Shown: positions 1 through 32,659 of the stretch, in pieces
Layout of the letters: the number at the start of each line of letters is the position of its first letter
How positions within the stretch are numbered: the stretch's first letter is position 1
Origin: Planctomycetota bacterium
GTDB lineage: Bacteria; Planctomycetota; Brocadiia; Brocadiales; Brocadiaceae
Length of the DNA: 32,659 bases
NCBI GenBank assembly: GCA_023261485.1
Contig: JAHFOY010000016.1
Location: 1 to 32,659 of the forward strand
Direction of reading: 5' to 3'
The notes under the pieces: generated by a model
What the model was told of the DNA's origin: nothing
What the model saw: the letters and a program-made list of their open reading frames with translations, nothing else
Databases searched by the model: none
Made by a program: the position numbers and the translations under genes

Positions 1-300
1 TGCAATGCCCGGCTCTTTTTGCGCCTCTTTGAGAAAAGATAACGACTCCTTGTAATTTCCTTCATAGAAGCGCACTTCACCTATAAAAAAACATACATAA
101 GGGTTTTCTGGAGCAGTTGAAAGGAGGTTGCTGGCAATCGCAGAAGCCTCGTCGACTTGCCACGTCTTCAGACACTCTTCTCCGTAAGCTATTTCACCCA
201 CTACGTCTAAGAATTTTTCATCAAGTTGTGCGTGTACCTCACCCGTAAATAATGTGAGGATTGGTAAGAGAAATACGAGTGTAATAAAGATTTTTTTCAT
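1..300 (-). CDS. Secreted TPR-like protein, N-terminal 100 residues (cut by window edge)
   Basis: An open frame starts with ATG at 300 and runs off the window at base 1 without a stop. The protein begins with a Sec signal peptide: MKK, then a hydrophobic run of about 15 residues, with likely cleavage near VHA-Q at residues 23-25. The mature part is helical, with a motif of the type YVCFFIGEVRFYEGNYKESLSFLKEA at about residues 71-96, which reads like one TPR unit. Function is unknown; such proteins usually scaffold envelope complexes. A GGAGG lies about 20 bases upstream, too far to be an ideal ribosome site. It lies 37 bases after the methyltransferase gene. The DUF4175-like gene further upstream on the same strand may be its original partner. 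Confidence 0.7.
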   Translation of the reverse strand, partial: MKKIFITLVFLLPILTLFTGEVHAQLDEKFLDVVGEIAYGEECLKTWQVDEASAIASNLLSTAPENPYVCFFIGEVRFYEGNYKESLSFLKEAQKEPGIA

Positions 301-337
301 ACTTTACCAGTATATAGATGCCTCCATGTGTAAATAT

Positions 338-2152
338 TTATCGGTTAAAAGAGGGATGTTGAGTAGTTGAGACTTCATTAAAGAGGGCGCGTTGATATGC
401 TTCCTCTTGCACTTTTCCATATTTTGCAAAAAAGGCATCCCATTTTTCTCGAGTCATATATTGCGAAATATCATCCGGCAGACAAGTTAGAAGTTGGCGA
501 CCGTTTTCAAATCCAAGAGATTCAGCTATCTTAAAAAGATTGATACGCATTAGTATATCTTTAGTGTATGGTCGTTTAGCATCAGTGAAGGCAATTGATC
601 TAAGTAAATCTTTGGTATATGAGCGATTAAGAATTCCCAAGACGATTAATGCCTCTGATATATCGTCAAAGCCCAGAAAATAACAGGTATCATCCAACAT
701 CATGGGCTTATTGTTAAAAGGTAAAATTAGAGAGAAGCTTGGTTTTTTATATAATCCGGAAATTGCTATTTTGTAAGGTTTAAAAGAATATTCTCCAATC
801 CCAAAAATTGCAAACAACGGTTTTCCTTTATAAATACTTGACTTTCTCTCTGAGAAAAAACAGCTATTTGCCGTGAGGTATCTATAAATATTCGGATATT
901 TATCTGCAAGATAACTTGTATCTTCCCCCACCCTCTTCTGAGTTAATATAATACATTTTCTGGGCATCGAGATTAAAGGTGATTGAATGTCTGAGCTTTT
1001 CACTAAGCCGAAAATTAAGTCGTCTTCTAATGTAAGTTCTTCATTGAAACCATTGATATATTTACCGCTCATTATCTCCAGCTCAAGTACCTTAGAACAA
1101 TCGTGTTTTACTCCTTGCCGCCAAATGAAAGGACAGTGTCCGTCAAAGGCTTTACTTCTCTGATAAAGAGCAACATCGGATACAAATTTACGGTCAACCC
1201 AACCAAATTCACTTTCAACTAAATCCGGTGAACCAAGAGAGGATATTTTACATATATATTTATGAGAACTTCTTCCTAATCTGCATTTGAACAAAGAGGC
1301 TTCCACGGATGCGTTGAAATATGCCTTAGCATCAAATTTTAAAGCAGTCATATCAGAAATGTCATAATTCATTTTTGGAATGTCATATGTCAAATTCTTA
1401 ATGACGGAATTTTTTACCAGCATTGCAATGTATCCGCGGTATTTCGCAAATGATTTGAACATCATTAAGATGATATATTCCCCAATATCAAAATTCCCTT
1501 TCCCAGTGATAGCATCGAGTCCATTGTAAGACTTGAAATTGCTTTTTGCTGGCAGGTTGTTTGAGTTCAAAACACTCAACTCCGAATTGGTAATCCAGGG
1601 TGGATTGCCAAGTACAAGCACATTTTCTTTGGTTGCTACTTTTTCAAATAGTCTAAAATCAAACTTAAAAACATCTTTGCAGTATAGAAAAATCAAGGGT
1701 TTGTTTAAATATGGGTTTTCAACAAACAATTCGAGTATTGCGAATTTTGTAAACCAAAAATAAGATTCATAGATTTCAATCCCATAAACCTGTTTCAGTT
1801 TTGGAAATGTTTTGAGCGCTGATAAAATAAATGAACCTTTGCCGAAGGTAGGTTCAACAACGATTTTAGGAGTAAAGCCTTCCTTCAAAAGAATACTGCA
1901 TACTAAGTCGCTTAGTATACTTGGTGTTTGAAAGTCACCATATTCTCTCCTTTCTATGGTTTCAGAAACTATGTGTCTGGGTTCAAGAAATTCCAAGAAA
2001 TCTGTAAAATCGTGCTTATTACCGAAAAAGTCATTGATTCCACAAATTTGAACAAGAGAATCATTTGCTTCATGGAAAGTTTGAAATCGACGAAAATAGT
2101 TTCTTAAGAAGTCAAGAGTCGAAAGCTTTAAATTCTGTAAGGCTTTTTTCAT
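338..2152 (-). CDS. N6-adenine-type DNA methyltransferase, stand-alone
   Basis: This 604-residue protein is a class I SAM-dependent DNA methyltransferase of the Eco57I/N6_Mtase kind. Motif X is seen in YGDFQTP (71-77). Motif I is VEPTFGKGSF (99-108), the SAM-binding loop. Acidic motif II is GIEIYE (124-129). Motif IV, the catalytic tetrapeptide, is NPPW (183-186), which predicts adenine N6 methylation. The C-terminal half (about 290-560) should hold the target recognition domain, with the LVKSSDIQ and KRPYTKD blocks seen in this family. I see no PD-(D/E)XK endonuclease motif, and no restriction gene is adjacent, so it may be an orphan methylase or a solitary remnant of a restriction-modification system. 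By eye it is more AT-rich than its neighbours. An in-frame TGA lies 30 bases upstream of the ATG, so the start cannot move far. Confidence 0.88.
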   Translation of the reverse strand: MKKALQNLKLSTLDFLRNYFRRFQTFHEANDSLVQICGINDFFGNKHDFTDFLEFLEPRHIVSETIERREYGDFQTPSILSDLVCSILLKEGFTPKIVVEPTFGKGSFILSALKTFPKLKQVYGIEIYESYFWFTKFAILELFVENPYLNKPLIFLYCKDVFKFDFRLFEKVATKENVLVLGNPPWITNSELSVLNSNNLPAKSNFKSYNGLDAITGKGNFDIGEYIILMMFKSFAKYRGYIAMLVKNSVIKNLTYDIPKMNYDISDMTALKFDAKAYFNASVEASLFKCRLGRSSHKYICKISSLGSPDLVESEFGWVDRKFVSDVALYQRSKAFDGHCPFIWRQGVKHDCSKVLELEIMSGKYINGFNEELTLEDDLIFGLVKSSDIQSPLISMPRKCIILTQKRVGEDTSYLADKYPNIYRYLTANSCFFSERKSSIYKGKPLFAIFGIGEYSFKPYKIAISGLYKKPSFSLILPFNNKPMMLDDTCYFLGFDDISEALIVLGILNRSYTKDLLRSIAFTDAKRPYTKDILMRINLFKIAESLGFENGRQLLTCLPDDISQYMTREKWDAFFAKYGKVQEEAYQRALFNEVSTTQHPSFNR

Positions 2153-2262
2153 ATCTTGTTCACTATACGGATTATTCCTTCAACGCTTTCAGTAAGTTTA
2201 ACTATGCGCCCATACTGCAATCGCCACTGCAAAGCGTTAGAAATTTATTAAATGTTTTTCAT

Positions 2263-5200
2263 CTAATCCACCAGTCGTTGATAGTAATCTTTGTTTAGGT
2301 CTTTGTACTTTTCTGGTAGGCCTTCTTTTAAGGCATCGAGGATGTCCTGCCTGAATTCCTTGGGGACTTTGTATGCTTCTTCCGAGGGTATTTCGACTTT
2401 TTCTGTAGAAGCGCCAAATTGACCCTCGTCCATCCGACCGTGGAAAGGTCTGGGCATGGGCATCGGAATCCCGGTTCCCATCATTCCTTTTGCAATGCGT
2501 TCCTTCGCCATCTCCATCCCCTTTTTTGCCTCAGCAAGGCGGTACAGTGATTCCCTTTCATCAATAACGGCGCCTTGCACATCGGGTTTCTCCAATTTTT
2601 CCTTTGCCTTTCCCATAGATTCTGCCGCCAGGTCAAGTTGCCTGTCAGCCTGCTCGTCCATAAATGGATTTTGATCAGAAAGTTTATCCGCTGTTTCCGT
2701 GATTTCTTCAGTATCTTCTTGTATTTCCTTTTGTTTCTCAGCATATTTTTGCAGGGTATCCTTGTCTTCTTCCGTTAAACTGGCAGTCTGCTGTTCTTCG
2801 AGAAACTGCATTATAGACTCAAGATCTTTAATGATTTGTTGATTAAGATTTGTGGCATCCTCGACCTTTTCACTTACCTCAATGTCTTTTTTAGGCACGG
2901 CCTCTTTCCTGGCAAGTTTTTTTTGTTCCAGGGTATTTTGCATACGGCTATTCCACTGGTTCAGGTTTTGTGACATTTCTTTTGCCAGGTTTAACGACTC
3001 CTTTGCATCCCATCCCTTGAGCATTTCTTCCAAATGAGAAAGAGTTTCTTCCGACTGCGGTAGTTCCCGCGACATATGGAGTAAATCCCTCTGCATCGGG
3101 TCTTTGTTGATTTCGCGATTCAGTTCGGCATTTTTCCTGGCCAGTTCAGCCGGATTGTTAGATTCTTTTTGAAATTCACCAACCTCTTCGTCACCGCCAA
3201 ATAATTCGCTAAATCGGCTCGCCATGGTCTCTCTTTCCTCAGCCATGCGTTTTAAGTCGCGATTTACACGAAGGTATTCCTGTAATAATTCGTTTTTTGC
3301 AAGAATTTCCTTCGTTTCAGAGATGTCTTTTTTTATTGCATCCAGTCTTTTTTCCTGTTTTTCGAAAAATGATTTAAAAGTTTCATTGGTTGATCCCGAT
3401 GTGCGTTTTTGAATGTCTTTCTTCAGCTTATCGGTATTTTCGGTAAGCGCTCTTTGTTTGTTTTCCAGCTCAGATACTTTATCAAGTAATTGATTTGCAT
3501 CATTGAGCATATTGGCAAACGACGAATCTGCAAGGTTTTGAGCGGAAGATTTCATCTGGTTCATCATCCCCTGGAGGGCGGCGAGCAGCCTCTGTGCTGC
3601 TTTCAAGGCCTCATTTAAATCTCCCTTATTGAATGCATCCTTCATGGCGTCCAATTCTTTCATAATATCGTTTTGTTCGATATTTTTGAGGGCGTCTGCA
3701 TTCAAAAATTCATCCATGTGCTCACCCTCTGCCATTTTCATAAGCTTCTCCATCATTTGCTGGATGGTTTCTTCGATGCGCTTGAGTTCTGAAAGCGCCT
3801 GTTCATTGAGTTTTGCATCTTCTCCCTCACGCAATTTGTCGAGCAATTTCTCGATATTGTTTTGGGATTGGATAAGGTTTTTTCCCGTATCCAGCACTTC
3901 GTCCAGTTTTTGCTTTTGGATCAGCTCATTCAGGAAGAGTATAATGTTTTCAACCTCAAACACCTCTTCATCCTGGACTTTTTGTAATTCATTCAATACA
4001 GAAATTGGGAGATTATTTTCAGGTATATTTTGTATAGATTGCCGAATGGCTGTCCGCTTTTTTTCAGTAACATTACGGAACTTGTTTTTCAGGTTTTCGA
4101 GAGAATAGTACACGCTGTAATTTGCCAGTGTATCCTCTTGCATACCAACTAAAATGTCGGTAAAAAGACGGATGATATTTTCTGCCCGTTCCTGAATGCC
4201 ATCTTGCGTCATGACCAGATAATCTTTTGAGGTGCACTTTTCATCATCTATCCTCTTCGTCAGGTCATCGGATAACATATGGAGTAATTCTCTTAGCAGC
4301 GCCTCTTGTAGTTGCACGAGTTCCTGGTGTTTTTTCTTTGAGCTGTATATTTCCAAATAATACGTTTTGGAACTGCTGATTTTAGGGCCTGATATTGTAT
4401 CGTTGTCTTTTACCTCTATATGGTATGGAATTTTATTATCCGGCTGCAGGTTTAATTCGCTTAATGACCACGAATAAGCGCCGCCATACTGGAGTTGCTT
4501 TTTACTAAAGCGGGTGATTGTCCTGGCTTTTCTTTCATTCTTCTGTTCGAATACAAGAGAAATTTCACTTACGCCAAAGTCATCATTGGTCGTGTATTTG
4601 AGTTCTACAACGTCTTTTTCATTGACAGTAATATCTTTTGCCGGGGCGTTTATGGATATCTCAGGATATTGATCTGAATCAACCTGAATTTTATGAAGTA
4701 TTGTATCTTTAAAAGTTCTACTCACGGTATCAGTAGTCTCAAAAGCATACGTTCCGCTCTCGAGTAACGATAGCGTGCCTTTTATTATTTTGCCGTTTTC
4801 CAACACAAAGGGAATTTTGATTGAATCATTAAAGATGATTGCCGCAGATGCCAGGGCTCGGTCACTTATAGCGCTAATTTGCACCTCACTTCCCTTCAAT
4901 GCCTTAATATCTCCGCTGGTATTGTAGACAGTTTTTTGCTGCAATCCTGAATATAACGGGTATCGATAACTTATCGTAATATCTCCAATGACGGGACCTG
5001 CATGAGTGGGCAGTCCCTTTTCATAAATTCCTTTTCCGTGAATGAGGCAGCTAAAAAGGAGGGGTATGTTTTTATTGAAGTATGAACGATGTAATGTGTA
5101 AGTTGTACCAAAAATAAACACAGAGAGGCTCAGAATTATACAGCTTAACCGGAGGAACTTTTTATTAATTACACGGCTGAGGTCTCGCTGCCTTAATTGA

Positions 5201-5712
5201 TTTGCCGTATTATCCACAAGCTTCGAGATCATTTGCTCAGAATATGCTACTTTCTTTTCCCGTAATTTGTACCTGGATAATTGAATTGAACTGATAAGGG
5301 CGTTATTTAAGGTGGGATATTTTTGCTCGATCAATAATGCAATTTTTTCTTTGTTCAATAAGGATAACAAGGGCAACAGGAATATCCTTAAGAAGACAAG
5401 AAATAATATAACAAGGCAGCAGATATAGAAAATAGCAAGACCGAATGGAAATCGCATAAGACCATAAATACAGGTCGCACCCAGTAGTAATAAAAGCAGA
5501 CACGTTGAAAATAACAGCGCCATTCCGCCATAAAATCTGTTTACAATAGCGCCCTTGGCAACCGTCCGTAAAGATGCGATTAGGACATCCTGGCTGTTTT
5601 GTGACTTATTGTCTCTGTAGTTTAGAAGGATAACAAAGTCAAACAGACCCTTTAATGTTTGGATTGATTTAAAGAATAGTTCCTTCATGGATTTGGTAAT
5701 ATTCGGGGACAT
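2263..5712 (-). CDS. DUF4175-like giant membrane-anchored coiled-coil protein
   Basis: The protein has 1149 residues. Hydrophobic segments at about 62-84, 88-115 and 184-205 form three membrane helices. A beta-rich, extracytoplasmic-looking region of about 220-460 follows, with Ig-like strand patterns around ITISYRYPLYSG and a second block near residues 350-440. From about 470 to 1100 it is almost all charged heptad-like helix rich in E, K, Q and L: a very long coiled coil. The C-terminus ends in a Pro/Met/Gly-rich linker and a compact block with VPKEFRQDILDALKEGLPEKY-like sequence. This architecture matches DUF4175-type proteins, usually found near MoxR/DUF58/VWA genes. The exact role is unknown; envelope organisation is an inference. 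No Shine-Dalgarno precedes the ATG at 5712, and a second ATG seven codons in is equally possible. The TAG stop is immediately followed by an ATG. Confidence 0.8.
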   Translation of the reverse strand: MSPNITKSMKELFFKSIQTLKGLFDFVILLNYRDNKSQNSQDVLIASLRTVAKGAIVNRFYGGMALLFSTCLLLLLLGATCIYGLMRFPFGLAIFYICCLVILFLVFLRIFLLPLLSLLNKEKIALLIEQKYPTLNNALISSIQLSRYKLREKKVAYSEQMISKLVDNTANQLRQRDLSRVINKKFLRLSCIILSLSVFIFGTTYTLHRSYFNKNIPLLFSCLIHGKGIYEKGLPTHAGPVIGDITISYRYPLYSGLQQKTVYNTSGDIKALKGSEVQISAISDRALASAAIIFNDSIKIPFVLENGKIIKGTLSLLESGTYAFETTDTVSRTFKDTILHKIQVDSDQYPEISINAPAKDITVNEKDVVELKYTTNDDFGVSEISLVFEQKNERKARTITRFSKKQLQYGGAYSWSLSELNLQPDNKIPYHIEVKDNDTISGPKISSSKTYYLEIYSSKKKHQELVQLQEALLRELLHMLSDDLTKRIDDEKCTSKDYLVMTQDGIQERAENIIRLFTDILVGMQEDTLANYSVYYSLENLKNKFRNVTEKKRTAIRQSIQNIPENNLPISVLNELQKVQDEEVFEVENIILFLNELIQKQKLDEVLDTGKNLIQSQNNIEKLLDKLREGEDAKLNEQALSELKRIEETIQQMMEKLMKMAEGEHMDEFLNADALKNIEQNDIMKELDAMKDAFNKGDLNEALKAAQRLLAALQGMMNQMKSSAQNLADSSFANMLNDANQLLDKVSELENKQRALTENTDKLKKDIQKRTSGSTNETFKSFFEKQEKRLDAIKKDISETKEILAKNELLQEYLRVNRDLKRMAEERETMASRFSELFGGDEEVGEFQKESNNPAELARKNAELNREINKDPMQRDLLHMSRELPQSEETLSHLEEMLKGWDAKESLNLAKEMSQNLNQWNSRMQNTLEQKKLARKEAVPKKDIEVSEKVEDATNLNQQIIKDLESIMQFLEEQQTASLTEEDKDTLQKYAEKQKEIQEDTEEITETADKLSDQNPFMDEQADRQLDLAAESMGKAKEKLEKPDVQGAVIDERESLYRLAEAKKGMEMAKERIAKGMMGTGIPMPMPRPFHGRMDEGQFGASTEKVEIPSEEAYKVPKEFRQDILDALKEGLPEKYKDLNKDYYQRLVD

Positions 5713-5794
5713 TTTAATATTTTATTTTAAATTTAAGGTTATGCCTTAAGTACCAATTTGTCAAACAAAATCTTAATTATTGAAAAACAGTAAT

Positions 5795-5824
5795 TTGAAG
5801 CTAAAATAATGACAATTATATAAA
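5795..5824 (+). promoter_or_regulatory. Possible sigma70-type promoter for plsC
   Basis: TTGAAG (5795-5800) and TATAAA (5819-5824) are separated by 18 bases in the 158-base gap between divergent genes, about 47 bases before the plsC ATG. The surroundings are very AT-rich, so a chance match is possible. Confidence 0.3.
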
Positions 5825-5870
5825 TAGGACTTGATTATTTTTAGGAGCGGAAGGCGGAAGCAAGCTAGTT

Positions 5871-6605
5871 ATGTATAAATTTTATCAGATAGTGGTTACT
5901 TTGTATTCATGGATGTTGTTCATCTCGCTCTGGATATTTTCTACACTGATGTCTGCAATATTAGCTATGGATACAAAAGACAAAGAAAATATATTTAATA
6001 CAATAGAAAGGCTGTTTAGCCGCATTGCATTTAAACTCCTGGGCATGAAGATAGAAATTCACGGGTTAGAGAACATACCAAGGGACGAGCCGGTCATCTT
6101 TATCTCAAACCATCAAAGTATGATGGATATTAAACTTTCTCTCGCCTGTATACCCATAAATTTTAGCTTTATCTCGAAGGATACTATCTTTCGCATTCCA
6201 ATCCTGGGGGCTTACATGACGGCATCGGGACACATTCCCATTCAAAGAGGTGAAGATAGAAAGGCTTATGAAACCCTTTTAACGGCTATCAAAAAATTAA
6301 CAGCGAAAAAATCTCTTGTAGTCTTTCCTGAGGGGACGCGTAGTGAGGATGGCCGCCTGGGAGAATTTAAAAGAGGTATTTCGTTGATTGTCTTGAAATC
6401 AGGGAGGAGAGTTGTGCCTATGGCTATTTGCGGCAGTAATCAATTTATGCCAAAACGCGGATGGCTCTCTAACCCGGGAAAGAGATATGTTAAGATGAAT
6501 TTTGGCAAACCTCTGTCTTTTGACAACTCAAGGACAGATCGTGAATATACTATTCAGGTAACAAATAAATTGAGGAACGAGGTATTGGGGCTGTTGCAGT
6601 CATAG
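5871..6605 (+). CDS. plsC: 1-acyl-sn-glycerol-3-phosphate acyltransferase (PlsC family)
   Basis: This 244-residue enzyme should transfer an acyl group to the sn-2 position of lysophosphatidic acid to make phosphatidic acid at the inner membrane. The catalytic HX4D motif is NHQSMMD (His81, Asp86). The glycerol-phosphate binding motif is FPEGTRS (152-158). A third block, GHIPIQRGED (120-129), and VPMAICGS near residue 185 also fit the family. The N-terminus (5-32) is hydrophobic and forms the usual membrane anchor. Length is typical. It is the first gene of a plus-strand group and is divergent from the DUF4175-like gene. A purine-rich stretch (AGGAGCGGAAGG) sits about 20 bases before the ATG, a long spacing for a ribosome site. 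Substrate range cannot be read from the sequence; a specialised lysolipid acyltransferase is possible. Confidence 0.93.
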   Translation: MYKFYQIVVTLYSWMLFISLWIFSTLMSAILAMDTKDKENIFNTIERLFSRIAFKLLGMKIEIHGLENIPRDEPVIFISNHQSMMDIKLSLACIPINFSFISKDTIFRIPILGAYMTASGHIPIQRGEDRKAYETLLTAIKKLTAKKSLVVFPEGTRSEDGRLGEFKRGISLIVLKSGRRVVPMAICGSNQFMPKRGWLSNPGKRYVKMNFGKPLSFDNSRTDREYTIQVTNKLRNEVLGLLQS

Positions 6606-6757
6606 AAACTAAAGAAACTATTTAAACGCCAAGCAGGTTTTTATTATTGACTTTGATATTGTTTCTATATAAATTAATGAAAATATTGTTCACACAGCAT
6701 GATTACAGGCAGTAAGATAAATTTACCACAACATGCAGAGTTTTTTATAGGTGAAAA

Positions 6758-8074
6758 ATGACAAAATCCAAATGCCAGATGAAAAAGACGTTAATGTGTA
6801 TTTGTCTTGTGCTGTGCTTCTTTGGATGCGCTTCTTCGAATAAAAAACAATCAAAGAACAGCAGTGAGTCAGACAAATACCAGTTGGCTATGGAGTTTAA
6901 TAATCTTGGCGCAAATTATGTGAATAAGGATATGCTCGATGAGGCAATCGTGCAATTTAAGAGGGCACTTACGATCAGCCCTGATTTTGCAGAGGCACAC
7001 AACAACCTCGGTGTTTCATATTGTAAGCAAAAGATGTTTGATGAAGCGATAGCGGAATTTAGATTGGCAATTAAAATTAATCCGGATTATTCCAAGGCGC
7101 ACGACAACCTGGGTTTTGCCTACAGGAATAAAAATATGTTTGATGAGGCCATTGCCGAGCATAATCAGGCGTTAAAAATAAATTCCAAAGACATGGAAGC
7201 CACGAAGAATCTGGAACTCGCCATCGAAGGGAAAAGAATTTATGAAAAGACCAGGGCGTATCAAATCGCCAGCAAGGGTATAGCCCCCGGAAGTATTGCC
7301 GGATACAATCAGTATACGAGAGGTTTTTTCGATGAGGCTATAGCGTCTTTTAAAAAAGTCGCAGATGAAAATCCTAACGACTTGCTGGCTTCTTGCTATC
7401 TGGGCCATACGTATGCCACGAAAGGAATGCTGGATGAAGCCATAAATGTGTATAAAGAGATTTTGACGAAAGATGCTTCCAATGTAATGATACGACTCAA
7501 TCTTGGTGAGGCATATTATGGGAAAGGACTGTGTGACGAGGCGATTTTGGAATTTGAAAATATTATAAAAACGAATCCCGATAATACCCGCGCCCTTTAT
7601 AAGCTGGGTGAGGCTTACGTTGAGAGAGGTTTATTAGATAAAGCCGCTGTTATGTATAATAAGAGCATTACAACCAATGCAAATTTCCCGGAGGCTTACG
7701 ATAAACTGGGCAGCGTTTATTTGCAGCAGGGTTTGTATGACGATGCGATTTCCACATGGAAAAAACTGTTGGAATTGAATCCTGCTTCGGCAAAAGCCCA
7801 TTTTAATCTGGGATTGGCGTATGCAAGTAAAAATATGGTAGAGAATGCCATCAATGAATTCAGGAATACCGTGAATACCGACCCTGAAAATATCGGCGCC
7901 CGGTATAATTTAGCGTACGCCTATGAGGAAAAGGATATGATAGATGAGGCAGTCTCGGAATATAAAAAGGCCATGGATGTGAACTTTAAAGAACAAGGCA
8001 AAAATATAGAAACGGTGAATAAACAGAACGAACCGGAAAATGTAATTGTTACCTTTGATAAACACGACAATTGA
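6758..8074 (+). CDS. TPR-repeat lipoprotein
   Basis: The 438-residue protein opens with a lipoprotein signal: a basic start, a hydrophobic run and the lipobox FFGC, with Cys24 the predicted lipid-modified residue. A Ser/Lys/Asn-rich linker follows. About ten TPR units run from residue 47 to about 415, each with the NLG-x-AY...DEAI-x-F...NP pattern. One irregular stretch at about 150-185 separates the first three repeats from the rest. TPR arrays bind other proteins, so this is likely an envelope scaffold; the partner is unknown. The start at 6758 is supported by AGGTG about 6 bases upstream; an internal ATG at codon 8 would also leave an intact signal peptide. The gene is followed after 13 bases by a small membrane protein gene and probably shares its transcript. 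Confidence 0.88.
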   Translation: MTKSKCQMKKTLMCICLVLCFFGCASSNKKQSKNSSESDKYQLAMEFNNLGANYVNKDMLDEAIVQFKRALTISPDFAEAHNNLGVSYCKQKMFDEAIAEFRLAIKINPDYSKAHDNLGFAYRNKNMFDEAIAEHNQALKINSKDMEATKNLELAIEGKRIYEKTRAYQIASKGIAPGSIAGYNQYTRGFFDEAIASFKKVADENPNDLLASCYLGHTYATKGMLDEAINVYKEILTKDASNVMIRLNLGEAYYGKGLCDEAILEFENIIKTNPDNTRALYKLGEAYVERGLLDKAAVMYNKSITTNANFPEAYDKLGSVYLQQGLYDDAISTWKKLLELNPASAKAHFNLGLAYASKNMVENAINEFRNTVNTDPENIGARYNLAYAYEEKDMIDEAVSEYKKAMDVNFKEQGKNIETVNKQNEPENVIVTFDKHDN

Positions 8075-8087
8075 AAGATAGAAAACC

Positions 8088-8318
8088 ATGAAACAAAAAC
8101 TAAAGGCATTTATCATAATCGTTATGGCAGTTATTATCTCATTGATTTCAATCTATGCCTTTATGCGTGTTTCTGTCGCAACTGAGCAATTGCGTGGCAC
8201 TGATCTGTTATGGAAATGTTTTGCAATATGGATCAAGAGTATCATATTGACACAAGCGATACTGGTTGTGGGCGGATTGTTTTTGTTCATGCTGAGAAAG
8301 CCCAAAGGTTCCGTGTAA
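8088..8318 (+). CDS. Small two-helix membrane protein
   Basis: This is a 76-residue protein that I do not recognise. Two hydrophobic segments, about residues 7-27 and 50-70, are joined by a polar loop carrying RVSVATEQLRGTDL. The basic ends (KQK at the start, RKPKGS at the end) suggest both termini are cytoplasmic. It sits 13 bases after the TPR lipoprotein gene and 3 bases before the next gene, so all three look like one transcription unit. The tight spacing and the two clean membrane segments support a real gene. No catalytic motif is visible. Confidence 0.65.
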   Translation: MKQKLKAFIIIVMAVIISLISIYAFMRVSVATEQLRGTDLLWKCFAIWIKSIILTQAILVVGGLFLFMLRKPKGSV

Positions 8319-8321
8319 TCA

Positions 8322-8741
8322 ATGATACGTTTTCTTGTATTTCTAATAGCAGTCTACCTTATTTATTATCTGATTAAAAATAGTATCAAAGGCGGGACAG
8401 CAAGAAATACATATAAAACCCCTCAAGGCAACAAAGAAAAAAATGCAGACGTATTCAATACCCACCTGAAAGAAATAGCCTATGTTTACTATTCAGCAAC
8501 AAAAGACGATAATACCTGCGATGTATGTAAAGCGCTGGACGGCCGCCATCTGCTTCCCAACCATAAAACGCTTCACGATATAAAACCCCCGCACGCCGGC
8601 TGTAAAAGCCCTAAAGGATGCCGCTGTACGCTGGTATATGTAACACGGGATGAAGAGGGCAGCGGGGAAATTGAATCACTTTTAAAAAGGCGCGGCGGGA
8701 TGTGCGACAAGCAAACAATTGAAAGAGGTCTGGCAAGATAA
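8322..8741 (+). CDS. Membrane-anchored protein with Mu F-like Cys/His motif
   Basis: The protein has 139 residues. An N-terminal membrane helix (2-19) is followed by a polar linker and a compact domain at about 50-110. The domain has the pattern D-x-x-T-C66-x-x-C69-x-x-LDG, then PPH91-x-x-C94, then C100-R-C102-TL. This spacing resembles the C-terminal part of phage Mu F-like head morphogenesis proteins (PF04233), where it forms a small Cys/His cluster. Here there is no phage gene nearby and the domain is tethered to the membrane, so a head-assembly role is unlikely. Metal binding is inferred from the residues alone. It follows the two-helix membrane protein by 3 bases. Confidence 0.65.
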   Translation: MIRFLVFLIAVYLIYYLIKNSIKGGTARNTYKTPQGNKEKNADVFNTHLKEIAYVYYSATKDDNTCDVCKALDGRHLLPNHKTLHDIKPPHAGCKSPKGCRCTLVYVTRDEEGSGEIESLLKRRGGMCDKQTIERGLAR

Positions 8742-8774
8742 CATGGCGAGGCATAGCCGCACCAAAATGAATTT

Positions 8775-8810
8775 AACCACAAAGACACGAAGAGCACAAA
8801 GAAGCACAAC
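8775..8810. repeat. Intergenic repeat of the ACCACAAAGACACGAAG type
   Basis: An A/C-rich stretch with short internal direct repeats (CACAAAGA, CACGAAGA, CACAAAGA) lies in the 117-base gap before cutA. From memory it matches a dispersed intergenic repeat seen in many bacterial genomes; only one copy is visible here, so its repeat status is unproven. Confidence 0.4.
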
Positions 8811-8858
8811 TTGAAGTAAAAAGTATAAGGTAATACTATATAGAACCATTCGTCGAAT

Positions 8859-9185
8859 ATGACAAAAACGATTGTAATTTTTGTAACGGCCAGTTCAATA
8901 GAAGAGGCTCGGAAGATTGGTCAAACTCTGGTGGAAGAGGGCAAAGTCGCCTGCTGCAATATCGTGCAGCCAATCGAGTCTATTTTCAAATGGCAGGGGA
9001 AATTGAATATCGAGTGTGAAGTATTGATGGTAATGAAGACGAGGGAAGAACTGTTCGACACCGTGGAAAAACGAGTCAAAGAGCTACACAGCTATGAAGT
9101 ACCCGAGATCATCGCCCTGCCGATTATCCAGGGTTCAAAGAGTTATCTGGATTGGGTGGTAAAAGAAACTGAAACTATTCAGTAA
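8859..9185 (+). CDS. cutA: Divalent-cation tolerance protein CutA
   Basis: This 108-residue protein fits the small CutA1 family, which forms very stable trimers with a ferredoxin-like fold. Family hallmarks are visible: FVTASSIEEA near the start, the VACCNI block (30-35), the SIFKWQGK strand (41-48), MKT (59-61), and the C-terminal HSYEVPEI (77-84) followed by a YLDWV tail. CutA was named for copper tolerance in Escherichia coli, but its biochemical role remains unsettled. No strong Shine-Dalgarno is seen before the ATG. It ends 35 bases from the convergent gmhB gene, and it is separated from the preceding plus-strand genes by a repeat-containing gap, so it may have its own promoter. Confidence 0.93.
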   Translation: MTKTIVIFVTASSIEEARKIGQTLVEEGKVACCNIVQPIESIFKWQGKLNIECEVLMVMKTREELFDTVEKRVKELHSYEVPEIIALPIIQGSKSYLDWVVKETETIQ

Positions 9186-9220
9186 ACTCACTTAAATCAT
9201 TCTTTTTAACACATCTTCTG

Positions 9221-9802
9221 CTATCTGTCTGACAGATTCTTTATCTTGCCTTGAGTAAAAAGCCTTGAGGCTTCTAACAAATCCTTTACGATATAATCCG
9301 TACCTATTGGAGAAATGCCTGAATCCTTATTACAAACGTCTTTTATAAATACACAGGTACATCCTGCATTTTTGCCGGCAAGCATATCTACTTCTGAATC
9401 GCCAATCATCAGGGATTGGGATAAGTCAATGTCGTGTTGTTTTGCGGCATTCAGGAGCATTTTGGGTTTGGGTTTTCTGCAATCGCAGTCTACTTTGTAC
9501 GTTTCGATAATTCCTTCTGTGTGGTGTGGGCAATAATAAATATCATCAATCTCGATACCCTCATCTTTCAGCATACTCATTAGTTTCTTATGAATAAGCG
9601 TTAACCGTTCTTCATCAAAAAACCCCCTGGCGATACCCGATTGGTTGGTGATAACTATGACCAGATAACCGGATTCCTTGAAGAGGCGGATGCCTTCTGC
9701 GGCATTTGGTAATAATTTTAGTTGTTCGGGAAAACTCAGATAAGGCTCGTGGACGACAATAGTGCCGTCACGATCGAGAAATACGGCCTTTTTCTTGTTC
9801 AC
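9221..9802 (-). CDS. gmhB: D-glycero-beta-D-manno-heptose-1,7-bisphosphate 7-phosphatase
   Basis: This 193-residue HAD-superfamily phosphatase removes the 7-phosphate from heptose bisphosphate on the way to ADP-heptose. The nucleophile and acid/base aspartates are in FLDRDGT (Asp10, Asp12). Motif II is ITNQSG (51-56), the Lys of motif III is in CRKPKP (108-113), and motif IV is GDSEVDM (134-140). The zinc loop of GmhB is present as CPHH (91-94) and CDC (106-108). It starts with GTG, which overlaps the TGA stop of gmhA in a GTGA, so the two are translationally coupled. Length is normal. A closely related histidinol-phosphatase-like activity is less likely given gmhA and hldE beside it. Confidence 0.93.
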   Translation of the reverse strand: MNKKKAVFLDRDGTIVVHEPYLSFPEQLKLLPNAAEGIRLFKESGYLVIVITNQSGIARGFFDEERLTLIHKKLMSMLKDEGIEIDDIYYCPHHTEGIIETYKVDCDCRKPKPKMLLNAAKQHDIDLSQSLMIGDSEVDMLAGKNAGCTCVFIKDVCNKDSGISPIGTDYIVKDLLEASRLFTQGKIKNLSDR

Positions 9803-10377
9803 TTATTTGCTGCCCCAAAAAGTTCTTTTTCGACAATCGAGCATACGATATGCCCAACGGTGATATGACATTCCTGTATGCGGGGTGTATTGGTTGATGG
9901 GATTTTTAAGCAGATATCAACTGCATTTTCTAAAAGACCGCCGCCCTTTCCGGTAAATCCAATGGTAATTGCCCCACGGTCCCTTGCAACTTTAACCGCA
10001 TCTAGGATGCCTTTTGAATTTCCGCTTGTGCTGAAAGCCATGATAACGTCGCCTTTGTTAGCCAGCGCCTCGACTTGCCTGGCAAAACAGGTATCGTAGC
10101 CAAAGTCATTTGCAAGTGCAGTCATTACAGAGGTATCGGTTGTGAGGGCAACCGCAGGTAGTGGACGCCGGTTCATTTTAAACCTTCCAATTAGCTCACC
10201 GGCAATATGCTGGGCATCCGCAGCGCTGCCGCCGTTGCCAATGAGATAAATGCGGTGGTTGTTCCTGAATGCATTTACCACAGTATCTGCTATTTTCCTG
10301 ATTATATCAAGATTGGCAGATAATAATGCCTTTTTGGTATCGATACTTTCTTGTAGTTGTAATTCTATATCATTCAT
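9799..10377 (-). CDS. gmhA: Sedoheptulose-7-phosphate isomerase (GmhA)
   Basis: This enzyme converts sedoheptulose 7-phosphate to D-glycero-D-manno-heptose 7-phosphate, the first committed step to ADP-heptose. It is a SIS-domain protein: the sugar-phosphate loop GNGGSAADAQH is at 47-57 and the second loop FSTSGNS at 115-121. His57, Glu61 and the later QECHITVGH (168-176) fit the metal and catalytic positions of GmhA. I take the ATG at 10377 (192 residues); a TTG two codons upstream, at 10383, is possible but less likely. It lies 23 bases after hldE and shares a GTGA overlap with gmhB, so the order hldE-gmhA-gmhB forms an operon. DiaA-like SIS proteins are similar, but the context favours GmhA. 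Confidence 0.94.
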   Translation of the reverse strand: MNDIELQLQESIDTKKALLSANLDIIRKIADTVVNAFRNNHRIYLIGNGGSAADAQHIAGELIGRFKMNRRPLPAVALTTDTSVMTALANDFGYDTCFARQVEALANKGDVIMAFSTSGNSKGILDAVKVARDRGAITIGFTGKGGGLLENAVDICLKIPSTNTPRIQECHITVGHIVCSIVEKELFGAANK

Positions 10378-10400
10378 AAGCAATTCGTTTCTGATTTAAT

Positions 10401-11921
10401 TTAAGTTTGACCAATGGCATCTTTCAACGATTCCGTTTCGCTGTGCCGTTTGATTATTCTGGAAACTATGTTGGTGGTTGAAATTCCCTCCACAAAGGGT
10501 GCGAATACGACTTTCCCCCCGTAGGATTCGACAATTTCGCTGCCTACTGCGCCGGCATTTTTCCAATCTTCCCCCTTTACCAGCACATCGGGTTTTACGG
10601 CTGAGATTAAATTTAATGGGGTCTGTTCGTCAAAAAGTACCACGTAGGTAACGTCTTCCAGTGCGGCGAGCATTTTTGCGCGTTCTACTTCAGAAACAAA
10701 GGGGCGTGTGGGACCTTTCAGGCTCTTAACGGATCGGTCGGTATTCAATCCTACCACAAGCAAATCGCCCTGTTTCCGAGCAAATTTAAGGTATTCGATA
10801 TGTCCGATGTGGAGTATATCGAAACAGCCATTTGTGAAGACAATTTTATCATTTTTCTTTCTGTGTTCGTTCAGGATGCCTGCGAGTACTTCGATATCCT
10901 TGATTTTGCCGGAAAATTGATTTTTGCCACCCATGAGTTCACTCATAATTTCACCTTTACTAACCGGGGTTGCACCAATCTTCCCGACTTCTATTCCAGC
11001 CGCGATATTGGCAAGTGGGGCAGCCTCCTCAAAACCATGACCACTCCCGACTACCATGCCAAACATGCTGAGTACCATATCACCCGCGCCTGTCACGTCA
11101 AATACGGCACGCGGAACGGTCGGTATTATCTTTCCACTCCCATTTTTGTGGTACAGAAACATGCCATCTTTATCGATGGTAATAATGCAATACTCCAGTG
11201 AAAGGCTTGAAACGAGTTTGTTTGCGGCACGGTGCAGGCAATCATTATCGGTAATTTTTATTCCCGTGGCAAGTTCGGTTTCATTCCTGTTGGGGGTCAT
11301 GGCCGTGAAGCCTTCGTAACAGGAATAATCGTTCACAAGTTTGGGGTCAACAATCGCAATCTTTTTATGTTTTTTGCAAAGCGTTACAATTGTTTTCAGA
11401 AATGAATGTGAAAGTAATCCTTTATTCATATCAGAAACCAGGACAACATCACATGATGGTATAGTTTTATTTAAATAGTTATTAAGCTGTGTTTCTATTT
11501 CATTAGATATAACATGTGTCTTTTCATAATCAACCCGCAGTAGTTGCTGTACCCCTTTCCCGGCAGTTTGTAAATGTCCCATCAGACGCATTTTCATAAT
11601 GGTTGGCCGGCTCTTGTCAACAATAACTCCAGCCGTGTCTACTCCAAGTTGCTTGAAAATGGTCATGAGCGTATGTCCATGTATATCATCTCCGATGGTT
11701 CCGCAGGCGAATACCTGTGCTCCCAGTGTTTTCAAATTATTTACAACACTGCCAGCGCCTCCTGGCCGGACATCTTCCGAAGAGACGTTGATAACCGGGA
11801 TGGGGGCCTCCTGTGAGATACGTTTTACCTCGCCCCATACATATTTATCGAGCATTAAATCCCCAATAACCATGATTCTGGGAGAACCTAAATTTGAGAT
11901 AATATTGAACAGTCTATCCAT
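10401..11921 (-). CDS. hldE: Bifunctional heptose-7-phosphate kinase / heptose-1-phosphate adenylyltransferase
   Basis: This 506-residue fusion carries out steps two and four of ADP-heptose synthesis. The N-terminal ribokinase-like domain (about 1-330) shows VRPGGAGSVVNNL (51-63) and the catalytic DVTGAGD (275-281). The C-terminal nucleotidyltransferase domain (about 345-490) has TNGCFDILHIGH (363-374), the HxGH motif, and GLNTDRSVKSLKG (391-403). Both active sites look intact and the length is near the usual 470-480 plus a short tail. The ATG is preceded by CAGGAG about 9 bases upstream. It lies 50 bases after the response regulator gene on the same strand. The epimerase gene hldD is not in the window, so the product used may be either the D,D or the L,D heptose. 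Confidence 0.95.
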   Translation of the reverse strand: MDRLFNIISNLGSPRIMVIGDLMLDKYVWGEVKRISQEAPIPVINVSSEDVRPGGAGSVVNNLKTLGAQVFACGTIGDDIHGHTLMTIFKQLGVDTAGVIVDKSRPTIMKMRLMGHLQTAGKGVQQLLRVDYEKTHVISNEIETQLNNYLNKTIPSCDVVLVSDMNKGLLSHSFLKTIVTLCKKHKKIAIVDPKLVNDYSCYEGFTAMTPNRNETELATGIKITDNDCLHRAANKLVSSLSLEYCIITIDKDGMFLYHKNGSGKIIPTVPRAVFDVTGAGDMVLSMFGMVVGSGHGFEEAAPLANIAAGIEVGKIGATPVSKGEIMSELMGGKNQFSGKIKDIEVLAGILNEHRKKNDKIVFTNGCFDILHIGHIEYLKFARKQGDLLVVGLNTDRSVKSLKGPTRPFVSEVERAKMLAALEDVTYVVLFDEQTPLNLISAVKPDVLVKGEDWKNAGAVGSEIVESYGGKVVFAPFVEGISTTNIVSRIIKRHSETESLKDAIGQT

Positions 11922-11971
11922 TCAGTAAAACTCCTGCAAAAATAACGCTGTATAAAAGGCCGATATCTTAT

Positions 11972-12595
11972 CTATTCATTAGCTGGAACTTCAACAACCT
12001 CTTCATCAAGAAAATATGATATTTTGACGTTAAGCGCCGCTGATAATTTATCCAGGGTGGTAAGGGAGGCCGCTATTTGTCCATTTTCTATCTGTGATAG
12101 CAAACTTGGTGATAAACTTGTACGATTTGCCAATTGTTTCTGGGTGATTTTTTTGCTCTTTCTTAAAAATTTAAGTTTCTTTCCTACAGAACTCTTGAGT
12201 TTATCCTTTGAGCTTCCAATAAGGCAGTATGTCTTTTGCGCATTATTGAGCGCCCGTCGCAAATCATTTAAATCAAATGGCTTTTTTAAGTAGTCAAATG
12301 CGTCGAGTTTCATCGTCTCTACGGCTGTTTTAAAGGAAGGATATCCCGTTAATATGATAACACAAAGATTCGGATATTTCGATTTTATTTCTTTGAGTAA
12401 TTCCGTACCACTTATTTGCGGCATTTTTAAATCGAGTATGACGATATGAAATTTTTCCTGTTCCAATGTGGACAGTGTATCCATCGGTTTTGTAATGCCT
12501 TTGGTTACGTATCCCTCATCAGACAAAAATTTAGTTAAATAGAAATTATAGTCCTTATCATCATCTACGACTAATATTTTTATTCCTCTATCCAT
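11972..12595 (-). CDS. Response regulator with XRE-type DNA-binding output
   Basis: The protein has 207 residues. The receiver domain (1-120) has the acidic DDD pocket (11-13), phospho-acceptor Asp55 in ILDLKMP, Thr83 and Lys105 in DYLKKPF, so it should be phosphorylatable. The output domain (about 138-196) is a Cro/C1 (XRE) helix-turn-helix: KLKFLRKSKKITQKQLANRT, then SLLSQIENG and a TLDKLSAALNV helix. Most response regulators carry OmpR, NarL or Fis-type outputs; an XRE output is uncommon. The start overlaps the end of the histidine kinase gene by 8 bases (ATGGATAG), which points to translational coupling and a cognate pair. Downstream hldE is 50 bases away, so heptose genes are possible targets or simply co-transcribed. 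Confidence 0.9.
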   Translation of the reverse strand: MDRGIKILVVDDDKDYNFYLTKFLSDEGYVTKGITKPMDTLSTLEQEKFHIVILDLKMPQISGTELLKEIKSKYPNLCVIILTGYPSFKTAVETMKLDAFDYLKKPFDLNDLRRALNNAQKTYCLIGSSKDKLKSSVGKKLKFLRKSKKITQKQLANRTSLSPSLLSQIENGQIAASLTTLDKLSAALNVKISYFLDEEVVEVPANE

Positions 12596-14951
12596 GGGCT
12601 ATCGCCTTTCCAAAATCTATAGGTAAATTGATATCAAAGGTAGTGCCTCTACCTGTTTTACTTTTGACAAGGATTGTACCACAATGTCTTTCTATAATTC
12701 CATAAGTAATAGACAAGCCGAGTCCCGTTCCTTTGCCCACTTCTTTTGTCGTAAAGAATGGATCAAAGATTTTAGGCAGAAGATCCTTATGAATACCAAT
12801 ACCGGTATCTTTAAAACTGATGTGGATGGTGTTTCTCTCATTATGGGCTGTGGATATTGAAATGGTATCGCCATCCGAAGTAGCATCGTCTGCGTTGATG
12901 AGTAAATTCATAAATACCTGCTGCAATTGCTCTGCAAATCCTTTGATTTTGGGTAATCGTGAAGAGAGTTTTAAGAGAATATTTTTGTTTTTTGCCGTGA
13001 ATTGGTCAATAATGAGAGACACCGTGTTTTTAATCAATTCATTGATGTTGATGGGTTTCGGGTACTCGTTTCCCTCTGAGTGCGACAGGTCTAATAATGA
13101 ATCTACCGTTTTTTCAATACGTTTCGTTACCTTTTGCATAGTCCTGAATTCTTTTACTGTTTCTCTTGTGAATGTACTATTTCTTTCAAGAAAACCTTGT
13201 ACCATACCCGAAAGTATAGCGAGAGGTGTATTAATTTCGTGAGCAACACCGGCTGCAAGTCGCCCAAGGGAGATTAATCTGTCAGAGTGTACTAATTGTT
13301 GCTGAAGTTTTTTTTGTTCCTCTTCTGCCTGTTTCTTTTCTGTGATATCTTGAATTAATTCCAGCACCTGTACCACATTTCCGTCTTTATCAAAGATGGG
13401 GGAACTGATCGCATTTAAGAATAATTTTTTATGTTTATTATAAACGACATGTTCCGTTTGATTTATTTTTCCTGTTTTAAACACCTTGCTGGAGGGACAA
13501 TCAGTGGGGGCGGATTTAAAGTGACAGTACGTATCAAAACAAGTGCGATTTAAGATGTTCTTGCCTAAGGGGTGATTTTCTATCAGTCGTTTATTTGCCC
13601 AGCATATTTTGTTGTTCCTGTCAATAACCAGGAGATCAGCGCCTATTTCGCTTACGATATTATCCAACTTGCATTTTTCTTCTTTCAGTTCTGATTCGAG
13701 ATTTTTTCTCTTGGTTATATCCCTGAAGTGTACCAATATGTATAAAACGCTATTTTCTTCTTTTACCACCGAAAGGTCTAATTCCATAACTAATATTTGA
13801 TGGTTTTTACTGATGACTTCAATTTCAGTGGTTTGAACTTTGGCGCTAACCGCCATTCCAAGAAGTTTTAAAATGGATTTTTTTGACGTCTTTGGCAAAA
13901 AATCATAAATATACTTCCCTATGAGTTCCTCCATTTTATAACCAATAATTTCTTCTTCACGCTGGTTTATTGTAAGAATCTTTCCATTAAGATCCAGCAT
14001 CATCATGGAATCTGCAGCATTGTTGAATAATGTCTTGTAACGTTCTTCGGAGGCCTTGATACGGCTGAACAGCTTTGTGTTTTCAAGGGCGATGGCAAGC
14101 TGTGGAACTATCTGCCAGAGATAATAATAAGAATGTTCGTTGAAACTGTTTGTTTCCTCGCTGCCAAAAGTAATGGCGCCGAGCACCTTGCCCTTGTATG
14201 TGAGCGGGAATCCGAGACGTGAGTGGATTCCTTCTTTATATAACACGTTGTCCGTCCAGAAGCGGCATTTTCCTGTATTATTGACTATTACGGGTTGACC
14301 GGTATTAATAACTTCTTCAAGAAGGCTGCCGGAGAGGGGGAAAGAGCCGCCTTCATTAATCTCACTAAAGTTGTATGTTTTCGTTAATGCAAACACCTGA
14401 AACCATTGTCCCTGTTCGTTTGAGATGATTAAGCAGGCGCGATCAAATGAAATCACCCTCTTTAGTTCATCGCATATATTTGGAAAGACTTCCCGGATAT
14501 CCAAACTGGTGGCAATGATTTTGTTGATGTTGTTGATAATTTCCTTCTCTACCAGTGACTTTTTAAGGCTTGCTTCCAATTGCTGCTTGTAAAGGGCTTT
14601 CTCGACGGTTTTCTTCAAATAATCAGGATCGAAAGGTTTAAGTATGTAGTCAACGGTATCTAAACACAGGGTGTTGATTACCGTCTTGATTTTACTTTGG
14701 TCAATCATGATGAGTATAATGGTATCCGGCGATGCTTCTTTAATCCTGTTTACTAACGAAAGCTCTCTGTCATCGTACAGTCTCAGGTCGAACAGAATTA
14801 AATCTACACTGTTTTTATCCAGGGTTTGAACGGCCTCGTCTCCGTCAGATACCGTGTAAACCCGGTATCCATTTTCTTCCAGTAGACTCTTTAATGATAC
14901 TTGCATCAGATTGTCATCGTCGATGACGAGTATGTTGTGCCTGTTTTGCAT
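12588..14951 (-). CDS. Hybrid sensor histidine kinase, REC-GAF-PAS-PAS-HisKA-HATPase
   Basis: This 787-residue cytoplasmic kinase has no membrane helix. An N-terminal receiver (5-120) has DDD (11-13), Asp55 and Lys105, but isoleucine (Ile83) replaces the usual Thr/Ser, so its switching may be altered. A GAF domain follows (about 145-292), then two PAS domains (about 303-415 and 428-540). The second PAS contains three cysteines, at 471, 476 and 485. The dimerisation helix holds the phospho-acceptor His571 in GVAHEINTPLA. The ATPase domain has the N box NLLINADDA (682-690), DTGIGI (715-720) and GKGTGLGL (739-746). All catalytic boxes look intact. A soluble sensor with GAF and PAS domains suggests an internal signal such as redox or a small ligand; that is inference. 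It overlaps its response regulator gene. Confidence 0.92.
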   Translation of the reverse strand: MQNRHNILVIDDDNLMQVSLKSLLEENGYRVYTVSDGDEAVQTLDKNSVDLILFDLRLYDDRELSLVNRIKEASPDTIILIMIDQSKIKTVINTLCLDTVDYILKPFDPDYLKKTVEKALYKQQLEASLKKSLVEKEIINNINKIIATSLDIREVFPNICDELKRVISFDRACLIISNEQGQWFQVFALTKTYNFSEINEGGSFPLSGSLLEEVINTGQPVIVNNTGKCRFWTDNVLYKEGIHSRLGFPLTYKGKVLGAITFGSEETNSFNEHSYYYLWQIVPQLAIALENTKLFSRIKASEERYKTLFNNAADSMMMLDLNGKILTINQREEEIIGYKMEELIGKYIYDFLPKTSKKSILKLLGMAVSAKVQTTEIEVISKNHQILVMELDLSVVKEENSVLYILVHFRDITKRKNLESELKEEKCKLDNIVSEIGADLLVIDRNNKICWANKRLIENHPLGKNILNRTCFDTYCHFKSAPTDCPSSKVFKTGKINQTEHVVYNKHKKLFLNAISSPIFDKDGNVVQVLELIQDITEKKQAEEEQKKLQQQLVHSDRLISLGRLAAGVAHEINTPLAILSGMVQGFLERNSTFTRETVKEFRTMQKVTKRIEKTVDSLLDLSHSEGNEYPKPININELIKNTVSLIIDQFTAKNKNILLKLSSRLPKIKGFAEQLQQVFMNLLINADDATSDGDTISISTAHNERNTIHISFKDTGIGIHKDLLPKIFDPFFTTKEVGKGTGLGLSITYGIIERHCGTILVKSKTGRGTTFDINLPIDFGKAIAHG

Positions 14952-15015
14952 CGTAAATTTATCTATTCAGTTTTAATAAATTTAGTTGTAACTATTGGAC
15001 ATGCCAAAGTTTATT

Positions 15016-15044
15016 ATACTAATATTATAGAAAATTTATGTCAA
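15016..15044 (-). promoter_or_regulatory. Possible promoter for the histidine kinase operon
   Basis: On the minus strand TTGACA (15044-15039) is followed after 17 bases by TAGTAT (15021-15016), about 65 bases upstream of the kinase ATG. A TATAAT lies three bases further on, at 20-base spacing. The perfect -35 box is good; the -10 is weak and the region is AT-rich. Confidence 0.35.
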
Positions 15045-15062
15045 GAATAAAGCACAATATTG

Positions 15063-15139
15063 GTAACAATTTAGTTTTTTGAAAAAGTAGGGGCAAACAT
15101 CCTTCATTATTGGAATTTTTCAAAAAACTAAATTGTTAC
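15063..15139. repeat. Perfect 24-bp inverted repeat (palindromic element)
   Basis: The arm at 15063-15086 is the exact reverse complement of 15116-15139, with a 29-base spacer that begins GTAGGGGCAAAC. It lies between divergent promoters, 18 bases from the leftward -35 box and 14 bases from the rightward one, where no terminator is needed. It could be a MITE-like insertion or a regulatory cruciform. I find no clear target-site duplication. Confidence 0.85.
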
Positions 15140-15153
15140 AACAAAATAAAGCA

Positions 15154-15181
15154 TTGACAAGCACCTGTGAGTAATTACAAT
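15154..15181 (+). promoter_or_regulatory. Sigma70-type promoter for the Cys-rich protein gene
   Basis: A perfect TTGACA (15154-15159) is followed after 16 bases by TACAAT (15176-15181), one mismatch from consensus. The ATG at 15217 is 35 bases downstream and is preceded by a strong ribosome site AAGGAGA at 15204-15210, one of the best in the window. Confidence 0.6.
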
Positions 15182-15216
15182 TAATAGTATAGATTTATTT
15201 ATGAAGGAGAAAATAG

Positions 15217-15570
15217 ATGAGAAATAAAAGATTTAGGTTAAAAATGCTGGTTTGCATAGTTGTATGGTGCCTCTTTGCAGGATTACTTTGCACCTCCTCT
15301 GCGGTAGCAAGCCAGAGGTGCTTTAAATGTTGCGGAAGCGGGCTATGGCATACCGACAATAAAGTACCATGCAGCGGCAAGGGTTGCAGCTATTGTATAA
15401 AATGTACTGGTTGTGGTGGGTCGGGACAAATCCCTGATTCTGCCAAACGATGTGAAACGTGCAAGGGCTTAGGACAAGTCCACAACAGTAAAAAGATTTG
15501 TACAGGTGCTGGCTGCAGCAATTGCAATCCTTGCAAAATCTGCAACGCGAAAGGATGGGTCGGGGGTTAG
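15217..15570 (+). CDS. Secreted Cys-rich protein with duplicated DnaJ-zinc-finger-like module
   Basis: The 117-residue protein has a Sec signal peptide (1-31, basic start, hydrophobic core, cleavage near AVA-SQ). The mature part is two tandem modules, about 35-70 and 79-113. Each holds a CxxCxG-type element, a C-[ST]G-x-GC-S-x-C-x-x-C core and a second CxxC. Seven cysteines are shared in register (35/79, 38/82, 52/95, 57/100, 60/103, 63/106, 66/109), with one extra Cys39. The CxxCxGxG motifs resemble the zinc-binding region of DnaJ, but there is no J domain. No CxxCH is present, so it is not a c-type cytochrome. Zinc binding or a disulfide-rich fold are both possible. It has its own good promoter and ribosome site. 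Function is unknown. Confidence 0.85.
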   Translation: MRNKRFRLKMLVCIVVWCLFAGLLCTSSAVASQRCFKCCGSGLWHTDNKVPCSGKGCSYCIKCTGCGGSGQIPDSAKRCETCKGLGQVHNSKKICTGAGCSNCNPCKICNAKGWVGG

Positions 15571-15639
15571 AAGAAAACGAAATCTATTTTTTGTTTTTTG
15601 GCAAAGTTGCGAAAAAGAAGCCGAGAGAGAAAAAAATTC

Positions 15640-16497
15640 ATGACTGTGAAAAAAATTGTAAAAGATACAATCGGAAAGGGTAACTTTTTTTTCAGATGCT
15701 CAACCAGCCATTTGAGAGTATTGCCCGATTTTCTCATAGTCGGAGCTCAAAAATGTGGGACATCTTCTCTTTACAGGAATTTAGTCAAACATCCATCAGT
15801 TATTCCCGCATTCGTTAAAGAAATTTACTTTTTTAATACCAAATACTTTCAAAAAGGCGTCAAATGGTACAGAGCATATTTCCCGTTATTACCATATAAG
15901 TATTACGTTACTCGGATATGTAAACGGGATTTCCTTACTGGAGAAGCAACTCCTGGCTATATTTTCCATCCGCATGCCCCCAGAAGAATTTTTGAACTGT
16001 TACCAGATGTTAAGATAATAGTCCTTCTCAGAAATCCCGTTGATAGAGCATATTCACACTACTATCATGAGGTTAGAAAAAAACGTGAAAGCCTGTCCTT
16101 CGAAGATGCAATAAAAATGGAAGAAGAAAGACTTCGCGGAGAGTTTGATAAAATTATAAATGATGAAAATTACTATAGCTTTAACTATCTGCATTATTCT
16201 TATCTATCGAGGGGAATTTACGTTGAACAATTACAGCGCCTGCACCAGTATTTTAAAAAAGAACACATATTAATTATAAAAAGCGAGGATTTTTTTAAAG
16301 ATTCACAAGCCACGATTGAGAAAGTATTGCAATTTTTAGGCTTGCCGGGCTGGCAACCGACGGATTTCAAAAAGGTCAATGTCGGTTCTTATCAAAAAAT
16401 GGATCCTGCTGTAAGAAGCCGGTTACTCGATTATTTCGAACCTCACAATCACAGACTGTATGAATACCTGGGTATTAACTTTGGGTGGGAAAAATAA
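15640..16497 (+). CDS. PAPS-dependent sulfotransferase (heparan N-sulfotransferase-like)
   Basis: This 285-residue protein should move sulfate from PAPS to a sugar hydroxyl or amine. The 5'-phosphosulfate loop is GAQKCGTSSL (35-44), followed by the KEIYFF block (60-65). The 3'-phosphate site is RNPVDRAYSHY (131-141), with the conserved Arg and Ser of the family. The C-terminal third has the LGL-x-GW...F-x-KVN motif. I chose the ATG at 15640; the frame is open to a TTG at 15598, but that would add only a basic 14-residue stretch that the fold does not need. It is the first gene of the polysaccharide locus and is followed 9 bases later by the HprK-like kinase gene. The likely substrate is the locus glycan. 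Confidence 0.9.
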   Translation: MTVKKIVKDTIGKGNFFFRCSTSHLRVLPDFLIVGAQKCGTSSLYRNLVKHPSVIPAFVKEIYFFNTKYFQKGVKWYRAYFPLLPYKYYVTRICKRDFLTGEATPGYIFHPHAPRRIFELLPDVKIIVLLRNPVDRAYSHYYHEVRKKRESLSFEDAIKMEEERLRGEFDKIINDENYYSFNYLHYSYLSRGIYVEQLQRLHQYFKKEHILIIKSEDFFKDSQATIEKVLQFLGLPGWQPTDFKKVNVGSYQKMDPAVRSRLLDYFEPHNHRLYEYLGINFGWEK

Positions 16498-16506
16498 AAA
16501 CCAAAC

Positions 16507-17619
16507 ATGAAGTTCATAGTGGCCGATATACCAATAGAATTATCCGGAAACGGGGAAGTTTATAATAATATTTTAAAAGAGCTTTCTGGTTATCCCGAAA
16601 CGCAAGAAGCGCCCGAAGTAATCTTTAGGATAAATAATAAGATACTCGATGTCCCCCCTGATGTTACCGTTGCATCCGATATTTTTTACAATGCACGGTA
16701 TTTCGCTTTAAAAAGCACTCCTTTGAAATTTGAGATCAAAGGAAAGATTTTTGAGAAAGAGCCGCTGGAAGTGAATGTATCTCCTGTAATAAAGAAAAAG
16801 CGGATTTCCAAAATCCGGCAGCGATTCGGGGATTGGAATTTTTTTACGACCGAAGAAACGCTTGCAAAAAATTTTATGTACAACATCTTCGATTTCATCA
16901 TGGAATTAAAATTTTTGACCGATAAAACCAGGGGGGCAAGCTTTATCCATGCAAGCAGTATAGAGAAGGGTGGGAAGGCGATACTGTTTGTTGCTGCGGG
17001 AGGCGCCGGTAAAACAAGCATCATGATGCAAATACTTAAAAGAGAGGGCTGGAGATACTTATCCGACGATCTCAGCATTATAGACAGTGATGGGCGTGTA
17101 TACTTTAATCCGAAATACATCCAAATCTATCCCTATAACGTTAAAAATGATTTAGAGCTGCATACTCTGTTGATGAAAGGAAGAGGTGTTTTCGATAAAT
17201 TAAATTGGTTTTACAGAAAATTAAGATATGGGGAGAGTTCGGTTCGACGCAGAGTTGATCCCAGAATATTTTTTGGGATTGAAAAGGTGAGCAGTTCCGC
17301 ATCTATAAACAAGGCCGTTAACCTGGTGAGGACAAGTGTGAAGGATTTCGAAATAGACGAAATCAATCCGCACATAATTAGCAATATAGCCTCTGAAATA
17401 CTATCGCTTGAAATTAGTCCATTTTTCAAATATTCTTGTCTGTGTAATGGCGGCGGGGCAGATAGTCCGCTTCCTAAAATTGAGGAAATAAAAGAAAGAT
17501 CCGTACAAAGATTTCAGGAAATATTCGAAAATGTCCCATGTTATCAGTTAAAAATTCCTTTAAAAGCATCACCACTGGATTTATACGAATACCTTGACAA
17601 AAATACGCCGATATTTTAA
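16507..17619 (+). CDS. HPr kinase-like (SerK-type) P-loop kinase
   Basis: The protein has 370 residues. The C-terminal two thirds shows the HprK/PEP-carboxykinase-like fold: FIHASSIEKGGKAILF before the Walker A GGAGKTS (165-171), then YLSDDLSII (184-192), where the two Asp residues match the metal and catalytic acids of HprK. The N-terminal 130 residues carry no recognised domain. True HPr kinase regulates the sugar phosphotransferase system and carries a K3 loop with an HPr-binding signature that I cannot find here. Similar HprK-related proteins occur in glycan clusters and in peptide-tailoring clusters, where a phosphate is added to a serine or a sugar. Here it lies between a sulfotransferase and a glycosyltransferase, so a modifying role on the glycan is inferred. 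Confidence 0.8.
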   Translation: MKFIVADIPIELSGNGEVYNNILKELSGYPETQEAPEVIFRINNKILDVPPDVTVASDIFYNARYFALKSTPLKFEIKGKIFEKEPLEVNVSPVIKKKRISKIRQRFGDWNFFTTEETLAKNFMYNIFDFIMELKFLTDKTRGASFIHASSIEKGGKAILFVAAGGAGKTSIMMQILKREGWRYLSDDLSIIDSDGRVYFNPKYIQIYPYNVKNDLELHTLLMKGRGVFDKLNWFYRKLRYGESSVRRRVDPRIFFGIEKVSSSASINKAVNLVRTSVKDFEIDEINPHIISNIASEILSLEISPFFKYSCLCNGGGADSPLPKIEEIKERSVQRFQEIFENVPCYQLKIPLKASPLDLYEYLDKNTPIF

Positions 17620-17640
17620 GTTTGATATAACAGGCATCGC

Positions 17641-18885
17641 ATGAGAATAGCCTTTATTGTCAGTAAGTTTCCAGCCTTATCACAGACTTTTATTCTAAAT
17701 CAGATTACTGGCTTAATAGATCGTGGGCATAGGGTTGATATTTATGCAGTGCAGTCAGATAACAATCCCAAGATACATCCTGACGTAACACAATATAACC
17801 TATTAAACCATACGTATTATTTCCGAGAGTTACCCTCAGGCACGTTGCGACGTTATATAGAAATCACGGGTCTTATAATCAAATATTTTTATAAAAAACC
17901 CAGGAGCCTATTGAAAACATGGCGATTAAGCAGACGTAGAAAAGGTTCTATTCTAAAAATATTATGTGCAGGATCTCCTTTTTTAGATAAATATCCGTAT
18001 GATATTATTCATTGTCACTTCGGGCCAAATGGTATTTTAGGCATATTATTGAAAGACCTGGGCGTTATTAAAGGAAAAGTGGTAACCACTTTTCATGGTT
18101 ATGATATGTCTTCGTATATACAAAAACACGGCGCTGACATATACAAAAACCTTTTCCTGAAAGGAGACTTGTTTCTTCCAGTTAGCGAACGATGGGAAAA
18201 TAAGTTGATGGAACTGGGCTGCAGTCATCAAAAGATTATTGTGCACAGGATGGGTATCGATACGAGTAAATTCTGTTTTTCTACACATACGCCAGGAAAA
18301 GATGGCAAAGTGCGATTGCTGACAATTGCCAGACTCATTGAAAAGAAAGGGGTTCAATATGCAGTTCAGGCAGTTGCGGAGGCGCTCAGTAAGTATCCAA
18401 ATATTGAATATAGTATAGCCGGTGACGGCCCACTAAAGATTACTCTGGAAGGTTTGATTGAAAGATTGAATATAGGGGATAATGTTAAACTTCTCGGTTG
18501 GAAGCAACAAGAGGAGATTGTAGAATTACTGAAAAATGCGGATATTTTAATTGCCCCGAGCATCGTCGGAGAAAATGGAGACGAAGAAGGGATTCCTGTG
18601 GTATTAATGGAAGCCCTGGCGCAGGGCATACCTGTCCTTAGTACCCAGCATAGTGGAATACCTGAGTTAGTCCAGAACGGAGAATCGGGATTCCTAGTGC
18701 CTGAAAGAAATGCCGACGCCTTAGCAGGCAAACTGGAGATTCTCATAAAGCACCCGGAGATGCGCTTTCAGATGGGCAGGACAGGCCGGGAATATGTTGA
18801 GAGATACTATAATATTGATAAACTAAATGATAAACTGTCAGAGTTGTACCAATTATTGCTCAATGGGACACCCGGAGCTTTGTAA
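17641..18885 (+). CDS. Glycosyltransferase family 4
   Basis: This 414-residue enzyme has the GT-B fold with two Rossmann-like halves. The N-terminal half opens with RIAFIVSKFPALSQTF and carries IIHCHFGPNG (about 121-130) and TTFHGYDMS. The C-terminal GT4 donor site is clear: RLIEKKGV (about 230-237), IAGDGPL, LLGWKQQEEI, and the EX7E-type motif in GIPVVLMEALAQGIPVL, followed by GIPELV. It likely adds one sugar from a nucleotide donor with retention of configuration. The sugar cannot be told from the sequence. It sits 21 bases after the kinase gene and 33 bases before the second sulfotransferase gene, in the same orientation. Confidence 0.93.
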   Translation: MRIAFIVSKFPALSQTFILNQITGLIDRGHRVDIYAVQSDNNPKIHPDVTQYNLLNHTYYFRELPSGTLRRYIEITGLIIKYFYKKPRSLLKTWRLSRRRKGSILKILCAGSPFLDKYPYDIIHCHFGPNGILGILLKDLGVIKGKVVTTFHGYDMSSYIQKHGADIYKNLFLKGDLFLPVSERWENKLMELGCSHQKIIVHRMGIDTSKFCFSTHTPGKDGKVRLLTIARLIEKKGVQYAVQAVAEALSKYPNIEYSIAGDGPLKITLEGLIERLNIGDNVKLLGWKQQEEIVELLKNADILIAPSIVGENGDEEGIPVVLMEALAQGIPVLSTQHSGIPELVQNGESGFLVPERNADALAGKLEILIKHPEMRFQMGRTGREYVERYYNIDKLNDKLSELYQLLLNGTPGAL

Positions 18886-18918
18886 GGGCGGAGCATTTTC
18901 TGCACCCACGAAACCGCT

Positions 18919-19725
18919 ATGCTATCACCAAAAATAAAAAAATATAAGAAACGATTATTTTGTTATATTAAAAGCCGATTTGCTGCCGTTAACGAGAATC
19001 CCATTATTGTGCTGGGAAACCAGAAATCCGGCACATCTGCCATTGCCCATCTGCTGGCTGACTTTGGGGGATTATCCAAAACAATTGATATCCCGCCTCT
19101 GTGGGTGCCTGTTGTATTTGAAGTGATGCAGGGACAGATTGATTTCCAGGATATGGTCAGGCGTCATCGATTTTACTTTTCAACAGATATTATTAAAGAA
19201 CCAAATATGACCTTCTTTGCCGGTCAGGTATTAAAGGCGTTTCCAAAGGCCAGGTATGTATTTGTAGTCCGTGATCCGCGGGATAATATTCGAAGTTTGT
19301 TAAATCGAATGAAAATCCCCGGGAATATCGACGAAATTAATGAGCAGGTTTTCTCTTCTGTATCTTTAAACAGGTTCAGGATGACGCTGAACGCAAGTGT
19401 ATGGGGTGGAGATAAAACTGAGAATTATATTGGAACCTTGTCACATAAATGGAACAAGGCTGTTGATAATTACTTGCTTTATCGTGACCGGATGATTCTG
19501 GCAAAATACGAAGATTTTTTAGCTGATAAATACGGCTTTGTAGTAAAGCTTGCCAAACAACTGCATATTCCGGAGAAGGCTAATATAACAGATAGGCTGG
19601 ACGTACAATATCAGCCGCGCGGCAACCGCAGCATTTCGTGGGAAGATTTTTTTGGTATTGAGAATTTGAGTCGCATTGAGCAAATTTGCAGTTCACGCAT
19701 GAAGGAATTTGGTTATAAGATTTGA
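18919..19725 (+). CDS. Second sulfotransferase-family protein
   Basis: The protein has 268 residues. The PAPS 5'-phosphosulfate loop is GNQKSGTSAI (33-42), and the 3'-phosphate site is VRDPRDNIRSLL (117-128). An Arg/Asp pair and a late LAKYEDF block also fit sulfotransferase family 3-like proteins. It differs strongly from the first sulfotransferase in the window, so the two are not recent duplicates and probably act at different positions or on different acceptors. Its TGA stop overlaps the TTG start of the degenerate ABC protein (TTGA), which suggests coupled expression. No Shine-Dalgarno is obvious, but the frame, length and motifs support the ATG at 18919. Confidence 0.88.
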   Translation: MLSPKIKKYKKRLFCYIKSRFAAVNENPIIVLGNQKSGTSAIAHLLADFGGLSKTIDIPPLWVPVVFEVMQGQIDFQDMVRRHRFYFSTDIIKEPNMTFFAGQVLKAFPKARYVFVVRDPRDNIRSLLNRMKIPGNIDEINEQVFSSVSLNRFRMTLNASVWGGDKTENYIGTLSHKWNKAVDNYLLYRDRMILAKYEDFLADKYGFVVKLAKQLHIPEKANITDRLDVQYQPRGNRSISWEDFFGIENLSRIEQICSSRMKEFGYKI

Positions 19726-21533
19726 ATAAATTCATAGAAACAATTCGTCAATATAGCGCTACTCTTAAGTTGATAGCCGCCGATTCGGTCTGGAGATTTA
19801 AAAAGGAGTCGATCTTTATTCTCTTAGCAGGCTTTTTGGGAACTTCTTTTCAATTATTGCCTATTGGTTTCGCTATATATTATGCACATGCACTGGAAAA
19901 AGGCGGAATCGTTAAATTGTTAGGACATGAATTTCAAGCGCGGACTTCGATTGTGCTTCTTTTCCTTTTGGGAACAGGTGTTTTTCTCTTCCTTTTGCTA
20001 TCCGCCTGGTTAATTTATTTTTCAAAAACGAAAACTATCGCATTGATGCGGAAATATGAGGAGTTTTGTTCAAAAAGGATATTCTCCTTATTTGGTTCTA
20101 GTATTAAAATATGGACTCCACCCAACCAAAGCTTTATTGATGATAGAACTATTTCCAGGCTTGTACGCATCGACTCGCGAAATAATAGCAGGGCGATGGG
20201 AATACTTCTCGTCACGGTTGTTCCTGCAATAACGTTATTGGTATCTGTCTGCACTTTATTTTATACCAATATTTCTTTAACTTGTCTTATGATTGTATTT
20301 TTTGGAATAGCTTCATTTTTCCAATATAAAATAAATATTGTCGGTGTCAGAAATTCTACCCGAATGGAAAATTATGTACGAGGATATGCGCTTGAATATA
20401 ATCAGATTATTCAACGACAGAAGGGTATATCCATCCCTTTGTCCAAAAATGAATCCTGGCTTGAAAATGAGCTTTTCTCTTCAGGCAAAATCAAGCAATA
20501 TATAGATGCTTACGTAGGACGCCTAAAGGTACTGGAAACCAGTCACCTTGTCAGCAACATATTATTTGCAATTACTATTTTTGTGCTTCTCCTGATTATG
20601 GGAACCCGCATTATCTTCAAAGCGGATAACTGGAGCAGCTTAATTGTTTATCTGATTGCCTTGCGTTTTTTATTAGTTAATTTAAGGCAATTAAGCAGAC
20701 AAATTACCAATCTAAATAGATTTTATCCGCAAATAAAAAGATATTTTCAATTTCTGAATAACACGGAGACATCACAGGAAAACAGTGAGTCGCATCCAAC
20801 AAACTATATGATACTAGCTGCTAAACCCATAGAAAATTCCTTGAAGAATTGGCAATTATGCAAAGGAAGCAGGCTCGGACTAATCAGTACGGTTAAGCTT
20901 AACCGCTACACACTGGCATTTATAGTTAACTGTCTGCTTGGACATTCAAAGCAAGAAGCAGGGAATGCCCTGAGCTCTGTATGGTTCATGACATTAAATT
21001 ACGGGAATGTGTATGGTTCATTAAGGGAATTTTTAAGTCTTCCTGCCGGTTATTCCTGGCAAGACCTCCAGAAAGAATTGGAAGAAACAGGATTATGCGG
21101 TAAGCTTGAAAAACAACTTTCCTGCGATTTAGACAACCACATTCCATCTGAAAAATGGAACCAGGCAGGCGCTGATCTGAAAGTTGCATTGGCATTGCTG
21201 GGTGCAATACATTCTAAAAATTATTGGATACTTCTTGAAGAGAATGCCTTGCAGCACCTTCCTGATGCAGCGCTAAAATATTTTATAAATCGCCTTTCTG
21301 ACAGAATTGTGGTAATAGTTTTCTATCCAAGCACAAAAACACTTGGAAGATACGGAGAGGATGTAATTGCGGTGCTTTCAGACAATAGTGTTGCAGGCTT
21401 AGGATCAATCGGATGGTTCGAGGAAAATAGGCACAAAATCTTTGACACTTCTAAACAAATTCCTAATAGTAATTTTTATAAAAGTGACGGCGAGGTTGAT
21501 AGCGAAGATTTGCTTGATGATGATGACATTTAA
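19722..21533 (+). CDS. Degenerate ABC exporter-like membrane protein lacking ATPase motifs
   Basis: The 603-residue protein has the layout of a type IV (MsbA/PglK-like) ABC exporter half. Membrane segments lie at about 31-54, 77-100, 159-180, 184-201, 275-298 and 303-320, followed by a C-terminal domain (about 360-575) laid out like an ATPase domain. The key motifs are eroded. Where Walker A should be, RLGLISTVKLNR (384-395) has no GKS/T. The signature region reads WNQAGADLKVALALLG (479-494) instead of LSGGQ. Walker B is YWILLEENAL (501-510), which keeps one acid. The H-loop position reads VIVFYPS, with no His. The final DVIAVLSDNSVAGLGS (547-562) still matches the normal ABC end. It starts with TTG overlapping the previous stop and ends in an acidic tail. 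ATP hydrolysis is unlikely; a flippase-like or scaffold role is inferred. Confidence 0.8.
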   Translation: MNKFIETIRQYSATLKLIAADSVWRFKKESIFILLAGFLGTSFQLLPIGFAIYYAHALEKGGIVKLLGHEFQARTSIVLLFLLGTGVFLFLLLSAWLIYFSKTKTIALMRKYEEFCSKRIFSLFGSSIKIWTPPNQSFIDDRTISRLVRIDSRNNSRAMGILLVTVVPAITLLVSVCTLFYTNISLTCLMIVFFGIASFFQYKINIVGVRNSTRMENYVRGYALEYNQIIQRQKGISIPLSKNESWLENELFSSGKIKQYIDAYVGRLKVLETSHLVSNILFAITIFVLLLIMGTRIIFKADNWSSLIVYLIALRFLLVNLRQLSRQITNLNRFYPQIKRYFQFLNNTETSQENSESHPTNYMILAAKPIENSLKNWQLCKGSRLGLISTVKLNRYTLAFIVNCLLGHSKQEAGNALSSVWFMTLNYGNVYGSLREFLSLPAGYSWQDLQKELEETGLCGKLEKQLSCDLDNHIPSEKWNQAGADLKVALALLGAIHSKNYWILLEENALQHLPDAALKYFINRLSDRIVVIVFYPSTKTLGRYGEDVIAVLSDNSVAGLGSIGWFEENRHKIFDTSKQIPNSNFYKSDGEVDSEDLLDDDDI

Positions 21534-21605
21534 TTTTTTATATGTTTACGAAAACTAAACAAGGGCTGAATCCAATGCGATATCAATAAGTTCAATGAGG
21601 TAAGA

Positions 21606-22859
21606 ATGGGTAAACAACAAGGGAAAATTAACTTTATCTTTTTGTGGCGGCAATGTGACTGGGGATTATTCAAGCGCAGAAACGAAGCGCTGTTAATGGA
21701 ACTTGCTCAGAGAAATTCTGTTGAGAGTGTGCTTCATATTGAGCCTCTTACCCCAAGGGGTATTTTAGGTCTTATCGTGAGGTGGTGGCAGGCAAAGGAT
21801 GATAATGTAAAACAGGCATACAAGCTCCATTTCAAGAAAGCGTTCTCTTTTGCTCCTGTATTGGCTAACGGCGAGAAAAAGATTTTTGTTTATAGTATTT
21901 TTGTCCTCTATTCATGGGATTATATTACGGTACTGAGAAAGATAAGCAATTATTTAATTAGACTTCAAGCGAATATCATCAATAAGAAGTTTGTGCAGTC
22001 AAAGGAGAACGTAGTGCTTGTTGCATACCCGCCTTCAAGCTATTTACCGGAAGCAATAAATACCATTAAGCATGATATTTTAATCGCAGATTTAGTTGAT
22101 GATGTAATAGCAAGGACAACAGGCTCGACAGCAAAAAATAAATTTATAGATGTTTGCAAAAGCATTCTCCCAAAGTGCAAATGGATATTTTCAACTTCTC
22201 CTGCATTAGAGGAATACAGAAGCTATGCGGGACAGGACATCGAATATTTACCAAATGGTGTTGATTCTGATGAATTTTCCGCGAGTATTTCTAAAAAATA
22301 TTTCGAAAATCATACCCGTAAGATTGCGGGATACGTGGGAAACATCAATCAACTCGTGGATTTGGATTTGCTGGAATATGCCATTGCCAGCTATCCCCAT
22401 GTTGACTTTGTCCTTATTGGCCGTATAGATAATAGAGAAAGACTAAAACGTATTAAAAGAATTATAGATCAGCATAATAATTGTTCTTATCTTGGCGAAC
22501 GGAAGTTTACTGAAATTCCTGGTTATCTGTCGAGTTTTGATGTCCTTATCAGTTTTAAAAAGGCTGATTTTAGCACCCGCGGCAACGAATCTATGAAAAT
22601 TTACCAGTATCTGTTATCCGGCAAACCCATAGTATCGCTGCCACTCTCCCCTGCGGATCGTTTTGTCGACCTGATTTACGTTGCTTCTGATAAACTACAA
22701 TTTGTTGAATGTTTGAAACACGCTTTAGAGGAAAATGATCCAGAAATTAGAAATAAGAGGGTAACTGTTGCTTTAGAGAATACCTGGGCAAAAAGAGCCG
22801 ACGTCATTCTCGACAGGATGTCAAAATATTTTGGTATTTCAACGACAAATATTCAGTAA
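21606..22859 (+). CDS. Glycosyltransferase, TuaH-like GT-B
   Basis: This 417-residue protein looks like the GT-B enzymes related to TuaH. The N-terminal half opens with FIFLWRQCDWGLFKRR and contains LVAYPPSS and LIADLVDDV blocks, where the second matches the DxxDD motif of these enzymes. A donor half follows with FSTSPALEEY, YLPNGVDSDEF (about 216-226), GYVGNIN, VLIGRID and a late KIYQYLLSGKPIVSLPL motif. Sugar and linkage cannot be assigned. The ATG has a good ribosome site (TGAGGT, 4 bases upstream). It lies 72 bases after the degenerate ABC gene. The next gene encodes a distant paralogue with the same order of motifs. Confidence 0.88.
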   Translation: MGKQQGKINFIFLWRQCDWGLFKRRNEALLMELAQRNSVESVLHIEPLTPRGILGLIVRWWQAKDDNVKQAYKLHFKKAFSFAPVLANGEKKIFVYSIFVLYSWDYITVLRKISNYLIRLQANIINKKFVQSKENVVLVAYPPSSYLPEAINTIKHDILIADLVDDVIARTTGSTAKNKFIDVCKSILPKCKWIFSTSPALEEYRSYAGQDIEYLPNGVDSDEFSASISKKYFENHTRKIAGYVGNINQLVDLDLLEYAIASYPHVDFVLIGRIDNRERLKRIKRIIDQHNNCSYLGERKFTEIPGYLSSFDVLISFKKADFSTRGNESMKIYQYLLSGKPIVSLPLSPADRFVDLIYVASDKLQFVECLKHALEENDPEIRNKRVTVALENTWAKRADVILDRMSKYFGISTTNIQ

Positions 22860-22908
22860 CATATCTAATTTCTACAGAAACATTAGTTAATTGGAGAATA
22901 AACACTTA

Positions 22909-24084
22909 ATGACCGCCGTATCCCATGACGTGGTTATGCTTTCTACGGCAGATTGGGACAATCCTTTTTGGACTAATAAGCAGCATGTCGCAGTGCAGCT
23001 TGCTGCATCCGGGTATCGGGTGTTCTACATTGATTCATTAGGTCTGCGACGCCCAAGTGCAAGCGCCCAGGATATCAGACGAATTCTTAATCGCCTGCAG
23101 AAGTTGATTGTAGGGCCTCGCCAGGTGAGGGAAAATATTTGTGTGTGGTCGCCTTTTGTTGTTCCTTTGCAGAGATATAGCTTCATTCGCCGGTTCAACA
23201 GATTTCTTATGTCCGCGATGCTTAAGTTCTATATTAATAAAATGGGCATTAAGCAGGAAATCTTATGGACGTATAATCCGCTGACGGTTCGTTTGTTGAA
23301 TATAAAAGGTTTTAAAAAAATTATTTACCACTGTGTTGACGATATTAAAGCCCAACCAGGTATGCCTGTAAATATTTTTGAACAAGCCGAAAAAGATTTA
23401 GTTGAGAGGTCACACATCGTTTTTGCCACGTCTCCAAAATTAATGGAAACGAGAATGGCGTGGAATCCGAATACATACTATTTTCCAAATGTTGCTGATT
23501 TCAAACATTTTTCTAAGGCTCGTGATATAGAAACTATTATTCCAGGCGATCTTTTGGAAATACCGGCTCCTCGTATAGGCTTTATTGGAGCCATTAGCGA
23601 TTACAAGGTGGATTTCAATCTCTTACGTTGTGTGGCTAAGGCACGGCCCGGTTGGTCAATAGTGCTCATTGGGAAGGTAGGGGAAGGCGACCCATGGACT
23701 AAAACCGGGTTATTCCAGGATATTCCCAATATCCATATTATGGGCCCTCGCCCTTACGCCGAATTGCCTTGTTACCTTAAGGGGTTAGATGTTACTATAT
23801 TACCTAACGTATTGAATGAATACACAGAATCTATGTTTCCCATGAAATTTTTTGAATATTTAGCGGCAGGGAAGCCTGTGGTGAGCGTTGATTTGTCCGC
23901 ATTGCGTGAATATCGGAACGTTGTGTATATCGCCCGGTCGCTTCAGGATTTTATTAGAGGTATTGATGAGGCTTTGAAAGGCAATGTCGCGCCGCTGGAA
24001 GAACGTATTTTAGTGGCCAAGGAACACACCTATGAAATACGTACAAATAAAATGTTGCAACTGATTGAAACTTTGCCTCACTAA
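22909..24084 (+). CDS. Glycosyltransferase, TuaH-like GT-B (paralogue)
   Basis: The protein has 391 residues from the chosen ATG. Family signs are DWDNPFWTNKQHVA near the start, LWTYNPLTVRLL (about 117-128), YHCVDDIKAQPG, FATSPKLMETR, YYFPNVADFKHF, GFIGAISDYKVD and the donor motif MKFFEYLAAGKPVVSV. The frame is open six codons further upstream to a TTG at 22891. However, a GGAG at 22893-22896 lies inside that extension and suits the ATG at 22909 as a ribosome site, though the 12-base spacing is long. It belongs to the same family as the gene before it, and both probably add successive sugars. The specific sugar is unknown. Confidence 0.88.
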   Translation: MTAVSHDVVMLSTADWDNPFWTNKQHVAVQLAASGYRVFYIDSLGLRRPSASAQDIRRILNRLQKLIVGPRQVRENICVWSPFVVPLQRYSFIRRFNRFLMSAMLKFYINKMGIKQEILWTYNPLTVRLLNIKGFKKIIYHCVDDIKAQPGMPVNIFEQAEKDLVERSHIVFATSPKLMETRMAWNPNTYYFPNVADFKHFSKARDIETIIPGDLLEIPAPRIGFIGAISDYKVDFNLLRCVAKARPGWSIVLIGKVGEGDPWTKTGLFQDIPNIHIMGPRPYAELPCYLKGLDVTILPNVLNEYTESMFPMKFFEYLAAGKPVVSVDLSALREYRNVVYIARSLQDFIRGIDEALKGNVAPLEERILVAKEHTYEIRTNKMLQLIETLPH

Positions 24085-24113
24085 TTTAAACCTCGAATTC
24101 GGGATAATTAGTT

Positions 24114-25423
24114 ATGAACGAACTTATTAAACCCTACACAAGCCGAATCTCAGAATATGCGTTTATTACCTATTTTTTTATCCTCTCTTTTTTCCCATTC
24201 AACGCAGATATCATTAAATTATTGTGTTTCTTGACTATGATCGGGTGTTGGATAGCAAGGATGATATCTGAAAAAAAAATATTGTTCACCAAAACATCAA
24301 TTAATATTCCTGTCTTTTCATTTCTTTTGTGCTCGCTGGGAGCTTCATTTTATTCGGCTCATATCAAAAACAGTCTTGAAACCGTAGTACATAATTATCT
24401 CGTATACTTTCTTATCTTCTTTTGCATGGTTAATACTATTCACAATCAGGAACAAGCCAGGCGCATCTTAAAAGCCATGCTTATCACGTGTGGATTGGTG
24501 TGCGCTTATGGATTGTATGGATATTACACAGAAATAGCTATCCGTGACGGAAGGCTTGTGGCCACCTTTGAATATCATTCCAGAATTGCAAAATATATAT
24601 CGTTGTTATTGCCCGTTGCAGTGTGTCTCTTCCTTTGGTACAAAGATATAGTGTCTCGCCTGTTTCTTGCCATGCTGGTACTCTTGTGTGGTTTTTCTCT
24701 GATTTTAACGATGAGCAGAACAAGCTGGATTGCCATTTTAATTACCATGCTTTTTATCGGTTTTGCTGTTCAAAAGAAGTTACTGATGTTTATAGTTATA
24801 GGTGTATGTGCATTGTTCGTTTTCATTCTACCTTCTAAATTTATTACACATGCCAAGACCATCACGCAGGTTAATAAATTTTTCGATTCCAAAAAGATAT
24901 TGGGAGAACGTCTGTTATGCTGGAAGGCGTCAATCGACATGATTCAGGATCATCCTTTGTTGGGAATTGGACCCGGCAAGAAGAATTTTCGGGACGCCTT
25001 TCAACAATACGGAGGGAAGATAAAAGAAGCAGAAAAACAGATAAAAAAAGAAAAAACTTCCAAACAATCCAAAGAAGCGAAGGTTAAAAAAAGGACGTTG
25101 TTAAGGGGGGGGAGAAGCTATCAACAGCGCACAATATCTTCCTGCACATCTGGGTGGAAATGGGCCTTGTGGGGCTATTGGCATTCTTATGGTTATTTGT
25201 AATGGTAATTTACTCGGCAATAAAATCATGGAGGTCTTTAAAACCGGGATATGAAAAGATACTCTTGCTGGGTATCACGGCGAGCCTCATTTCAATTTTT
25301 TCACACGGACTGACGGATAGCTTTTGGAAAAAACCGGATGCCTTATTTCTTTGGTATATCATCGGCTTATTATTTGTTACTATTCGTATTACACCAAGTC
25401 ACGACAGAACGCATTCAGTGTAA
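24114..25423 (+). pseudogene. O-antigen ligase/polymerase (Wzy/WaaL family), frame broken by a -1 shift
   Basis: The first frame (24114-25202) encodes about nine membrane helices, the TMSRTSWIA block and GERLLCWKASIDMIQDHPLLGIGPG, the large periplasmic loop of O-antigen ligases. The frame then turns into nonsense. The family's continuation (AHNIFLHIWVEMGLVGLLAF, then two more helices) is present in the frame one base back and ends at 25423. That frame has a stop at 25085-25087, so the shift must fall after that, where an A7 run (25086-25092) and a G8 run (25105-25112) lie. One extra base in either restores a 436-residue protein. A Lys/Glu-rich insert precedes the break. The gene may be phase-variable, a true mutant, frameshifted in translation, or misread by the sequencer. 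Its role would be glycan polymerisation or ligation at the periplasmic face. Confidence 0.85.
25105..25112 (+). repeat. G8 homopolymer tract at the frameshift
   Basis: Eight consecutive G bases lie in the shift zone of the O-antigen ligase-like gene. In the first frame they are read AGG GGG GGG, which is a formally slippery G-GGG-GGG heptamer. A ninth G would join the two frames. Confidence 0.75.
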
Positions 25424-25441
25424 TATTTTGGATAATTGCCC

Positions 25442-26593
25442 ATGAAAAAGATTGCTATTATTCACGATTGGCTTACCGGCATGCGGGGAGGAGAAAAGGT
25501 CTTAGAGATATTTTGTGAACTCTTCCCGGAAGCGGATATCTTCACTCTAATTCATATTCACGGTTCTGTTTCAAAAGTAATAGAGGAAAAACGAATACGG
25601 ACGTCTTTCCTCCAAAAAATACCTCTCGCCATGAAACGATATCGTTCTTTTCTACCCTTGTTTCCTTTGGCAATTGAAGGATTTGACTTGAGTGGCTACG
25701 ATATAGTCCTGTCGAGCAGTCATTGTGTTGCAAAAGGAATACTGACTTCTTCATCTATAACCCATATATGTTATTGTCATACCCCTATGCGTTATGTATG
25801 GGAACATTACAATACCTATTTTGGTAATGGGAAAAAGGGATTTGTCTCCAGGTTTATAATGCCAGCTGTTGCCCATTATTTAAGGATTTGGGATGTTGCA
25901 TCCAGTAACCGGGTGGATTATTTTGTGGCAAATTCGTATAATGTTGCAAATCGGATAGGAAAGTATTATAAGAGATCGGCAGAGGTCATTCATCCGCCAG
26001 TTGATTGTTCTTTTTATACACCGCTGAATGCTCACCGGGAAGGAGACTATTACCTGATTGTATCAGCCTTTGCCCCATATAAGAGGATTGACATTGCTGT
26101 AGATGCATTTGAAAAACTGGGTTTGCCGTTGATCATTATAGGAGGAGGGCAGGAAGAAGAGCGAATCAGGCGGATGTCAAAAAAGCATGTAAAATGCATA
26201 GGTTGGCAATCCAGTGAAACCTTGAAAGAGTATTACCGGGGATGTAAAGCGCTGATTTTCCCTGGAGAGGAAGATTTTGGAATCGTCCCTCTGGAGGCGC
26301 AGGCATGCGGAAAACCCGTGATTGCCTTTGCTAAGGGAGGTGTGCTGGAAACTGTACGTGGAATATACCCATACTCTGAATCTACACCGGAAATGACACA
26401 AAGAAAGCCGGATACACTTACTGGAGTTTTTTTTACAGAACAAACAACTGAATCTTTAACGGAAGCTGTGAAGTATTTCGAAAACAACAAAAACCTGTTT
26501 AACCCGCTTTTGATTAGAAAGCATGCCGAGGGTTTTGATACACTGATATTTAAAGAAAAGTTTAGACAATACATCGACAAATTCCTATGCTGA
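25442..26593 (+). CDS. Glycosyltransferase family 4 (WbaZ-like)
   Basis: This 383-residue enzyme opens with KKIAIIHDWLTGMRGGEKVLE, the typical start of GT4 mannosyl/rhamnosyl-transferase-like proteins; GGEKV is the acceptor-side loop. Later come ICYCHTPMRYVWEHY, the long FVANSYNVANRI helix, VIHPPVD, YYLIVSAFAPYKRID, the IIGGGQEEE donor loop and the EX7E-type motif FPGEEDFGIVPLEAQACGKPVIAF. I use the ATG at 25442; a TTG two codons upstream is weaker. It lies 18 bases after the broken ligase-like gene and overlaps the next gene by 7 bases. Mannose is a common donor for this family, but I cannot confirm it here. Confidence 0.92.
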   Translation: MKKIAIIHDWLTGMRGGEKVLEIFCELFPEADIFTLIHIHGSVSKVIEEKRIRTSFLQKIPLAMKRYRSFLPLFPLAIEGFDLSGYDIVLSSSHCVAKGILTSSSITHICYCHTPMRYVWEHYNTYFGNGKKGFVSRFIMPAVAHYLRIWDVASSNRVDYFVANSYNVANRIGKYYKRSAEVIHPPVDCSFYTPLNAHREGDYYLIVSAFAPYKRIDIAVDAFEKLGLPLIIIGGGQEEERIRRMSKKHVKCIGWQSSETLKEYYRGCKALIFPGEEDFGIVPLEAQACGKPVIAFAKGGVLETVRGIYPYSESTPEMTQRKPDTLTGVFFTEQTTESLTEAVKYFENNKNLFNPLLIRKHAEGFDTLIFKEKFRQYIDKFLC

Positions 26594-27990
26594 AGAAACA
26601 CAGCAAGTTTTTCGAATCGGTATTGCTCCTCATGGATTGGGCTACCCTGTCTGTTTCCTGGGTGCTTTCCTACTATTTACGCTTTTATTCCGGCGTTATA
26701 CCTGTCTATAAAGGAATCCCTCCTTTTAAAATCTACCTGACGCTCCTGATTTTTATGATTCCCTTGTGGAGTGTAGTTTTTAAGACATTTGGCCTGTATC
26801 GCCCCCGTAGAGTTTCGACCAGGCTTTCTGAGGTCATTGATATTGGTAAGGCGTCTACCTTTGCTATCCTGATTTTTATTTCACTAACCTTCCTTTTCCG
26901 CCAGTATGAATTCTCAAGGTTAACTTTCTTTTATTTCTGGTTTATTAACATAGTATTTCTCAGCTTAACACGAATAGTGTTTCGGGAATTTCTCCGTTTC
27001 TTAAGGCAGAAGGGATACAACCAAAGATATGCTTTAATTGCCGGCACAGAAAAGCTGGGTCAGGACCTTGTAACTAAATTACGAAAGCATCCCGAACTCG
27101 GGATTCAGATATCCGGTTTCTTGACGAACGACTCGAGTGTTGTTGGAAATGATATACAAGGGATAAAGGTCATAGGGAAGTATTCGGATGTTCGTGAATT
27201 GATTGTCACTCGCGGTATTGATATTATCTTTGTCGCACTGCCCTTCCATGCCCATAATCAGTTAAAGGAAGTTTTGGATTGGATTGGGGATGAGACGGTT
27301 AGTATCATGGTCTTGCCCGACCTCTTTGAGTTTGTGACCCTGCGCGGCAGTGTGGGCGAGTTTGAAGGGATGCCGCTCATCAGTCTTCGCGATACGCCTC
27401 TTTATGGATGGAATATTATCGTAAAAAGGGTTTTGGACGTTGTTTTTTCATCTCTTGTGCTGATTTTAACGGCCCCTGCCATGTTGATAATTGCTATATT
27501 AGTTAAACTGACTTCCAGAGGCCCTTTATTGTTTAAGCAGGAAAGGATGGGACTGGATGGTAAGACGTTCAACATGCTCAAATTTCGAACAATGTCAGTA
27601 GATGCAGAAGAGGTAACCGGGCCTGTTTGGACAAAGAAGGACGATCCGAGATGCACTGGAATTGGTAAATTACTGAGAAGGACAAGCCTGGATGAACTGC
27701 CACAGTTTTTCAATGTATTAAAAGGAGATATGAGTATCGTGGGGCCACGCCCTGAACGACCTGTCTTCATTGAAAATTTCAGGGGCACCATCCCGAAATA
27801 TATGCTGAGACACAAGATGAAGGCGGGGATTACCGGCTGGGCGCAGGTAAGCGGCTGGCGTGGAAATACCTCATTGGAGAAGCGCATTGAATACGATCTC
27901 TATTACATTGAAAACTGGTCGCTGAATTTTGACTTGAAGATAATCTGGCTCACCGTATGGAATGGACTCATCAACAAGCATGCATATTAG
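26587..27990 (+). CDS. WcaJ-type undecaprenyl-phosphate sugar phosphotransferase
   Basis: The 467-residue protein is a long polyisoprenyl-phosphate hexose-1-phosphate transferase. Four N-terminal membrane helices (about 12-31, 49-67, 90-104 and 114-128) lead to a Rossmann-like CoA-binding domain (about 145-270), then a hydrophobic re-entrant helix (about 283-306). The C-terminal catalytic domain has SRGPLLFKQERMG, MLKFRTM (330-336), the RRTSLDELPQ block with catalytic Asp-Glu, and GDMSIVGPRPERP. It transfers a sugar phosphate (often glucose) to undecaprenyl phosphate and starts synthesis of the glycan unit. The ATG overlaps the preceding stop. A TPR gene begins inside its last 29 bases. All catalytic motifs appear intact. 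Confidence 0.95.
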   Translation: MLKKHSKFFESVLLLMDWATLSVSWVLSYYLRFYSGVIPVYKGIPPFKIYLTLLIFMIPLWSVVFKTFGLYRPRRVSTRLSEVIDIGKASTFAILIFISLTFLFRQYEFSRLTFFYFWFINIVFLSLTRIVFREFLRFLRQKGYNQRYALIAGTEKLGQDLVTKLRKHPELGIQISGFLTNDSSVVGNDIQGIKVIGKYSDVRELIVTRGIDIIFVALPFHAHNQLKEVLDWIGDETVSIMVLPDLFEFVTLRGSVGEFEGMPLISLRDTPLYGWNIIVKRVLDVVFSSLVLILTAPAMLIIAILVKLTSRGPLLFKQERMGLDGKTFNMLKFRTMSVDAEEVTGPVWTKKDDPRCTGIGKLLRRTSLDELPQFFNVLKGDMSIVGPRPERPVFIENFRGTIPKYMLRHKMKAGITGWAQVSGWRGNTSLEKRIEYDLYYIENWSLNFDLKIIWLTVWNGLINKHAY

Positions 27991-29647
27991 CAAATTCAAA
28001 ATACAACCACAGATAAATAGAAAATCTAAGAGATCTATTTTTGTGTTTTTTATCTGTGTAATCTTTGCAATCTGTGGTTCCAACTGTTTTTCCATTGGGC
28101 CAGGGGTCGCCTCATTATATCTTTTTGCAGACGAATTAAGACCAGCCCCCCCCTGGGAAGTTAACACGGAAGATGCGAGACTGGCAAGTACTGCCCTTAA
28201 AATAGCAAAAGAATCCTATCCGGAAATCGATATAGAACACTACCTCAAAAAGCTGGAAAATATCATAGAAAATATCAGAACGAGTCTCCGTGATGAAACA
28301 GAACCTGAGCAGATTATCAAGACCATTAACGTCGTGCTTTTTAACGAACTCCAGTTTAAATATGTTCAAACCGGAGAACTTGAGCATATTTCTTTAAATA
28401 AGGTTTTGGATACGAAAATCGGTAATTGTGTAGGACTGTCTATTCTCTACCTCAGTATAGCAGAGGGTTTGCATTTACCTATTTATGGAGTCAGCGTGCC
28501 GGAGCATATATTTGTGCGTTACGATGATGGAGATTTTCGGAGAAATATTGAAGCGGGTTATGAAGGTGTATTTACTCCTGACAGTTACTATATCAATATG
28601 CATGGGAAACGCATCTCACAAAAAAGTATCAGGAATGGATGTTATCTTAAGAATCTATCGATGAGCGAAGTTGTTGCTGATATCTATCTGAACCGTTCAA
28701 TAATACATAAAGAGAAAGGCAATATAGAAGCCGCATTAAAAGACGTAAACCACGCTATCGGGTTGCACGGGAACGATGCCGTCGCCTATTGTAACCGCGG
28801 TGTTATTTACGAGAAGATGAAGGATTCTGAACGGGCAATAAGTGATTACAACAAGGCCGTTGAGTTGAATCCCGATTATGCACCGGCATACTACAATCGT
28901 GGTTCTCTTTACGCCACAATAGAGGTTATCGATAAGGCAATCATGGATTACAGCAAGGCATTATCGTTAGATCCCGGTTCAATCTTATCCTATTATAACC
29001 GGAGTATTGCCTTTAAGATGATTGGAAGGTCGGATTTGACCATAGAAGACCTGAGTAAGGCCATTTCATTAGATCCCAAATTCGCTGCCGCTTATGCCAG
29101 TCGGGGTCTGACATATGCCGAATCGGGTGAACCTGAAAAAGCCTTAGAAGACTTCAACAAGGCGCTGGAACTCAATCCCAACAATACCGAAATCTATATG
29201 AAAAGGAGTGTCCTTCATGCCGATGCACAACGTTTTGACGATGCGATAAAAGACATAACGGCCTTCATAGGATTCTCGCCAAACAATGCCTTTGCCTATT
29301 ATATCCGTGCTAAAGCATACCGCGGGAAGGGCGATACTCAAAAGTGTATGGAGGATTACAACAAGGTTATAGAGTTGAGCCCCCGGTTGTCCGGTGTGTA
29401 TTACGAGCGGGGTCAAATCAAAAACCAGTTGGAAATGACTGATGAAGCCCTTGCGGATTTTAACACCTCCATCGAACTATTCCCTTACAATCCTCTTGCC
29501 TACCTTCATCGTGGGAATACCTACAAAAAGCTGGGAAGGAATGAACAAGCGCTAAAGGATTATTTGACCTACCAGAAACTCAACCCTGACGCCCCTGATG
29601 CTGAAGAAATAAAGAAAGAGATAGAAGATATGCAAAATAAAAGATAG
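27962..29647 (+). CDS. Exported transglutaminase-like / TPR fusion protein
   Basis: The 561-residue protein begins with a basic region and a hydrophobic segment (26-39) that acts as a signal peptide or anchor. A transglutaminase-like (SirB1/Transglut_core2) domain spans about 70-215, with catalytic-type Cys156 in KIGNCVGLS and His182 in PEHIFVRY. From about 220 to 550 there are roughly ten TPR units of the AYYNRG...AI-x-DY-x-KA-x-x-L-x-P type. It could act as a peptidase-like or structural scaffold for glycan assembly; that is inference. The start overlaps the WcaJ-type gene by 29 bases; a second ATG at 27980 is also possible. The hydrophobic segment is encoded by a repeat-like palindrome, described separately. 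Confidence 0.88.
   Translation: MDSSTSMHISKFKIQPQINRKSKRSIFVFFICVIFAICGSNCFSIGPGVASLYLFADELRPAPPWEVNTEDARLASTALKIAKESYPEIDIEHYLKKLENIIENIRTSLRDETEPEQIIKTINVVLFNELQFKYVQTGELEHISLNKVLDTKIGNCVGLSILYLSIAEGLHLPIYGVSVPEHIFVRYDDGDFRRNIEAGYEGVFTPDSYYINMHGKRISQKSIRNGCYLKNLSMSEVVADIYLNRSIIHKEKGNIEAALKDVNHAIGLHGNDAVAYCNRGVIYEKMKDSERAISDYNKAVELNPDYAPAYYNRGSLYATIEVIDKAIMDYSKALSLDPGSILSYYNRSIAFKMIGRSDLTIEDLSKAISLDPKFAAAYASRGLTYAESGEPEKALEDFNKALELNPNNTEIYMKRSVLHADAQRFDDAIKDITAFIGFSPNNAFAYYIRAKAYRGKGDTQKCMEDYNKVIELSPRLSGVYYERGQIKNQLEMTDEALADFNTSIELFPYNPLAYLHRGNTYKKLGRNEQALKDYLTYQKLNPDAPDAEEIKKEIEDMQNKR
28005..28079. repeat. Palindromic ACCACAGAT-type repeat inside a coding region
   Basis: AACCACAGAT at 28005-28014 pairs perfectly with ATCTGTGGTT at 28070-28079, and a second copy TTTATCTGTG lies at 28049-28058. 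The wording resembles a dispersed intergenic repeat known from memory in many genomes. Here it lies within the signal-peptide part of the transglutaminase-TPR gene. Confidence 0.5.
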
Positions 29648-29670
29648 GAAAGGAGCTTGGGTGATAGCGT

Positions 29671-30843
29671 ATGCCTGAAGAAGTTGTTCTGATTAGTGGT
29701 GTAAGAACGGCTGTGGGTAAGTTTGGTCGTGCATTTAAGGAAATGCCCGCTCAGCAGCTAGGAGCCTTAGTGATAAAGGATGCTGTGAAGAGGGCAGGTC
29801 TTCAGATGCAGCACGTGGAAGAGGTCATCATGGGAAATGCAATTTCCGCAGGACTGGGCCAAAACCCAGCCAGACAGGCTGCGATCTATGCTGGAATTCC
29901 CTTTGAAATAGGATCGGTTACTGTGAATAAGGTATGCGGTTCAGGTCTCAAGGCAGTTATACTTGCCGCTCAGACAATAAAGGCTGGCGATGCTGATATT
30001 GTCGTGGCCGGCGGCATGGAGAATATGAGCGCTGCTCCCCATTTAATCAGGAGTCTGCGGTGGGGACAGAAGTTTGGAGATGCTTCAATCATCGATGCGA
30101 TGGTATATGACGGCTTGTGGGATGTCTATAACAGTTACCACATGGGAATTACCGGAGAGAGGGTAGCGAAGAAATACGGCATAACCAGAAAAGAAGCGGA
30201 TGAATTCAGTCTGAGCAGTCATGAAAAGGCCTTTCAAGCAACAAAGAGCGGAAGATTTAAAGAAGAGATAATACCTGTAGAAGTTCATGGTATTATAGTT
30301 GAGAAGGATGAGGGGATAAGGGAAGATGATACCTTCGAGAAGCTGGTAAAACTCCCGCCTGTTTTCCAAAAAGAAGGAATTCTCACTGCAGGAAACAGTT
30401 CCCAACTCAGCGATGGCGCTGCTGCATTGGTAGTAGCTTCAGCACGAAAAGCCAGAGAACTCGGAATAAAGCCGCTTGCCAGAATAATAGACTATGCAAC
30501 CGGCGGAACAAAGCCTGAGGATATTATGGAAGCCCCTATTCCTACAGTCAAAAAACTTTTAGGGAAGACGGGTTTTACTATAAATGATATGGATCTGATT
30601 GAGTATAACGAAGCCTATGCCACTTCTTCTATTGTAGTCTCAAGGCAGTTGGACATCGATCCCCTGAAACTCAATGTAAATGGCGGGGCTATTGCGTTGG
30701 GTCACCCAATAGGGTGCAGCGGCGCAAGAATACTGGCAACACTGGTACATGCCCTGAAGGAAAGAGGGCTGAAAAGAGGACTTGCTACCCTCTGTATGGG
30801 CGGAGGAAATGCACTGGCAATGATAATCGAAAGATGTAATTAA
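29671..30843 (+). CDS. Acetyl-CoA C-acetyltransferase (thiolase)
   Basis: This 390-residue thiolase joins two acetyl-CoA to acetoacetyl-CoA or cleaves 3-ketoacyl-CoA. The nucleophile is Cys89 in [10 protein letters not shown]. The C-terminal catalytic residues are His345 in [12 protein letters not shown] and Cys375 in [15 protein letters not shown] also matches the family. Length and motif spacing agree with biosynthetic thiolases of the PhaA/AtoB type. AAGGAG at 29650-29655 is the likely ribosome site, though 15 bases from the ATG; a GTG at 29661 is out of frame. It leads a three-gene set with the dehydrogenase and crotonase that follow. Physiological direction cannot be told from the sequence. 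Confidence 0.94.
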
Positions 30844-30845
30844 TT

Positions 30846-30874
30846 GTAGGGGCAGGTTTCAAACCTGCTCCTAC
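30846..30874. repeat. GTAGGGGCAGG-type palindromic repeat (REP-like)
   Basis: A 14-base arm at 30846-30859 pairs with 30861-30874 around a single C, with one G-T mismatch. It lies in the 46-base gap between thiolase and dehydrogenase genes, so it would form a hairpin in their shared message. The left end GTAGGGGCA also begins the spacer of the 15063-15139 element. Confidence 0.75.
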
Positions 30875-30889
30875 GACATAAGGAATTTT

Positions 30890-31741
30890 ATGAACATACA
30901 AAAAATAGGAGTAATAGGAGCAGGAACTATGGGGGGTGGCATAGCCCAGGTGGCAGCTCAGAGCGGCTATGAGGTGGTTCTGAAAGATATAAGTGAAGAA
31001 TATGTGAAGGCTGGATTTGCAAAAATAAAAGAAAGATTGGTAAAAAGGGTGGGTGAAGGAAAGCTTGAAAGTGGAGAGAAAGACAGGATTCTCTCAAATA
31101 TAAAAACCACTGCAAGCCTGAAAGATTGCAAAGACGCCGATTTAATAATCGAGGCAGTGATAGAAAAAGAGGACATTAAAAAACAGATTTTTAAAGAACT
31201 GGATACAATATGCAATGATGAAACAATTTTTGCCTCAAACACCTCTTCCATCTCTATTACAAGGCTTGCAAAAGTTACCAAAAGGCCGGAGCGGTTTGCA
31301 GGCATGCATTTCATGAACCCTGCTTATACAATGAAACTTGTCGAAGTAGTGAAAGGCATGCATACATCCGATGAAACAGTAAACATAATAACTGCTGTTG
31401 CTGAAATAATGGGAAAGATACCCGTTGTTGTCAATGACTTTCCTGGCTTTGTCTCAAACCGTGTACTCATGCCCATGATAAATGATGCGATCTACTGTCT
31501 GCTGGAAGGAGTCGCCTCCAGAGAAAGTATTGATACCGTTATGAAGCTTGGGGCAAAGCATCCCATGGGGCCGCTTGAACTTGCAGATTTTATTGGCCTG
31601 GATACCTGCCTGTCAATACTTGAGATTCTCCATGCTGAATTAGGTGAGAAATACAGGCCATGTCCGTTGCTGCGAAAAATGGTGGCAGGCGGGAAACTTG
31701 GGAGAAAGAGCGGAGAAGGATTTTATGAATACAGGAAATGA
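30890..31741 (+). CDS. hbd: 3-hydroxybutyryl-CoA dehydrogenase
   Basis: The 283-residue enzyme reduces acetoacetyl-CoA to 3-hydroxybutyryl-CoA, or the reverse, with NAD(P)H. The dinucleotide fold is [14 protein letters not shown] (7-20). The catalytic block [10 protein letters not shown] (115-124) and GMHFMNP (138-144, His140) are intact, as is the [11 protein letters not shown] block of the dimerisation domain. The length of about 283 matches single-domain Hbd/PaaH proteins, not the long FadB fusion. It is preceded by the palindromic repeat and overlaps the crotonase gene by 17 bases. With thiolase and crotonase it forms the classic acetoacetyl-CoA to crotonyl-CoA module. Confidence 0.95.
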
Positions 31742-32501
31742 ACATATAAAGTTAGAAAAGAAAAAAGAAATCGGAACCATTACCTTAAACAGGTCGGAGG
31801 CCAGAAACGCCCTGAACAGGAAGATGATTCAAGAACTGGGAGACGTTCTTACAGGACTTGAAAACGACCCGCAGATAAGGAGTATTATTATAACCGGAAA
31901 TAAAGATTTTTGCGCAGGCGCTGATATAAAGGAAATGAATGCAATAAAACCTGAGGAAATCGAAATCTTTTGCAGGTGGGGTCATAAAGTCATCAATCAG
32001 ATAGAGAATATGAGTAAACCCGTAATTGCAGCCATAAACGGCTTTGCCATGGGCGGCGGATGCGAATTAGCCCTTGCCTGCGATATAAGAATAGCAGGCG
32101 AAAGCGCGAAATTTGGCCAGCCGGAGGTGAATCTCGGTCTTATTCCGGGTTTTGGAGGGACGCAAAGGCTCAGCAGACTTGTTGGCGTAGGGAAGGCAAA
32201 GGAAATGATACTCACTGGCAGAATTTTAAATGCAAAAGAGGCTGAATCTATTGGACTGGTCAATGCCGTTGTGAAAGACGTCGAAGTAATGACAAAGGCA
32301 GAGGAAATAGTCCAGTCTATTGCCCAAAAAAGCCCGCTTGCCGTCAAGATGGCAAAGGCTTTGATTAACGAAAATCAGGAAATAGGAAAAGGGCTTGAAA
32401 GAGAAATAGCCCTCTTTGCCCAGTGCTTTGCAACCCAAGACCGTCTGGAAGGTATAAACGCATTTCTGGAAAAAAGAAAGCCAAAATTTAAGGGGATATA
32501 A
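31725..32501 (+). CDS. Enoyl-CoA hydratase/isomerase (crotonase family)
   Basis: The 258-residue protein has the crotonase fold. The oxyanion-hole blocks are CAGADIKEM (63-71) and [11 protein letters not shown] (108-118). Glu114 and Glu134 (in GQPEVNLG) match the two catalytic glutamates of true enoyl-CoA hydratases, so it likely hydrates crotonyl-CoA or dehydrates 3-hydroxybutyryl-CoA. The frame is open 27 codons further upstream, but that stretch lies inside the dehydrogenase gene and does not look like crotonase. The ATG at 31725 has GAAGGA at 31715-31720 as ribosome site, and I use it. No acyl-CoA dehydrogenase follows in the window. Confidence 0.94.
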
Positions 32502-32508
32502 TTTCCCC
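32492..32508 (+). terminator. Weak hairpin after the crotonase gene
   Basis: GGGGA and TCCCC form a 5-bp stem around a 7-base loop across the stop codon, followed by ATTTTG. The stem is short and the T-run poor, so this is only a candidate end of the operon. Confidence 0.25.
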
Positions 32509-32579
32509 ATTTTGAGATATATTTTAACTTTTCTCAATGATTTATATAGTCTCTAAGGATATATGAGCCCATTATAGAT

Positions 32580-32659
32580 ATGAACAATTACAAATCGTTA
32601 TCAGTAAAATTTAAAATTGATCTAAATGAATTCAAACCAAGGATCATTAAAAATATGAA
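32580..32659 (+). CDS. Possible start of a new gene, cut by window edge
   Basis: An ATG at 32580 opens a frame with no stop up to the window edge (26 full codons, beginning MNNYKSLSVKFKIDLNEFKP). The alternating pattern and the FKP-R-I turn loosely recall pRiA4b ORF-3-like proteins, but 26 residues are too few to assign a family. No good ribosome site precedes it. Confidence 0.3.
   Translation, partial: MNNYKSLSVKFKIDLNEFKPRIIKNM

Follow-up and report, generated by a model that had tools for sequence, protein, structure and literature searches.

A full-length ABC exporter-like protein devoid of ATPase motifs as candidate flippase of sulfated glycan loci in Planctomycetota

The stretch of DNA analysed here (the window, 32,659 nucleotides) is an entire contig (C16) from a Brocadiaceae genome of 2.79 Mb and 84% completeness and encodes a protein, named pABC, which has the architecture of an ABC exporter throughout its length but lacks the ATPase motifs. 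Our preferred reading, to which we assign a probability of roughly 0.6, is that pABC derives from ABC exporters, is dead as an ATPase and acts as the flippase of a sulfated glycan linked to a lipid. That the planctomycete pABC family as a whole would flip such glycans independently of ATP, in an ion-coupled or downhill manner, and be exchangeable with Wzx is a more tentative proposal, which we hold to be possible.

The pABC frame comprises 603 codons. It starts with TTG, before which the frame has no other start codon (methionine next occurs at residue 109), and this TTG overlaps the TGA stop codon of the upstream sulfotransferase gene ST3 as TTGA, which bears out the coupling of the two genes noted in a preliminary description of this DNA. 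Pfam contains no match for pABC, the MOP/Wzx models PF01943 and PF13440 included, and among the NCBIfam models MsbA is a weak match that is confined to the membrane domain.

Table 1. Features of pABC and of the surrounding locus (positions in the window)
Feature	Position	Strand	Basis
Sulfotransferase ST1 (PF00685/PF13469)	15598..16497	+	domain match
HprK-related P-loop protein, conserved in locus	16507..17619	+	locus comparison
GT4 glycosyltransferase	17641..18885	+	domain match
Sulfotransferase ST3 (PF13469), in translational coupling with pABC; followed immediately by the replacing Wzx in G040/G041	18919..19725	+	
pABC, full-length ABC-exporter-like, ATPase motifs lost, 603 aa	19722..21533	+	ORF, profile alignment, AlphaFold, Foldseek
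Membrane domain of pABC (residues 1-350) with six long helices; in most comparisons the half with the higher conservation	19722..20771	+	model, dN/dS, identity
Nucleotide-binding domain of pABC, degenerate, with the fold of an ABC ATPase (residues 356-578)	20787..21455	+	profile alignment, model
Counterpart of Walker A, ISTVKLNRYTL (388-398), with near-invariant Arg395 at the Lys position	20883..20915	+	profile alignment, family alignment
Signature-motif equivalent WNQAGADLKVAL (479-490), LSGGQ lost	21156..21191	+	profile alignment, family alignment
Counterpart of Walker B, YWILLEEN (501-508), with Glu for Asp	21222..21245	+	profile alignment, family alignment
H-loop position, His replaced by Tyr535	21324..21326	+	profile alignment, family alignment
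Acidic C-terminal tail of pABC (residues 591-603)	21492..21530	+	family alignment, model
TuaH-like glycosyltransferase 1, the next gene after pABC in the window and after Wzx in G040/G041	21606..22859	+	
TuaH-like glycosyltransferase 2	22891..24084	+	domain match
Wzy/O-antigen-ligase-type protein (PF04932); adjoins pABC in G020 and G035 too	24114..25202	+	
GT4 glycosyltransferase	25436..26593	+	domain match
WcaJ-type undecaprenyl-phosphate glucose phosphotransferase (initiator)	26587..27990	+	TIGR03023, over cut-off
TPR protein with Transglut_core2 domain, coupled to WcaJ	27962..29647	+	domain match

Fold and ATPase motifs of pABC

The six membrane segments and the full-length ABC ATPase-like C-terminal domain that the preliminary description had assigned to the protein are confirmed by structure prediction and Foldseek. 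An AlphaFold2 model based on the alignment of 20 diverse homologues has a pLDDT of 81.8 and a pTM of 0.77, with most of the ATPase-like domain at 82-93 (10 close homologues as input gave a pLDDT of just 62.7), and shows six long helices in the membrane domain (residues 27-60, 77-126, 141-182, 184-234, 256-300 and 304-333). Foldseek aligns this model with ABC exporters of the PDB over its full length (about 600 columns), the best match being Pseudomonas MsbA (E 1.5e-15). TM-scores with PCAT1 are 0.61/0.64, TM287/288 and TmrAB are also among the fold matches, and identity to the PDB matches is 12-15%. Searches of the PDB with the single pABC sequence and with a profile returned no match and weak matches at most, respectively. 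Profile-profile alignment (hhalign) joins pABC to the intact half-exporters of the same genomes across both domains (probability 98.7, E 1.8e-16, 535 columns) and more weakly to a PglK-like set (E 5.8e-7). Because of the full-length Foldseek matches and the profile-profile alignment we regard the C-terminal domain, as modelled, as ABC-derived; a C-terminal fold unrelated to ABC is ruled out by the predicted structure. By its predicted fold, pABC belongs to the ABC exporters of the type IV (ABCB) class, in which a single chain combines a six-TM domain with an ABC ATPase fold.

Walker A, Q-loop, signature and H-loop of ABC exporters are all missing from this domain. In the profile-profile alignment the Walker A sequence GESGAGKST corresponds to STVKLNRYT in pABC, its lysine being replaced by Arg395, the Q-loop Gln is replaced by Leu, the LSGGQ signature by NQAGA and the H-loop His by Tyr535, and the stretch from Walker A to the Q-loop is shorter than in intact exporters. 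The sole remaining motif is Walker-B-like, with ILLEE in place of LLLDE. The pair of Walker B Asp and catalytic Glu is absent here as well, as the window protein has LLEE and distant members have LDG, IDR, LDV, LDI or no acidic pair. The motif losses first read from the single sequence (no GKS/T, no LSGGQ, no H-loop His) and the persistence of YWILLEEN were thus seen correctly. Loss of Walker A is not a genome-wide trait, since the other ABC exporters of the genome retain it wherever their reading frame is complete. Judged by these residues, pABC would have lost both ATP binding and ATP hydrolysis.

Conservation and distribution of the pABC family

pABC is present in 10 of the 62 genomes of the order. 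Homologues in named collections come from MAGs of Planctomycetota and Candidatus Brocadiaceae, plus one contig in a MAG labelled Nitrospinae, and more distant relatives are encoded by planctomycetes of other families (G405, G330, G399, G105, G767, G513 with two copies, G770, G773 and G412; G567 also matched and was left out of the family alignment). The Nitrospinae-labelled contig (L002, MHDQ01000245.1), on which the pABC locus has two tandem sulfotransferases and the protein is 80% identical to that of the window, looks by its sequence like a misbinned Brocadiaceae-type contig.

A GK[ST] Walker A is lacking in each of the 20 aligned members, which cover the home family as well as distant planctomycetes, and 19 of them carry a basic residue at the position of the Walker A lysine (18 Arg, one His). 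The family yielded no homologue whose Walker A is intact, and a single mutated copy among intact homologues is therefore ruled out, the loss being common to 19 other homologues. An acidic C-terminal tail, predicted to be disordered, is conserved in most of the family and in nearly all complete members. Close homologues have a whole-protein dN/dS of 0.10-0.21, with 0.06-0.18 for the membrane domain and 0.15-0.27 for the ATPase domain, values which indicate purifying selection. In most comparisons the ATPase domain of pABC is less or about equally conserved versus the membrane domain (64% versus 83% against G043), whereas in intact PglK-like and MsbA-like exporters it is the more conserved half in five of five pairs (for example 58% versus 36%). 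Such weaker conservation would be expected if ATP catalysis were not selected for while the membrane domain still works.

Could pABC be without any function, either because it is what is left of an ABC flippase in decay or because the gene was wrongly assembled? The copy in G039 (L024:2488-4262, contig C161), which is 94% identical to that of the window, has a 34-bp frameshifting deletion, which may be decay or an assembly error, and one replacement by Wzx has taken place in the genus. Yet the frames are open and full length in distant families, dN/dS is well below 1 in both domains, Arg395 and the acidic tail are shared and the gene context is conserved, and we consider lack of function to be very improbable. 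The view of the preliminary description that the gene is not a random pseudogene is upheld by dN/dS and the distant open frames; the shared loss of Walker A and dN/dS also rule out chance and a recent pseudogene.

Gene context and the occurrence of Wzx in the pABC slot

The window locus is probably a Wzx/Wzy-type gene cluster for a sulfated sugar polymer (Table 1). Domain and profile searches detect neither a Wzx nor an intact half-ABC exporter within the window. The initial statement that no flippase is visible thus holds for the locus but not for the genome, which has a PF01943/PF13440 Wzx on a different contig, C191. The 370-aa HprK-like protein, which has the P-loop GGAGKTS and is weakly related to HprK-related kinase A, is kept at the locus in G039, G040, G041 and G043, and the gene for the TPR protein, whose Transglut_core2 domain is SirB1-like, stands beside WcaJ in nearly all WcaJ regions examined.

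Two genomes of the same genus, G040 and G041, keep the order ST1, HprK-like, GT4a, ST3, GTtuaH1 and have a Wzx in the pABC slot. In G041 the genes are HK, ST1, HprK-like, GT4a, ST3, a 493-aa protein, GTtuaH1, a sulfotransferase, GT2, GT4, GT4b, WcaJ and TPR2, and the 493-aa protein is a TuaB-like MOP flippase (PF13440, E 1e-92; NF007773 over cut-off); in G040 the arrangement is the same and the flippase is 98% identical. pABC is absent from both genomes, and the pABC genomes of the genus are without that Wzx. An ST3 orthologue is found in five genomes, followed by pABC in three, by Wzx in two and by both in none. When an analogue takes the slot of another gene, the two usually share a function, and the exchange of pABC with a known flippase, as would be looked for in a lipid-linked oligosaccharide flippase, therefore provides the strongest support for a shared flippase role. 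It does not amount to proof, because it is seen in one genus and the other genes of the locus partly differ. The downstream glycosyltransferases of G041 differ from those of the window and Wzy is absent from G041, so that the exchange belongs to a wider remodelling of the module. A second comparison concerns the block ST_K4-GT2_K5-GT4_K6, which follows pABC in G032 but the Wzx locus in G041. The WcaJ regions of pABC-less genomes (G015, G017, G029, G034 and others) contain no syntenic locus.

The same two genomes bear on the suggestion, also made at the outset, that pABC is a scaffold for the sulfotransferase. As a membrane scaffold or regulator it would hold one or more sulfotransferases or the Wzy/ligase, and flipping would be left to a Wzx encoded elsewhere. 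The overlap with ST3, the sulfotransferases and Wzy as neighbours, the conserved acidic tail and the presence of a Wzx on contig C191 fit such a role. A scaffold does not, however, predict that G040 and G041 keep ST3 without pABC and with a flippase in its place, nor is it favoured by the strong constraint on the membrane domain or by the fact that the adjoining sulfotransferases belong to different subfamilies in different lineages. Because ST3 is kept where Wzx replaces pABC we regard the scaffold as the weaker reading and as unlikely.

In other genomes, too, pABC adjoins sulfotransferases, glycosyltransferases and often Wzy or an initiator (G043, G020, G013, G035 and G030-G032). Among the distant members, it is adjoined by a sulfotransferase, GT4, GT2 and Bac_transf in G330, and has sulfotransferases nearby in G405 and WcaJ-like, GT4, TuaH-like and heparinase-like genes in G767; some distant loci (G773, G399) are not clear Wzx/Wzy loci. 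Sulfotransfer_3 genes, of which a genome has few, crowd around pABC well beyond chance, in unrelated families too: two of two in G000, four of seven in G032, two of four in G330 and four of seven in G405 lie within 10 kb of it, where 0.01-0.06 would be expected (binomial tails of 1e-4 to 1e-8, which assume uniform placement and ignore gene clustering). The heparinase-like gene of G767 (L092:7268-9325, Heparinase II/III-like) is located directly upstream of pABC and suggests a uronic-acid or glycosaminoglycan-like polymer. Since Wzy adjoins pABC in several loci, a role of pABC as polymerase is ruled out.

Profiles of Wzx and of ABC exporters, run over 486 kb of DNA surrounding about 20 pABC loci, detected neither a Wzx nor a second half-ABC exporter, the sensitivity of the Wzx profile being limited to close relatives, as it recovered 12 of 12 of its own building sequences. 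Pfam searches of 12 whole genomes agree in placing no Wzx beside pABC, and none was seen on any of the other pABC contigs searched with the Wzx models, some of them over 80 kb long. A match at L093 was rejected as an adjacent second ABC half, as it is a separate ATPase-only protein (Walker A GPNGAGKT) with no membrane domain in frame.

Heterodimeric ABC exporters in which one of the sites is degenerate are a familiar class, and pABC might be the dead half of such an exporter, with the active half encoded elsewhere and transport driven by ATP. Like pABC, TM287/288 and TmrAB have an ABC ATPase domain with altered catalytic residues, both are among its fold matches, and other half-exporters with intact Walker A are encoded elsewhere in its own and other pABC genomes. 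But the subunits of heterodimers are usually encoded together, and no active partner is seen in the 486 kb. Moreover, the degenerate halves of TM287/288 and TmrAB still have a Walker A, can bind ATP and work together with an active half, whereas pABC has lost Walker A, Q-loop, signature and H-loop and has a shortened N-terminal part of the domain. A heterodimer of this kind seems improbable to us.

Proposed role and relation to known systems

In the ATPase-dead flippase that we favour, WcaJ would start an undecaprenyl-linked glycan unit, the GT4- and TuaH-type enzymes would extend it, ST1 and ST3 would sulfate it on the cytoplasmic side, and pABC would let the sulfated unit across the membrane for Wzy/ligase. 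The putative substrate of pABC would be an undecaprenyl-linked sulfated oligosaccharide. pABC would probably be a homodimer whose dead ATPase domains serve as a dimer scaffold, and, in the manner of Wzx, flipping may draw on a gradient of protons or other ions or on the downhill pull of substrate being consumed outside. The non-hydrolysing ABC-derived flippase originally put forward is supported in outline, strongly so by the Wzx-for-pABC replacement in G040 and G041, while its mechanistic part is a proposal.

Precedents point both ways. ABC flippases, PglK/Wzk included, can functionally replace Wzx (PMC2841628), and the membrane domain of MsbA by itself moves ethidium with a pH gradient (PMC4979069). 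Then again, the ABC flippase Wzk of H. pylori requires its Walker B Glu (PMC4990322), and flopping of Lipid A by MsbA is ATP-dependent only, the NBD-less form being inactive in vivo (PMC8660845). In addition, the Wzx on C191 and the intact ABC exporters of the genome could act in trans or as a partner.

pABC resembles MsbA in its six-helix membrane domain, its C-terminal ABC ATPase fold and the full-length structural match, but differs from it in that the four motifs are absent in the family, in its location in glycan and sulfotransferase loci and in that the membrane domain exceeds the ATPase domain in conservation in most comparisons. The undecaprenyl-PP-oligosaccharide flippases PglK, WlaB and Wzk share its fold class and proposed role, and active PglK-like genes occur in the same bacterial family; however, PglK/Wzk need ATP hydrolysis (PMC4990322), whereas pABC lacks the catalytic motifs and matches the PglK-like profile more weakly than that of the half-exporters, so that they are not its closest family in sequence. 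Wzx/TuaB of the MOP superfamily, on the other hand, stand in the same slot in G040 and G041 and presumably do the same job, even though their fold is unrelated and shows no sequence similarity to pABC.

ABC transporters are defined by their use of ATP, and ATP-independent flipping, if shown, would be close to categorically new, although dead or half-dead ABC domains are already known. A natural family with the full architecture minus ATP binding would test if the membrane domain of an exporter transports alone, which has so far been addressed with truncated MsbA and LmrA. In a limited literature search, which left most subscription journals uncovered, we found no description of a pABC-like family.

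If our reading is true, pABC would supply the flippase that sulfated glycan loci of planctomycetes, anammox bacteria among them, have been missing. This role would be relevant to the sulfated glycosaminoglycan-like polymers of anammox granules, a report of which is cited in PMC7356697. Similar to the window locus, the xss cluster for synechan, a sulfated EPS of Synechocystis, combines sulfotransferases, glycosyltransferases, Wzy and an initiator, but it carries a normal Wzx, xssH (PMC8205485). In the locus of G043, an MntA-like antitoxin gene (L004:13283-14079) is inserted between GT4b and WcaJ together with the 153-aa ORF that comes after it; the two may form a HepT/MntA pair.
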